The position numbers were made by a program, and so were the translations under genes. From the NCBI GenBank assembly GCA_017533565.1, contig JAFXHU010000010.1:1-52926 (forward strand): 52,926 nt of DNA. Direction: 5' to 3'. Of this stretch, positions 1 to 52,926 are shown one piece after another (positions within the stretch are counted from its first letter, which is position 1; every line of letters starts with the position of its first letter). Origin of the DNA: Clostridia bacterium (GTDB lineage: Bacteria; Bacillota; Clostridia; Oscillospirales; CAG-272). The notes below the pieces were generated by a model. It was given only the letters and a program-made list of their open reading frames with translations, did not search any database and was not told the origin of the DNA.

Positions 1-2
1 CG

Positions 3-818
3 CTCCCTGCATTTGACGTAAGCAACTATGAAATGATGCGTGCTGTCCTTGATGTGTGCGAAGAGGAAAAATCTCCCGCGCTTCTCATGGGACTCGGTGT
101 TGATCTGGTTGGAAAAGGGCTTCCGCTTATAACGTCTATGGTTAAAGCTGCATCCGATCACTACACGGTTCCCATTTGCTTTCACCTTGACCATGCAACC
201 GACCTTGATTCTATAAAAGCGGCTATCCACGTAGGATTCAGCTCGGTTATGTTCGATGGCTCGGAGCTTCCCTTTGATGAAAATGCAAGAAGAACAGCTG
301 AGGTCGTTGCATACGCCCACGCGAACGGAGTAACCGTAGAAGCAGAGCTTGGACACGTCGGAAATGCTATGGTCGGAAATGAAAAGGCTACTGTTTTCAA
401 TGAAAACGCGGAGGATACGCTCACTCTTCCTGACGAGGTAGTCAGATTTGTTAAAATAACCGATGTTGACGCGCTTGCGGTGGCAATCGGCACAAGTCAC
501 GGAGTTTACAGAAGTACCCCCACGCTTCGTATTGATCGCCTCGATGAAATCGTTTCCGTCTGCGACCGTCCGCTCGTTCTTCACGGGGGAAGCGGAACTC
601 CGGATGATCAAATGAAGATGGCAATTAAACACGGTGTTACGAAGATCAATATTTATTCTGACGTGGTAGGTGCTATGAACACGGCACTTCGCGACAAGCT
701 CAATTCCATTACCAATCCGTCCACCTGGCCCGCGTTTGTATTTGAGGATGCCAGAATCAAAATGAAGGAAGTTATCCGTGAAAAGATACGTACCTTCGGC
801 AGTTGCAACCGTGTTTGA
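3..818 (+). CDS. fba: Class II fructose-bisphosphate (ketose-bisphosphate) aldolase, 5' end cut by the window
   Basis: Zinc-dependent cytosolic aldolase that splits a ketose 1,6-bisphosphate into dihydroxyacetone phosphate and an aldehyde. The reading frame is open from base 3 (LPAFDVSNYEMM...), so the gene begins upstream of the window and the ATG codons near base 30 are internal. Family motifs are visible: FHLDHATD (zinc histidine and catalytic aspartate region), EAELGHVG, LHGGSGTP and KINIYSD (phosphate-binding loop). The next gene starts 10 bases after the stop and encodes a sorbose-1-phosphate-reductase-like enzyme, so the preferred substrate may be a ketose bisphosphate other than fructose (tagatose or sorbose type). 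The exact substrate cannot be read from the sequence. Confidence 0.93.
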   Translation, partial: LPAFDVSNYEMMRAVLDVCEEEKSPALLMGLGVDLVGKGLPLITSMVKAASDHYTVPICFHLDHATDLDSIKAAIHVGFSSVMFDGSELPFDENARRTAEVVAYAHANGVTVEAELGHVGNAMVGNEKATVFNENAEDTLTLPDEVVRFVKITDVDALAVAIGTSHGVYRSTPTLRIDRLDEIVSVCDRPLVLHGGSGTPDDQMKMAIKHGVTKINIYSDVVGAMNTALRDKLNSITNPSTWPAFVFEDARIKMKEVIREKIRTFGSCNRV

Positions 819-828
819 GAGGTGTACA

Positions 829-2070
829 ATGAAAACAAAGGCAGTAAGACTTTACGGCTCAAACGACGTAAGGTTGGAGGAGTTTGAGCTTCCCCCAATA
901 TCATCGGATGAGATACTTATCAAAATTGTTTGTGACAGCGTGTGTATGTCAACTTATAAGACGATAAAGCAAGGTGCGGCGCATCTGCGTGTTCCGAATA
1001 ACGTGAGCGAAAACCCGGTTATTGTCGGTCATGAGTTTTGTGCAGAGATCGTAGACGTCGGCGAGAAGTGGAAAAATGACTACTCTATTGGTGAAAAAGT
1101 AATCATGCCTCCGGTTCTAAGCTATCTTGGCGGATATGAAACGGTAGGGTATACGTTTCCGCATATTGGAGGGCTTTCGACTTACTCCATCGTTCCCGAG
1201 CATGCAATATCCCACGGATTTCTCATTAAACTCAACAGTGATGCGTATTTCAACGGATCACTTATCGAGCCCGCTTCTTGTGTGCTCAGAGGATACAAGT
1301 CAAACTATCACCTCGACAAAAATGGAGTGCCTACAATGAACATAAAGGACGGTGGCAGAGTAGCTATACTGGCGGGATGCGGTCCTATGGGCTTGGTTGC
1401 CATAGATTGTGCACTCCACGGTAAAGTAAAGCCAAGTCTCGTCGTTGTTACCGATCTCAACGATGCTCGCCTTGAGCGCGCAAAGAGCATTTTTAACTCT
1501 GAAAAAGAAGCGAAAAACGGAATACGCCTTGTATTTATAAACAGTTCTGATAAAAATGAGCTGCGTGATCTCACCGATGGCAAGGGCTTTGATGATGCCT
1601 TTGTCTATGCCCCCGTTCCTGCACTTGTCGAGCTTGCCGATTCGATCCTTGCCTTTGACGGTTGCCTTAATTTCTTCGCAGGTCCTATGGACAAATCGTT
1701 TTCTGCTTGTATGAATTTCTACAACGTGCACTATGAGCAGCACCACGTTGCCGGTACAAGCGGCAGTACCCCCGAGGATATGAAGGATATTGTAGAGCTC
1801 ATCGGTGAAAAGCGTATCGATCCATCGACGATGATAACGCACGTTGGCGGAATTAACGCCGCGATTGATACAACGGTAAACCTACCAAACATTCCGGGAG
1901 GCAAAAAGCTTATATATACTCATATCGATATGCCACTGGTTGCACTTTCCGATTTTTCGGAGCTTGGCAAAAAGGACGAGAGATTTGCAGAACTTTCCAA
2001 CATAGTGAAATCAAACAACAATCTGTGGTGCACCAAAGCGGAAAAATATCTGTTGGAAAATTTTGAATAA
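829..2070 (+). CDS. Zinc-binding medium-chain dehydrogenase, L-sorbose-1-phosphate reductase (SorE)-like
   Basis: Oxidoreductase of the medium-chain alcohol dehydrogenase superfamily, 413 aa. The start at 829 is preferred over an in-frame GTG at 778 because GAGAGGTG lies just upstream and the earlier start overlaps the aldolase. It has the catalytic-zinc motif GHEF near residue 66 and a Rossmann nucleotide-binding loop GCGPMGLVAID near residue 183. The four-cysteine structural zinc lobe of classical alcohol dehydrogenases is absent. Length and the opening MKTKAVRLYGSNDVRLEEFEL resemble SorE-type reductases as I know them, which interconvert sorbose 1-phosphate and glucitol 6-phosphate. Pairing with an aldolase gene fits a sugar-phosphate catabolic operon. 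The substrate is inferred, not shown. Confidence 0.85.
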   Translation: MKTKAVRLYGSNDVRLEEFELPPISSDEILIKIVCDSVCMSTYKTIKQGAAHLRVPNNVSENPVIVGHEFCAEIVDVGEKWKNDYSIGEKVIMPPVLSYLGGYETVGYTFPHIGGLSTYSIVPEHAISHGFLIKLNSDAYFNGSLIEPASCVLRGYKSNYHLDKNGVPTMNIKDGGRVAILAGCGPMGLVAIDCALHGKVKPSLVVVTDLNDARLERAKSIFNSEKEAKNGIRLVFINSSDKNELRDLTDGKGFDDAFVYAPVPALVELADSILAFDGCLNFFAGPMDKSFSACMNFYNVHYEQHHVAGTSGSTPEDMKDIVELIGEKRIDPSTMITHVGGINAAIDTTVNLPNIPGGKKLIYTHIDMPLVALSDFSELGKKDERFAELSNIVKSNNNLWCTKAEKYLLENFE

Positions 2071-2124
2071 GGCTCACGTCCGAAGAGCAATGATTTCTCC
2101 GAGCAGTGTTTCAGTCAGCATCAC

Positions 2125-2156
2125 AAAAGCTCCCTCTTACAAAAGGGAGCTTTTTT
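2125..2156 (+). terminator. Intrinsic terminator after the aldolase/dehydrogenase pair
   Basis: AAAGCTCCCT and AGGGAGCTTT pair around a short loop and are followed by a T run. The hairpin lies 55 bases after the dehydrogenase stop. Confidence 0.88.
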
Positions 2157-2170
2157 ATGTTCATCTATGA

Positions 2171-2255
2171 CTTGTCAATTTTCCTGACAAGCACTGCATT
2201 TGTGGACACAAATGCGAAAATACGGCATAACTCTTTCGAGATATGCCGTATTTTT
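2171..2255. terminator. Three successive hairpins between convergent genes, the last one terminator-like
   Basis: CTTGTCA/TGACAAG at 2171-2191 is followed by the perfect inverted repeat GCATTTGTG-GA-CACAAATGC at 2196-2215. Then comes a 13-bp stem, AAAATACGGCATA with TATGCCGTATTTT, at 2217-2254. The last hairpin has A and T runs on both flanks, so it can end transcription from either side. It most likely serves the minus-strand operon that ends at 2300. Confidence 0.75.
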
Positions 2256-2299
2256 GAAAACTGTCCTTTAGGGTACAACCCTATATTGGCAAGTCTTTT

Positions 2300-3163
2300 T
2301 TATTCTTCAATTCCCCAATGCTCTTTATACCATTCAAGTAAATTATCGTCCTTTTTAAGAAGGCGGCACGCCTCTGCCTGATACTCAATTCGTTTGCGTA
2401 AAATAACCTTTCCTATGTTTGCACTCGCCATCTCTATATGCTCACCCTCAAAGCTGTTCGGATGGTCAATAAGCCAAAAACCAACACCACCGTCAATGGA
2501 ATAGGGCTTGTTTGTAAGATAATCGGTTTTGTGCAAATCAAGCCCACATACCGAATCTGCTCTTGAAACATCAACGTTTTCGGGCTCAATCGCGAGCATA
2601 ATAGACGTCTCGTTCACACAAGCGTGGCCCGTCAGATACTCGTTTTCAGAAAATGAGAGTATGTTTTTTATATCTTCCTCGTTAAGCTCGGGGAATTTTT
2701 GTCCTCCGCGAAGCTCACGTGCGAGGCGTTGTATCCCGTACTGATACTCGTTTCGTGCCACAACAACGTAATCCTTTTTCGTGTGCAAGGTACTCCTCAC
2801 AAATGCCGAAAGTGTTGCACAGTTCCCGCCGTGTCCGTTAAGCAGCATTATCTTCTTAAATCCGTTTCTCGCAATCTCGGAGCAAAGCTCATTTAGCATT
2901 CCAAGACGAAGCTCAAGCGAAAAGTCGATAGTTCCCTTCCACATATTGAGCCCCGGCACACTACCGAAATAAAGTCCCGGAAAAACTACGACCTCTTCAA
3001 GCTTTGCCGCCTCGTTTGCTATATACTCAACAGTTTTTGTATCAGTGCCGACAGGCAGATGCTGCCCATGCATTTCAAGGCAACCGATGGGCACTATACA
3101 GACCTTGTTTGACTTTTCAATAGCCGAGTCAAACTCCTCTTCACGCAAGTTTTCCCAACGCAT
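2300..3163 (-). CDS. Creatininase family (creatinine amidohydrolase-like) metalloprotein
   Basis: Cytosolic metal-dependent amidohydrolase fold of 287 aa. The family metal-binding signature is clear: E30, H32, H35 and D41 lie within a CLEMHGQHLPVGTD block. The glycine-rich NGHGGN motif follows near residue 110, and a later glutamate sits in the HACVNETSIM segment. Known members hydrolyse creatinine or related cyclic amides, or process formylated intermediates, and the substrate here cannot be assigned. It is the last gene of a compact five-gene minus-strand operon (PH-like, TfoX-N, cytidine deaminase, DUF6440, this gene), starting 5 bases after the DUF6440 gene. Confidence 0.9.
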   Translation of the reverse strand: MRWENLREEEFDSAIEKSNKVCIVPIGCLEMHGQHLPVGTDTKTVEYIANEAAKLEEVVVFPGLYFGSVPGLNMWKGTIDFSLELRLGMLNELCSEIARNGFKKIMLLNGHGGNCATLSAFVRSTLHTKKDYVVVARNEYQYGIQRLARELRGGQKFPELNEEDIKNILSFSENEYLTGHACVNETSIMLAIEPENVDVSRADSVCGLDLHKTDYLTNKPYSIDGGVGFWLIDHPNSFEGEHIEMASANIGKVILRKRIEYQAEACRLLKKDDNLLEWYKEHWGIEE

Positions 3164-3168
3164 AGCTA

Positions 3169-3360
3169 TTATAATCCTTTTAGATCCATTAAGGGAGTAA
3201 TAACAGGTTTGCCGTCCTTATCAAGCAAAACTGTAAGTCCGCCACCGTATCCTGATTGACGGTATATATAGTTTACGCCCGTTTCCTTGTCAACGAGAAT
3301 ATCGACAGCGAGCATACCGCCTTGTGAATAAACCTTTACGAATCTTTTGTCTTTTTTCAT
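3169..3360 (-). CDS. DUF6440 family small protein
   Basis: Small soluble protein of 63 aa of unknown function. It shows the features I associate with DUF6440: a basic start (MKKDKRFVKVYSQGG), a central VDKETGVNYIYRQSGYGGGLTVL block and a short C-terminal stretch ending KPVITPL. It has no signal peptide or membrane segment. AGGAGAAAAA upstream of the ATG supports the start. It lies between the cytidine deaminase and creatininase genes with gaps of 21 and 5 bases, so it is co-transcribed. No function is proposed. Confidence 0.8.
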   Translation of the reverse strand: MKKDKRFVKVYSQGGMLAVDILVDKETGVNYIYRQSGYGGGLTVLLDKDGKPVITPLMDLKGL

Positions 3361-3381
3361 TATTTTTCTCCTAATTTATAA

Positions 3382-3777
3382 TTATTTGATCCACCACTCA
3401 GGAGTTATTTCACCGAGTCTTACAGTGCGTCCGGTTGAATAATCAAGCATTATTTCTATATCGTAATACTTCCCCGCCATAAGCTGTACCATAAGCTCAC
3501 GGCAAGCACCGCAAGGAGCTCCGCTTGATCCGTCGGGAAGGATACAAAGCACCTTGTCTATTTCGGACTCACCGTTTGTAATCATATTAAAAATGGCATT
3601 TCTCTCGGCACAAATACCGAGTGTCGAGCAAGTATCGATGCAAACACCCGTGTATATCTTGCCCGATTTTGATAGCACAGCCGCCGCAACCTCGCCGCAA
3701 GTAACGTAGTCAGAAAGTCTGCGTTCATTTAAAACCGATTTTGCGGCATCGTACAGCTCAGTCCAAATTTTTTCCAT
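3382..3777 (-). CDS. Cytidine deaminase-like (blasticidin-S deaminase type) protein
   Basis: Zinc-dependent deaminase of 131 aa, acting in the cytosol on cytidine or a similar pyrimidine nucleoside. The catalytic motif C56-A57-E58 (CAERNAI) and the second zinc motif P88-C89-x-x-C92 (PCGACREL) are intact and at the usual spacing. Length matches the small tetrameric family. The C-terminal GEITPEWW resembles the lid region. This fold includes nucleoside salvage enzymes and blasticidin-S deaminases, and the sequence alone does not separate them. It is the third gene of a five-gene operon. Confidence 0.88.
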   Translation of the reverse strand: MEKIWTELYDAAKSVLNERRLSDYVTCGEVAAAVLSKSGKIYTGVCIDTCSTLGICAERNAIFNMITNGESEIDKVLCILPDGSSGAPCGACRELMVQLMAGKYYDIEIMLDYSTGRTVRLGEITPEWWIK

Positions 3778-3801
3778 AATCGTATCTCCTTAAAACGTCT
3801 A

Positions 3802-4113
3802 TTATCTCTTTTTGGGCATAGGAAGCTCAGCATACATAGCATCAAAGAGTCCTGTTAAAAACTCCTTGCTGTCAACGTCATCAACTAACAGCATTTCTTT
3901 TGCCCCTTCATAAGGCAACTCATACGTTACGTTTGCCATAAACGAAACAGCAGATTTAACGGGCTTTACAAGTAGTCTGTTATCATAAATACCGCCAACA
4001 ATTTTACCGCGATAATAAATAACGTATTCACCCATCATAGCTCTATACGTTATTTCTTCCAACTCGGATAACTGATCTAATATAAAATCCAAATATTCTT
4101 TGCTTGATGCCAT
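3802..4113 (-). CDS. TfoX/Sxy N-terminal domain protein
   Basis: Single-domain protein of 103 aa. The core MGEYVIYYRGKIVGGIYDNRLLVK (about residues 27-50) is typical of the TfoX N-terminal domain, followed by the ELPYEGAKEMLLVDD segment. In gammaproteobacteria full-length TfoX/Sxy promotes competence gene expression. Stand-alone N-terminal domains in Clostridia have no established role, so competence should not be assumed. Gaps of 16 and 24 bases to its neighbours place it in the operon. Confidence 0.85.
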   Translation of the reverse strand: MASSKEYLDFILDQLSELEEITYRAMMGEYVIYYRGKIVGGIYDNRLLVKPVKSAVSFMANVTYELPYEGAKEMLLVDDVDSKEFLTGLFDAMYAELPMPKKR

Positions 4114-4129
4114 TAATTACCTCATTTTT

Positions 4130-4414
4130 TCAAAGAAGACTTTGCTTAACTTTGGTATAGTATTTATTGAAACGCTTTTTATTGAATATGATAAACCTAT
4201 ATTGTTCACCGCTCGTCATACAAAAGTTTGCAACAGGAAAAACGATCCATTTCCATTCGATGTCAGCAATCTCTTTGAGCGGCAATACAAGATTCCTATA
4301 TTTGCTATCCACCGTAAGCTTGTTTGTCTTGTATATAATGGAGCTGTCTTCAATATAAAGTCCACCGCCCAGTATACCATTATGACACAAACTGCACACA
4401 AATGATTTTCGCAT
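4130..4414 (-). CDS. Small protein with a possible PH/GRAM-like fold, first gene of the operon
   Basis: Protein of 94 aa, not recognised at family level. A short CxxC (CSLC, residues 7-10) is followed by GGGLYIEDSSIIYKTNKLTV, hydrophobic beta-strand-like stretches and a final helix-like segment (FIIFNKKRFNKYY). That order recalls bacterial PH/GRAM-like domains, but this is inference. The ATG has a strong GGAGGTG ribosome site 5 bases upstream and follows a good promoter at 4453-4481. It leads the operon that ends with the creatininase gene. Confidence 0.7.
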   Translation of the reverse strand: MRKSFVCSLCHNGILGGGLYIEDSSIIYKTNKLTVDSKYRNLVLPLKEIADIEWKWIVFPVANFCMTSGEQYRFIIFNKKRFNKYYTKVKQSLL

Positions 4415-4452
4415 TTTACACCTCCAAATGTTTAAGTTTACGTATCAATTTG

Positions 4453-4481
4453 ATTATAGCATATTTTTTACTGAAAGTAAA
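4453..4481 (-). promoter_or_regulatory. Sigma-A promoter for the five-gene minus operon
   Basis: Reading the minus strand, TTTACT (4476-4481) and TATAAT (4453-4458) are separated by 17 bases. The first start codon is about 40 bases downstream. Confidence 0.8.
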
Positions 4482-4494
4482 TATCAGATAAAAC

Positions 4495-4522
4495 AAAAAG
4501 CTCTGCGTTGCAGAGCTTTTTG
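4495..4522 (-). terminator. Intrinsic terminator
   Basis: AAAAAGCTCTGC-GTT-GCAGAGCTTTTT is a perfect 12-bp stem with A and T runs on both flanks. It can stop transcription leaving the TetR/membrane-protein pair and lies directly upstream of the next promoter. Confidence 0.88.
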
Positions 4523-4560
4523 TATATAATATAAAAACTTATCTCTTGGAGTTTTAACAA

Positions 4561-4654
4561 TACCGTTTGATATCGTGAATATCGTGGAAATACGTGTGAT
4601 ATCGTAGATTTATCGTATGTTTTCGTGCGATATCGTGAACATCGTGAGTATCGT
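4561..4654. repeat. Degenerate TATCGT repeat phased at 9-11 bp
   Basis: Ten copies of TA(T/C)CGT or close variants start at 4561, 4571, 4580, 4591, 4600, 4611, 4621, 4631, 4640 and 4649. The spacing of 9-11 bases is close to one helical turn. The array lies between the end of the membrane-protein gene and the terminator. An 82-codon minus-strand frame runs through it but resembles no protein I know. Confidence 0.75.
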
Positions 4655-4712
4655 TTGATAAAGTGTTGAACCAAATTTGCACCAAAATCACTGGGACATT
4701 CAACGCTAATAT

Positions 4713-5300
4713 TCAATCATCCAAAGTCTTAAATAATGCCTTTTTGTTTCTCAAAAGGTTTACCCCAAGCAGAAACACAATCACGCACACGGCAGAGCCG
4801 AGCGTAGCGTTCATAATCACTATTTCTGCTTCGGTCATTCCCTCAAATGATACGAGCATTGAGCGTTGCAATGCGAATATCGACACAAAGGCATCCGCAA
4901 AGGATATGTTTCGTAGCGTGATCAGCGTTGCCGATGTACTGCGACGAGCTTTAATTAGCTTTATTGTTGCAAGCGTAATCTTGGTAAAGGCATACGCCGC
5001 CAATGCTATCATCACGATCATATGCCGCTCGTGCCCTCTATCTCGCAATACCGAGAGTATAACAGTTCCGGCAAGTGGTATGGATAGTAGTATCAACATC
5101 CACCCTGTAAACTTAGCAATGAAACGCTCTCCCGATTTGGAGCGTAGCACCACAAAGCGTACAACGCTTAAAACAAGATAGTATGAGCCAAGCGTTAATA
5201 GCCACCACGAGCTTGTAACCAACCCCATGATAAAATGGTAGGTTGCAAACGCCATATTGAACACCAAGCTCGCAAGGGCAAATTTCAAGGTTCTATCCAT
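4713..5300 (-). CDS. Integral membrane protein, partner of the TetR regulator
   Basis: About 195 aa with roughly six hydrophobic segments (for example LKFALASLVFNMAFATYHF, WMLILLSIPLAGTVILSVL and VCVIVFLLGVNLL). It has no recognised catalytic motif and was not assigned to a family. The ATG at 5300 is chosen over 5306 because GAGAGG in the end of tetR is correctly spaced from it. The gene overlaps the tetR stop by 8 bases, so the two are translationally coupled. Such a pairing suggests the regulator controls, or responds to, the membrane protein. Confidence 0.75.
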   Translation of the reverse strand: MDRTLKFALASLVFNMAFATYHFIMGLVTSSWWLLTLGSYYLVLSVVRFVVLRSKSGERFIAKFTGWMLILLSIPLAGTVILSVLRDRGHERHMIVMIALAAYAFTKITLATIKLIKARRSTSATLITLRNISFADAFVSIFALQRSMLVSFEGMTEAEIVIMNATLGSAVCVIVFLLGVNLLRNKKALFKTLDD

Positions 5301-5889
5301 TGACATTCCTCTCGCCCATCACACAATCGGTGATGACCCGGGTAACCGTTTCCATATCGTCGGAGCAGTTATTGTCAAGCCATTCCATAACAATAGCAAA
5401 TACGCCGGTTAGATAGAATTTCATCACATAGGCACGCTCTTTTTCGGGAACGTGGAAACGTTCAAGAATAGGATTGAAGATGTGTTCAAACATTCTGCCA
5501 TACACATCATTCATATTAAATGAGTTAAACTGCTTGATAGACACCTTGAACAAACGCTGATTGTCCTTAATAAACGTCAAATAAGGCTCAAGATACTCGT
5601 CTGTGATAAATAAAAGCTTCTCACGCTTGCAGGTTTCAAATTGCAGAGATATGCGTTTCTGGTCTATTTCGTAGTATGCGAGGTGCTTGTCAATAATATA
5701 GCGTGTAGTTTCCTTTAGCAAATCCGAGGTGTTCTCGTAATGTAGGTAAAAGGTGGAACGGTTTACCCCTGCCGTATCACATATCTCCTTGATGGTGATA
5801 TACTCAAAGTCCTTCTTTTCAAGTAGCGTAATGAGGGCTTCGTCCATACGTATCGCCGTGTTGAAGTATTTACTTTCGTTTTTATTCAT
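5293..5889 (-). CDS. TetR/AcrR family transcriptional regulator
   Basis: 198 aa. The N-terminal helix-turn-helix is typical of the family: ALITLLEKKDFEYITIKEIC...VNRSTFYLHYEN, residues about 18-57. The remainder is a divergent helical ligand-binding and dimerisation domain. It probably represses its own operon with the overlapping membrane-protein gene. The effector is unknown. The gene for a small membrane protein ends 21 bases upstream, so all three may form one transcript from the promoter near 6376-6404. Confidence 0.9.
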   Translation of the reverse strand: MNKNESKYFNTAIRMDEALITLLEKKDFEYITIKEICDTAGVNRSTFYLHYENTSDLLKETTRYIIDKHLAYYEIDQKRISLQFETCKREKLLFITDEYLEPYLTFIKDNQRLFKVSIKQFNSFNMNDVYGRMFEHIFNPILERFHVPEKERAYVMKFYLTGVFAIVMEWLDNNCSDDMETVTRVITDCVMGERNVNG

Positions 5890-5910
5890 AAGAACGCCCT
5901 CCGTAAATGC

Positions 5911-6264
5911 TTATTTGCTCTCGCTAATCTCTCTCGCAAGCTCCACGATCTCATAGGCGTACTTCTTCTTGCCGTTTTCAAGCATCTTCTTGTAGATCGG
6001 ATAGTTCACACCGCATCCTATCATACCGATAATGCCAACGATAATACCAATTACCATGCCGGTAATACCGCTACCGATAACCTGCATACCAAGGCACATT
6101 CCCGTACCGAATACAAGTGCGAATATGATACCCCAAGTATAGGTGAAGATGGTTGCAGGCAGCTTTGCCTTTCGGTCGAGCTTGCGGAGTGCTACGATTT
6201 TGGAGCTGTCCTTGGGGGCATACTCCTTTGCGATGGATTCTGCGTAGATTTTGTCTGTGTTCAT
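5911..6264 (-). CDS. Small two-helix membrane protein of unknown function
   Basis: 117 aa. A soluble N-terminal part (about residues 1-35) is followed by two long glycine-rich membrane segments (TWGIIFALVFGTGMCLG... and GITGMVIGIIVGIIGMIGCG) and a charged tail (YKKMLENGKKKYAYEIVELARE). Similar proteins in Clostridia are often labelled dihydropteridine reductase without visible support, and I see no nucleotide-binding motif. AGGAGAAAC precedes the ATG. It is first of a likely three-gene unit with tetR and the membrane protein. Confidence 0.75.
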   Translation of the reverse strand: MNTDKIYAESIAKEYAPKDSSKIVALRKLDRKAKLPATIFTYTWGIIFALVFGTGMCLGMQVIGSGITGMVIGIIVGIIGMIGCGVNYPIYKKMLENGKKKYAYEIVELAREISESK

Positions 6265-6375
6265 TTTGTTTCTCCTTTTCGGTTGTTTATTGTGACTTTA
6301 TTATACCAACCGCAAGAAAGAAACGGAACAACACGTTTGGGAGAAAACGTTGTTTTCCGAAGTGTTTTCAACATA

Positions 6376-6404
6376 ATTATACCACAAAATTTTGAAATTT
6401 CCAA
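6376..6404 (-). promoter_or_regulatory. Sigma-A promoter for the small membrane protein / tetR unit
   Basis: On the minus strand TTGGAA (6399-6404) and TATAAT (6376-6381) are 17 bases apart. A second TATAAT lies nearer the gene at about 6299-6304, without a good -35. The region is shared with the divergent catalase gene. Confidence 0.65.
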
Positions 6405-6474
6405 TCAAATTCAACGATATATTTTTCTCCGTTTTGGGAAATACTAACGTTGAATACAACAAACGGAGGTAGTT

Positions 6475-7137
6475 ATGTTCAAACACGAAAAACAGTTATT
6501 TCATCCCGTAGAGGTGGAGCGAGCGAATCCGCAATACGCGGTTCTCTTACAGGAGCAGCTCGGCGGCGGCAACGGCGAATTAAAGGCGGCGATGCAGTAT
6601 ATGTCGCAAAGCTTTCGCATCAAGGACCCCGAAATCAAGGACTTATTCCTTGACATAGCCGCCGAGGAGCTGGGGCATATGGAGATGGTGGCACAGACCA
6701 TTAACCTGCTCAACGGTCACGACGTGGATGCGACCAAGGTGCAAGCGGGTGAGGTGCAGACGCATGTTCTGCTGGGGCTTAATCCCGGTCTTATCAATTC
6801 CTCGGGCTATTCTTGGACGGCGGATTACGTCACCGTGACGGGCGATCTGTGCGCCGACCTGCTCTCCAACATCGCGTCCGAGCAAAGAGCGAAGGTGGTT
6901 TACGAATATCTCTACCGTCAGATCGAGGACAAGAAGGTGCGGGAGACCATTGATTTTCTTCTCAACCGCGAGGAAGCGCACAACCAGATGTTCCGCGATG
7001 CCTTCAACAAGGTGCAGGAAACCGGCTCGAACCGCGACTTCGGTACAACCAAGGCAGCAAAGATGTATTTCTCGCTCTCCAACCCCGGACCAAACACCTT
7101 TGCAACGGGCGAAACACACGCACCGTCGTTTAAGTAG
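6475..7137 (+). CDS. Manganese catalase (CotJC-like)
   Basis: 220 aa protein of the ferritin-like dimanganese catalase family, which disproportionates hydrogen peroxide. Both metal-ligand helices are present: E35 in GGNGELKAA, E65 and H68 in AAEELGHME, and the second pair in NREEAHNQMF (about residues 163-172). The length and the opening FKHEKQLFHPVEVE resemble CotJC, a spore-coat catalase of Bacillus. Spore association here is only a possibility, because no cotJA or cotJB lies next to it. CGGAGGTAG upstream fixes the start. It is monocistronic, with its own terminator. Confidence 0.92.
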   Translation: MFKHEKQLFHPVEVERANPQYAVLLQEQLGGGNGELKAAMQYMSQSFRIKDPEIKDLFLDIAAEELGHMEMVAQTINLLNGHDVDATKVQAGEVQTHVLLGLNPGLINSSGYSWTADYVTVTGDLCADLLSNIASEQRAKVVYEYLYRQIEDKKVRETIDFLLNREEAHNQMFRDAFNKVQETGSNRDFGTTKAAKMYFSLSNPGPNTFATGETHAPSFK

Positions 7138-7146
7138 AGGTTAAAA

Positions 7147-7188
7147 TGCCGATGAGGTTTTTAAGCATCCTCATCGGCAGATTTTTTG
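7147..7188. terminator. Intrinsic terminator between catalase and cysK (convergent)
   Basis: TGCCGATGAGG pairs with CCTCATCGGCA around an 11-base loop. A T run follows on the plus strand and T-rich sequence on the minus strand. The 170 bases from here to the cysK stop hold no gene I can see. Confidence 0.88.
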
Positions 7189-7359
7189 TATAGCTGTGCA
7201 AATTTCAAAAAGGCTTTATGGGAAAGGATTTGCTTTTCGGGGATTGGTAGTTACATTTCCGATATCGATATACCGTCCTTTCAAAAAGCAATGCGCTACA
7301 TAGATTTTACGGCAACCCGCGTATTTTGCGGTGGGTTTTACGGGGAGATTTTGCGTAAA

Positions 7360-8286
7360 TCAATCGAACAGGGGGGTGGAAAAGTATCTTTCCGCCGTGT
7401 CGGGGAGGACGGTGACGACCGTTTTCCCTTTACCGAGCTTTTTGGCGAGGTGAATTGCCGCTGCGACGTTGGTTCCGCTGCTTATTCCGCACATAATACC
7501 TTCCTTTGCGGCGAGGTCCTTCGCGGCTTGGAGTGCCTCGCCGTCCTTTACGATACAAACCTCGTCGTATATATCCGTGTTAAGAATTGCGGGGATAACG
7601 CCGTCGCCGATACCCATTTGAATATGCGTTCCTATCGACCCGCCCGAGAGTATCGCGGCGTTTTCGGGTTCAACCGCCCATATTGTAATATCGGGATTTT
7701 TTGCCTTCAATGCCTCGCCTATTCCCGTGATTGTGCCGCCCGTTCCGATGCCCGAGCAAAAGCCGTGGATAGGTCCGTTTACCTGCTCCAAAATCTCAAG
7801 CGCCGTTTGCTCGCGCTGAATTGCGGAGTTGGCGGGATTTTCAAACTGCTGTGGGACGAAGACGTTTTCGTCCTCCATTTTCATTTGCATAGCGAGCGCC
7901 AAGCACCTTTCTATACAAAGTCCTATATTTCCGTCGTCGTGGACGAGTATAACCTCCGCGCCGTACTGCTTTACGAGCTTACGCCTTTCCTCGCTCACCG
8001 AGTCGGGCATTATTATTTTTACACGGTAGCCCCTTACCGCGCCAACCAAGGCAAGACCTATTCCCTGGTTGCCGCTGGTCGGCTCGACAATGACGGTGTT
8101 TTCGTTTATAACGCCGCGGCTTTCGGCATCGAGTATCATATTGAGGGCGGTGCGGGTTTTGATAGAGCCGCCGACGTTAAGACCCTCGAACTTCACGAGT
8201 ATTTCCGCACTGTCCGCCTCCACCATATTCGTAAGACGAATCAAAGGGGTGTTCCCCATAGCGTCAAGTATAGAATTGCAAATCAT
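7360..8286 (-). CDS. cysK: Cysteine synthase A (O-acetylserine sulfhydrylase)
   Basis: 308 aa pyridoxal-phosphate enzyme that joins sulfide to O-acetylserine to make cysteine in the cytosol. Family landmarks are GNTPLIRL, the PLP lysine in NVGGSIKTRTA (the usual form is PGGSVKDR, so the TR after the lysine departs from the common pattern), the substrate loop EPTSGNQGIG and the phosphate-binding GIGTGGTITG. The C-terminal LPDTAERYFSTPLF is typical of CysK. AAGGGG precedes the ATG. It has its own strong promoter at 8318-8346 and no sulfur-assimilation neighbours. Confidence 0.95.
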   Translation of the reverse strand: MICNSILDAMGNTPLIRLTNMVEADSAEILVKFEGLNVGGSIKTRTALNMILDAESRGVINENTVIVEPTSGNQGIGLALVGAVRGYRVKIIMPDSVSEERRKLVKQYGAEVILVHDDGNIGLCIERCLALAMQMKMEDENVFVPQQFENPANSAIQREQTALEILEQVNGPIHGFCSGIGTGGTITGIGEALKAKNPDITIWAVEPENAAILSGGSIGTHIQMGIGDGVIPAILNTDIYDEVCIVKDGEALQAAKDLAAKEGIMCGISSGTNVAAAIHLAKKLGKGKTVVTVLPDTAERYFSTPLFD

Positions 8287-8317
8287 TTAATACCCCTTTT
8301 AGGTCAAAATCTTCATA

Positions 8318-8346
8318 ATTATAGCATAGCAACGGTGTGCTGTCAA
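8318..8346 (-). promoter_or_regulatory. Consensus sigma-A promoter for cysK
   Basis: On the minus strand TTGACA (8341-8346) and TATAAT (8318-8323) are separated by exactly 17 bases. The predicted start site is about 25 bases before the cysK ATG. Confidence 0.9.
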
Positions 8347-8434
8347 CCGATACAGCCCTTAAAATAATATGCAAAACGGCGTCTTGCGGCTCATTTTGCA
8401 CCAACCTAAAGCTCCCGCCTCGGGCAACGGCAGT

Positions 8435-9412
8435 CTAAAAAACACCGAGCAGCTTTAAGACGTAGGAGGAGGCAAAAACTCCGATTGCCGAAAAAAGAGT
8501 TGTCCAAACCACGAGCTGTCCCGCGAGGGATGCGTCGGCATCCATTTCCTGTGCCATTGGGACGCTTGAAACGGCTACGGGCGTACAAAATGCCGCTACG
8601 AAGGTGGCAAAATGCGCCCCGTTAAAGCAGCCGAGAAGATACGCCGTGCCAAGACCGATAACGGGAACGGCGAAGCAACGCGCGATAACCCCGAAAAGGA
8701 TATGCCTTTTCAGCTCGGGTATTGCGGAGAAATCAAACTGTGCACCGAGGACCAAAAGCGCGACGGGGGTTGCAACCGCCGAAAGGCTGTTAAGCGTTTT
8801 GTAAATCGGCTCTATGTCGGTGGGACGAAGCTCCACGCCAAGGCGCAGAAAAATCGCACGTATTAAAAGCACCGCGAATCCGAGCGCAATGCTTTGAATC
8901 AGCGGATTTTTAATTATCCCGAGAAGAATTTTCTTCACGCTCGGCTTTTTGTCCGAGGAAAAAATGCAAAGTCCCACAACGGCAAGCACGTTAAAAACGG
9001 GAATGATAAAGGCGGAAAGCAGGCTGGCGGCTATTGCCCCCTCCTCACCGAAAAGCGAGGTGGCAAGAGGTATTCCGACGAGCGCGTAGTTTCCGCGAAA
9101 GACCGATTGCAAAAGCGCACCTCTTTTCGCATTATCCCGCGTGAAAAGAACGACGGCGGCGGACGCTATACCGAAAAGCAGTACGGTAAGCAAAACCGCA
9201 TACCAAACGAAGCCGAAATCCAAATCGGAAAAGCTTTCGATTTTGTAAATATTAAGAAAAAGCATTACGGGCAAAAACAGCCTGAACACAAGCTTGTTAA
9301 GCGCCCTTGCCACATTCTCCTCAAGCATTCCGATTTTCTTCAAAAAATAACCGACAGCCACCATTATAACAATCGGTGCGGTTGCGTTTACCGCAAATAA
9401 CAAATCACCCAT
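8435..9412 (-). CDS. AEC (auxin efflux carrier) family transporter
   Basis: 325 aa, about ten membrane segments in two repeated halves. It begins ATAPIVIMVAVGYFLKKIGML and has the family NKLVFRLFLPVMLFLNI and FRGNYALVGIPLA segments. The second half carries TPVALLVLGAQFD and FCTPVAVSSVPMAQEM. Bacterial members export malate, malonate or other organic acids, and the substrate here is unknown. It is transcribed toward cysK, which has its own promoter, so an operon is not required. AGAGG lies a few bases upstream of the ATG. Confidence 0.9.
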   Translation of the reverse strand: MGDLLFAVNATAPIVIMVAVGYFLKKIGMLEENVARALNKLVFRLFLPVMLFLNIYKIESFSDLDFGFVWYAVLLTVLLFGIASAAVVLFTRDNAKRGALLQSVFRGNYALVGIPLATSLFGEEGAIAASLLSAFIIPVFNVLAVVGLCIFSSDKKPSVKKILLGIIKNPLIQSIALGFAVLLIRAIFLRLGVELRPTDIEPIYKTLNSLSAVATPVALLVLGAQFDFSAIPELKRHILFGVIARCFAVPVIGLGTAYLLGCFNGAHFATFVAAFCTPVAVSSVPMAQEMDADASLAGQLVVWTTLFSAIGVFASSYVLKLLGVF

Positions 9413-9655
9413 TAAATCCTCTTTTGTTTATAATTGTTTACATTTTCGCCAAAATGACATTGGCTTTGCGAATTTTGCGTCCATGCGCTCGCTCCCCGTG
9501 CGCGAGAATACAAGCCGCCCGTATGCCGTGGGGTATTTATAAAGCCAACGTCCGTTTGCTTTGTTAAATCCAACGTATTATAACACAGCATATCGGAAAA
9601 ATCAATAAATAACAGACATTACGGGCAAAAAGACCGATTTATTAAATAAATTGAC

Positions 9656-9684
9656 TTGCTATTATTTCAAAAAGGTTGTATAAT
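9656..9684 (+). promoter_or_regulatory. Sigma-A promoter for uxaC
   Basis: TTGCTA (9656-9661) and TATAAT (9679-9684) are 17 bases apart. TTGACT overlaps just upstream (9651-9656) but gives a 22-base spacer. The 341-base gap between the AEC gene and uxaC (9413-9753) holds this promoter and an ATTGTTTACA motif at 9433. No gene is visible in it. Confidence 0.75.
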
Positions 9685-9753
9685 ATTAAATGTACTCCCG
9701 CCCCTCGGTGCTTGCGGACGGTTAAATCAATTCAAAAAGGACGGTGTAATACC

Positions 9754-11112
9754 ATGAGCTTTATTAACGATAATTTTATGCTTAAAACGGAGGCGGCAAA
9801 AAGGCTTTACGCCGCGGTAAAGGATTTGCCCATAATCGACTACCATTGCCATCTCTCTCCCAAAATGATTGCCGAGGACTATAAATTCAGAAATGCCTAC
9901 GACCTCTTCCTCGGCGGCGACCACTACAAATGGCGTCAGCTTCGCACCAACGGAATAGACGAGGAATACATCACGGGCGGGGCAGACGAATACGAAAAGT
10001 TTTTCGCCTTTGCAAAAACGATGCCCTATCTTATCGGAAATCCGCTTTACCACTGGACGCATCTTGAGCTTAAAAGATATTTCGGGATAGACGAGGTGCT
10101 TACCGAGGAATCCTGCGAGAGAATATGGAATAGGGTTAACGAGAGCCTTCAAAAGCCGGAATTCAGCGCGCAAAATCTCATAAAGGGCTCGGGCGTAGAG
10201 GTTATATGCACAACCGACGACCCCGCGGACACCCTCGAATATCACGCGGCGTTAAAGAACTTCCCCACGAAAATTCTCCCCACCTTCCGTCCCGACAAGG
10301 CGGTTGAAATCGGAAAGGACTCCTTCCTCCCCTATATGAAGGAGATAGGCATATCTTCTTACGGGCAGCTTGAGGGCTGGCTTGTCGAAAGGATAAATTA
10401 TTTTAATTCCTTCGGCTGCCGACTTTCCGACCACGGACTCGAATATATGCCCTTTGCAGAGGGTGATGCAAGCGCCGCATTTAACAAGCGCCTTGCGGGC
10501 GAGGAGCTTACGCGCGAGGAAACCGACGCCTTCAAAACCGCGGTGATGAGGGTGTGTGCGCGGGAATACGCACGCCTTGGCTGGACGATGCAGCTTCATA
10601 TCGGTGCGCTTCGCAACAACAACAGAAAAATGTTTGAAAAAATCGGTGCGGACACGGGCTTTGACTCGATAAACGACCTTTGCGTTGCGGAAAAGCTTTC
10701 GGCGTTTTTGAACTGCTTGGAGTATGAGGACGCTTTGCCGAAAACCATACTTTACACCCTTAACCCGAAGGACAATTACGTGCTTGGCACGATGATAGGT
10801 AATTTCCAGAAGGCACCCACAGCGGGAAGAATACAGTTTGGCTCGGGCTGGTGGTTTAACGACCAGCGCGACGGAATGGTAGCGCAAATGACCGCCCTTG
10901 CAAATCTCGGTATGCTTTCCCGCTTCGTCGGAATGCTCACCGACAGCAGAAGCTTCGTTTCCTACACAAGACACGAGTATTTCAGGCGCATTATGTGCAA
11001 CCTTATCGGCGAGTGGGTTGAAAACGGCGAATATCCCGCGGATTACGAGCGCCTTTATGAAATCGTAAGAGGTATTGCATACTTCAATGCAAAAAAATAT
11101 TTTAACTTTTAA
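9754..11112 (+). CDS. uxaC: Glucuronate (uronate) isomerase
   Basis: 452 aa cytosolic amidohydrolase-superfamily enzyme. It converts D-glucuronate to D-fructuronate and D-galacturonate to D-tagaturonate, the entry step of hexuronate breakdown. The metal motif H31-x-H33 in DYHCHLSPKMIAEDY, the YHWTHLEL block, TTDDP and the C-terminal GMLTDSRSFVSYTRHEYFRR are hallmarks of UxaC. The start at 9754 is preferred because homologues begin at MSFINDNFML; the longer frame from 9676 would add 26 unrelated residues. No other Uxa/Uxu gene lies near, so the rest of the pathway must be elsewhere. It links functionally to the heparinase-like genes 25 kb away. Confidence 0.96.
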   Translation: MSFINDNFMLKTEAAKRLYAAVKDLPIIDYHCHLSPKMIAEDYKFRNAYDLFLGGDHYKWRQLRTNGIDEEYITGGADEYEKFFAFAKTMPYLIGNPLYHWTHLELKRYFGIDEVLTEESCERIWNRVNESLQKPEFSAQNLIKGSGVEVICTTDDPADTLEYHAALKNFPTKILPTFRPDKAVEIGKDSFLPYMKEIGISSYGQLEGWLVERINYFNSFGCRLSDHGLEYMPFAEGDASAAFNKRLAGEELTREETDAFKTAVMRVCAREYARLGWTMQLHIGALRNNNRKMFEKIGADTGFDSINDLCVAEKLSAFLNCLEYEDALPKTILYTLNPKDNYVLGTMIGNFQKAPTAGRIQFGSGWWFNDQRDGMVAQMTALANLGMLSRFVGMLTDSRSFVSYTRHEYFRRIMCNLIGEWVENGEYPADYERLYEIVRGIAYFNAKKYFNF

Positions 11113-11157
11113 AAGCGGCGGCAGTTATTCGCCGAGCATTTAAAAGGCAAGACGAAA

Positions 11158-11184
11158 GCGGCAGGCTATTCCCTGCCGTTTTTT
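11158..11184 (+). terminator. Intrinsic terminator of uxaC
   Basis: CGGCAGG pairs with CCTGCCG and is followed by six T. It lies 45 bases after the uxaC stop. Confidence 0.88.
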
Positions 11185-11225
11185 GACGGAGTCCGCGCGT
11201 TAAGGCAAATATCCCGCTTTTCGGA

Positions 11226-11254
11226 TTGACAATTATCGGCGGCGGTGGTATAAT
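11226..11254 (+). promoter_or_regulatory. Perfect-consensus sigma-A promoter
   Basis: TTGACA (11226-11231) and TATAAT (11249-11254) with a 17-base spacer, upstream of the acyltransferase-like gene. Confidence 0.92.
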
Positions 11255-11297
11255 GTAGAAAAATGCGTAATTTTGCAAACAGGAAACGGAGTGCGAT

Positions 11298-12563
11298 ATG
11301 GAAAAGGATACCGCCACAGCCGAAAGAGTCACCGAGCCGACAAGTCGGGACACCGCGGCAAAAACGAAGCATAAAAAGAAAAAGGTCAGAAGAAAAATAG
11401 GAAAGGTAAACCCCGTAATTTACGCGGCGGTATATGCCGTGCTGAAGGGCAGATATACGAGAAAATACGGCATTACCTTTGACAATGCGGCGGTAAAGGA
11501 CATAAAGGGTCCCGCCATCGTCGTTGCAACGCACACGTCCGACCAGGACCACATTCTCTCCGCGCTTACGCTTTATCCTATTCGCCCCACCTATATCGTA
11601 AGCGAGCATTTTATCCGCAACAAAAAGATGGCGCGGCTTTTAAAGCTTATGCACGTTATAACGAAAAAGATGTTTACCCCCGACGTCGGCACGATAATGA
11701 ACGTGCTTCAGGCGAAGAAGGAAAACGCGGTTATACTAATCTTCCCCGAGGGAAGGCTTTCCTGCTACGGTCACACGCTCCCGGTTACGGAGGGCACGGC
11801 GGAGCTTATCAAAAAGCTCGGTGTAAATCTCTACGCATGGAAGGCGGAGGGCGCGTATTTAACCTTCCCCAAATGGCGCGAGAAGGGTGATGACCGACTC
11901 GGAAAAATCAACTGCTCGGTAAGGCTGCTTCTCTCCGCGGACGAGGTGAAGCAAAAAGAGGTATCCGAAATCAAGGCTTTAACCGAGGCGGCAATCCTCC
12001 ACGACGACGAAAAGGCAATGGAGGGCACCGAATACAGATGTGCCGATATGACGCAGGGACTTGATAAAATACTTTACAAATGCCCCGTTTGTCTTCGCGA
12101 GGACACGCTCACGACCCGTGACAATCATATCAAATGCGATTGCGGACTCAACGCGACTCTCGATAATTTTTACAAGCTACATAACTCCCCGTTTAAATGT
12201 GTCAACGAGTGGTTTGAGTGGCAGCAGGCGTCGATAGACACCGAAAACGGCTGTCTTAAGACGAAGGCACGACTCGGCACGGTGGGAGAGGACGGCTTTA
12301 TGGACCCGAATGCGGGAGAGGGAGAGGTTTATATCGACAAAAACGTATTCACCCTCTCGGGCATTATGCACGGAGAAAGGGTTGAATTTACCGTCAAAAC
12401 CGAAAAAATCGGCGCCTTCCCCATTTCCCCCGGCGACCATTTCGACATTTACCATAACGGAAAGCTCATTTACGTTTACCCCGAGCCAAGCCTCAACGCC
12501 TCGGTAAAATGGGTTTGCTTCCTCGACAAGCTTAATTTTGAGAGAAAAAGCATCACCGTATAA
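11298..12563 (+). CDS. PlsC-like 1-acylglycerol-3-phosphate acyltransferase with a C-terminal zinc ribbon
   Basis: 421 aa. After a Lys/Arg-rich start (about residues 1-35) comes an LPLAT/PlsC acyltransferase core. It has the catalytic H-x4-D motif at H79-D84 (ATHTSDQDH) and the FPEGRLS glycerol-phosphate motif at 149-155. Family members transfer an acyl chain to lysophosphatidate at the membrane. The core is followed, near residues 258-282, by a four-cysteine zinc-ribbon-like CPVC...CDCG element. A further beta-rich region of about 130 residues is unassigned. Typical PlsC proteins are 200-250 aa, so the C-terminal half is an addition. The strong promoter and GGAG before the ATG suggest monocistronic expression. 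Confidence 0.85.
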   Translation: MEKDTATAERVTEPTSRDTAAKTKHKKKKVRRKIGKVNPVIYAAVYAVLKGRYTRKYGITFDNAAVKDIKGPAIVVATHTSDQDHILSALTLYPIRPTYIVSEHFIRNKKMARLLKLMHVITKKMFTPDVGTIMNVLQAKKENAVILIFPEGRLSCYGHTLPVTEGTAELIKKLGVNLYAWKAEGAYLTFPKWREKGDDRLGKINCSVRLLLSADEVKQKEVSEIKALTEAAILHDDEKAMEGTEYRCADMTQGLDKILYKCPVCLREDTLTTRDNHIKCDCGLNATLDNFYKLHNSPFKCVNEWFEWQQASIDTENGCLKTKARLGTVGEDGFMDPNAGEGEVYIDKNVFTLSGIMHGERVEFTVKTEKIGAFPISPGDHFDIYHNGKLIYVYPEPSLNASVKWVCFLDKLNFERKSITV

Positions 12564-12588
12564 AGCACCGGAGGCTTCATATAAAAGG

Positions 12589-12621
12589 ACCGCCCGACAC
12601 AAATGCGTCGGGCGGTTTTCT
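12589..12621 (+). terminator. Intrinsic terminator of the acyltransferase gene
   Basis: ACCGCCCGAC pairs with GTCGGGCGGT around an 8-base loop, with TTTTCTT after it. Confidence 0.88.
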
Positions 12622-12781
12622 TCATTCCTTGCCGTAAATGCTTCTATACTTTTTCAAGGCAAAATAATAATAATTCCGCATAAATATTCCCAGCTTTTTC
12701 GGCGATAGAATCAGAGCCTCCGAGCCAAAGCGCTCAAAGTCCCGCTATTGCTATTTTTTCGTCATCAATTAAAGCCGCCAT
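12622..12781 (-). pseudogene. Remnant of a WYL-domain transcriptional regulator (C-terminus only)
   Basis: The minus strand at 12622-12744 reads RDFERFGSEALILSPKKLG...YRSIYGKE and then stops. FGSEALILSP followed by a helix is the usual end of a WYL-domain regulator. Immediately upstream, in another frame (12734-12781), is ATG plus MAALIDDEKIAIAGL and a stop. No helix-turn-helix or earlier WYL sequence is found, so what remains is about 40 codons of a degraded gene. Confidence 0.5.
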
Positions 12782-12801
12782 TGACCCTCTCTTCTGCAAA
12801 T

Positions 12802-12829
12802 AAAAAAGCACCCACCAAGGGTGCTTTTT
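12802..12829. terminator. Intrinsic terminator
   Basis: AAAAAGCACCC-ACCAA-GGGTGCTTTTT forms a symmetric hairpin with A and T runs. No intact gene adjoins it, so it may be left from the degraded regulator locus. Confidence 0.8.
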
Positions 12830-13097
12830 GTTTAGTTTTTAGTTTATGCTTTTATACACTTACAGGCGAAAGCAGAGATAAAATGCGTTTTCTTGCGTTA
12901 TACATTGCTGACGTTGAATAGACTAAACGGCGGCTCCTACCTTCCGCATCAAGACGTTATACCATTCTATATCGGCAACGATACGGGTTGATGGGTCGCC
13001 TCCGTGATTTGGCGTGGTCGGAGAGCCTAAAGCTCCTTTGGGGTGCATTTTTAGACAAAAGAAGGTGTTTTTTGAAAAAGACTATGCGAGGCGTTGC
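12830..13097. other. Intergenic stretch with no recognised gene
   Basis: No frame here has convincing coding character. A short plus-strand segment (about 12910-12980, LNGGSYLPHQDVIPFYIGNDTG then a stop) looks protein-like but too short to assign. Both the GH3 gene to the right and the remnant to the left read leftward, so this stretch is the 3' flank of the GH3 gene. Confidence 0.5.
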
Positions 13098-14666
13098 CTA
13101 CTCGCACAAATTTATCGGCAAGACTCCGCGGTAATCGTTATTTTTAATTGCCTCCGCCGTAGCTGCCGCCGAGAGCGTCGTGTAGCCGTACGGTGTAATT
13201 GCGGCGTTACATTCTTTTACGTATTTTACATCGTAGGGGGATTTTAAAAGCACGGCAACAATCGGCTTTTTGCGCTCCAAAAGAAGGCGCAGGGTGTCAA
13301 GCTGCTTCGGCCTTGCATCAACGTCGAGAATACCGAATACCGCAACGTCAAAGTCACCGAGAATTGCCTCTCTTTCGGCTTCGGTAGGACCCTCGAAGGA
13401 GGTTGCGAGTGCGGTCGAACCGTCAAGCGAGCTTGCAAGCACGTCTGCAAAGCTTAAGGGACGGCGCATTCCCTCCTCCACTCCTCTTACGGCATCGTAA
13501 ATCGGCGCGATACACAGTATTTTTTTGCCCGAAAGCTTGCCGAGAATACCGTCGTCCCAGATGCGGGTAACGGAGCAAAGCGCATCGCGGTAGGCTTCGG
13601 CTATCGCCTCCTCATCGTAAACCAGCCGCCTTGCAAGCTCGGCATCGGGTGCGGCGGTGGCAATGTTGTATTTTTTCTTTTGGCGGAAAATTCTTTCAAG
13701 AGATTGGTCGATGCGCTCCTCGCTTATCCTTCCGCTTTCCACCGCCGAATAAACTGCAGCAAGCGACTCCTCCACGTATTCCCTGTCAAAGCCGTAGCAA
13801 AGGATTTGGTCACAGCCCGCCTCTATTGCCATAACAGCAGCCTCTCCGTTGGGATACGCCCCCGCAATTGCCTTCATAAGCATAGCGTCGGTTATAACCA
13901 CGCCGTCAAAGCCAAGCTCCCGACGCAAAAGCTCGGTAATAATCTCGGGCGAAAGGGTTGCGGGCAGATTTGAAAACGCAGGGAAAACAACGTGTGCAGT
14001 CATAATCGCTCCCGCCCCCGCCTCAAAGGCGCGCTTGAAGGGTAAAAGCTCGGTTTTGCGGAGAGTGTCTGCATCGGTGATGTTCACCACGTTTCCGACG
14101 TGGGTGTCCGCGCTTACGTTTCCGTGACCCGGAAAGTGCTTTACAGCCGTCATAATCCCCGCCCCCTCAAGACCGATGCAAAATCCCACTCCGCGCTCGG
14201 CAACCTCCTCCGCACTATCCGAGTAGGAGCGAGAGCCTATGATGGGGTTTCGGGGGTCGATATTCACGTCAAGCACGGGCGCATCGTTTGCATTTATGCC
14301 GAGGGCGCGAAGGATTTTGCCAAGCCGCTCGCCTCTTTTAATCATCGTATCGCGGTCGGCGTTTATCGCGGAGTATGCCATTGCGGAGGAGATAAGCGCC
14401 GCACCCTCGTAAAACCTCGTAACCCAGCCGCCCTCCTGGTCGGTGGTGATAAATGGATATTCTCCCGTAGCCGAAAGTGCAAGCTCACGAAGGTCCTCCG
14501 TTAATGTACAAAGCCCCTCGAGCGTATAGCAATTCATCGCGTTGAGCGAAAAATTGCCGAGGTAATAGCTCTTGCAAAGCTCCCTATATTCCTCGGAAAG
14601 CCGCTCGCCCGGCACGGCAAGCATAAAAAGCTGTCCTATTTTTCTTTTAAGTTCTTCCGAAATCAT
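13098..14666 (-). CDS. Glycoside hydrolase family 3 beta-N-acetylhexosaminidase (NagZ-like)
   Basis: 522 aa. NagZ-type GH3 enzymes release N-acetylglucosamine from muropeptides or glycans. Visible features are FITTDQEGGWVTR (residues 72-84), KHFPGHG (176-182) with D187 and H189 of the mobile catalytic loop (SADTHV), and the nucleophile D260 in GVVITDAM. A smaller C-terminal alpha/beta domain follows. The start at 14666 is chosen because GGAGGCGAT immediately precedes it; the longer frame adds a non-homologous hydrophobic stretch. Without that stretch no signal peptide is present, so the enzyme is probably cytosolic. It may serve peptidoglycan recycling or act with the heparinase-like enzymes and mannosidase on imported glycans. 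Confidence 0.9.
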   Translation of the reverse strand: MISEELKRKIGQLFMLAVPGERLSEEYRELCKSYYLGNFSLNAMNCYTLEGLCTLTEDLRELALSATGEYPFITTDQEGGWVTRFYEGAALISSAMAYSAINADRDTMIKRGERLGKILRALGINANDAPVLDVNIDPRNPIIGSRSYSDSAEEVAERGVGFCIGLEGAGIMTAVKHFPGHGNVSADTHVGNVVNITDADTLRKTELLPFKRAFEAGAGAIMTAHVVFPAFSNLPATLSPEIITELLRRELGFDGVVITDAMLMKAIAGAYPNGEAAVMAIEAGCDQILCYGFDREYVEESLAAVYSAVESGRISEERIDQSLERIFRQKKKYNIATAAPDAELARRLVYDEEAIAEAYRDALCSVTRIWDDGILGKLSGKKILCIAPIYDAVRGVEEGMRRPLSFADVLASSLDGSTALATSFEGPTEAEREAILGDFDVAVFGILDVDARPKQLDTLRLLLERKKPIVAVLLKSPYDVKYVKECNAAITPYGYTTLSAAATAEAIKNNDYRGVLPINLCE

Positions 14667-14928
14667 ATCGCCTCCAAGATAAATAAAGAATTGTAAAAAA
14701 ACAAAATTTATACAATTACATACTATCATACCTGCGTTAAAAAATCAAGAAAGGTGTGCTTCTTTTCGCTCTATTTATTTGAGTGCGGCGGCATTTATCT
14801 ACGAATTTGCGACGTGTCGGAAAATGCGGAATTTCATATAATGATATTGGCGCCGAGGCGACGTGCGGAAGAACCTTTTCCGTACCCGGTGAAAAATCGG
14901 CGCGAAAGATAAAACAACGGAGATAAAA

Positions 14929-15783
14929 ATGGCAACCTTTTTTAATCAGGCTTCGCTTTCCTACGGCGGCGAAACCGTAAATTCCAATATCACCGAGGCG
15001 GAGCTTCTTTCGGGACTTCAGCTTACAAAGACGGGGATAACTCCGACCTACACGGCGGGCGGCAACGCGGTTTACGCAATAACACTTTCCAATATGGGAA
15101 GCGTGGCTTACAACGCGCTCACGGTGACCGACGACCTCGGCGCTTATAACGCGGGGACGGGCACGGTAGTTCCTCTCACCTACGTTGACGGCTCGATGCT
15201 CTATTATCTTAACGGAGAGCTTCAGCCCACACCAACCGTTACCGCGGCGGGCAATCTTGAAATCAGCGGAATAAATCTTCCCGCGGGAAGCACCGCAACC
15301 TTTATTTACGAGGTAAGAGCAAACGAATTTGCACCCGTTGCGGCAGGCTCGGTTATCACGAACACCGCAAGCGTTAACGGCGGCGTCGGTGTCGGAGTAA
15401 TTACCGATACCGCGCAAATTACGGTAGAGGAAGCACCTCGCCTTACGATTGCAAAGGCGGTTTGCCCCGCGGTAATAACCGACAATTCGGAGTTGACCTA
15501 CACGCTTATAGTACAAAACCTCGGCAACACGGCAATAGTTGCAACCGACGGCGTGACGGTAAACGACGTTTTCAACCCCGCATTAAGTAATATCACCGTA
15601 ACACTCGACGGTGTAACGCTTGCGGAGGGTGTTGGCTACACCTACGACGAGGAAAGCGGCGCATTTGCGACAACCGACGGCACTCTCACCGTCCCCGCCG
15701 CAACCTACACCCGCGACCCCGTAACGGGAGCGATAAGCACCACCCCCGGCGTAGCGGTTATCACCGTAACGGGAACGGTATAA
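14929..15783 (+). CDS. DUF11 repeat protein without a signal peptide
   Basis: 284 aa made of two DUF11-like beta-sandwich repeats, at about residues 28-165 and 168-284. Each begins with a LTKTG or LTIAKAV strand followed by Y(A/T)I or YTLI, a (L/G)N.G element and a VTDDL or VNDVF strand. Composition is rich in Thr, Val, Ala and Gly with almost no Lys, as in cell-surface proteins. There is no signal peptide, membrane anchor or sorting motif; it starts directly MATFFNQASLSYGG. Similar short DUF11 proteins with this start occur in Clostridia, function unknown. ACGGAGAT precedes the ATG. It is monocistronic with a strong terminator. Confidence 0.85.
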   Translation: MATFFNQASLSYGGETVNSNITEAELLSGLQLTKTGITPTYTAGGNAVYAITLSNMGSVAYNALTVTDDLGAYNAGTGTVVPLTYVDGSMLYYLNGELQPTPTVTAAGNLEISGINLPAGSTATFIYEVRANEFAPVAAGSVITNTASVNGGVGVGVITDTAQITVEEAPRLTIAKAVCPAVITDNSELTYTLIVQNLGNTAIVATDGVTVNDVFNPALSNITVTLDGVTLAEGVGYTYDEESGAFATTDGTLTVPAATYTRDPVTGAISTTPGVAVITVTGTV

Positions 15784-15788
15784 AAATA

Positions 15789-15818
15789 CAGCCCACGCTT
15801 CAAACGTGGGCTGTTTTA
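15789..15818 (+). terminator. Intrinsic terminator of the DUF11 gene
   Basis: ACAGCCCACG pairs with CGTGGGCTGT, followed by a T run, 6 bases after the stop. Confidence 0.88.
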
Positions 15819-15903
15819 CATATGCAACCTATTGTTTACATTTTGATTAAAGAAAAATCTTTAAGTCCCGCAAAATTTAACACGGGGTCGGATTTCCTTT
15901 TGT

Positions 15904-16725
15904 TCAGACGTTTTTATCCGTGCTTTTCGGCGGCTTCAAAACCGTCTTAATTGCGAAAAGCTGTACCCTTTTCGGCAAAAGATTAAGCAGCACCAAAAGC
16001 GGGTTGCGGTTTATACCGTATGCAAAGCGAGGGCGGCGCTTTGCGATGATTTTTGCGCATTTTTCGGCAATCCTTTCGGGCGAAACCGAGCGCGCCTCCA
16101 CCCTTTCTACAATGCTTTTAAAGCGGGCGGCGTTGCAGGTGTAAAGGCTCGTCCCCTCGCAAAATTTGTCAAGGGCGGCGGTAGAAGCTCCGAGCATTCC
16201 CGTATTCACCGCACCCGCCCGAAGCACGGACACGCGTATGCCGAGAAGCTGCAGCTCCATTGCGAGCGAGAAGGCGTATTTATCAAGTGCAGCCTTCGTC
16301 ACGGCGTATATTCCCGTAAACGGAAGCGGGTCAAGGATTGCAAGCTCGCTCGTGGTAATGAGGATACGGCTGTCGGGCTTTAAAAGCGGTAAAAACAGCC
16401 TGTTGACAAGGTATGCCGAGCGAAGATTTACGTCAAGGATTTTGCGAAAGGCGGTATCCTCCATTTCAACAAGAGAATCGAGATTGTACATTCCCGCAAA
16501 ATGCAACACCGCAGAAAGCGTATCCGTATGCGAAAGCACCTCGTTGCGTGCGCGAATAACGCTTTCCTCATCGGTAAGGTCGGTCACAACGGGAATAACC
16601 CCCGCTATATCCTCCCCCTTTTTACAAATATCAAGCGCGAAAACGGTATATCCGAGCGAGGCAAAGCGCTTCACCGCACAAAGACCCATTCCGCCGTATG
16701 CGCCCGTTATTAAAATTGATTTCAT
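15904..16725 (-). CDS. Short-chain dehydrogenase/reductase (SDR)
   Basis: 273 aa Rossmann-fold oxidoreductase. The cofactor loop TGAYGGMG is at residues 7-14. D-I-C after the second strand suggests NAD preference. HFAGMYN replaces the usual NNAG strand. The catalytic Ser lies in LITTSELA and the Tyr/Lys in YAVTKAALDK. A basic C-terminal extension (ILLNLLPKRVQLFAIKTVLKPP) may touch the membrane, as in retinol-dehydrogenase-type SDRs. Substrate unknown. The ATG at 16725 is chosen because GGAGGTG lies just upstream; an in-frame GTG two codons earlier is part of that ribosome site. Confidence 0.88.
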   Translation of the reverse strand: MKSILITGAYGGMGLCAVKRFASLGYTVFALDICKKGEDIAGVIPVVTDLTDEESVIRARNEVLSHTDTLSAVLHFAGMYNLDSLVEMEDTAFRKILDVNLRSAYLVNRLFLPLLKPDSRILITTSELAILDPLPFTGIYAVTKAALDKYAFSLAMELQLLGIRVSVLRAGAVNTGMLGASTAALDKFCEGTSLYTCNAARFKSIVERVEARSVSPERIAEKCAKIIAKRRPRFAYGINRNPLLVLLNLLPKRVQLFAIKTVLKPPKSTDKNV

Positions 16726-16982
16726 TTTCACCTCCGCAGTCGGGGTAAAGCCCCATCCTCACAAAGTATTGTAGCATTTTTAATGCAAAATTTCAAGTGG
16801 TGGAGCGGGAGAAATATTTTGTCCGCAAAAACGCCGCAATGCGCCAAAAGCTCCCGAAACGGTAGCACAGCAAATAAAGGCGAAGGCTTCGCAATTTCAA
16901 CCCGCCCGCCCCCGTTTTACGAGGGATTTTTTATTTTGCGACTTTTATTACGGAGGTATCGGCTTTTGTCGTTTCCTTTTGC

Positions 16983-17011
16983 TTGACAAGCGGATATAAA
17001 AATGCTATACT
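16983..17011 (+). promoter_or_regulatory. Sigma-A promoter for the RNase III gene
   Basis: TTGACA (16983-16988) and TATACT (17006-17011) with a 17-base spacer, about 100 bases before the ATG. The 388-base gap 16726-17113 holds this promoter. I see no gene in it. Confidence 0.88.
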
Positions 17012-17113
17012 AACCGTGTCGGGTAATACGCTTTCGGTAGTTGGTTAGTATCGAAATCATATAATCCGACCCGCGCGATGCCGCGTAAATTTTAACAAAG
17101 GACGGATTGAATT

Positions 17114-18541
17114 ATGAAGGAAGAAAAAAAGGACCTTTTTCCGAGCTGCATCCCCGAAATAGAGAGGATAATCGGCTACACGTTTCGGGATAAGTCCCTG
17201 CTTACACAGGCGTTTACACGCACGAGCTTTTGCAACGAGCATGGAAAGGAATACCAGTCAAACGAGGTTTTGGAGTTTATAGGCGACAGCGTGCTTTCGG
17301 TTGCCATAATAACATTCCTTACAGAAATGCACGCACAAAGATACCGTTACGGAATAAAGACGGTTTTCGGCGAGGGCGATTTTTCAAATATAAAGTCAAA
17401 GCTTTCGGACAAGAAAAACCTTTCGGAATGTATTACGGCAATCGGGCTTGAAAAGTATCTGCGCCTCGGAGAGGGTGACAAAAAGCTCGGAATAGAAAAG
17501 GAGCCGTCGGTAAAGGAGGACCTTTTCGAGAGCATAATCGGCGCGACGTATATCGATTGCGAGCGAGATATTTCCACGGTTATGAGGGTCGTATCGAAAA
17601 TGCTTGACGTTTCCGCCTACGCGGCAAAGACACCCCCCGCACAGTCGAGCAAAAACGCGCTTCAGGAGTATTGCGCGGATAAAAAAAGAAAGCTTCCGCA
17701 GCCGATATACAAGACCCTCGGCGAGAAGGGACCCGACCACAAGAAAACCTACGAGCGCGGCGTTTATATAGGCGAGCGCCTTGTCGCAAGCGCGAAGGGT
17801 AAGAATCTTAAAATTGCGGATGCGGGAGCGGCGGAGGCGGCGCTCAAAATCCTTCTTTCGGAGGACGCGGCAAGCGAAGGGAGCGCAGCCAACCAAAGCC
17901 AAGAGCCAAAGGCAAATGCAAAAAGCACTCCCGCAGAGCCACGGGTAAATACGGGCAAAGCCGCTTCAACGCCAAGGGCGAGTGTAAAAAAGGCAAGCAC
18001 CGAGCCAAAGGCAGCAAATACAAATAAAGCAAGCACAGAAAAGCCGACCCCGAAAAAAGATGAAGGCAAGGCTTCAAAAAAGCAACCGCAAAAGCAACGT
18101 GCAGATAAAAAGCAAACAATCGTTGACAATTCCGCACCGCAAAAAACCGAGTGCAAGGCAACGCAAGCCGCACCCTCTACCGCGGAAAAGGTGACACGGG
18201 GTGGCACATCGGCGGCGGCAACGCTTAAAAAGCACGCCACGGGGGCAAAGGTTGCAACTCCGACCTTCAAGGACCTTGGCGAAGCTCGGGAGGGTGGAAA
18301 ATCCGTCTATCGCGTCGAATGCATCTTTATGGGCAAGAGCGTTATCGGTGTCGGTGATTCCCGCCCGAGCGCGAAGGAGAATGCCGCGGCAAAAATGTTA
18401 AGCACGCTAAAGCCCACGCCAAGCAAGAGCAAGAGAAATAAGAGCCTCCCGAAAGCCAAGACGGTAGCAGACGGTCAACCGAAAAGCAAAAAAAGCACAA
18501 AGGGCGGCTCGTCAAGAGTCGCACGAAGGGGCAAAAAATAA
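17114..18541 (+). CDS. RNase III with two dsRNA-binding domains joined by a long Lys/Ala/Pro-rich linker
   Basis: 475 aa; ordinary bacterial RNase III is about 225-235 aa. The catalytic domain (about 14-165) is intact: E51, E54 and D58 in NEVLEFIGDSVL, E87 in GEGDFSNIKSKL, and D136 and E139 in EDLFESIIGATYID. These are the positions equivalent to the metal ligands of E. coli RNase III. A first double-stranded-RNA-binding domain covers about 178-246. Then comes a low-complexity linker of about 130 residues (SAANQSQEPKANAKS...). A second dsRBD-like segment lies at about 382-437 (FKDLGEAREGGKSVYRVEC), followed by a strongly basic tail. It has its own promoter and is not next to smc or ftsY, the usual rnc neighbours. 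Whether a second, standard rnc exists elsewhere is unknown. Confidence 0.88.
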   Translation: MKEEKKDLFPSCIPEIERIIGYTFRDKSLLTQAFTRTSFCNEHGKEYQSNEVLEFIGDSVLSVAIITFLTEMHAQRYRYGIKTVFGEGDFSNIKSKLSDKKNLSECITAIGLEKYLRLGEGDKKLGIEKEPSVKEDLFESIIGATYIDCERDISTVMRVVSKMLDVSAYAAKTPPAQSSKNALQEYCADKKRKLPQPIYKTLGEKGPDHKKTYERGVYIGERLVASAKGKNLKIADAGAAEAALKILLSEDAASEGSAANQSQEPKANAKSTPAEPRVNTGKAASTPRASVKKASTEPKAANTNKASTEKPTPKKDEGKASKKQPQKQRADKKQTIVDNSAPQKTECKATQAAPSTAEKVTRGGTSAAATLKKHATGAKVATPTFKDLGEAREGGKSVYRVECIFMGKSVIGVGDSRPSAKENAAAKMLSTLKPTPSKSKRNKSLPKAKTVADGQPKSKKSTKGGSSRVARRGKK

Positions 18542-18648
18542 CCAAACGCTCTCCCCGTGGCGTGTAGCCCGGACAAGTCCATAATTTGATGTAAAAACCT
18601 ATTATAATCCGAATCTTTAAACACAACCAAATAGCGAGAGGACAGGGT

Positions 18649-21006
18649 ATGAAAAAAGAAACGAGTATTAACGGCTGGCAGCTTTCCTACGTTGAAAATT
18701 CAAGAGTAAGGAGGGAGGGTATAAGCATTTCGCGTGCCTCCGACCTTGCGGCATACGGGCTTACGAGCATTACCGCTACCGTCCCCGGTGCGTTTGAGCT
18801 TGATTTTATGCGCGAGGGACTTTTGCCCGACATTTATTTCGGCACGGGTAGCATTGAAACGCAAAAATACGAAAACCTGCACCTCTATTATCACACCCGC
18901 TTCGAGCTTAATAAAGCCGTCGGCTTTAACGCCTTTCTCCGTTTTGACGGCATAGATACGGTGGCGGAAATCTTCCTTGACGGCGAGAAAATCGGCTTTA
19001 CCGAGAATATGTTTCACGCGCACCGCTTCCCTCTCGACGGCATAGAGGACGGCACTCACGAGCTTGTCGTCCATATTCTTCCCGCCGCTATTTATTCAAG
19101 ACAGTTTGAAATCCCCGCTATGTCATTCGGGCTTCCTTTCAATCACGATGCACTTATGTTAAGAAAAGCGCCCTCTATGTTTGGCTGGGATATTATGCCG
19201 CGAATCGTTTCGGGCGGACTTTGGAGAGGCGTATTCGTAGAGCAGCTTCCCGCCGCGAGAATCACAAATCAGTACACCTACACGAAGGCGTTAAGCAAGG
19301 ACGAAAAGCGCGCCACCCTCGTTACCTGTCTTAAAATAGTGAGCGAGGAGGACTTTATCACCGATTACAGAATAGTAATAGACGGCGTGTGCGGCGAGCA
19401 TTCCTTCCATCGGGAGTATAAGCCGTATTGCGCGGCGGTACAGCTTACCTACGACGTTACCGACCCCGTGCTTTGGTGGCCGAAAAATTACGGAGAGCCA
19501 AGCCTTTACGACGTGAAAATCACCCTTCTTTACAAGGGTACACCCTGCGACGAAATGAGCTTCAGGCTCGGTATCAGGACGCTTTGGCTAAAGCGTACCT
19601 CGCTTTCGGGGGAGGACGGAGATTTCTGCTTTATTGTAAACGGAAGGCGCATTTTCGTTATGGGAACGAACTGGGTCCCCTGCGACGCGCTTCCCGCCCG
19701 TCACGACGATTATACGTTGAGAAATCTCGAGCTTACAAGGGAGCTTGGATGTAATATGATACGCTGCTGGGGCGGCAACGTATATCCGTCCGAGCTTTTC
19801 TACGATTACTGCGACGAAAACGGCATTATGGTGTGGCAGGATTTTGCCCTTGCCTGCGGTCATTATCCCGACGACGACAGACTAAATTCGCTCGTAAGAC
19901 GGGAGGTCGGGGAGATAGTAAAGGAGAAGCGTCAGCACGCCTCGCTTGCTCTTTGGGCCGGAGATAACGAATGCGACGGCTTTGTCGTGCCCTACGCCGA
20001 CGACGGTCTTAAGGAAGGGGAGCAGCCCTCCTTTATCAATCCCAACCTCAACCGCCTCACCCGCGACGTGATTTTGCGAGAGGTCAGAGAGCATGACGCA
20101 ATCCGTCCCTACCTTCCAAGCTCGCCCTACATCGACCAGCTTGCATACGAAAAGGGACACCCCGCCGAGCAGCACCTTTGGGGTCCGAGAGATTATTTCA
20201 AGGGCGAGTATTACGGCACTGCCCCCTGTCACTTCGCATCCGAAATCGGATACCACGGCTGTCCATCTCCTGACGCAATCAAAAAATTCATTCCAAAGGA
20301 AAGCCTTCCCAAAAATTCAATAAAGGAAATTTACGAAAATCCCGACTGGCTTGTCCACGCGGCGGGAATGATGACCACTACGGTTGACAACCCCTACGCC
20401 TACCGCCTTCCGCTTATGGTAACGCAGGTGGAGCGCATTTTCACCGAGGCAAAGGGCGACCTTAACGACTTTGCAAGGCAGAGCCAAATCTCGCAAGCCG
20501 AGGCAAAGAAATTCTTTATCGAGAGATTCCGTATTAACAAATGGCGTACGACGGGGCTTCTTTGGTGGAATATTGCCGACGGCTGGCCGCAGGTTTCGGA
20601 CGCGGTGGTGGATTATTACGGAATAAGAAAAATCGCATACCATTACATAAAGCGCTCGCAGGCGCAGTTTGCATTGATGTGCGACGAGCCGAGAAACGGC
20701 AAAATCACGCTTTATGCCGCTAACGATTTCGGAAAGGAAATTAGCTGCGAATACGAGGTGACCGACCTTTCAAGCGGAAGGACGGTTGCCGTTGGCAAAG
20801 TCACAGCTCCCGCACGCAGCACCGCGGCTGCATTAGAGCTTAGCTATGACCCGAGCGCATTCCTTCTCATAAGCTGGCACGGAGATGCGGAGGGCAAAAA
20901 CCACTTCGTCACGAATATCGGCGAGGGCTGGAGCTACGAGCGTTATGCCGAATGTATGAAAAAGGCGGGCTTCTACGACGAGTTTGAGGGCTTTTCGGAG
21001 GATTAA
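18649..21006 (+). CDS. Glycoside hydrolase family 2 beta-mannosidase-like enzyme
   Basis: 785 aa. It has a jelly-roll sugar-binding domain, an Ig-like domain and a TIM barrel in the usual GH2 order. The acid/base E441 is in LWAGDNECDG and the nucleophile E532 in HFASEIGYHG. GTNWVPCDALPAR, MIRCWGGNVYP and MVWQDFALACG are typical of the beta-mannosidase branch. The enzyme would release mannose from the non-reducing end of beta-mannosides such as N-glycan core or mannan fragments. A related exo-glycosidase activity is not excluded. No signal peptide is present, so it is intracellular. It follows the RNase III gene by 107 bases with GAGAGG before the ATG and a TATAAT at 18603, but no convincing -35. 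Confidence 0.9.
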   Translation: MKKETSINGWQLSYVENSRVRREGISISRASDLAAYGLTSITATVPGAFELDFMREGLLPDIYFGTGSIETQKYENLHLYYHTRFELNKAVGFNAFLRFDGIDTVAEIFLDGEKIGFTENMFHAHRFPLDGIEDGTHELVVHILPAAIYSRQFEIPAMSFGLPFNHDALMLRKAPSMFGWDIMPRIVSGGLWRGVFVEQLPAARITNQYTYTKALSKDEKRATLVTCLKIVSEEDFITDYRIVIDGVCGEHSFHREYKPYCAAVQLTYDVTDPVLWWPKNYGEPSLYDVKITLLYKGTPCDEMSFRLGIRTLWLKRTSLSGEDGDFCFIVNGRRIFVMGTNWVPCDALPARHDDYTLRNLELTRELGCNMIRCWGGNVYPSELFYDYCDENGIMVWQDFALACGHYPDDDRLNSLVRREVGEIVKEKRQHASLALWAGDNECDGFVVPYADDGLKEGEQPSFINPNLNRLTRDVILREVREHDAIRPYLPSSPYIDQLAYEKGHPAEQHLWGPRDYFKGEYYGTAPCHFASEIGYHGCPSPDAIKKFIPKESLPKNSIKEIYENPDWLVHAAGMMTTTVDNPYAYRLPLMVTQVERIFTEAKGDLNDFARQSQISQAEAKKFFIERFRINKWRTTGLLWWNIADGWPQVSDAVVDYYGIRKIAYHYIKRSQAQFALMCDEPRNGKITLYAANDFGKEISCEYEVTDLSSGRTVAVGKVTAPARSTAAALELSYDPSAFLLISWHGDAEGKNHFVTNIGEGWSYERYAECMKKAGFYDEFEGFSED

Positions 21007-21125
21007 GCCCACCCCGTGTATTCCTTTTAACAAAATCAAAGACAACGCACGCCCTTTTTGCGGCGCTCCCGAAGGCGGCAAAAAAGGACAATTTAAATTT
21101 ACGTTTTCAGCTTTACGTAATTTAA

Positions 21126-21160
21126 AGGACACCCGATTTTTTAAGTCGGGTGTCCTGTTT
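21126..21160. terminator. Intrinsic terminator between the GH2 gene and pheT (convergent)
   Basis: AGGACACCCGA pairs with TCGGGTGTCCT, with GTTTTG on the plus side and TTTAAATT on the minus side. Confidence 0.85.
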
Positions 21161-21222
21161 TGTGTTTCTATTATGCCGCGGCATTAAGTCGGCTATTGCC
21201 GTGCTTTCCGCCGTGCTTTCGC

Positions 21223-23595
21223 TTACGCCTTCATTACCATTCCGAGAGGAAGGAGTGCGTCGATAATCGCATTCGTAAGAGGCTCCAACTCCTGCTTGGA
21301 AAGGGTGCGCTCTCTCGATACGAAGGAGAAGCGGAGGGTGAGGGCGGTAACTCCCGCCTCGTCGGTATAAACGTACTTCATCTTCACGTCGGAGAGAATA
21401 TCTCCCGCAGCCTCGCTTGCGGCGTTAACCACCGCGCCAAAGGAAACCGCGGAAACGTCACAGGTGAAGGTAAGGTCGATATCGATTGCGGGGAATTTCG
21501 ACGGCTCGGCGTACTTATTTGCTCCGAGCTTCGTTGCGGCAAACAGCTCCGTGTTGATTTCAAAGAAGGCAACCGCGCACTTTTTGTCGATATTTCCAAG
21601 CACAACGGGGTGCGGCACGGAAAGGTATCCGAGCTTTACGCCGTCGATAACAATGTCAAAGGTGTTTACGGGATGCTCAAAGTCATAGTCGCGCTCCGCA
21701 GACACAAACTCGGGATTTCTGTGAAGAATATCCGAGCAAAGCTCAAGCACTACGTCGCGCATACGGAGGAAAAGCTCCTCCTCGGTTGCACTCTTTGAGT
21801 AGATAACCGCGCCAAGCTTATGCTGCTCGTTGCAGTAGCCGTTTTCCTTCAGCCCGTCAACCGTGTGACCGATTTCAAAGATTGCGTACTCGTCGCGATA
21901 GCCCTTGTTTTCCTTCGCAAATGCAAGGAGGGTGGGTATCATTGTGGTACGGATATATTGGTGGTCGGGGGTCTGTGCGTTGATAATTTTCACGCCCTCT
22001 ACGGTCTTGATGCCAAGCTCCGCGTTCTTTGCACTGTCACTCCAGATATAGGAATGAACCTCGTGCATACGGTAGGTCTTTACAAGAATATCCTTCATTC
22101 TGTCCTCGTCGGAGGCGGTAACCTCCGCTCTGATGGGCTTGAGCGCGGAAACAGAGGTGCAAATATCAAAGTTATCATAGCCGTAGATACGGGTGATTTC
22201 CTCGATAATATCCGCCTTTATGGTAACGTCCTTCGTCGCACGCCAGGAGGGGACGGTTACGGTGAATTCGTCACCGCTTTGTACAACCTTAAAGCCAAGA
22301 CCCGTAAGCGTAGTGACAATTCTATCGTTGGGAATGAATATACCCGTGTATCTGTCAACGTATCTTCTGTCAAAGGTAAGAGTTATCGTGGGATATTTCC
22401 TTACGTAAGCGTCGGTAAAGCGGGAAACAACGCGCACGCCGCCGTCAAGCTCCACAAGAAGCGAAAGAAGTCTTTCGGTTGCGGTACGGCAAAGCTCGGG
22501 GTCGAGCATCTTTTCGTATCTCATCGAAGCATCGGTACGAAGTCCGAGACGGGTGGAGGTCTTTCTTACCGAAACGCCGTCAAAGGTCGCGCTTTCAAGA
22601 AGGAGAGAGTCGGTGTCGTCCTCGATTTTCGATGCGTCGCCGCCCATAATACCCGCAACCGCAACGGGGAGGTCGTGCGAGGTAATCATAAGCATATTCT
22701 CGTCCATCTTGCGGGTAACACCGTCAAGGGTGGTGAACTCGTAATTATTCGGGAATGTTTGAACCTCTATTGCATCAACCTTGCGAAGGTCAAAGGCGTG
22801 CATAGGCTGTCCAAGCTCCATCATTACGTAGTTGGTAAGGTCGGCAAGGAAGTTAATTGCGCGAGAGCCGCAGTAATAGAGGCGGATACGCATATTCACG
22901 GGAGATACCTTTCTCGTGATATTTTCAACCTTGATAGCCGAATAACGCCATACGAGGTCGGTTGCCCTTACGTCAACGTCAACCGCGGGGAGGGCGTCAT
23001 ACTGCACGAGAGAATGAAGCACGGGTGCCTTTAACTTTCTGCCCGTAATGGTTGCAAACTCGCGCGCGATGCCGTAATGGCTCCAAAGGTCGGGACGGTT
23101 GGTAAGCGATTTGTTATCAACCTCGAAGATAATATCGTCAATGTCGTAAACCGTCTTTATGTCCGTCCCGAGGGGGATATCGTCGAAAATCTCCATAATT
23201 CCGGAGTTGTCGTCCGAAATTCCAAGCTCCGCCTCCGAGCAGCACATACCGTAGGAGGTAAAGCCCGCAACGGTAGCCACGGAAATCTTGTGTCCCTGTA
23301 CAGCACCGCCCTCGGTAGCAAGGGCAACCCTCATTCCCTCTCTTACGTTGGGAGCGCCGCAAACGATATCAAGCACCTTTTCGCCCGCGTCAACCTTGAG
23401 AAGGTGAAGCTTTTTGGAGTTGGGGTGGTTTTCAACCGAAAGGATTTTTGCAACAACTACACCGTAGGTGTCCTCGCCCTTTACGATTATATCCTCTACC
23501 TCCGCGGTAGAGAGGGTAAAGTTGTGAATAAGCGACCTTTTGTCAAGACCGGAAAGGTCAACGAAATCGCCAATCCAATTCATAGATAAAAACAT
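21223..23595 (-). CDS. pheT: Phenylalanyl-tRNA synthetase beta subunit
   Basis: 790 aa, the usual length. It forms the alpha2-beta2 enzyme with PheS that charges tRNA-Phe. Domains in order are the tRNA-binding OB fold (VGKI-like VVVAKILSVENHPN..., about 40-150), B3/B4 editing region, B5 domain (about 400-470), a catalytically inactive synthetase-like core, and the C-terminal anticodon-binding ferredoxin-like domain (KFPAIDIDLTF..., RFSFVSRERTLS). It starts 21 bases after pheS, in a coaD-pheS-pheT transcript. Confidence 0.97.
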   Translation of the reverse strand: MFLSMNWIGDFVDLSGLDKRSLIHNFTLSTAEVEDIIVKGEDTYGVVVAKILSVENHPNSKKLHLLKVDAGEKVLDIVCGAPNVREGMRVALATEGGAVQGHKISVATVAGFTSYGMCCSEAELGISDDNSGIMEIFDDIPLGTDIKTVYDIDDIIFEVDNKSLTNRPDLWSHYGIAREFATITGRKLKAPVLHSLVQYDALPAVDVDVRATDLVWRYSAIKVENITRKVSPVNMRIRLYYCGSRAINFLADLTNYVMMELGQPMHAFDLRKVDAIEVQTFPNNYEFTTLDGVTRKMDENMLMITSHDLPVAVAGIMGGDASKIEDDTDSLLLESATFDGVSVRKTSTRLGLRTDASMRYEKMLDPELCRTATERLLSLLVELDGGVRVVSRFTDAYVRKYPTITLTFDRRYVDRYTGIFIPNDRIVTTLTGLGFKVVQSGDEFTVTVPSWRATKDVTIKADIIEEITRIYGYDNFDICTSVSALKPIRAEVTASDEDRMKDILVKTYRMHEVHSYIWSDSAKNAELGIKTVEGVKIINAQTPDHQYIRTTMIPTLLAFAKENKGYRDEYAIFEIGHTVDGLKENGYCNEQHKLGAVIYSKSATEEELFLRMRDVVLELCSDILHRNPEFVSAERDYDFEHPVNTFDIVIDGVKLGYLSVPHPVVLGNIDKKCAVAFFEINTELFAATKLGANKYAEPSKFPAIDIDLTFTCDVSAVSFGAVVNAASEAAGDILSDVKMKYVYTDEAGVTALTLRFSFVSRERTLSKQELEPLTNAIIDALLPLGMVMKA

Positions 23596-23616
23596 ATTTT
23601 CGTCCTCCCTTCCCTT

Positions 23617-24645
23617 TTATATAGATTTGAATTGCGAAAGAGATTTAAGGCTTCCGCTGTTGAAATCACGAATATCCTTTACACCGTATTTCATCATTGC
23701 AAGACGGGTAAGTCCAAGACCGAATGCAAAGCCGGTGTATTTTTCGGTGTCGATACCGCCCTCCTCAAGCACGCGGGGATGTATCATACCGCAGGGGCAA
23801 AGCTCAAGCCAGCCCGAGTTTTTGCAGGAGGGGCAGCCCTCTCCGCCGCAAATTGCACAGTTGATGTCAAGCTCAAAGCCCGGCTCGACAAACGGGAAAA
23901 ATCCGGGGCGAAGGCGTACCTTTACGTCACGCTGAAAAACCTCGGAGAGCATTGTCTTCATAAAGTAGATAAGGTTTGAGATAGAGATATTTTCGTCTAT
24001 CATCATTCCCTCCATCTGGAAGAAGGTGTTCTCGTGGCAGGCGTCGGTTGACTCGTTTCTGAAGCATCTTCCGGGGAAGATAGCGCGAAGGGGCGCGCCG
24101 TACTTTTTCATAATTGAGTTTTGCGCCGCGGAGGTATGCGTTTTAAGAAGCTGTCCATTATCGAGATAGTAGGTATCCTGCATATCTCTTGCAGGGTGAT
24201 GCTTTGGAATATTAAGCGCCTCAAAGCACTGGTAATCGTCAACGATTTCGTCGAAATTCTCAACGGTAAAGCCCATTCCGAGGAATACGTCGCAAACCTC
24301 ACGGGTTGCGAGGGTAATCGGGTGATAGGAGCCAAGCTCCCTTTCGGTAACCAGGGTGGGGTTGTACTTTTTCGCGCTCCTTACCTGTGCCTCGATAGCT
24401 GCGCGCTTAAACTGCTCGTCCGCCTCTGCGATTGCCGCCTCTATCTCGGTTTTAAGTCCGTTGATAAGCTGTCCCGCCTCCTTTTTGTCGGCAACATCGC
24501 GCAGACCCTTCATAAGCTCTGCGATATGTCCCTTCTTTCCGAGGTAGGCTATTCTTATCTCCTCAAGCTCCGCACCACTCTTGCACTCAGCGAGTGCCGC
24601 CTTGAAGCTCAAGCGAAGCTCTTCAATTCTTGCCTTCATATTCAT
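23617..24645 (-). CDS. pheS: Phenylalanyl-tRNA synthetase alpha subunit
   Basis: 342 aa catalytic subunit of the class II synthetase. An N-terminal coiled-coil (about 1-90) precedes the catalytic core. Motif 2 is FRNESTDACHENTFFQMEG and motif 3 is GFAFGLGLTRLAMMKYG. A cysteine-rich loop (CAICGGEGCPSC...CPCG) may bind zinc, as in other Firmicutes PheS. Two ATGs (24645 and 24639) are both possible, and spacing from AAAGG favours the second slightly. No T-box leader lies upstream: the gene follows coaD by 44 bases. Confidence 0.97.
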   Translation of the reverse strand: MNMKARIEELRLSFKAALAECKSGAELEEIRIAYLGKKGHIAELMKGLRDVADKKEAGQLINGLKTEIEAAIAEADEQFKRAAIEAQVRSAKKYNPTLVTERELGSYHPITLATREVCDVFLGMGFTVENFDEIVDDYQCFEALNIPKHHPARDMQDTYYLDNGQLLKTHTSAAQNSIMKKYGAPLRAIFPGRCFRNESTDACHENTFFQMEGMMIDENISISNLIYFMKTMLSEVFQRDVKVRLRPGFFPFVEPGFELDINCAICGGEGCPSCKNSGWLELCPCGMIHPRVLEEGGIDTEKYTGFAFGLGLTRLAMMKYGVKDIRDFNSGSLKSLSQFKSI

Positions 24646-24689
24646 ATCCTTTCGGTAAATTAATTACAATGCCTGTGCCGTTTGGAAAT

Positions 24690-25169
24690 TCAATCCTTGC
24701 GGTCGGTTAAATCCCGTATATAATTTAACACGGGTGGGGGGAGAAGGTGGCTTACGTCCTCCCCGTTTTTAAGTCCCTCGCGCACGGCGGTGGAGCTTAC
24801 TCCCTCGAGCGCCGCGTCGCATTTTATAAGCTCGGTATCAAAGCCTCCGTGCTTTTTGTTATATTCCGCCTGCTCTTTTTCCCACGGAAGGTCGGCGTCG
24901 GTGCGGTATCCCTTCACGATTTTGTCGATATTATGCTCCCGCATATAGTCAACCACACGTCCGAGAGAAAAGGAAACCAAAACGTTGTCAAGCTCCTCGC
25001 AGGCAAGCTGGAGCATACAAACCCTGTCCTCAAGAGAGAAGGTATATTCCTTTGCCTCGTTAACGAATATCACGACGTAAACCCCGTCGTATGCCTTACT
25101 CGCTCTTTTGATTATTTCAAGATGTCCGACGGTTACGGGGTCGTAGCTGCCGGGAAGGATAACGGTCAT
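24690..25169 (-). CDS. coaD: Phosphopantetheine adenylyltransferase
   Basis: 159 aa nucleotidyltransferase for the fourth step of coenzyme A synthesis (phosphopantetheine + ATP to dephospho-CoA). The GSYDPVTVGHLEII nucleotide-binding motif at the N-terminus and the GVSSTAVREG motif near residue 127 are intact, and length is standard. It is transcribed with pheS and pheT from a consensus promoter 29 bases upstream of its ATG. This is an uncommon partner for pheST; in many bacteria coaD sits next to rsmD, which is in fact the next gene upstream here but has its own 187-base gap. Confidence 0.96.
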   Translation of the reverse strand: MTVILPGSYDPVTVGHLEIIKRASKAYDGVYVVIFVNEAKEYTFSLEDRVCMLQLACEELDNVLVSFSLGRVVDYMREHNIDKIVKGYRTDADLPWEKEQAEYNKKHGGFDTELIKCDAALEGVSSTAVREGLKNGEDVSHLLPPPVLNYIRDLTDRKD

Positions 25170-25197
25170 ACCTCGCTCCTTTCTTTAACAAATAAAA

Positions 25198-25226
25198 ATT
25201 ATACACCACGCGCGCGGATTTGTCAA
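25198..25226 (-). promoter_or_regulatory. Perfect-consensus sigma-A promoter for coaD-pheS-pheT
   Basis: On the minus strand TTGACA (25221-25226) and TATAAT (25198-25203) are 17 bases apart. AAAGGAG precedes the coaD start. Confidence 0.92.
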
Positions 25227-25356
25227 TAAAATGCGCATAAATATTAAAAATATAACGCATAAACCGTCAAGCAACGCAAAAAAAGCCGATGTAAACGAAG
25301 CCGCACGGTGGCAAATTACAGACGGTTATAAGGGATTTTGCCCTCGCTTTTAATAA

Positions 25357-25914
25357 TCATCCGCGGTATATAAGCACGTGCAGGGCGGTTTTTTTGCCGT
25401 AATTCGTTGACTTCACCGCCTCGAAATCGGGAAGCCCTTCAAGGTCGATATTTTCCTCCCCCGACTCAAGCACGAGGATTGCCCCGGGGATAATAATTTT
25501 CGCATCGGCAAGGCGGCGCGCCGCATCGGTGCAGCACTCCATTGCGTAGGGCGGGTCAATGAAAACGAGGTCGTAAACATCCCTGCCCGCCGCCTTTCTT
25601 ATAAAGTTGCGCCAGTCGCTTACCGCATAGCGGCAGACCTCAAAAAAGCCCGTCGCCCTTGCATTCTTCTTGATAATCTCCATAACGTCGCGGTCAATTT
25701 CCACGAAGGTGCAGGACTCCGCCCCGCGGGAAAGAGCCTCAAGCCCAAGCTGTCCCGTCCCCGCAAAAAGGTCAAGCACGCGGCGGCCTTCAATGTCAAA
25801 CTGTATGGAGGAAAACATCGCCCCCTTTATTCTGTCGGAGGTGGGGCGTGTCGAATCCCCCTCGGGCGATATGAGCTTTTTGCCCTTTGCCGTGCCGGTT
25901 ATAATTCTTATCAT
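25357..25914 (-). CDS. rsmD: 16S rRNA (guanine966-N2)-methyltransferase
   Basis: 185 aa SAM-dependent methyltransferase that modifies G966 of 16S rRNA. It has the N-terminal IRIITGTAKGKKL and TRPTSDRIKGAMFSS segments, the SAM loop DLFAGTGQLGLEALSRGA and the catalytic FIDPPY motif. Its ATG overlaps the uvrC stop by 4 bases (ATGA), so translation is coupled to uvrC. Confidence 0.96.
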   Translation of the reverse strand: MIRIITGTAKGKKLISPEGDSTRPTSDRIKGAMFSSIQFDIEGRRVLDLFAGTGQLGLEALSRGAESCTFVEIDRDVMEIIKKNARATGFFEVCRYAVSDWRNFIRKAAGRDVYDLVFIDPPYAMECCTDAARRLADAKIIIPGAILVLESGEENIDLEGLPDFEAVKSTNYGKKTALHVLIYRG

Positions 25915-27746
25915 TTTTTGTTTTTCCTTTCGTTTTCAAAATAGGCAACAATCTCCTTCGCATCTTTTTCGGAGATGCCCTTCACGGCGGAAAGCTCCGC
26001 GGCGGTTGCCGTTTTTATTTTGGCAAGCGGCATAGCGGAAAGCAATGCCCTCGCTTTAGCTTCGCCTATGCCCTTTATGCGGGTAAGGGTGGAGCGTGTC
26101 AATTTTTTCGTCTGATTTCCCGACGAATGCTTAAGAGCAAAGCGGTGTGCCTCCTCCTGCAAATTGTAAACAAATGTGTACACACTCATTTCCTTTGCAA
26201 TGGAGATTTCGCGCTCCTCGTCAACTATGGCGCGAGTCTTGTGAAAGTCGTCCTTCACCATACCGAAAAGCGGAATTTCAATTCCCGACTCCTCCATAAC
26301 CGAGCGCACGGCGGATACCTGTCCCACTCCGCCGTCAAGCAGTATTAAATCGGGAAGCTCTCCGAGCGAGGGACTTCCGTCACCAACGTGCGAGAGCCTT
26401 CGCGTAAGAGCCTCGCGCATAGAGCCGTAATCGTCCGCGCCAGCCGTCGTTCTTATCGAAAACGCGCGATAGTCCGAGCGCGCGAGCCTTCCGCCCTGCC
26501 AAACGACCATAGATGCAAATATGCTTTCGTTGCCGAAGTTGGATATATCGTACGCTTCAATTCTTTTAATCCGGGTGTCGAGTCCGAGCAGCTCGCCGAG
26601 CCTTTCGACCGTTTTATCCGCCTTCGTTGCCTCTCTTTTAAACTGATTTGCAGCCTCCCTTGCGTTTTCAAGAGCCATATCGCAAAGCCGCCTGCCGTCA
26701 CCCCTCTCGGGAATCCTTACCGAAACCTTGTGTCCCGCGTCGATTGCGAGATATTCTCCGAGAAGCGAGAGGTCGTCCTCCGAAAGCGAAAAATCAAGCA
26801 TTATTTCCCGCGGAGCATTGCCCGCCGTATCGTAGTAGTCCGCAATAAGCGTGAGCGCATCCTCCGCCCCCGTAAGCTCGGAGGAGGAAAGAATAAATTC
26901 GTTTTTGTTTACGAGTGCGCCGCCGCGCACGGACAAAATGGCAAGCACTCCCACCGTGTCCGAGGTATAAAGCGCGAAAACGTCGCGCGAAATTTTCGGG
27001 TCGGCAACCACCTTTTGACCCTCTACGAGTCTTTCGAGCGCACGGATGCTGTCGCGAAGCTGTGCCGCGCGTTCAAACTCCAGCTCCTGTGCCGCGTTTT
27101 CCATTTTAAGAGTAAGCTCCGCAACCGTGGCGCGGATATTTCCGTCAAGCACCGCCGCCGCAGAATTAACAAGCCCGAGATATTCCTCGCGGCTTATTCC
27201 GCCCGCACAGGGGGCAACGCACCTTCCCATATCCTTGTAAATGCAGGGCCTTTCGCGCCCGATGTCGCGGGGAAAGGAGCGCTTGCAGGTCGGGAGCGCA
27301 AATATTTTCTTCACCGTTTCAAGCGCGGTATAGGCGTCGGAGGTGCTTCGGTAGGGTCCGAAGTATCTCGCTCTGTCGCTTTTTCTCTCGCGCGTGACGA
27401 GGAGCATAGGATATTCCTCCCTCGTCATCTTTACGTAGGGGTAGGATTTCGCATCCTTCAGCTTTACGTTATATTTCGGGGAGTGCTTTTTTATCAGCGT
27501 ATTTTCAAGAGCAAGTGCCTCTATCTCGGTATCGCAAAGGATGAAATCAAAATCCTGCACGAGTGCAACCATTCGCTCGGTTTTGTAGCTGTGATTGCCA
27601 GAAACGAAATAGCTCGTTACACGGTTTTTGAGCTTTTTGGATTTTCCGACGTAGATTATCTCTCCGCCCGCGGCGCGCATAATATAAACGCCCGGCGTCG
27701 TCGGCAAGGAATTTGCCTTTTCGCGAAGTCTTTCAATTCTCGTCAC
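25911..27746 (-). CDS. uvrC: Excinuclease ABC subunit C
   Basis: 611 aa nuclease that makes both incisions in nucleotide excision repair after damage recognition by UvrAB. An N-terminal GIY-YIG domain (TTPGVYIM...EIIYVGKSKKLKNRV) is followed by the UVR motif (about 200-235), the RNase-H-like C-terminal nuclease (IEAYDISNFGNE, LILLDGGVGQVSAV) and a final helix-hairpin-helix pair. The GTG start at 27746 is chosen because AGGAGGGGAGG lies upstream. A longer frame begins at 27794. Confidence 0.96.
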   Translation of the reverse strand: MTRIERLREKANSLPTTPGVYIMRAAGGEIIYVGKSKKLKNRVTSYFVSGNHSYKTERMVALVQDFDFILCDTEIEALALENTLIKKHSPKYNVKLKDAKSYPYVKMTREEYPMLLVTRERKSDRARYFGPYRSTSDAYTALETVKKIFALPTCKRSFPRDIGRERPCIYKDMGRCVAPCAGGISREEYLGLVNSAAAVLDGNIRATVAELTLKMENAAQELEFERAAQLRDSIRALERLVEGQKVVADPKISRDVFALYTSDTVGVLAILSVRGGALVNKNEFILSSSELTGAEDALTLIADYYDTAGNAPREIMLDFSLSEDDLSLLGEYLAIDAGHKVSVRIPERGDGRRLCDMALENAREAANQFKREATKADKTVERLGELLGLDTRIKRIEAYDISNFGNESIFASMVVWQGGRLARSDYRAFSIRTTAGADDYGSMREALTRRLSHVGDGSPSLGELPDLILLDGGVGQVSAVRSVMEESGIEIPLFGMVKDDFHKTRAIVDEEREISIAKEMSVYTFVYNLQEEAHRFALKHSSGNQTKKLTRSTLTRIKGIGEAKARALLSAMPLAKIKTATAAELSAVKGISEKDAKEIVAYFENERKNKK

Positions 27747-27837
27747 GCCAAAGCCTCCCCTCCTATGAATTTCGGCAATGCCGCACCGCGGCAAGGTCCG
27801 AGAAAACGGCGCAATTTATTAAAGCGGGTTAGAAAAC

Positions 27838-27866
27838 AAAAACGGCAGCCAAGACTGCCGTTTTTA
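27838..27866. terminator. Intrinsic terminator of ptsH
   Basis: AAAAACGGCAG pairs with CTGCCGTTTTT around a 6-base loop. It is symmetric and can work on both strands. It lies 30 bases past the HPr stop. Confidence 0.88.
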
Positions 27867-27895
27867 TTATGTATTCGGAACAGTCCGAAAACGGT

Positions 27896-28162
27896 TTAAA
27901 GATCCGCAAATCCGCCGTCGATAAGCGAGGTAAGTCCGTCAACGGCTTCAGCCTCGTCAATTCCGTCGGCAATGATGTTGATTGTAACACCCTGTGCAAT
28001 GCCGAGGGAAAGCACGCCAAGAAGGCTTTTTGCATTCACACGGCAATCCTCCTTCTCGACCCAGATAGAGCATTTGTAGGAGTTAGCCTTTTGAACAAAG
28101 AAGGTTGCGGGTCTTGCGTGAAGTCCAACGCTATTCTTTATCGTAACGTTGCGAGAAATCAT
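27896..28162 (-). CDS. ptsH: HPr family phosphocarrier protein
   Basis: 88 aa. HPr carries phosphate from Enzyme I to PTS sugar permeases, and in Firmicutes is also phosphorylated on Ser46 by HPr kinase to signal through CcpA. Both sites are present at canonical positions: H15 in VGLHARPAT and S46 in VNAKSLLGVLSLG. So it is not a Crh, which lacks His15. The ATG at 28162 follows AAGGAGATAG; the longer frame from 28225 is an artefact. It is monocistronic with its own promoter and terminator. Confidence 0.94.
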   Translation of the reverse strand: MISRNVTIKNSVGLHARPATFFVQKANSYKCSIWVEKEDCRVNAKSLLGVLSLGIAQGVTINIIADGIDEAEAVDGLTSLIDGGFADL

Positions 28163-28196
28163 CGAATCTATCTCCTTCGATAGTTTTAGTAATTCA

Positions 28197-28225
28197 AGTA
28201 TATCAAATTGCACGTTAAAAATCAA
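28197..28225 (-). promoter_or_regulatory. Sigma-A promoter for ptsH
   Basis: On the minus strand TTGATT (28220-28225) and TATACT (28197-28202), 17 bases apart, about 35 bases before the ATG. Confidence 0.85.
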
Positions 28226-28423
28226 GTACGTAAATAAAATAAAAATGGTAGATTTTTAGTGCCAAATCAATCACTTTTTATACAAAATGACGAAAACGCC
28301 AATTAAAACGCGGCTTTTTCGCCAATATAGGGGCAACCGTCGGAGTGCAACCTGCCGATTTGAAAGGCGAAGGCGTGATTTTTTCGGATTTCAAGCCCGC
28401 CGCACGCCGTGAAAAACGAAGGG

Positions 28424-30241
28424 TCAGAAAAGCTCTATATCCATAGCGGAGGCATCGCTGCTTCTTCCGTCCGAATAGTATCCGATTCGGTCGTCATGCT
28501 CTCTTTTTGCAACGCGAAGCGCGGCGCTTCCGATGCCGAAAACGCACCAATAGAGCAGATTTATGTCAAGGTCGCTGAATAAATAGCTCGTCGCGCCGAA
28601 AACCAAAAGCACGCACATAGCCACCGAGGCAAAGGAGGAAAGATACCGCACCTCCGAAACGGCAACGTATCTTCGGTATGAAATTCGGTGGAAAAGGCGC
28701 ACCAAAATCATTACAATGAAGGTTATAAGGGCGAAAATTCCCGCCTCGCAGCCGATTTCAAGCAGCAAATTCGCGCTGTCGGTATATTTTTCGGTTGAAT
28801 AGTACACTATCTCTCTTGAAAAGCTGTCGCTACCGATTCCGACACCAACGAAAATGTTATCGAGCAGCATTTTGAAGGAGGCGCTCCACCTGTCCGCAAG
28901 CTCTCCCAGGCGCAAGCCCGAGGCAAAGGGCAAGGAATCAATCGCAAGAAGCACACGCTCGCCAAGAAAGAGTAACAGGTACGGCAGGAAGGATAGCACT
29001 CCCACAAAGATGGGACCCGTGCGGCGTAATTTTGTAAACAAATATGCGCAAATTCCAAAGGCTCCCGCAACGAACGCCCACATGCTTGCGGTAGATAAAA
29101 GCGCAAGCAGTATTAGAAGGAAGGTCACTCCGCACCAGAGCCTTGCCGCAATGCTGCGGCTGACCTTAATGTAATAAAGCGTAAATATTGCCGTAACGAG
29201 CAGATATATTGCAAGCGCATCCGCGCTCTTGAAGCTTGCAGAAACGGGAACAAATCCGTCCAAGCCGTCAAAAATCAACGACCTGATGCCGAGAAAAGCC
29301 GCGTTCGCCGAAACGGGAATTGCCGAGATAATAAGCGCTTTAATCAAGCAGTCGGCAAGTCGGCGGTTTGAAATCAACGAGGAGGAAAGCACGTACCCCA
29401 TCGCAAACAGAACGAGAATAAGCGAAGCGCCGAAGGAGGCAATGCCCTTTACGAAAATACCGCTTATAAGCACGAACACGAGGAACAGGGCGAGAATAAG
29501 ATCATACTGCTCAAAATGGTAAACGCGCTTACCGAGCGCAACCTTTACGGCGAAGGACAAAAACGTTACAAGCACCGCAATTCCGAGAACAAGGTCGGAA
29601 AAGGCAAGCAGCGGCAAATAAGGCATCGCAAGAATAATCGAGAAGAAGGAAAACTCCGGAGAGATAAAGGTTAAGAACAGATAAATCAGTCCGCCGAGCG
29701 CGGTTAAAATCCACCACATCGGCACAAGCATCGTAAACGCGGCAAGCAAAAGACCGACGATAAGTGCAACGTACGGCTTTATAAGCAGGACGCGCGACTC
29801 CGCACCTCTTGAAAGGCTCGGGTTAATGCGGTGCATACGCTTAAGACAGAAAAATTCAAAGAAAACGTAGTCGGTAACTGTAAAATCCTGCATCGCAATT
29901 GCAAGCTGCTTATCAAAGCAGACAAGCGGTATTCCGAAAAGCGCAAGCGCAACCGAGCAAATTATTACGTAAAGCGGAATTTGGTCGCCCGCCGTGTAGT
30001 TTCGTATCGTGTGCAAAAGGAAGGAGAAGAAGCCGAAGCCAATTAAAAACAAACCGTAGCTTCGCGTGGAGGTATATGAAAAGCAATTAAGAAGGGCGCG
30101 CGAAAAATCGAGTATCCGTCTTACGAATCGGCTTCTTTGCCGAGTGACGTTACCCGTAATGGAAACGGATTTATATTTCGTGCCGTATTCGGCATCACCC
30201 TCGTATCCAACCAAAAGGTCGGAAAAATGACCTCTCGCCAT
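28424..30241 (-). CDS. O-antigen ligase/polymerase-like multi-spanning membrane protein
   Basis: 605 aa with a charged cytoplasmic N-terminus of about 60 residues, then roughly 12-14 membrane segments. The C-terminal half has the Wzy/WaaL-like arrangement: a long extracellular loop (about 430-495) with the GVGIGSDSFSREIVYYSTEKYTDSANLLLEIG stretch, followed by a helix ...AGIFALITFIV. In Gram-positives such proteins polymerise or ligate cell-surface polysaccharides. No glycosyltransferase genes are adjacent, so it stands alone. GGAGAG precedes the ATG. Fold-level assignment is fair, the substrate unknown. Confidence 0.75.
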   Translation of the reverse strand: MARGHFSDLLVGYEGDAEYGTKYKSVSITGNVTRQRSRFVRRILDFSRALLNCFSYTSTRSYGLFLIGFGFFSFLLHTIRNYTAGDQIPLYVIICSVALALFGIPLVCFDKQLAIAMQDFTVTDYVFFEFFCLKRMHRINPSLSRGAESRVLLIKPYVALIVGLLLAAFTMLVPMWWILTALGGLIYLFLTFISPEFSFFSIILAMPYLPLLAFSDLVLGIAVLVTFLSFAVKVALGKRVYHFEQYDLILALFLVFVLISGIFVKGIASFGASLILVLFAMGYVLSSSLISNRRLADCLIKALIISAIPVSANAAFLGIRSLIFDGLDGFVPVSASFKSADALAIYLLVTAIFTLYYIKVSRSIAARLWCGVTFLLILLALLSTASMWAFVAGAFGICAYLFTKLRRTGPIFVGVLSFLPYLLLFLGERVLLAIDSLPFASGLRLGELADRWSASFKMLLDNIFVGVGIGSDSFSREIVYYSTEKYTDSANLLLEIGCEAGIFALITFIVMILVRLFHRISYRRYVAVSEVRYLSSFASVAMCVLLVFGATSYLFSDLDINLLYWCVFGIGSAALRVAKREHDDRIGYYSDGRSSDASAMDIELF

Positions 30242-30411
30242 AGCTCTCCTTTCCCTTGCATCGTCGAAGCCGATGTAAATTACTGTTTACACGCCAAATC
30301 GGCATCTCGGTTCAAAGTCGCACCGAAATGCGGGGGGCGTGTTAAATTATTTTCATTTTCCGCCACGATTTTTGGCGGAGTGTTAATTGCATTTTAGCAA
30401 AGAACAAGCGT

Positions 30412-31173
30412 TTAGGTTGCGGCACCGTCCTCGGTCCTTGTCCTTTTTCTTTTTGTCTTTGGCTTTAGTGCCTCCTCCTTTTCGGGGTGAAGAAGAAGCA
30501 GGTCGGGGCGTCTTTCTCTCGTAAGCTCCACCGCCCTTTCAAGCCGCCATCTGTCTATTTTTGCGTGGTCACCCGACAAAAGGATTTCGGGCACCTCTCT
30601 GCCCATAAAGCTACGCGGCTTCGTATATTGCGGATATTCGAGAATACCCGAGGCAACCGACTCGTCCTCGTGACACACCGCCTCGGGCAGAGTGCCGTCG
30701 ATAAGACGGGAAACCGCGTCGACGAGAATGCAGGCGGGAAGCTCTCCGCCCGTCAAGACGTAGTCGCCTATCGAAATTTCCTCGTCAACTATCTCGTCAA
30801 GCACGCGCTGGTCAACCCCCTCGTAATGCCCGCAAAGAATTATGAGATTAGTATAGCGCGAAAGCTCGGTTGCCACCCCGTGGTCAAAAAGTCGTCCCTT
30901 CGGTGACGTATATACGACGTGGGGCTTTTCCCCCTCGCCAAGCTCGCCGAGTATATGCGTATAGCAATCGTATATCGGCTGACAGGTCATAACCATTCCG
31001 CGTCCACCGCCGTATGGGGTGTCGTCGGTTTTGCGATGCTTATCCTTTGAAAAGTCGCGTATGTTGTGCGCCTTGACGGTGATAACGCCCGCCTCCTGCG
31101 CTCTTCCGATAATGCTCTCGGACAGCACCCCCATAACCATTTCGGGGAATAGCGTCATAATATCAAATCGCAT
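30412..31173 (-). CDS. trmD: tRNA (guanine37-N1)-methyltransferase
   Basis: 253 aa SPOUT methyltransferase that makes m1G37 and prevents frameshifting. It shows FDIMTLFPEM at the start, DDTPYGGGRGMVM, the trefoil-knot SAM region (ILCGHYEGVDQRVL, SIGDYVLTGGELP) and PQYTKPRSFMG. A short basic tail (EALKPKTKRKRTRTE) extends the usual length by a few residues. Its ATG overlaps the rimM stop (TGATG at 31171-31175), so the two are translationally coupled. Confidence 0.97.
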   Translation of the reverse strand: MRFDIMTLFPEMVMGVLSESIIGRAQEAGVITVKAHNIRDFSKDKHRKTDDTPYGGGRGMVMTCQPIYDCYTHILGELGEGEKPHVVYTSPKGRLFDHGVATELSRYTNLIILCGHYEGVDQRVLDEIVDEEISIGDYVLTGGELPACILVDAVSRLIDGTLPEAVCHEDESVASGILEYPQYTKPRSFMGREVPEILLSGDHAKIDRWRLERAVELTRERRPDLLLLHPEKEEALKPKTKRKRTRTEDGAAT

Positions 31174-31682
31174 CAGTCAAAGAAGCCCGAAATCGGTGTA
31201 ACGAGCAGCCCCCTTTCGGAATCAATGCCCGCAACGAGCGCGTCTGCGGAGGGGTAAAGCACCTCACCCTTTTCGGTTTGTACAGTATAAAGAAGTCCGC
31301 GCGGAACCTCGGTAATATCCGAAATTACGCCGTACCTTTCGCCCGTGCTTGCATCTATGACGTCAAGCCCTATCATATCCGAAAGCAGCATTTCGCCCTT
31401 TGCAACGGGGATATCGTCACGGTGTAGATAGAGAACCGTTCCCTTCATTGCAATTGCGGCGTCACGCCCATCGACACCCTCGAGCGACATAAGAACAAAT
31501 CCGGCACTGACAGAAGCGGTGAGGATACGCACCTCCTTGAATTTGCCATCTCCCGTGGCAAGGAAAATACGCTTCTGCATTGCCAGCACTCTCGGCGAAT
31601 CGCACCAAGGCTCAACCTTTAAAACCCCGCGTACTCCGTGTGCCGCGCACACCTTTCCGCACTCAAGATATATTTTTTTCAT
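31173..31682 (-). CDS. rimM: Ribosome maturation factor RimM
   Basis: 169 aa. RimM binds ribosomal protein S19 and assists maturation of the 30S head. The N-terminal barrel starts LECGKVCAAHGVRGVLKVEP and the C-terminal PRC barrel includes GLDVIDASTGERYGVISDITEVP. The start at 31682 matches the family, yet no Shine-Dalgarno sequence precedes it and a -10 box ends only 8 bases upstream, which predicts a leaderless mRNA. It pairs with trmD as in many bacteria, but rpsP and ffh are not next to it here. Confidence 0.94.
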   Translation of the reverse strand: MKKIYLECGKVCAAHGVRGVLKVEPWCDSPRVLAMQKRIFLATGDGKFKEVRILTASVSAGFVLMSLEGVDGRDAAIAMKGTVLYLHRDDIPVAKGEMLLSDMIGLDVIDASTGERYGVISDITEVPRGLLYTVQTEKGEVLYPSADALVAGIDSERGLLVTPISGFFD

Positions 31683-31690
31683 ACACGCTT

Positions 31691-31719
31691 ATTTTATCAT
31701 ATATTTTAAATAAAGTCAA
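31691..31719 (-). promoter_or_regulatory. Promoter predicting a leaderless rimM-trmD mRNA
   Basis: On the minus strand TTGACT (31714-31719) and TAAAAT (31691-31696) are 17 bases apart. Only 8 bases separate the -10 box from the rimM ATG, so transcription should begin at or within a few bases of the start codon. The rest of the 308-base gap 31683-31990 has no gene I can see. Confidence 0.82.
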
Positions 31720-31990
31720 CACCTTTTCCCGCTTGATGCTCCGCGGCGCGGCGAATAAAAGAAAAACGGACGTCACGCATTAACCGTTAAACGCCGTTTG
31801 TGTAAATAAGTGTTGTCATTTTTATAAATAAAGCATATCTTCATTTTCGCGTTTTTTTAACACGGGTGCGGTGTTTTGTGAATTTTACCGACGTTTGCAA
31901 AAATCGAAAGCTTGACGTTTTTGGTATATACACGGCTACGCACGGAAACCGAATTTCGCACCAAAGACGGCGGTAAAGATAGCTCAAGTA

Positions 31991-32455
31991 CTATCTTTTT
32001 TTCTTGAAGTATGCGGAAAGCATTTCGCGGCACTCCTCGCCAAGAACTCCGCCGACAACCTCAGGCTTATGATTAAGTCCGACGGCGGAAAGGTCGATAA
32101 GCGAGCCGAATGCGCCAAACCTTAAATCGGGACAGCCGTAAACCACACGTGGAATACGCGCGTTGATAATTGCACCTGCACACATAGCGCACGGCTCCAT
32201 CGTAACGTAAAGCGTGACCCCGGGAAGCCGCCAGCCTCCCATTACTCGGCACGCCTCCTCTATCGCAAGAATTTCGGCGTGGTGGGTGGCGCATTTGGAG
32301 CTTTCGCGGGTATTAAACGCGGCGGCAACGACCTCTCCGTCACGCACCGCAACGGCTCCAACGGGGACCTCGTCAATCTCCTCGGCGCGCATTGCAAGCT
32401 CAATGGCAAGGCGCATAAAATATTCGTCGTTTTTAATTACGTTTTCCTCTGACAT
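31991..32455 (-). CDS. tadA: tRNA-specific adenosine deaminase
   Basis: 154 aa zinc deaminase that converts A34 to inosine in tRNA-Arg(ACG). The H-A-E catalytic motif (THHAEILAIEEA) and PCAMCAGAI zinc motif are intact, and the region PRVVYGCPDLRFGAFGSLIDL is characteristic of TadA. It follows the CPBP protease gene by 39 bases on the same strand and probably shares its transcript. Confidence 0.94.
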   Translation of the reverse strand: MSEENVIKNDEYFMRLAIELAMRAEEIDEVPVGAVAVRDGEVVAAAFNTRESSKCATHHAEILAIEEACRVMGGWRLPGVTLYVTMEPCAMCAGAIINARIPRVVYGCPDLRFGAFGSLIDLSAVGLNHKPEVVGGVLGEECREMLSAYFKKKR

Positions 32456-32494
32456 AAAAACCTCTGAAAAAGTTATTAACCGTGGATATAAAAG

Positions 32495-33328
32495 CTACCC
32501 GACGATATTCAAAAGTGCAATCGTAGCACACGTTAACGAGATAACAAGCACCGAGGCGTCAAGCTGCATAACCCCCGAAAAGGCGTTGCGTATTCCGTCA
32601 CGGTATTTTTCGCGGTAGATAACGAGAAACGCCACCGACACAATCACAAGAGCGCCGAGCGTTATATAAAACCAAAGGGTAAAGGCGGGTGATGCTCCGT
32701 ATTTCATAAGCAAAAGCGAGGACGCGTTGTTCAAAAGGTGAATAGCAAGCGAAGGAAGGACACTTCCCGTAATGACGTCGGCAAGCGCAAAAATCACACC
32801 CGCAATAAAGGCGTAGGGCATCTTGTACAAGTCAAGATGAATAAGCGCAAAGAAAAGCGAGGAAAGCAAAACGGCGGCACGCGGCGAATATGGGTACAAC
32901 ACCTTTAGGGGAATATATCTAAAGAGCATTTCCTCAAGAAGGGTGGGAGCAAGCGCGTGAACGAGCAGCATTTTCCATATAGGCTCGTCGGCTACGGGTG
33001 CGGAGGATGCACCGAGAAAATTCAAAAGAAGCGAGGTCAAAAGCGCAACGAGAAAAACGGCGGCAACGGTCGGAGCTATGAGCGGCAAAACCAGCCTCGC
33101 CCCACTCGCATCAATACCGAGCCTTGGGTAATCGGTTTCCGAAAGACCGCGCTCCTCCTCCCTTTCGTAGCGAAGCCTCCTCGCTCCAAGCCAACCGAAG
33201 CAAAAGGACAGAGCAAATGCGAGAAGATATAAAAGCTCGCCGACGACTCCGTCAAAATAGGAGGATAAAGACATCAAAACGAGAAAAATCCAATTGACGG
33301 CAACAAGCAAGCGTATTCCCTTTTTCAT
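32495..33328 (-). CDS. CPBP family intramembrane metalloprotease
   Basis: 277 aa, about eight membrane segments. The three motifs of the CPBP (Abi/Rce1-like) family are visible: E132-E133-x3-R137 (LLEEMLFRY), FFALIHLD with the metal histidine, and the third HLLNN motif. Bacterial members act in peptide-pheromone processing or bacteriocin immunity, but most have no known substrate. The ATG at 33328 follows AAGGAGAATAT; the longer frame is an artefact. It is upstream of tadA in the same direction. Confidence 0.88.
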   Translation of the reverse strand: MKKGIRLLVAVNWIFLVLMSLSSYFDGVVGELLYLLAFALSFCFGWLGARRLRYEREEERGLSETDYPRLGIDASGARLVLPLIAPTVAAVFLVALLTSLLLNFLGASSAPVADEPIWKMLLVHALAPTLLEEMLFRYIPLKVLYPYSPRAAVLLSSLFFALIHLDLYKMPYAFIAGVIFALADVITGSVLPSLAIHLLNNASSLLLMKYGASPAFTLWFYITLGALVIVSVAFLVIYREKYRDGIRNAFSGVMQLDASVLVISLTCATIALLNIVG

Positions 33329-33491
33329 ATATTCTCCTTGAAAATTTGTAAATAACAATTTACATTTGTCTTTAACATAGAATTATAAAACAGCTGATAA
33401 ACTTAACACGGGGTTGGCATAACGGCTGCTTTTGAGGCGTTAAGGCAGATTTGCCGTCGGTTTACAGGGTAGCGAGCAGCAAGCCAAAAAA

Positions 33492-35603
33492 TCAAAGCAA
33501 AAGCGAGAAGCGAAGCTTTCCGCGAATCATATCCGCCTCCTCAAGGCGGACACGTATTTTATCCCCGAGGCGGTATATCACACTACCCGCGCGGAGGGTT
33601 CGGTTTCCCTCGTCATACAAGAAAAGCCCCGGCATTTCGGATATAGGTATGAGTCCCTCACAGGTATTTTCAAGCTCGGCAAACATACCGAAGGAGGTGA
33701 TTGAGCAGACCACAGCATCAAACTCCTCGCCGATAAAGCGGGACATATAGAGCGTTTTGTAAAGGCTTTCAATACGCCTTTCCGCGCCGAGGGCGCGAAG
33801 CTCCGCATCGGTTGCCGCGACGGCGGCTCTTTTGGCATAGGATTTGTATGCGTCGGGGCGCTTTCCCTCCAGCAAAACGCGGTGAATAATACGGTGCGTT
33901 GCAAGGTCGGACAGGCGGCGTATCGGCGAGGTAAAGTGACAGTAATAATCAAGCGAAAGACCGAAATGCGGCGAGCGAATTTCCGAGTATTTCGCCTTCG
34001 CCATCGAGCGCAAGAGAGTATATGACACGGGAGCAAGAAGCCCTCTTTGCTCCGCAATACCCAAAAGACGGGAAAGCGTGTCGGTGTCAACCTTGTCGCG
34101 CGAAATTACCGACGTGTCAAAGCCGAGATTGTGTACGAAAAGCAGAAAATCCTCCATTTTATCGGCGGGCGGCTCGTCATGCACGCGGTAAACGCAGGGT
34201 ATTTCCTTCTCCGACAAAAGCCTCGCAACCGCTTCGTTTGCCGTAAGCATAAACTGCTCTATCATTCTCTCGGCAACGCCACGCTCGCGCCTTTCGATAC
34301 CGACGGGATTTCCCTCCCCGTCGAGCAAAATCTCGCTCTCGGCTACCTCCATTTCAAGATAGCCGCGCTTTTCCGCCTTTTTGTAAAGAACTGTGTACAA
34401 TTCGTGCATTCGCTTTATAAGCGGCAAAACAGGCTTATATTTAACACGGGTGGCTGCATCCGCCCTGTTTTCAAGTATTTTATTAACCTCCGAATACACT
34501 CCGCGAACACGCGAATTGATTATGGACGGAAGGATTTTGGTTTTGATGATTTCGCCGTTTTTATCAAGCGTTATAACTGCGCTGACGGCGTATTTGTCCT
34601 CTCCCGCGTTAAGCGAGCATACACCGTTTGAAAGCACGGGCGGAAGCATCGGCACTACCTTGTCAGTAAAGTAAACGCTCGTGCCGCGGCTCATAACCGC
34701 ACGGTCAAGCGGGGTCTTTTCGCGCACGTAGCTCGCAACGTCGGCAATATGAACGTAAAGACGCCAGCCCTCGCCGCTTTTGACCACGGAAACGGCGTCG
34801 TCAAGGTCCTTTGCCCCCTCGCCGTCAATCGTCATTATCGTTAGACCGTCAAATCTTTCGCGCCCCTGCTCCGACAACGGCTCTCGCGCAACGCGCTCCG
34901 CCTCGCAAAGCTCCTCGGGCGTAAAATCGGTGGGTATGCCGCTTTCTATAAGCACAGCCTCGTAATTTGCCTTCATAGAAAAGGTATCGCCAAGCACGGC
35001 GGTGATTTTCGCCTCCGGTATATAGCCGCGAAGGACGGTTGCCGCAACCTTGTCACCGTCAACAGCTCCCGCCGTATCGCTTACGGTCGGCCGTATTCCT
35101 ATTCGCGTGTCGTCGGGCAAAATATAATATTTATCGGGTATGCGCCGCCTTCCGCGAAAATGCGACGGCTCGTGTATAAGCGTGCCGACGAGCGTGGTAA
35201 CGCCGTATTCGACGATTTTTACAACCCGCCCCTCGGTTTTGATTTCTCCGCCCGCGCGGCGGTAGGTGTGATATACCACCTCTACGAGGTCGCCGTGTAT
35301 TGCGCCGCCCGTTTTGTCCTCGGGAATAAAAATATCGCACGCCTCGCCCTCAACCGTAACGAAGCCAAAGCCGCTTTTCGAGCCTGAAAACAAGCCTCTT
35401 GCGCGAATTTCGTCACGCTGTGGCGTTTGGCTTACCCTTGCGCGCCGTCCGCCGTCGGTTTTTACGCTTATTTTCGCGCCGTCAAAGCTCACTCCGCTTT
35501 TTCCAAGCTCCGCCTTTATCCGCTGAAGGCTCTTTTCCTTGCCCTTTCTTTTATGGACGTTTCTTTTAGTAAATTTGTTAAAATTCTTTTTGTTGTTCTT
35601 CAT
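33492..35603 (-). CDS. rnr: Ribonuclease R
   Basis: 703 aa processive 3'-5' exoribonuclease able to degrade structured RNA. Order: a Lys-rich N-terminus (MKNNKKNFNKFTKRNVHKRKGK), cold-shock-type OB domains (GFGFVTVEGE..., about 75-230), the RNB catalytic domain with the aspartate cluster in DGEGAKDLDDAVSV and the FTSPIRRLSDLATHR segment, and a C-terminal S1 domain (SITSFGMFAELENTCEGLIP). No ribosome-binding site precedes the ATG at 35603. It lies downstream of secG, separated by a terminator that must be read through or bypassed by another promoter. Confidence 0.95.
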   Translation of the reverse strand: MKNNKKNFNKFTKRNVHKRKGKEKSLQRIKAELGKSGVSFDGAKISVKTDGGRRARVSQTPQRDEIRARGLFSGSKSGFGFVTVEGEACDIFIPEDKTGGAIHGDLVEVVYHTYRRAGGEIKTEGRVVKIVEYGVTTLVGTLIHEPSHFRGRRRIPDKYYILPDDTRIGIRPTVSDTAGAVDGDKVAATVLRGYIPEAKITAVLGDTFSMKANYEAVLIESGIPTDFTPEELCEAERVAREPLSEQGRERFDGLTIMTIDGEGAKDLDDAVSVVKSGEGWRLYVHIADVASYVREKTPLDRAVMSRGTSVYFTDKVVPMLPPVLSNGVCSLNAGEDKYAVSAVITLDKNGEIIKTKILPSIINSRVRGVYSEVNKILENRADAATRVKYKPVLPLIKRMHELYTVLYKKAEKRGYLEMEVAESEILLDGEGNPVGIERRERGVAERMIEQFMLTANEAVARLLSEKEIPCVYRVHDEPPADKMEDFLLFVHNLGFDTSVISRDKVDTDTLSRLLGIAEQRGLLAPVSYTLLRSMAKAKYSEIRSPHFGLSLDYYCHFTSPIRRLSDLATHRIIHRVLLEGKRPDAYKSYAKRAAVAATDAELRALGAERRIESLYKTLYMSRFIGEEFDAVVCSITSFGMFAELENTCEGLIPISEMPGLFLYDEGNRTLRAGSVIYRLGDKIRVRLEEADMIRGKLRFSLLL

Positions 35604-35671
35604 AAGATTATTTTGTGTAGGGAATTAAAAATTACACCGATAAAGTCACAAGCGTCTTTAAATGAAAAAAG

Positions 35672-35697
35672 AAAAACGGAAGTTTCCTTCCGTTTTA
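35672..35697 (-). terminator. Intrinsic terminator between secG and rnr
   Basis: AAAACGGAAG and CTTCCGTTTT form a 10-bp stem with a TTTC loop (GAAA on the transcribed minus strand), directly after the secG stop and followed by a T-rich run on the minus strand. It may attenuate rather than fully stop transcription into rnr. Confidence 0.82.
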
Positions 35698-35699
35698 TC

Positions 35700-35999
35700 T
35701 TAGCTGAACAGGCTTCCCCATTCACCGAGGTTCTTCCAATAATCGATAGCGTTACCTGCGGTGTAATCGGGCTGTATAACGTATGCGGCAATTACAGCAA
35801 CGCCGAACACGATAGCCGCAACTACGGTCCACTTGAACCAAAGCTTATCGGTGCCACCTTTCTTCTCTCTGCCAAGGAAGGTTTCGCTTCCGCCGGCAAT
35901 AGTGCTTGAAAGTCCTTCGTCAGCAGACTTTTGGAACACAACCGCGATAACGATGAAGAGAGCAGCAAGGAGCAGAACCGCCAAAAGAACGTAAATCAT
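35700..35999 (-). CDS. secG: Preprotein translocase subunit SecG
   Basis: 99 aa small subunit of the SecYEG channel. Two membrane helices (about 2-22 and 53-75) flank the conserved cytoplasmic loop, where FQKSADEGLSSTIAGGSETFLG matches the QKG..GLSGAI.GG.ETFFG pattern of SecG. The C-terminal extension (QPDYTAGNAIDYWKNLGEWGSLFS) is longer than usual. The order secG-rnr is common in Firmicutes. GAAAGGAAACC precedes the ATG. Confidence 0.9.
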   Translation of the reverse strand: MIYVLLAVLLLAALFIVIAVVFQKSADEGLSSTIAGGSETFLGREKKGGTDKLWFKWTVVAAIVFGVAVIAAYVIQPDYTAGNAIDYWKNLGEWGSLFS

Positions 36000-36069
36000 T
36001 TCAGGTTTCCTTTCAAATTTCGGTTATTGAAACAGCCCAAATAAAGGGCACACTTACAATCATAGCGAT

Positions 36070-36098
36070 ATTCTATCATATTAAAAGCAAAAATGCAA
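36070..36098 (-). promoter_or_regulatory. Sigma-A promoter for secG
   Basis: On the minus strand TTGCAT (36093-36098) and TAGAAT (36070-36075), 17 bases apart. The leader contains a small GCCC-TTTATTT-GGGC hairpin. Confidence 0.82.
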
Positions 36099-36213
36099 TA
36101 GGTTTTTGAGATTTTTTTTATTTTTTAAAATAAGTTCACAAAACGCTGTGCCTTGTATATTGTCGTCCCCGCCAAAATTGCTTGTGCAAATTGCCCTTTT
36201 GCGCCCGCGGGCG

Positions 36214-36242
36214 TTGACTTTGTGCGTGAATAACCCTACAAT
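36214..36242 (+). promoter_or_regulatory. Sigma-A promoter for the heparinase-like gene cluster
   Basis: TTGACT (36214-36219) and TACAAT (36237-36242), 17 bases apart, giving a leader of about 115 bases before the first ATG at 36364. No cre site or other operator is obvious. The gap 36000-36363 holds this and the divergent secG promoter. Confidence 0.8.
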
Positions 36243-36363
36243 AGGGGTGGTTGGCGCGCACACGCTCGCACGCATTATGCACGGGCAGGCGGCGCGGAGA
36301 AATACAGCCGCAAAAAGCAAGCTATTAAGAAGCTATCAACAAGCAAAGGATTTGGAGAGAATT

Positions 36364-38181
36364 ATGAAGATTTTTCAGCAAAAAGGACTCTACAACGTAA
36401 AGGGAAAGGTTTTATCACGCGAGGATTTCAGGCTTTTTTCGGACGAGCCGAATTACGAATTCAATCCCAAGAGATTTGAGAAAACCGTAGCAAGCGCAGA
36501 AGCAATGCTGAAGGACGAGATACCGATGCTTCCCGCCTCACTTTACCGCGAATTTACCGTAAACGGTAACCGTGCAAATTACGAATCCCTTTTCTTTAAG
36601 CGCAGAAATATGGCTCTCACCCTCGCTCTCGCGGAATTTCACGAGAAAAAGGGCAGATTTACCGAAAAGCTTATGGACGCGGTTTGGGCGATAATGGAGG
36701 AATCCACCTGGATTTTGCCCGCGCACCTTTACACCTCGCCCTACGGCGCGAATATGACGCTCGGCCCGGTTTACAACTCCGAAAGAAGACACGGAATTGC
36801 GCTCTTCTCCGCTACGACGGCGGCGGTGCTTACCACCGTTTATCATTATGCGAAGGAGGCACTTGACGGCATAACCCCCATCATTTGCGAGAAAATGAAA
36901 TATACGATTCGCGAAAGGCTTATCATTCCGTTTATCGAATGCACCTACTGGTGGACGGGAGATGCGGGACAGCGCGTAAACAACTGGAATCCTTGGATAA
37001 TCTCCAACGTGCTTTATGCAACCGCCCTTATCGAGGATGACATCTACGTGAGAGAAAGAGTCGTGGAGCTTTCGGTAAGAAGGCTTGACAATTTCCTCAA
37101 CTGCTACCACCCCGACGGCGGCTGTGACGAAGGACCGAGCTATTGGGGCGCGGCGGGGGCTGCCCTTTTCGACTGCCTCGAGATTTTGGAGGATTTGACA
37201 AACGGCAAAATAACGATATACGACAGCGAGCTTGTTAAAAACATCGGCGAATATATTTACAAGGTTAATATCAACGGCAACAGATTTACGAACTTTGCCG
37301 ACTGTCCGCCGAAAACGCTGCCAAGCCCCGCTCTTCTTATCCGCTACGGCAAAAAATGCAATTCCCCCTTCCTCGTTTCCTTCGGAAAGAAGCTTTCCTG
37401 TCACGAGGAGAGCATAGTCCTTACGAGCCAGCCGTACAGAGGGCTTCGCACGGCTATCACCCCCGATATCGACGCGGAGTACTGTCCGATGCCGACGCAC
37501 ACCTACCTCCCCGACCTTAAGGTTATGACTGCAAGAGAGTCGGAGGATTCCGCAAAGGGAATATTCCTCGCGGCAAAGGGCGGAAACAACGGCGAAATGC
37601 ATAATCACAACGACGTAGGAAACTTTATGGTTTACTACGACGGAAATCCCGTAATTATCGACACGGGCGTGGGACAGTACACGAAGCAGACCTTCTCCCC
37701 GCAAAGATACGAGCTTTGGTTTATGCAGTCGGGCTACCACAACCTTCCCTCCTTTGACGGAGTTGACCAGAAGGACGGACCTCGCTTTGCATCAAGGGAC
37801 GAGGTATTCGACCCCGAAGCAAAATCCTTCAGTGCGGAGCTTGCGGGCGCGTATCCCGAGGGAGCGGAGCTTTCCTCCTTCCGCCGTCACGTTGCTCTTA
37901 CGGGCGGAAGGGTTACCGTCACCGATAAAATCACCCTCGCCGGCGAGAAGAAAATAGATATGCACCTTATGTCTGCGGTTCTGCCCGTAATAGACGGTGA
38001 CAAAATCCACCTTGCACAGGGCAGGACGCTTTACTACCCCGCGGACATTCTTTCTGCACGAATCGAGGAGTTTGACCCCGTGGGAATGAACACGAAATCC
38101 GCGTGGGGCACCGAGCGGCTTTGGCGCATTCATCTTACCGCCACGGCAAGCGAAATCGAATACACGCTTACTGTGGAATAA
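36364..38181 (+). CDS. Heparinase II/III family protein, copy 1
   Basis: 605 aa polysaccharide-lyase-type protein. An alpha/alpha toroid (about 60-330) carries NNWNPW (near 205) and DGGCDEGPSYW (about 251-261), where by analogy with heparinase II the tyrosine would be catalytic. A beta-sandwich follows, with the signature GNNGEMHNHNDVGNF (H413, H415) and the block QTFSPQRYELWFMQS. Family enzymes cleave uronic-acid-containing chains by elimination. There is no signal peptide, so it would act inside the cell on imported oligosaccharides. The start at 36364 follows GGAGAGAATT; the frame extends to 36106 but upstream sequence is promoter and leader. First of three tandem paralogues. Confidence 0.9.
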   Translation: MKIFQQKGLYNVKGKVLSREDFRLFSDEPNYEFNPKRFEKTVASAEAMLKDEIPMLPASLYREFTVNGNRANYESLFFKRRNMALTLALAEFHEKKGRFTEKLMDAVWAIMEESTWILPAHLYTSPYGANMTLGPVYNSERRHGIALFSATTAAVLTTVYHYAKEALDGITPIICEKMKYTIRERLIIPFIECTYWWTGDAGQRVNNWNPWIISNVLYATALIEDDIYVRERVVELSVRRLDNFLNCYHPDGGCDEGPSYWGAAGAALFDCLEILEDLTNGKITIYDSELVKNIGEYIYKVNINGNRFTNFADCPPKTLPSPALLIRYGKKCNSPFLVSFGKKLSCHEESIVLTSQPYRGLRTAITPDIDAEYCPMPTHTYLPDLKVMTARESEDSAKGIFLAAKGGNNGEMHNHNDVGNFMVYYDGNPVIIDTGVGQYTKQTFSPQRYELWFMQSGYHNLPSFDGVDQKDGPRFASRDEVFDPEAKSFSAELAGAYPEGAELSSFRRHVALTGGRVTVTDKITLAGEKKIDMHLMSAVLPVIDGDKIHLAQGRTLYYPADILSARIEEFDPVGMNTKSAWGTERLWRIHLTATASEIEYTLTVE

Positions 38182-38215
38182 GACAACAATTGTTTACAAA
38201 ATTTCAAAAAGCACA

Positions 38216-38288
38216 GGGGCGTGTTAAGCTTCGCCCCCTTAAAATTTACATTATTCACGGAGCGGGTGCGGCGTTTTTGCACCCTTTT
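38216..38288 (+). promoter_or_regulatory. Two hairpins between heparinase copies 1 and 2, the second terminator-like and next to the start codon
   Basis: GGGGCG/CGCCCC at 38216-38237 encloses a 10-base loop. GGGTGC (38264-38269) pairs with GCACCC (38279-38284) and is followed by TTTT, ending 8 bases before the copy 2 ATG. An ATTGTTTACA motif lies at 38189. This may be an attenuator or a stability element. Confidence 0.6.
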
Positions 38289-38296
38289 AAAGTAAA

Positions 38297-40156
38297 ATGA
38301 AAGTGTTTAGAGAAAGAAAAATCAACGCGCGGGGAAAGGTCCTTTCCCGCGAAGAATTCAAGCCCTTCATAGACGAGGGCAACACGCTTTTTCTTGAGGA
38401 AAGAATGGGCGCGGTGTTAAAAAAAGCGGAGTCGTATCTTGAAAAAGAGCCGACAGTAATTCCGCTTTCCGCCTTTCGCAAGTATATGGAGGAGGGGCAA
38501 ATACAGCCCTACTCAACCCCTTGGGCGGATAGGCTTAACGGTCTTTTCAACCTTGGCATTGCGGAGGCGTTTGAGGGTAAGGGCAGATTTACCGAAAGGC
38601 TTTGCGACTACGTATGGGCAACGCTTGAGATGGCAAGCTGGGTGCTTCCCGAGCATACCGTGCACGCGCCCTACGGCGTGACGAAGGTCCCCGCGGCGGT
38701 TGGCGAGAAATACGTACACGCGCTTGAGCTTGGCTCGATATACCTTGCCGCCAATCTTGCTACGGTTTATTATTATAACAAGGATGCGCTTTATTCCTTC
38801 TCTCCGATTATTTGCCAAAGAATCGAATACGAGCTACGCCAAAGAATTATTCTCCCCTACGTAAGCTGCAGCTTTACCTGGGAGGGAGAGCTTGGAAACC
38901 GCGTAAACAATTGGTGTCCTTGGAACGTATCGAATATTCTTTTGATTACGGCAATAATCGAGAAGGATATGCAGCTACGCGAGAGGACGGTCGAGAAGGC
39001 ACTCTCGCATCTTGACAACTTTATCAACTCATATAAGCCGGACGGCGGCTGTGAGGAGGGTCCGACCTATTGGGGCGCGGCGGCAGGCTCGCTTTTCGAC
39101 GCTCTTGAAACGCTTTACGATATGTCGGGCGGAAAAATCAACGTTTTCGACGAGCCGCTTATCCGCGAGATGGGCGAGTACATTGCAAAATTCAGAATTG
39201 CGAAAAACCGCTTCGTCAACTTTGCCGATTCGAGCGCAAGCTGTAACCCCGACGGTGAGCTTCTTGTGCGCTACGGCAAAAAATGCGGCTCGGAAATCCT
39301 CGTTGCATTCGGCAGAATTATGTCCAAAACCGAAGCCGAGGAAATTCATTTCAGACACCCCTACCGAAGCATTCGCAGGTTAATGACCCCAATTTACCGA
39401 GGTGAAAGGCAGGAAAAGGCGGCGAAAAGCGTTTATTTCCCCGACCTTCAGGTGATGATAGAGCGAGAGAGCGAGGACCCCGAGTGCGGCCTCCTGCTTG
39501 CAATCAAGGGCGGCAGCAACGGCGAGTTTCATAACCACAACGACGTCGGCAGCTTTATCGTCTATGACGGCGGCGCGCCGCTTCTTATCGATGCGGGAGT
39601 CGGGGCATACACCCGCCAAACCTTTTCCCCGCAAAGATACGAGCTTTGGTTTATGCAATCGAATTATCACAACGTTGCAATGTTTGATAACGTTGGACAG
39701 CGCGAGGGCGCGCAATACGCCGCAAGCAGCGTGTGCTATAATGCGAAGGAGCGAAGCCTTTTCGTTGACGTAACGGGCGCATATCCCCCCGAGGCGGGCG
39801 TTAAGTCCTACAAAAGGACGGCGGCACTCGGCGAGGGCAAGGTCACAGTCCACGACGAGATTTCGCTCGACGGGGAGCGAGAGATAGACCTCGTATTTCT
39901 CGTGCCGAGAATGCCCGAAATCATTTCCGAGTGCGAGGTTATGCTCGCGGGCGAAAGAAGGCTTGAATTCCACGGCACGGGATACGAAAACGGAAAGGAC
40001 GGCAATCCCGAAGGGTCGCGCCGCTTTACCGCGGAAATTGAGGAATTTAACCCCGTGGGAATGAATACGGTGTCTATGTGGGGCACGGAAAAGCTTTGGC
40101 GTATTCATATAAGAACGGTGGCAAGCGCCGCCGAGATAACCGTAACCGTATCTTAA
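38297..40156 (+). CDS. Heparinase II/III family protein, copy 2
   Basis: 619 aa, same architecture as copy 1: toroid with NNWCPW and GGCEEGPTYW, then a beta-sandwich with GSNGEFHNHNDVGSF and QTFSPQRYELWFMQS. It is the most divergent of the three around residues 60-140 (for example AFRKYMEEGQIQPYSTPWADR where the others have SLYREF..GNRAN), which may change substrate binding. It has no signal peptide. The start matches the N-termini of both paralogues, yet no ribosome-binding site precedes it and a terminator-like hairpin ends 8 bases upstream. Copy 3 follows after 16 bases. Confidence 0.9.
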   Translation: MKVFRERKINARGKVLSREEFKPFIDEGNTLFLEERMGAVLKKAESYLEKEPTVIPLSAFRKYMEEGQIQPYSTPWADRLNGLFNLGIAEAFEGKGRFTERLCDYVWATLEMASWVLPEHTVHAPYGVTKVPAAVGEKYVHALELGSIYLAANLATVYYYNKDALYSFSPIICQRIEYELRQRIILPYVSCSFTWEGELGNRVNNWCPWNVSNILLITAIIEKDMQLRERTVEKALSHLDNFINSYKPDGGCEEGPTYWGAAAGSLFDALETLYDMSGGKINVFDEPLIREMGEYIAKFRIAKNRFVNFADSSASCNPDGELLVRYGKKCGSEILVAFGRIMSKTEAEEIHFRHPYRSIRRLMTPIYRGERQEKAAKSVYFPDLQVMIERESEDPECGLLLAIKGGSNGEFHNHNDVGSFIVYDGGAPLLIDAGVGAYTRQTFSPQRYELWFMQSNYHNVAMFDNVGQREGAQYAASSVCYNAKERSLFVDVTGAYPPEAGVKSYKRTAALGEGKVTVHDEISLDGEREIDLVFLVPRMPEIISECEVMLAGERRLEFHGTGYENGKDGNPEGSRRFTAEIEEFNPVGMNTVSMWGTEKLWRIHIRTVASAAEITVTVS

Positions 40157-40172
40157 AGGAGTTAATCAAATT

Positions 40173-41996
40173 ATGGGAGCAAGAATATTTGCGGATTCAA
40201 AAATAAGCGCGGAGGGAAAGGTTCTTCCTCTTTCGGAGTTCAAGCTTTATCTTGATATGCCCGAGTCAAAAATCCCCGAGGAAAACGCCGCGCGCATTAT
40301 CGCGGATGCGGAAGGGCTTCTTACCGAGGATATTCCCTTTATGCCGCTTTCACTCTACCGAGAGTTTTTTACAATCGGAAACCGCGCGAATTTTGAGGAT
40401 AGATTTTTCAAAAGGCGCACTATGGCGCTTACCCTCGCTATGGCGGAATACTGTGAGGGAAAGGGCAGATTTACCGACAAGCTTTGCGACGTCGTTTGGG
40501 CAATAACCGAGGAGTCCACCTGGATTTTGCCCGCGCACACGGCGCACTCCCCGTCTTACCCGGGAACGAGCGTGCCCGAGGTTTTCGGCAGCGAAAGGCT
40601 TCACGGCATAGACCTTTTTTCCGCGACCACGGCGGCAACCATGACCGCGGTTTACAGGTATGCGTCGGACGCGCTTAACAGCGTATCTCCGCTTATCACC
40701 GAAAGACTCGTTTACGAGATAAAAAACAGAGCCGTGCGCCCCTATATCAACACGCTTTTTTCCTGGACGGGAATGTACGGCAACCGCACGAACAACTGGA
40801 ATCCTTGGATAGTTTCAAACATCCTTTACGTCACCGCGCTTATCGAGGAGGATACGAGAGTCCGCACCGAGGTCGTAAAGCGCTCTATGAACTACCTTGA
40901 CAACTTTACGAGGTGGTATCACGGTGACGGCGGCTGTGACGAGGGCGCGGGCTATTGGTGGCACGCGGGCGGCTCGCTTTGGGATGCGCTCGAAACGATT
41001 TACGATATGACGGGCGGGGAAATCAGCGTGTTTGAGCATCCTCTCGTCCGTGCCATCGGCGAGTACGTGGCAAAGGTAAATATACATCAAAGGAATTTCG
41101 TGAATTTCGCCGACTGTCACAGAAGGATACACGCGGACGGGACGCTTCTTATGCGCTACGGAAAAAGGTGCGGCTCGGATATGCTCGTATCCTTTGGCGC
41201 GACGATGCGCGGGATTGTAAAGCCTACGCTCAACCCCTCCGCCCCCTACCGTTCAATCAAAAATATGTCAACGCCCATTCTCACCGAATTTCCGCCCGCG
41301 AGTGCGGCAACCTCCGCCTTCCTCGACGGCTTACAGGTTATGGTTCTTCGCGAAAGCAGTGACACGGGTGTGGGTATGTTCCTCGCCGCAAAGGGAGGCA
41401 ACAACGGTGAAAGCCACAACCACAATGACGTCGGAAGCTTCGTCGTCTATTACGGCGGAATGCCCGTGCTTATCGACGCGGGCGTGGGTCAATATACGAA
41501 GCAGACCTTCTCCCCGCAAAGATACGAGCTTTGGTTTATGCAGTCGAATTACCACAATCTCCCTACCTTCGGCGGCGTCGGAGAAATGCAGGGCGGAAAT
41601 TACGCGGCGGCAGACGTTGTCTTTGACGAAAGGGCAAGGACGCTTTCGCTCAACGTTACGGGCGCATATCCCGAAAAGGCGGAGCTTGAAGGCTACGTTC
41701 GCAAAATCGGTATGACGGACGGCACAGTAAGAATTTCGGAGAGCATAAGGCTTAAGAGAGAAAAGAAAATTTGCTTCCATTTTATGTCCCACGTGGCACC
41801 CGTGTTAAATAAACGCGGAGAAATCGCCCTTGCAGAGGGAAGAATCCTTCGCTATCCCGAAGCACTCGAATGCCAAATCGAGGAGTTTTATTCGGAGGGT
41901 CTAAACGCGAAGGCGGAATGGGGAAGCGAAAATCTTTGGCGTATTCACCTTTTCACCTCGGCAAAGGAATACGAAGGCGAGTTTACGGTCGAATAG
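40173..41996 (+). CDS. Heparinase II/III family protein, copy 3
   Basis: 607 aa. It shares with copy 1 the SLYREF(F/T).(I/N)GNRANFE..FFKRR segment, NNWNPWIVSN and QYTKQTFSPQRYELWFMQS. The presumed active-site segment differs: DGGCDEGAGYWWHAGGSLWD in place of EGPSYWGAAGAALFD, while the tyrosine is kept. The sandwich signature is GNNGESHNHNDVGSF. No signal peptide. AAAGGAG lies 11 bases before the ATG and overlaps the end of copy 2, so expression is probably coupled. It is convergent with the ABC transporter operon. Confidence 0.9.
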   Translation: MGARIFADSKISAEGKVLPLSEFKLYLDMPESKIPEENAARIIADAEGLLTEDIPFMPLSLYREFFTIGNRANFEDRFFKRRTMALTLAMAEYCEGKGRFTDKLCDVVWAITEESTWILPAHTAHSPSYPGTSVPEVFGSERLHGIDLFSATTAATMTAVYRYASDALNSVSPLITERLVYEIKNRAVRPYINTLFSWTGMYGNRTNNWNPWIVSNILYVTALIEEDTRVRTEVVKRSMNYLDNFTRWYHGDGGCDEGAGYWWHAGGSLWDALETIYDMTGGEISVFEHPLVRAIGEYVAKVNIHQRNFVNFADCHRRIHADGTLLMRYGKRCGSDMLVSFGATMRGIVKPTLNPSAPYRSIKNMSTPILTEFPPASAATSAFLDGLQVMVLRESSDTGVGMFLAAKGGNNGESHNHNDVGSFVVYYGGMPVLIDAGVGQYTKQTFSPQRYELWFMQSNYHNLPTFGGVGEMQGGNYAAADVVFDERARTLSLNVTGAYPEKAELEGYVRKIGMTDGTVRISESIRLKREKKICFHFMSHVAPVLNKRGEIALAEGRILRYPEALECQIEEFYSEGLNAKAEWGSENLWRIHLFTSAKEYEGEFTVE

Positions 41997-42137
41997 CCAA
42001 CGCAATCAAATCAAACGGGCTTAAAAATCCGCTTGAAATAAATCGGTTGACCGAATTTCATTTGAGCAAATCGGATAACGCAAATCGCATTCGAGAAAAA
42101 CGAGCAATTCAAGCCGAATATTAAGCCAAGGTATATA

Positions 42138-42172
42138 AAAAAAGCGGCGGACGCGAGTCCGTCGCTTTTCGC
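42138..42172. terminator. Intrinsic terminator between the heparinase cluster and the transporter operon
   Basis: AAAAGCGGCGGAC and GTCCGTCGCTTTT form a 13-bp stem with one G-T pair and a GCGA loop. A and T runs flank it, so it can serve both convergent transcripts. Confidence 0.88.
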
Positions 42173-42192
42173 TTTTGCGGCAGCCGTAGGCT

Positions 42193-42600
42193 TTAAGCAA
42201 GCCGCAAATAAAGTATCAAAAATATCACTCCGACAAGGGTGAAGCCCGAGCCGACGACGAGCAAGAAGGAATAGCCCTTCGGTCTGTTTTTATCCTTTCT
42301 TTCCTTGTAATCGGCAAATTTTTCATCCCTGTATATCCTCATACCCGGTATAAACGATCTTGCGGCAACGCTTAAGCCGTAGGAAAGAGTATCGAAAAAT
42401 CCCGTCGAGGATATCCAAACGAGCAAAAACACCATAATTCCGATTATTCCGGGAAGTGCGAAGGCATCCGACAGAATACCGAAAAGCTCCGCTGTCCCGT
42501 ATTCGGTGCTAAACGCTCCGCGAAGCAGAAGAAAGCAAAGGCTTGCGAAAGCGAAAATCAAAATCGCGGCACAGTATTTTACAACAGCTCTTTTATTCAC
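42193..42600 (-). CDS. DUF3899 family membrane protein
   Basis: About 135 aa from a GTG at 42600 that overlaps the end of the oppF-like gene by 8 bases. Three or four hydrophobic segments surround SDAFALPGIIGIMVFLLVWISSTGFFDTLSYGL, the pattern I associate with DUF3899, and a charged loop (RIYRDEKFADYKERKDKN) precedes the last helix. Function unknown. Coupling to the transporter operon is suggested by the overlap; the ribosome site is weak. A longer frame from 42711 lies inside the upstream gene and is not supported. Confidence 0.75.
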   Translation of the reverse strand: MNKRAVVKYCAAILIFAFASLCFLLLRGAFSTEYGTAELFGILSDAFALPGIIGIMVFLLVWISSTGFFDTLSYGLSVAARSFIPGMRIYRDEKFADYKERKDKNRPKGYSFLLVVGSGFTLVGVIFLILYLRLA

Positions 42601-43831
42601 AGTCAAGCTCTTTTCTGTATTTATTTTCCTCCGCGTCGTTACAGTAAACGAAGTGTCCCTCCGAAATCTCGCGAAGCGAGGGCTTATCAACCGAATAATC
42701 ATGCTCGGCAAGAGCGTTATAAACTATTCTCTTTCGCTTTTTCTCGCTAATCGGGTCGGGAAGCGGAATTGCCGAAAGCAGGGAGCGTGTGTATGGATGA
42801 AGCGGATGCTTGAAAAGCTCCTCCGAATCCGCAAGCTCCACGAGCTTTCCGAAATACATAACGCCTATACGGTCGGAGAAATATTTAACAACCGAAAGGT
42901 CGTGCGCGATAAACAAAACGGTAAGCCCGAATTGCTCCTTCAGCTCGCTTAACAGGTTGATAACCTGTGCCTGAATCGAAACGTCGAGTGCGGAAACGGG
43001 CTCGTCGGCAATAATCATCTCGGGGCGCATAATTACCGAGCGCGCAATTCCTATTCTCTGCTTCTGTCCTCCCGAAAACTCGTGCGGATATCTTCCCGCA
43101 TGCTCTCTTACGAGTCCGACAAGCTCAAGAATTTCGTACACTCTCTCGTCGATATACTCCCTATCCCTTATGCCGTTGATTACAAGCCCCTCCGAGATAA
43201 TCTCCCTTACGGTCATTCGGGGGTTAAGAGATGACACGGGGTCCTGGAAAATCATTTGAATTTGTGTTACGAGCCGCGTGTTTTTGGCAATACGGCGTTT
43301 TTCCCCGTACTCCCGCTTAAGCCTTGCAAGCTCCTCGGAATTTCCAGCCTCGCTCGCCTCACGGATAAGCGGCTTATACCTTTCGTCAAGCTCGCTTACG
43401 AGCCTTGCGGCATAGCTTTTGTCGCAGTCCCCCGCATCCTTTACGGCGGCTTTCATCTCGGCGCGCACTTTAGCAATAAGCCTATTTCGCTCCGCCCTTA
43501 ACGCCTTTTTGTCACCGCCCTCGGCGGTCTTTATTTTTTCGGCGTATTCCTTTTTCAAGGCGGAGATTTTGTCGGTATAATCCCTCGTTCCCGCGGCAAT
43601 GCGCTGTCCCTTATAGAACACGCTACCGCCCGTAATTTTGTGAATTTTGATAATCGAGCGTCCCGTCGTGGTTTTTCCGCAGCCCGACTCTCCGACAAGC
43701 CCGAAAACCTCGCCCTTCTTTATGTCGAAGGACACGTGATCGACCGCGCGAAGCTCCCGCTTTCCAAGCTTGAAGAACTGCGAAAGATTATCCACTCGGA
43801 GCAAAACGTCATTCGGTATTTTATTCTCCAT
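42593..43831 (-). CDS. oppF: Oligopeptide-type ABC transporter ATP-binding protein (OppF/DppF-like) with a 100-residue insertion
   Basis: 412 aa cytosolic ATPase. Walker A GESGCGKT is at 47-54, the Q-loop FQDP at 195-198, the signature HEFSGGQKQR, Walker B MIIADEP and the H-loop IAHDLSVV all intact, plus the C-terminal oligopeptide-transporter domain (HPYTRSLLSAIPLPDP). Between Walker A and the Q-loop lies a Lys/Glu/Ala-rich segment (about 82-185, predicted helical, coiled-coil-like) absent from ordinary OppF, whose Q-loop is near residue 95. It overlaps the upstream oppD-like gene by 11 bases. The substrate of the system is unknown. Confidence 0.92.
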   Translation of the reverse strand: MENKIPNDVLLRVDNLSQFFKLGKRELRAVDHVSFDIKKGEVFGLVGESGCGKTTTGRSIIKIHKITGGSVFYKGQRIAAGTRDYTDKISALKKEYAEKIKTAEGGDKKALRAERNRLIAKVRAEMKAAVKDAGDCDKSYAARLVSELDERYKPLIREASEAGNSEELARLKREYGEKRRIAKNTRLVTQIQMIFQDPVSSLNPRMTVREIISEGLVINGIRDREYIDERVYEILELVGLVREHAGRYPHEFSGGQKQRIGIARSVIMRPEMIIADEPVSALDVSIQAQVINLLSELKEQFGLTVLFIAHDLSVVKYFSDRIGVMYFGKLVELADSEELFKHPLHPYTRSLLSAIPLPDPISEKKRKRIVYNALAEHDYSVDKPSLREISEGHFVYCNDAEENKYRKELDCE

Positions 43832-46022
43832 CAGAGCCTCCTCCGTTTCTTGTCTTCATTCGCTCTATGCGGTCCCTTATCGTTTTGGGAATATCAACGT
43901 GCGGTGCATCGGGATGAAGCAGCCAGGTTGCCGCCCTGTGCGTTTCGGAAATTTCAAACATCGGAGGGGGCATCTCAAAGTCTATCTTCATCGCGTATTT
44001 GTTTCTCGGAGCAAAGGCGTCGCCCACGGGCGGGTAAATCAGGTTTGGCGGCGTGCCGGGAATTGCATCCAGCCTTTCGCTCGTATCAAGGTCGGGCATA
44101 GACGAGAGCAACGCCCAGGTGTACGGGTGGCGCGGATCGTAGAATACGTCCTCGCTCGTTCCCTCCTCCACGATTTTGCCCGCGTACATAACGGCAATCC
44201 TGTCCGCCATATTCGCAACGACTCCGAGGTCGTGGGTTATAAATATTACCGAGAGATTTCTCTCTCTTTTAAGCTTGTTGATAAGCTCGAGGATTTGCGC
44301 CTGAATGGTTACGTCAAGCGCCGTCGTCGGCTCGTCGCATATCAAAACATCGGGATTTGCCGCAAGGGCAATCGCAATTACTATTCTTTGGCGCATACCG
44401 CCCGAAAACTCAAACGGATACTGCTTAAAGCGGATACGGGCGTCGGGAATACCGACCTCCTCCATAAGCTTTATCGCCTTATCGCGCGCCATTCTTTTCG
44501 TCACCCTGTAAACCACCTCGGACGCCCTGCCCTTCAGGTAGTCTATAAGTCCGACGGCGTGGGCGTGAATATCCCTCTCGCCCTCCGCGTCAAGAGCGCG
44601 GTTATATACCGCGGCAAGCCTGTCGATAACCGAAATTATCTCCGCGCGAAGCTCGTCAAGGTCGTAAACGTTTTTCGGAGCAACCCTCCAATCGACCTTT
44701 TTACCGCGGGCAACGAGTGCCTCTCGCCTTGCGCTTTGCTTTTCGTATCTTTTTTCCTCCTTCGGATTAAGGCTCTCGTAGCGGAAATATTTATCCACCG
44801 CGCTTTGAAGCGAGCCGCCGAAGGTGTATGCAACGTTATCCTTTATATATTCAAGACGGTCGATTGCGTTCTCCACGGCGTCAACCGCACGCTTTACCTC
44901 GGCTTTTGCCTCGGAGGGAATAAGCCTTTCGGAGGAGAAATATTTTCTCACACCGTCAAGCACCGAAAGAGCCTCGCGCTTTTTGGCAAGCGAGCTTGCG
45001 TAGGAGTGCCTGATTGCAAGCTCCTCGTAGCTTATAAACTCCTCCATATACTCGCGGTTGAGGTATTCGAGCGCCATTTGATTTACTCCCGCAATATCGC
45101 GGTAGTCGAGGCTTGCCTCGGGGTTGCGGAGCAAATAATAGCCGATACGGAAGAAATTCGGCTTTTCCGCAGCCAAAAGCCTCTCAAGAAGCTGCTCCGT
45201 GCGCTCAAGCGCCGAAAGAAGTCGGTCGGAAAGCAAATATGGCTGTGCTGCTCCGTTTTCGTCCTTTGCCACCGTGTATGCCTTTCTTTCAAGCGCAATC
45301 TCGTTGCAAAGCGTATCTATCTCGCCGTCCGCGCCCGCGCTGAAAAACGGGTTTTTGACAAGCTTTAATATGCTTACGAACTCAAGGAGCGTTTTTTTGA
45401 CCTCCACCCTCTGCTTTTTCGACGCGCGGAAAACGAAATCCTTTATATCCGAGAGAAGTCCCTCCGCATAATTAGAGGATAGGTTGTACGCGTTTTCGAG
45501 CTTTATGGCAAGAATGTTAAAGCCGTCGAAGGTTTCAATCATTTCGGGGATTTTCGCCGCATCGATTTCGGGGTGGCTTTCCGCCGCCTCCGTCATATTT
45601 TGCTTCAGGCATTCAAGCATGGAATTAAATTCCGCCCTTGCCCTTTTGCGGTTGGTTTTGTTTTTGAGGAGCATTGCCTCGGTAATCTGACGTCCAATTT
45701 TTACGATGGGGTCAAGGCTTGACAGCGGGTCCTGGAAAATCATAGAGATTTTATCTCCGCGTATCTTGCACATCTCCTCCTCGGAGATTTTAAGCATATC
45801 CCGTCCGTCGTAAAGAATCTCGCCCGACTCCACGATGGAGTTTCCCGCAAGAATACCGAGAATAGCCTTCGAGGTTACGGATTTTCCCGACCCCGATTCA
45901 CCGACTATCGCAAGCGTTTCGCCACGCTTAAGGTTAAAGGATATATTCCTTACCGCCTTTAAAATACCGCTGCTCGTGCGGAAGGATATTTTCAGATTTT
46001 TAACTTCGAGAATATTATCCAT
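43821..46022 (-). CDS. oppD: Oligopeptide-type ABC transporter ATP-binding protein (OppD/DppD-like) with a 385-residue insertion
   Basis: 733 aa, about twice the usual 330-350. Walker A GESGSGKS (41-48) and Q-loop FQDP (96-99) are followed by a long helical, charged region (about 125-525), and only then the signature FEFSGGMRQR (from 538), Walker B LICDEP, the H-loop THDLGVV and the C-terminal HPYTWALLSSMPDLD domain. All ATPase motifs are intact, so the protein should work. The insertion sits between the Q-loop and the signature, in the helical subdomain that contacts the permease. GGAGGAATAAA precedes the ATG at 46022. Confidence 0.92.
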   Translation of the reverse strand: MDNILEVKNLKISFRTSSGILKAVRNISFNLKRGETLAIVGESGSGKSVTSKAILGILAGNSIVESGEILYDGRDMLKISEEEMCKIRGDKISMIFQDPLSSLDPIVKIGRQITEAMLLKNKTNRKRARAEFNSMLECLKQNMTEAAESHPEIDAAKIPEMIETFDGFNILAIKLENAYNLSSNYAEGLLSDIKDFVFRASKKQRVEVKKTLLEFVSILKLVKNPFFSAGADGEIDTLCNEIALERKAYTVAKDENGAAQPYLLSDRLLSALERTEQLLERLLAAEKPNFFRIGYYLLRNPEASLDYRDIAGVNQMALEYLNREYMEEFISYEELAIRHSYASSLAKKREALSVLDGVRKYFSSERLIPSEAKAEVKRAVDAVENAIDRLEYIKDNVAYTFGGSLQSAVDKYFRYESLNPKEEKRYEKQSARREALVARGKKVDWRVAPKNVYDLDELRAEIISVIDRLAAVYNRALDAEGERDIHAHAVGLIDYLKGRASEVVYRVTKRMARDKAIKLMEEVGIPDARIRFKQYPFEFSGGMRQRIVIAIALAANPDVLICDEPTTALDVTIQAQILELINKLKRERNLSVIFITHDLGVVANMADRIAVMYAGKIVEEGTSEDVFYDPRHPYTWALLSSMPDLDTSERLDAIPGTPPNLIYPPVGDAFAPRNKYAMKIDFEMPPPMFEISETHRAATWLLHPDAPHVDIPKTIRDRIERMKTRNGGGSDGE

Positions 46023-46023
46023 T

Positions 46024-47631
46024 TTATTCCTCCACACCGCGCAGGGACGGGTTGAACGCATCGCGCAAGCCGTTTCCGAAAAGATTAAAGCATATCATAA
46101 GAAGCGAAATTACAGCCGCGGGGAAAAGCATCAGATGCGGATAGGTGGTCCAAAGCTTTTCCGCATTCGAAAGAAGCGTTCCCACCGAGGTTTGCGTCGG
46201 CGAGCCGAGAGATACGATTCCGAGATAGCTTAACATACTCTCGCTGAATATAACGCTCGGAATTGCGAGAACCGAGGCGGTAATAATCGTGCCGAGGGTA
46301 TTCGGGAAAATATGCTTCCAAATAACGCGCCTGTCCCTCGCTCCGAGGGTTCGCGCAGCCATAACGTACTCCTGATTTTTAAAGCGGTAGAACTGTGTTC
46401 GCACAAGGCTCGCCGTTCCAATCCACCCCGTAAGCACGAAGGCAAACAAAAGACTCGGTATTGCGCCCGCCTTTGCCGCCAAATGTATCTGGAACAGGGT
46501 CGCGACGACGATAAACGGAACTCCCGAAAGCACGTAGGAGATAAACTCCAAAACGAGGTCAACGTTTCCGCCGTAATAGCCCTCAACAGCGCCGTACATT
46601 GCACCGATAATAAAGTTAATCGCGAAAATGCACACCGCAAGAAGCAGAGAAAGGCGAATGCCTATGGCAAGCCTGTACGCCATATCGTAGCCCGAGGTAT
46701 CCGTGCCGAAGAAGAATTCAGGCTCTCTGCCCTCGTGCGTATATCTGTAATAATTGTAGTAGAGCGTTCTTACTCTGTACATAGCGGTTTCCTGCGTACC
46801 GCCGCCGACGTAGTTAAAGTAAACGAGATTGCCGTCCGCATCTCTTTGGTAGTTATCCTCGAGCACGAGGTCGTTTATATCGTCGTACTTTATAATCACG
46901 GCGTTGCCCTGGCTGTTAATTCGCACAGGCTCGCCCCTCGAATTAGTCTTGTACCACCAGTTTGCCGCGGTGTTGGTATCGCCGGAGGATTCGGCAAAAT
47001 TGTACTCGTTTTTCGCTATCATCGGGTACAAAAGCTGAATTCCCGTTTCCTCCTGCCAAGCGAGCATACGCTGGTATTCCTCCTGCTCGACGTCCTCGTA
47101 GCTAAAGCCAACCTGAAGATAATCGTCAACCATTGCGTTATACATAAGCTTTTCGTTTCTGCCCTGCATAACCTTTTCGATTGACTTGATTTTCGTTACG
47201 GGCTGAAGCTCTCCCGCATTCGCAAGAGCCTCTCCTATCGAGGGAATGTTCTCGAAATCCGTGCCCGCGGCAATGCCAATTCCAACGATGTTGGCAAAGC
47301 CCTTTTCGTTATACTGTATTTCAAGGTCGCCCGTCAAAATTCCGATTTTGGAGAGGGTAAGATTGCGCGGAACCTTGTTCTGATATCTTGTGTTTGCAAC
47401 CGTGCCAATATTCGCGGGATTGAAAAACGGAACGATTATTGCAAAAAGCACGATGCAAAGAATAATTATAGCGGCAACAATCGATGCCTTGTTCTTGCAA
47501 AAGCGATTCCATGCGTCGTGGAAATAGCCAATCGGCTTATCCTCGAATTTCTGGTCCTTTATACGCTCGCCGCGTGCGACGAACTCAAATTTTTCCTTTG
47601 GGATTGATACAATATTCGTGCTTTTATCCAT
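46024..47631 (-). CDS. oppC: Oligopeptide-type ABC transporter permease (OppC-like) with a 200-residue extracytoplasmic insertion
   Basis: 535 aa against about 300 for ordinary OppC. A cytoplasmic start and TM1 (51-70) are followed by about 235 residues before the family landmark FFFGTDTSGYD (307-316), which normally comes about 40 residues after TM1. The added segment is Asn/Tyr/Asp-rich and should lie outside the membrane. The remaining five helices and the EAA loop (AARTLGARDRRVIWKHIFPN) are normal. One base separates it from the oppB-like gene and from the oppD-like gene. Confidence 0.92.
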   Translation of the reverse strand: MDKSTNIVSIPKEKFEFVARGERIKDQKFEDKPIGYFHDAWNRFCKNKASIVAAIIILCIVLFAIIVPFFNPANIGTVANTRYQNKVPRNLTLSKIGILTGDLEIQYNEKGFANIVGIGIAAGTDFENIPSIGEALANAGELQPVTKIKSIEKVMQGRNEKLMYNAMVDDYLQVGFSYEDVEQEEYQRMLAWQEETGIQLLYPMIAKNEYNFAESSGDTNTAANWWYKTNSRGEPVRINSQGNAVIIKYDDINDLVLEDNYQRDADGNLVYFNYVGGGTQETAMYRVRTLYYNYYRYTHEGREPEFFFGTDTSGYDMAYRLAIGIRLSLLLAVCIFAINFIIGAMYGAVEGYYGGNVDLVLEFISYVLSGVPFIVVATLFQIHLAAKAGAIPSLLFAFVLTGWIGTASLVRTQFYRFKNQEYVMAARTLGARDRRVIWKHIFPNTLGTIITASVLAIPSVIFSESMLSYLGIVSLGSPTQTSVGTLLSNAEKLWTTYPHLMLFPAAVISLLMICFNLFGNGLRDAFNPSLRGVEE

Positions 47632-47632
47632 A

Positions 47633-48595
47633 TTATCTCTCTCCCATTCTTATTCTCGGATCGATAAATCCGTAGCTTATATCTACAATAATACCCGCCA
47701 AAAGGCTTACAAAGGTATAGAAAATACTGTCCATCATAAATACGTCGTAGTCACGAAGAGTGACAGACTTTATATAAAGCTGACCTACGCCGGGTATCGA
47801 GAAAATCTGCTCAATAATCATAGAGCCGCCAAGAATGCCGATAAAGCTTCCGATAATACCGGGAAGTATGGGCACCATCGCGTTTTTGAGCGCGTGTCTT
47901 GTCGTTGCCTGCGCCCTCGTAAGTCCCTTCGTCCGCGCAAGAAGCATATAGTCCATAGTGAGCGTTTCGGTAAGCTCCGCACGGGTTGACCTTGCCAAGC
48001 CCGCAATAGTACCGAAGGAAAGCGAAAGAATTGCGGGAATCATAGAGTGGAACATCTTCCAGGTAAACCAGCCGCCCGAATCGTTAAGCGAAAGAATGGT
48101 CGGCGGGAAAAGGTCCAGCTTAAAGTAAAGTAAATACTGCACGAGGAAGGCGTAAACGTAGCTTGGCACCGAAACGAAAAGGATAACCATAACGCTTACG
48201 GCGTGGTCCTGCCACTTATTCTTTTTAATCGCGGCGTAAATTCCCGCGCAAATACCGATGGGAATCGCAAAAAGAAGCGAGTAGAGATTTACGAGAACCG
48301 TCGGCAAAAGACGCCCAACGAGAAGGTCCCACGCGGGTGTCGTAGTGTCGATTTTCCAGGACGTGCCGAAATCCCATTCGGTAAATATACCCTTCAGATA
48401 ATTAAAATACTGTACCAAAAGGGGGTCGTTGTAGCCACGCGCATCCCAAATCTGCTCTATTATATCCTTTTGCGCGGTGTTCGTGCCCTCGGGCGGGGAC
48501 ATCGGCAATACTCGGATAAGCAAAAAGCAGATGGTTGTTATGCAAAACAGGGCTATAAGCATAAGCAATAATCGCTTAAAAATATACTTAATCAT
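47633..48595 (-). CDS. oppB: Oligopeptide-type ABC transporter permease (OppB-like)
   Basis: 320 aa, normal length. Six membrane helices beginning MIKYIFKRLLLMLIALFCITT, the periplasmic-side loop with WDFGTSW, and the EAA loop (LLARTKGLTRAQATTRHALKNAMVP) that docks on the ATPases. C-terminal IIVDISYGFIDPRIRMG is typical of OppB/DppB. It lies 245 bases downstream of the binding-protein gene, with a strong hairpin in between, and heads the permease/ATPase part of the operon. Confidence 0.93.
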   Translation of the reverse strand: MIKYIFKRLLLMLIALFCITTICFLLIRVLPMSPPEGTNTAQKDIIEQIWDARGYNDPLLVQYFNYLKGIFTEWDFGTSWKIDTTTPAWDLLVGRLLPTVLVNLYSLLFAIPIGICAGIYAAIKKNKWQDHAVSVMVILFVSVPSYVYAFLVQYLLYFKLDLFPPTILSLNDSGGWFTWKMFHSMIPAILSLSFGTIAGLARSTRAELTETLTMDYMLLARTKGLTRAQATTRHALKNAMVPILPGIIGSFIGILGGSMIIEQIFSIPGVGQLYIKSVTLRDYDVFMMDSIFYTFVSLLAGIIVDISYGFIDPRIRMGER

Positions 48596-48764
48596 TTTTT
48601 CAACCTTTCAGAAGCGTAATACCGCCCCCGTTAACCGCACGGGAAAGCGGGAGTCGGCGGATGCGAAATAACAGACGCATCACGTGGATCTGATAAATAA
48701 AACGTCATAAAATTGTCCGTTCTTGGTTTCAAACGGGCAAAAAACAGCCATCTCTAAACGGCAA

Positions 48765-48794
48765 GTAATGGGAGAACTCGCATTCTCCCATTAC
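48765..48794 (-). other. Perfect 12-bp inverted repeat between the binding-protein and permease genes
   Basis: GTAATGGGAGAA and TTCTCCCATTAC are separated by 6 bases and followed on neither strand by a T run. It is more likely an mRNA-stabilising or processing hairpin than a full terminator, allowing more binding protein than permease. Confidence 0.8.
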
Positions 48795-48840
48795 CCATTA
48801 TTCTATGCCAAAAGACAAATTTTACACTTAAATTTTAAAA

Positions 48841-51645
48841 TTAGGTGTAGTTAAGCACGCCGCCCTGGTCTGCAACGTAAGCTGCCCACTCTGCATCGGT
48901 GTAGTTATAGGTCATAAGACGGAGTCCGCCGTAGCCGTACATAATGTTGTAGTTCTGGGTGTAGTAGTCAGCCTTGTAGGAGAGAAGCGAGCAGATGGTC
49001 GTGCCTGCAAGAGGAATTCTGTAGTAAAGCTTAAGGTAAGCCTCCTCAAGCATAGCGGTAATCTCAAGCTTGGTTTCCATGCTGTCATCTGCAAACTCTG
49101 CAGTACCTATCATAGAGTTGGACCACTCCTGCCAGGTCATGGTATAGTCCTTGCCGTCAACGGTAAGGGTAAGCTCCTCTGTCGTGGGATCCCAGCATCC
49201 AAGCTCGTTTACGCCGTACTGGTCGGGGTCCATATAGGTCTGGAAGTTACGGAAGGGATAGAATGCAGCACCGCCCCATGCGCCGTAGCCGATAGCGAAC
49301 TTGCCCGCGGGAACGTCAGCGTATCTGTCCTCGATGTTACCGATTGCCTCGAAGGTAATCGTGCCAAATCCCGAGCCTGCAAGAGCAGCGTTGATATACT
49401 CGTTAAGCTTTGCAACCTGCTTGTTATCGTCCTCCTGGAGAGCGCCCTTTGCCCAACCGATCTGAATCTTGATGGGCTCGCCTGCGGTGTAAATGCCTGC
49501 CTCAACAAGCTCGTCGCATGCGGTCTTCATAAGAGCCTTTGCCTCGGTGAGGTTGTAGCCTGTAATGGACTTGTAAGCCTCCTCGAGAGTAGCGTAAAGC
49601 TCGCCCTCGCCGTACTTAACGCCATAGAGGTTACAAATAGCCTGCATAGCGGGCTCGGAGCTTCTGTAAGAGGAGTAGGGATCGTTGTAAATATCGTAGT
49701 GGTAAAGCTTATTCATAAGAGAGTAAGCAGGGGTCCAAGCCTGTGTTACGGTAACGTAATCGGCTCTGTTAATCGCAAGGGACATAGCCTTACGGAAGTT
49801 ATCGTTGGTAAGAACAACCGAGTTGGTGTTTACGCCGGAATCGTCAAGCGCAGTAAGTGTATCAAGACCGGTGTTGAAGAAGAAGGACATTGTATAGGTC
49901 TCGTCCTCCTTGTAAAGTCTGTCGGAAAGAGCAAACTTCGAAAGCTCTGCAGCTGTGGGAGAGTATTCCATAAGCTCGCCCTTGAAGAACTTCTGGTTAG
50001 CAACCTGCTCATCCATTACGTCGATAACGATCTTGGTGGTCTGGTACTGCTGGTGCTTCTTGCCGTCAACCTCAAAGTTGGTTTCGGAATAAAGCTCGCC
50101 GTTTTCAAGCTTCGTGAAGCCGTACCAGTTCTCGTTCTGAACGTAAACTACCTGCTTATCGTCCTCAAAGGAGGAGATCTTGTAGGTACCGTAGGACATA
50201 GAGGTTTCCTTGGAGGTGCAGTAATTGGTTACAATAAGACCGCCCTCCTCCTTCTTACCTGCCTCGTAAAGGGGCTCGTAAACAAGCCAAGTATCGGTGC
50301 AGGAGGTAAGGAAGTAGTTGATGTCGATAGCGTTCTGGCAAACGTAGCGAATGGTGTAATCGTCAACCTTGTAGCAGCCGACGCTGTCATACTCTACCTT
50401 TTCGCCGATGCCCGCATAGTAGAATACGAACTCACGGTACAAGGTATCATCTACAACGAGATCACCGTTTTCGTCGGTTATGAAATCGTAATTGTGAGTA
50501 CCTACAGTTCCCTCGGGAGCCTTAACGTAATCCTGAGCCTCTTCGTCCCAAACGTACTGTCCGTCCTCTGCCTCAACAAAGCCCATAGCGTAGATGGACA
50601 TACCGAACGCGCTGAGGTACTGGTCCATAACGTATATAACCTTATCGTAGTTTTCGGCGGTTACGGGGATGTAGCCGTAAACGTTGGTAGCCTCGTCAAG
50701 CTCATTGAGATAGGTAAGACCGAAAAGGGTCTGAATCTTCTCGCCGTTTTCGTCAAGCTTGTAAACGGGTTTTCCTTCCTCGTCGAGAACGACGCCGTAC
50801 TTGTGGGTACCTGTGGTGCCTTCGGGAGCCTCAACGTACTCCTGAGCCTCTTCGTCCCAAACGTGAGTGCCGTTTTCGTCCTCAAGCCAATCCATCTCGT
50901 ACTCATAGGCGTCTCTGATATAGCCGTAATCGTACGCAATCTCCTCAAAGGAGTAGCCTGCAAGAGTCATTCCGGTGGTGGTGATGTTGATGAAGATCTG
51001 CTTGTCGGAAAGATCAAGGCTGTAGTCGGGAGTATCATTCTCTCCGTAGGGAGGAACAACAGGGGCGTAGATAGGAGCCTCGGAATTGTAGAAAGCCAAG
51101 CCGCCCGCAACTGCAGACTCGCCGGAGATGTAGAGGTTAGCTCTGTAGTTTCTCATCTTGGAGTCGAGAAGCTGCTTCATCGAGTAGATGTAAGTATCAG
51201 CGTTGATAGCCACGCCGTTTTCCCACTTTGCATCGGGATTAAGCCTAATCTCGTAAACGTATCCGGAAGTTACATCGGATGCCGCAGTATCCTTTGGAAG
51301 AGAGCAGGCATACTTGGTAAGGTCAGCCTGGTTCTGTGCGGTTACGTCGGTGATGGAGGTAGCCATCTCGTAAACCCACTGGTAAATACCGTTTTCGGTA
51401 TCCTTGGGCGCCAAGGTTACAAAGGGAGAGGTGATAAAGCCGAGAATTGATGAGTCTGCGTTGGTCTCCCATGTGTGAGGATTCCAGTTGTTACCAAGAG
51501 CGGTAGACCAGCTGTTATATGTGTACTCATCCTTTACTACGGCGTCGGGATTCTTCTTCTTACAGGAAGCAAGAATTGCCATAGCGGATACGAGCAAGCA
51601 TACTGTGAGAGCCAAGCAAAGAACTCTTTTAAATGTCTTGTTCAT
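48841..51645 (-). CDS. Oversized lipoprotein solute-binding protein of the oligopeptide-type ABC transporter (family 5)
   Basis: 934 aa against about 530-600 for most OppA/DppA proteins. A lipoprotein signal (MNKTFKRVLCLALTVCLLVSAMAILASC) places the lipid on C28. The SBP_bac_5 fold is recognisable from WENGVAINADTYIYSMKQLLD, the KISSFEDDKQVVYVQNENWYG block and FRKAMSLAINRADY. The extra length lies mainly at about residues 225-400, where a segment is duplicated: VWDEEAQ(E/D)YV(E/K)APEGT(T/V)GTH recurs at about 258 and 360. The protein is very rich in Tyr, Asp and Glu. AAGGAAACAC precedes the ATG. It is first in the operon, driven by the promoter at 51781-51810. Confidence 0.9.
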   Translation of the reverse strand: MNKTFKRVLCLALTVCLLVSAMAILASCKKKNPDAVVKDEYTYNSWSTALGNNWNPHTWETNADSSILGFITSPFVTLAPKDTENGIYQWVYEMATSITDVTAQNQADLTKYACSLPKDTAASDVTSGYVYEIRLNPDAKWENGVAINADTYIYSMKQLLDSKMRNYRANLYISGESAVAGGLAFYNSEAPIYAPVVPPYGENDTPDYSLDLSDKQIFINITTTGMTLAGYSFEEIAYDYGYIRDAYEYEMDWLEDENGTHVWDEEAQEYVEAPEGTTGTHKYGVVLDEEGKPVYKLDENGEKIQTLFGLTYLNELDEATNVYGYIPVTAENYDKVIYVMDQYLSAFGMSIYAMGFVEAEDGQYVWDEEAQDYVKAPEGTVGTHNYDFITDENGDLVVDDTLYREFVFYYAGIGEKVEYDSVGCYKVDDYTIRYVCQNAIDINYFLTSCTDTWLVYEPLYEAGKKEEGGLIVTNYCTSKETSMSYGTYKISSFEDDKQVVYVQNENWYGFTKLENGELYSETNFEVDGKKHQQYQTTKIVIDVMDEQVANQKFFKGELMEYSPTAAELSKFALSDRLYKEDETYTMSFFFNTGLDTLTALDDSGVNTNSVVLTNDNFRKAMSLAINRADYVTVTQAWTPAYSLMNKLYHYDIYNDPYSSYRSSEPAMQAICNLYGVKYGEGELYATLEEAYKSITGYNLTEAKALMKTACDELVEAGIYTAGEPIKIQIGWAKGALQEDDNKQVAKLNEYINAALAGSGFGTITFEAIGNIEDRYADVPAGKFAIGYGAWGGAAFYPFRNFQTYMDPDQYGVNELGCWDPTTEELTLTVDGKDYTMTWQEWSNSMIGTAEFADDSMETKLEITAMLEEAYLKLYYRIPLAGTTICSLLSYKADYYTQNYNIMYGYGGLRLMTYNYTDAEWAAYVADQGGVLNYT

Positions 51646-51780
51646 AATAGTGTTTCCTTTCCTTATTTATATAATTGCCACATTGGACGAATTATATAGT
51701 AATGTATTTTTACCAAGACGGAGTGCCGAGGGGTCATGCTACCCTTTTCCCGTGGACGAATCCGCAATTGATATGCCGAT

Positions 51781-51810
51781 ATTATAAGCAAAAAGGGGGT
51801 GATTTGTCAA
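51781..51810 (-). promoter_or_regulatory. Sigma-A promoter for the ABC transporter operon
   Basis: On the minus strand TTGACA (51805-51810) and TATAAT (51781-51786) with an 18-base spacer containing C5T5. The leader is about 125 bases. No known riboswitch fold was recognised in it. Confidence 0.88.
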
Positions 51811-52306
51811 TGGATTTTGATATGACAAATTCTCATACCCTGTGTGGAATTTCTAATTGTATGACGGAATTGACAATATCAGCCAATATGCCGTTTCTTT
51901 TTTGTGCATTTTGCACAATTTTTCTTCTAAAATTTTACTTTGTGCAAATTTAAATTATTTTACTTTTTTTATTATTCGATATTCTTATATCTCCGCTTAA
52001 CCGATAAATAGTATTCCTTTCGCTTGATTTTTTTATTCCCGCTGTGCCATCGGAAGCCCCGTTTTTCACGGTAAAAGCCGTGCCGCTGCCTCGCCCGCGG
52101 AAAAATATAATATGGAAGAAATTTGCAAAAACGGCTTTAAAATCAAGCCCGCCCGCAACATAAGAAGCCCGCATAAATCGCACACTCTCTCACAAAGCGA
52201 GAGGGCTTGTAAAACCGTATCCTTTCCCCCAAAAAGCGCGAGCCGCGTAAGCATAATTCATTATATAAAAACGAAGAAATTGTGTTCAAATATAATCAAT
52301 CCACAA
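51811..52306. other. A+T-rich intergenic DNA with no gene recognised
   Basis: No frame looks coding. A TGTGC-ATTTT-GCACA inverted repeat lies near 51902. TATAAT at 52291-52296, just before the 24-bp array, would place a transcript start near 52303, but there is no convincing -35. Confidence 0.55.
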
Positions 52307-52480
52307 GCATTGCATATCACCAATGCGCAAGCGTTGCATATCACCAATGCGCAAGCATTGCATATCACCAATGCGAAAGCATTGCATATCACCAATGCGA
52401 AAGCATTGCATATCACCAATGCGAAAGCATTGCATATCACCAATGCGAAAGCATTGCATATCACCAATGCGAAAGCATTG
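52307..52480 (+). repeat. 24-bp tandem array of GNRA-tetraloop hairpins
   Basis: Seven units of CAATGC-NNNN-GC(A/G)TTG plus the constant 8-base spacer CATATCAC, exactly 24 bases apart (hairpins start at 52321, 52345, 52369, 52393, 52417, 52441 and 52465). Loops are GCAA in units 1-2 and GAAA in 3-7, all GNRA on the plus strand. The single stem change (GCGTTG in unit 1) keeps pairing as G-T. A decayed half unit (CAATCC-ACAA-GCATTG) precedes it. Confidence 0.93.
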
Positions 52481-52502
52481 CATACATATACATCCCGACA
52501 GG

Positions 52503-52592
52503 CTGATGATATGCTCGATTTTGGCGAGATGCTCTCGACAAAATCGGATGATATGCGCCGAAAGGCGATGATATGCCAAGTCTCTGACTTGG
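52503..52592 (+). repeat. Cluster of unlike hairpins separated by GATGATATG
   Basis: GATGATATG-type spacers alternate with hairpins. CGATTTTG...CAAAATCG (52516-52546) has an inner CGAGA-TGC-TCTCG. CGCC-GAAA-GGCG is at 52556-52567 and CCAAGTC-TCT-GACTTGG at 52576-52592. The design matches the 24-bp array, whose spacer CATATCAC resembles the reverse complement of GATGATATG. Confidence 0.8.
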
Positions 52593-52594
52593 AT

Positions 52595-52630
52595 AAAAAA
52601 ATACTGCAGAAGCTCTGCAGTATTTTTTTG
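52595..52630. terminator. Intrinsic terminator closing the hairpin region
   Basis: ATACTGCAGA and TCTGCAGTAT pair around AGC, with an A run before and seven T after, so it can act on both strands. Confidence 0.88.
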
Positions 52631-52926
52631 GAGCGTGATTAAAGAGTTCTCTGTCGCTGACGCTCCCGCGAACTCGTGACAACTCCGCTTCGCTTCGTTG
52701 TCAGGGGCTACGCACTAAAGTGCAAGCCCCGTAGCGACAAAATAAAAAGCGGACGTCACGAGGACGTCCTCTCTCCCTCTTGCTCACCATTCCTTTCGGA
52801 GCGTGATTAAAGAGTTCTCTGTCGCTGACGCTCCCGCGAACTCGTGACAACTCCGCTTCGCTTCGTTGTCAGGGGCTACGCACTAAAGTGCAAGCCCCGT
52901 AGCGACAAAATAAAAAGCGGATGTCA
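52630..52926. repeat. 168-bp tandem repeat, second copy cut by the window end
   Basis: 52630-52758 and 52798-52926 are 129 bases identical except C at 52754 versus T at 52922. The period is 168 bases. Each copy holds GGGGCT...AGCCCC around a GCAC-TAAA-GTGC core and GACAAC...GTTGTC. No open frame is convincing. Confidence 0.92.

Follow-up and report, generated by a model that had tools for sequence, protein, structure and literature searches.

What kind of element produces a tandem series of nearly identical mini-hairpins close to the end of a clostridial contig? The window, by which we mean the entire analyzed stretch of 52,926 nucleotides, carries such an array near its right end. A sequence-only reading had described seven 24-bp units, each a stem closed by a GNRA loop and joined to the next by an invariant spacer, and had proposed a plus-strand structured RNA, a protein-binding platform or a mobile repeat family. 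The description of the units is accurate: the TRF output for the whole window consists of two rows, one of which is this array (52305-52484; period 24, 7.5 copies, 98% matches, score 339). The seven units begin at 52321, 52345, 52369, 52393, 52417, 52441, and 52465, with GAAA loops in five and GCAA loops in two, and the single stem change, GCGTTG for GCATTG in the first unit, leaves a G-T pair. The spacer CATATCAC shows no variation among its copies at 52313, 52337, 52361, 52385, 52409, 52433, and 52457.

The array is the expanded left half of a larger element (Table 1). To its right, the linker recurs in inverted form (ATGATATG) at 52506, 52548, and 52568, and the element as a whole spans 52297-52629 (~330 bp), comprising two inverted hairpin sets with their 8-nt linker and a terminator-like palindrome at the end. 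The region 52290-52600 folds better than 100 of 100 shuffles both as plus-strand DNA (z -5.9) and as RNA of either strand (z -5.5 for plus, -3.6 for minus). Because the units are 98% identical to each other, the array alone provides almost no evidence of selection on structure; that evidence comes from its relatives.

Table 1. Anatomy of the element and its neighborhood in the window.
Feature	Position	Strand	Basis or remark
Nearest large ORF on the far side, 934 aa, SBP_bac_5 solute-binding protein	48841..51645	-	Reads away from the element
Possible outward promoter at the far end, TTGAAC-18 nt-TATAAT	52260..52289	-	Read by eye
Decayed eighth (outermost) hairpin CAATCCACAAGCATTG, far end of the element	52297..52312		Sequence; position matches the outermost hairpin of relatives
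Expanded left half (reported array): seven CATATCAC linkers, each with a CAATGC-GNAA-GCATTG-like hairpin	52313..52480		TRF, linker positions
Central segment between the inverted halves	52481..52505		Sequence; unlike in most parsed relatives, not complementary to the terminal hairpin
Right half: three inverted ATGATATG linkers, hairpins at 52514-52547 (nested) and 52556-52567	52506..52575		Sequence, relatives
Terminal hairpin CCAAGTC-TCT-GACTTGG, then ATAAAAAAA	52576..52592		Sequence, relatives
A-stem-T terminator-like palindrome; in relatives it separates the element from a tRNA gene	52595..52629		Sequence, relatives

A 12-nt linker word locates the family in 36 of 59 genomes, with 224 matches against 9 for the reversed control, and within the genus in 23 of 36 genomes, including the window's own (G000; 1.71 Mb, 77% complete). 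Twelve array clusters, among them that of the window, were read in G000; five of them adjoin a gene for tRNA or tmRNA, and several fall at contig ends. Another genome, G063, carries arrays at no fewer than ten places. A scan of named genomes for the linker pattern yielded at least 119 stretches. The 80 of these that were listed carry the titles Clostridia or Oscillospiraceae, with many sampled from the gut of ruminants or deer; the exceptions are three Christensenella and one each of Ruminococcus, Ruminiclostridium, and "Bacillales". The loci were selected by the linker pattern, and many belong to draft metagenome bins. A phage or plasmid origin was rejected: blastn found no match in phage or plasmid collections, and eight viral contigs with the linker pattern have no hairpin between the linkers (stems 0-2). 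Similar hairpin arrays with a third linker variant, TGATATC/TGATATT, occur at L128, L290, and L298.

Read from its far end, a typical relative begins with ATC, followed by three hairpins, each with a TATATCAT linker, and the central segment. The near part continues as hairpin-ATGAKATA-hairpin-ATGATATA-hairpin-ATGATATR, a terminal hairpin (for example, CCAAGCC-TGC-GGCTTGG), ATAAAAAAA, the terminator, and the tRNA gene. The fixed 8-nt linker motif is mostly RTGATATR. In the 62 parsed elements, defined as those with an intact terminal hairpin and both halves, the number of left linkers is three in 38 and never exceeds four, and the center shares a complementary 7-mer with the terminal hairpin in 46. 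Among distinct center/terminal combinations, 13 of 28 match, where 200 shuffles give a mean of 3.5 and at most 8; this pairing is a feature of the family that is absent in the window copy. The linkers do not covary, and we rejected the long helix with four-way junctions, formed in the folds by left linkers pairing with right linkers: across 143 linker pairs, a mean of 7.503 of 8 positions pair against 7.540 after shuffling, and 491 of 500 shuffles are at least as good.

Between the linkers, pairing is maintained while the sequence changes. Perfect stems of at least 4 bp are present in 502 of 609 inter-linker segments, against 6 after one shuffle, and 95 of these stems are distinct. In a covariation set drawn from segments of 14-17 nt, namely 73 distinct 15-nt segments chosen without requiring a stem, six pairs retain 69-71 Watson-Crick cells, while the shuffled means for the four most variable pairs are 20, 23, 36, and 54. 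The earlier proposal that the hairpins are under structural maintenance is thereby borne out by the covarying stems of the relatives.

Set against these relatives, the seven-unit array in the window is probably a recent, microsatellite-like expansion without a function of its own, a reading compatible with every other one considered here. The high identity between its units, the lower linker numbers of the relatives, a central segment that does not complement the terminal hairpin, and the finding of no tRNA gene anywhere in the window all agree with it. Against it stands that pairing persists in all seven stems and that the linker does not vary, with too few changes for this to weigh much. Lacking a tRNA and the center-terminal complementarity, and with another repeat abutting it, the window copy is best described as recently expanded and perhaps inactive. 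Its TATAAT begins 31 nt from the edge, compared with the 20 nt favored in relatives. The abutting repeat, an unrelated 168-bp tandem repeat (GGAGCGTGATTAAAGAG...) at 52630-52926, runs from the terminator-like palindrome off the contig end and occupies the spot where relatives often have a tRNA. Elsewhere in the window, at 4559-4646, a degenerate ~30-bp repeat rich in ATATCGTG lies near another terminator-like palindrome.

Where the family lies behind tRNA genes, it does so in a single orientation. We considered 84 arrays with at least four linkers, in both orientations and with 250 bp of flank, of which seven had no clear terminal end (n = 77). A tRNA gene lies within 220 bp of the terminal end in 49 of the 77 and is transcribed toward the array in all 49; no array has a tRNA only at the opposite end, and 28 have none. 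TATAAT with at most one mismatch begins exactly 20 nt outside the array at 25 of 187 edges (ends of either kind), where 2.8 would be expected, so that the array edge can supply the -35 box. Of the ORFs listed, 15 of 61 beyond the far edge begin 44-50 nt out behind a TATAAT-like box. The interval from tRNA-Gln to rpmB (the latter named by eye) contains an array in G000; in G034 it holds a PF05635 gene and no array. In G063 and G094, a motif resembling TTGTTGCYATTTTGAGCTGTAAACACA stands just before terminator-like sequences, with an array behind it (L316, L317, L321, L325, and L329) or without one (L318, L320, L322, L323, L328, and L330).

Several loci carry modules and genes in series. At L276, four modules, one of them without its distal half, alternate with four same-strand genes, each module standing behind a near-identical terminator. 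At L277, a tRNA is followed by two modules alternating with two genes, and L153 has the order tRNA, module, gene, module, gene. A pre-terminator motif common to L276 and L277 was considered as a cassette end; it also precedes terminators without arrays. Homologous recombination between repeats could be the source of such series, and L129 looks like a plain tandem duplication.

The first genes behind the modules are dominated by a single family. Among 42 first genes, chosen from the 61 listed ORFs by dropping array-overlapping or repeated ones, 11 match PF05635, while every other Pfam family matches at most one. One PF05635 gene type recurs together with the module behind tRNAs of six anticodons in 8 of 11 loci, at distances of 254-326 bp from the tRNA, which is Arg(acg) in three loci and Leu(gag), Thr(cgt), Thr(ggt), Ala(ggc), or Val(gac) in one each; the other three loci, including the broken L138, have no tRNA in view. 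In several loci the gene starts 45-50 nt from the array edge, and the sequence past its stop codon varies by locus. Of 40 genomes from the genus, 36 have PF05635 genes; 14 named control genomes have none, and G000 gave no match. As the system's own enzyme, PF05635 was rejected: some congeners have PF05635 and no linker word, and G000 has arrays and no PF05635, so that the family is not needed in every genome.

The far edges of the arrays also bear traces of insertion. They match the tail of their own tRNA at a score of at least 30 in 4 of 45 cases, against a control fraction of 0.0009. Three of the four matches are copies of tRNA 3' ends. At L143, an intact tRNA-Arg is followed by a terminator, the array, a 21-nt direct-repeat copy (the tRNA 3' end plus the next bases), and a second terminator; L152 (27 nt, one mismatch) and L116 (21 nt) carry their copies before a second module. 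The fourth match, at L080, covers 22 nt in the middle part of its tRNA-Asn and lies 104 nt out. Integrative elements use tRNA 3' ends as attachment sites, and the three copies, which repeat the 3' end of a tRNA left intact at the opposite side, resemble their arrangement. Unlike integrative elements, however, the units here measure ~0.3-1.5 kb, and no integrase was found in those read. A further likeness is a prophage-like integrase and an S24-type repressor gene beside an array in G000. There, contig C2 (L342, 18-3280) has the only tyrosine recombinase match of the genome (Phage_integrase) next to an array and terminator, with an S24/HTH repressor-type gene nearby and a stretch resembling a tRNA T-arm by eye (ARAGORN: no tRNA); the locus looks like an integrative element at a tRNA.

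One pair of genomes, obtained in the search for an empty site of L116, differs at a module-bearing tRNA. The flanks of G067 and G282 are 88% identical over 1.8 and 2.2 kb. Behind the same tRNA-Arg(ccg), G067 has two modules, whereas in G282 it is followed by another terminator, then a PF05635 gene overlapped by a 100-aa gene, and last a truncated array. The extra piece in G282, located between tRNA and array, differs in its terminator and brings no array along, and on that side the existing array is cut short; because the G282 contigs break inside the array, we infer the join there. The two genomes thus show a gene-content difference at one module-bearing tRNA, in which either state may be the older, and the module itself was not caught moving. 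Short target-site duplications are rare among 68 pre-module flanks. The 12-nt flank recurs downstream in 5 of the 68; six flank repeats that were examined are parts of longer repeated units or the edge of the next module, and a seventh, at L124 (found by 11-mer), is a chance match judging by its context. A search for empty sites of L092 and L153 met relatives too distant, in which mainly the tRNA and pieces of the array matched. The loci and genomes examined yielded neither an excision product nor a circle, and they showed no recombinase that could be held responsible. Tyrosine recombinases (PF00589) are present in 38 of 40 congeners and once in G000, and none was classified as IntI.

Taken together, these observations lead us to favor, at slightly under an even chance, the reading of the element as a non-coding module, acting as folded DNA, for the insertion or recombination of mobile cassettes anchored at tRNAs, the window array being its expanded left half. 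The module, with its two inverted sets of short hairpins, often lies between a tRNA or tmRNA terminator and the promoter of a small gene, and modules would move together with their genes, as cassettes, into tRNA 3' ends. The hairpins would work as folded single-stranded or cruciform DNA and might be recognized by shape, in analogy to the attC sites of integrons, with RTGATATR providing a sequence-specific contact and a recombinase acting in trans. The window copy, having no tRNA neighbor, would have grown by unit duplication. Observed are the architecture, the stem covariation, the position and orientation relative to tRNAs, the module-gene series, the tRNA 3'-end copies, the recurrence of PF05635, and the G067/G282 difference. 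This reading is weakest in that the enzyme is missing and that module and gene were in no case caught moving together.

The main rival, which we regard as somewhat unlikely, is a MITE-, REP-, or BIME-like palindromic repeat, non-autonomous and collecting behind terminators, above all those of tRNAs, with the genes as bystanders borrowing its -35 box. The many copies per genome and the patchy distribution speak for such a repeat, as do the arrays without a tRNA, the presence/absence difference behind tRNA-Gln between G000 and G034, and the lack of a recombinase linked to the arrays. It accounts less well for the recurrence of one PF05635 type with its module behind different tRNAs, at a similar distance from the array edge in several loci, for the tandem module-gene series, and for the tRNA 3'-end copies. 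REP stems are conserved in sequence, whereas here the stems vary and the linker is fixed. REP genomes do not all need a Y1 transposase, and PF01797, the family of the TnpA-REP enzyme, has no match in the G000 assembly (77% complete), a result that also counts against this alternative. The likeness to REP/BIME and TnpA-REP systems, as far as the accessible part of PMC8266576 describes them, lies in the many chromosomal copies and in clustered inverted hairpins between genes. The mobile repeat family named by the sequence-only reading has found support: the relatives form a repeat family with signs of mobility, namely the tRNA-end copies and the G067/G282 difference.

We consider it improbable that the element is a structured RNA family, in which a read-through transcript of the tRNA would bind a protein through hairpins and linkers, as Rfam supposes for the related family Gut-1. 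The good RNA folds and the covarying stems would suit such an RNA, while the hairpins vary in number and sequence, a terminator-like palindrome separates tRNA from array, and an outward promoter box often lies opposite. The kind of pairing also argues against it. In hairpins with at least 60% Watson-Crick pairs, leaving out the innermost pair, G-U pairs are nearly absent, occupying 11 of 1,627 positions (0.7%) in distinct array hairpins, compared with 225 of 3,163 (7.1%) in the tRNA stems at the same loci (pairs as drawn by ARAGORN). Terminator stems beside the arrays, which are RNA hairpins by expectation, are G-U-poor as well (12 of 645), and this counts against the G-U argument for DNA. G-U nevertheless makes up 12 of 23 non-Watson-Crick cells in terminators, versus 11 of 81 in arrays: terminators have few G-U pairs and tolerate them relative to other mismatches, and arrays do not.

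The loops point in the same direction. On the strand opposite the linker, 177 of 283 triloops are GNA (5 on the linker strand), 267 of the 283 being closed by a C-G pair, and 79 of 167 tetraloops are GNNA, of which 36 are GNRA; when each distinct hairpin is counted once, GNA accounts for 46 of 118 and GNNA for 39 of 83, 22 of the 39 being GNRA. Such GNA and GNNA loops form very stable hairpins in DNA. The scarcity of G-U pairs and these loops together favor DNA over RNA structure; G-U scarcity would also be expected with hairpins on both strands or with palindrome repair, so that DNA is favored, not proved. The earlier interpretation is therefore only partly supported. Its restriction to GNRA loops does not extend to the relatives, and its plus-strand functional RNA is not supported, given the near absence of G-U pairs and the inverted halves, which leave neither strand privileged. 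It had looked to homologues for non-GNRA loops and for stems mutating without compensation; the former occur and the latter were not found.

The same reading had named no known element of this design with certainty. A related family exists in Rfam, Gut-1 (RF01706), to which the window array does not belong: its score is 22.7 bits on the minus strand (52381-52466), short of the cut-off of 50, and four G000 elements, including that of the window, reach 22.4-26.9 bits. Gut-1, which the accessible part of its description lists from the human gut only (Weinberg et al, 2010; PMC2864571), scores above the cut-off in 67 of the order's 197 sampled genomes; 14 control genomes gave no such match. Its locus features were counted in the best 30 loci. 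Nineteen of these follow a tRNA or tmRNA of the same orientation at 29-42 nt, and none follows a reversed one; this position on the tRNA strand favors the RNA reading. A T run precedes 26, a terminal-to-center inverted repeat of at least 8 bp is present in 24 (shuffled mean 0.9, maximum 3), and 21 extend into a second, inverted half not covered by the Rfam model. This second half and the position behind the tRNA terminator indicate that Gut-1 models half of a sister element. The two types share hairpins with changing stems, a fixed linker (GUGAAAU in Gut-1), a frequent place behind tRNA or tmRNA terminators, which the present analysis adds to the Rfam definition, and complementarity between terminus and center. 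They differ in the linker, which is TGATAT in the window (GUGAUAU on the matching strand) and TGAAAT in Gut-1, and in the direction of the two halves, which point the opposite way; the TGATAT type thus has its halves in opposite order to Gut-1 on the tRNA strand, a further argument against the RNA reading. Given the other linker and the other half direction, the window element works like Gut-1 and is not a member of it. A place behind a tRNA or tmRNA is taken by 49 of 77 arrays of the TGATAT type and by 19 of the best 30 Gut-1 loci, and the window copy has the palindrome and no tRNA.

A transcription or topology element, such as a second-line terminator or a cruciform insulator standing between a strongly transcribed tRNA unit and the gene after it, would fit the position between a terminator and, often, an outward promoter box as well as loops very stable in DNA, and is highly improbable because it leaves the tRNA 3'-end copies, the gene series, and the recurring PF05635 gene unexplained.

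The favored reading of a cassette module can be extended to a larger, tentative proposal, which we hold to be possible rather than probable: uncultivated gut Clostridia would harbor an integron-like cassette system without known integron parts, in which chains of single genes, many with their own promoter, stand at tRNA 3' ends, separated by folded-DNA recombination modules of inverted hairpin arrays that conserve only shape and an 8-nt linker. Gut-1 would be half of the module of a sister system, and PF05635 the most frequent gene, perhaps aiding insertion at structural RNA genes. Integron cassettes are treated in PMC11641012 and PMC8352920. They likewise consist of serial single genes with a non-coding palindromic module kept more by shape than by sequence, a feature seen here in L276, L277, and L153 and not in the window. 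In contrast to the single attC, however, the modules here have about seven hairpins in two inverted sets, their genes often seem to have their own promoter, they are anchored at tRNA 3' ends, and no IntI was identified. For PF05635, the nearest parallel is the intervening sequences of 23S rRNA, where, according to the accessible part of PMC4990558, the same four-helix-bundle family (PF05635/S23) lies beside DNA inserted at a structural RNA gene; here, by comparison, it is the frequent first gene behind a tRNA-flanking module, with variable sequence after it.

If the proposal holds, gut Clostridia would possess a widespread means of gathering small genes at tRNA loci and reshuffling them, and a family that Rfam treats as a non-coding RNA would change its meaning. 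No description of this element was found in the literature on repeats, cassettes, tRNA neighborhoods, and the four-helix protein, nor a match under the name "Gut-1 RNA", most subscription journals being outside our reach. Both the cassette and the Gut-1 claims can be tested with existing genomes, given how many of the order carry Gut-1, and the 250 distinct DNA hairpins form a natural set for asking how palindromes remain perfect under sequence change.

The PF05635 genes of G282 (L354, 2345-2607) and G034 (L216, ~1000-1190) share another non-coding region behind a tRNA, with T-rich tracts and TAGCTTTTCTYCCGTTGGTCGAAAAGC, which is perhaps a second kind of tRNA-flanking insertion.
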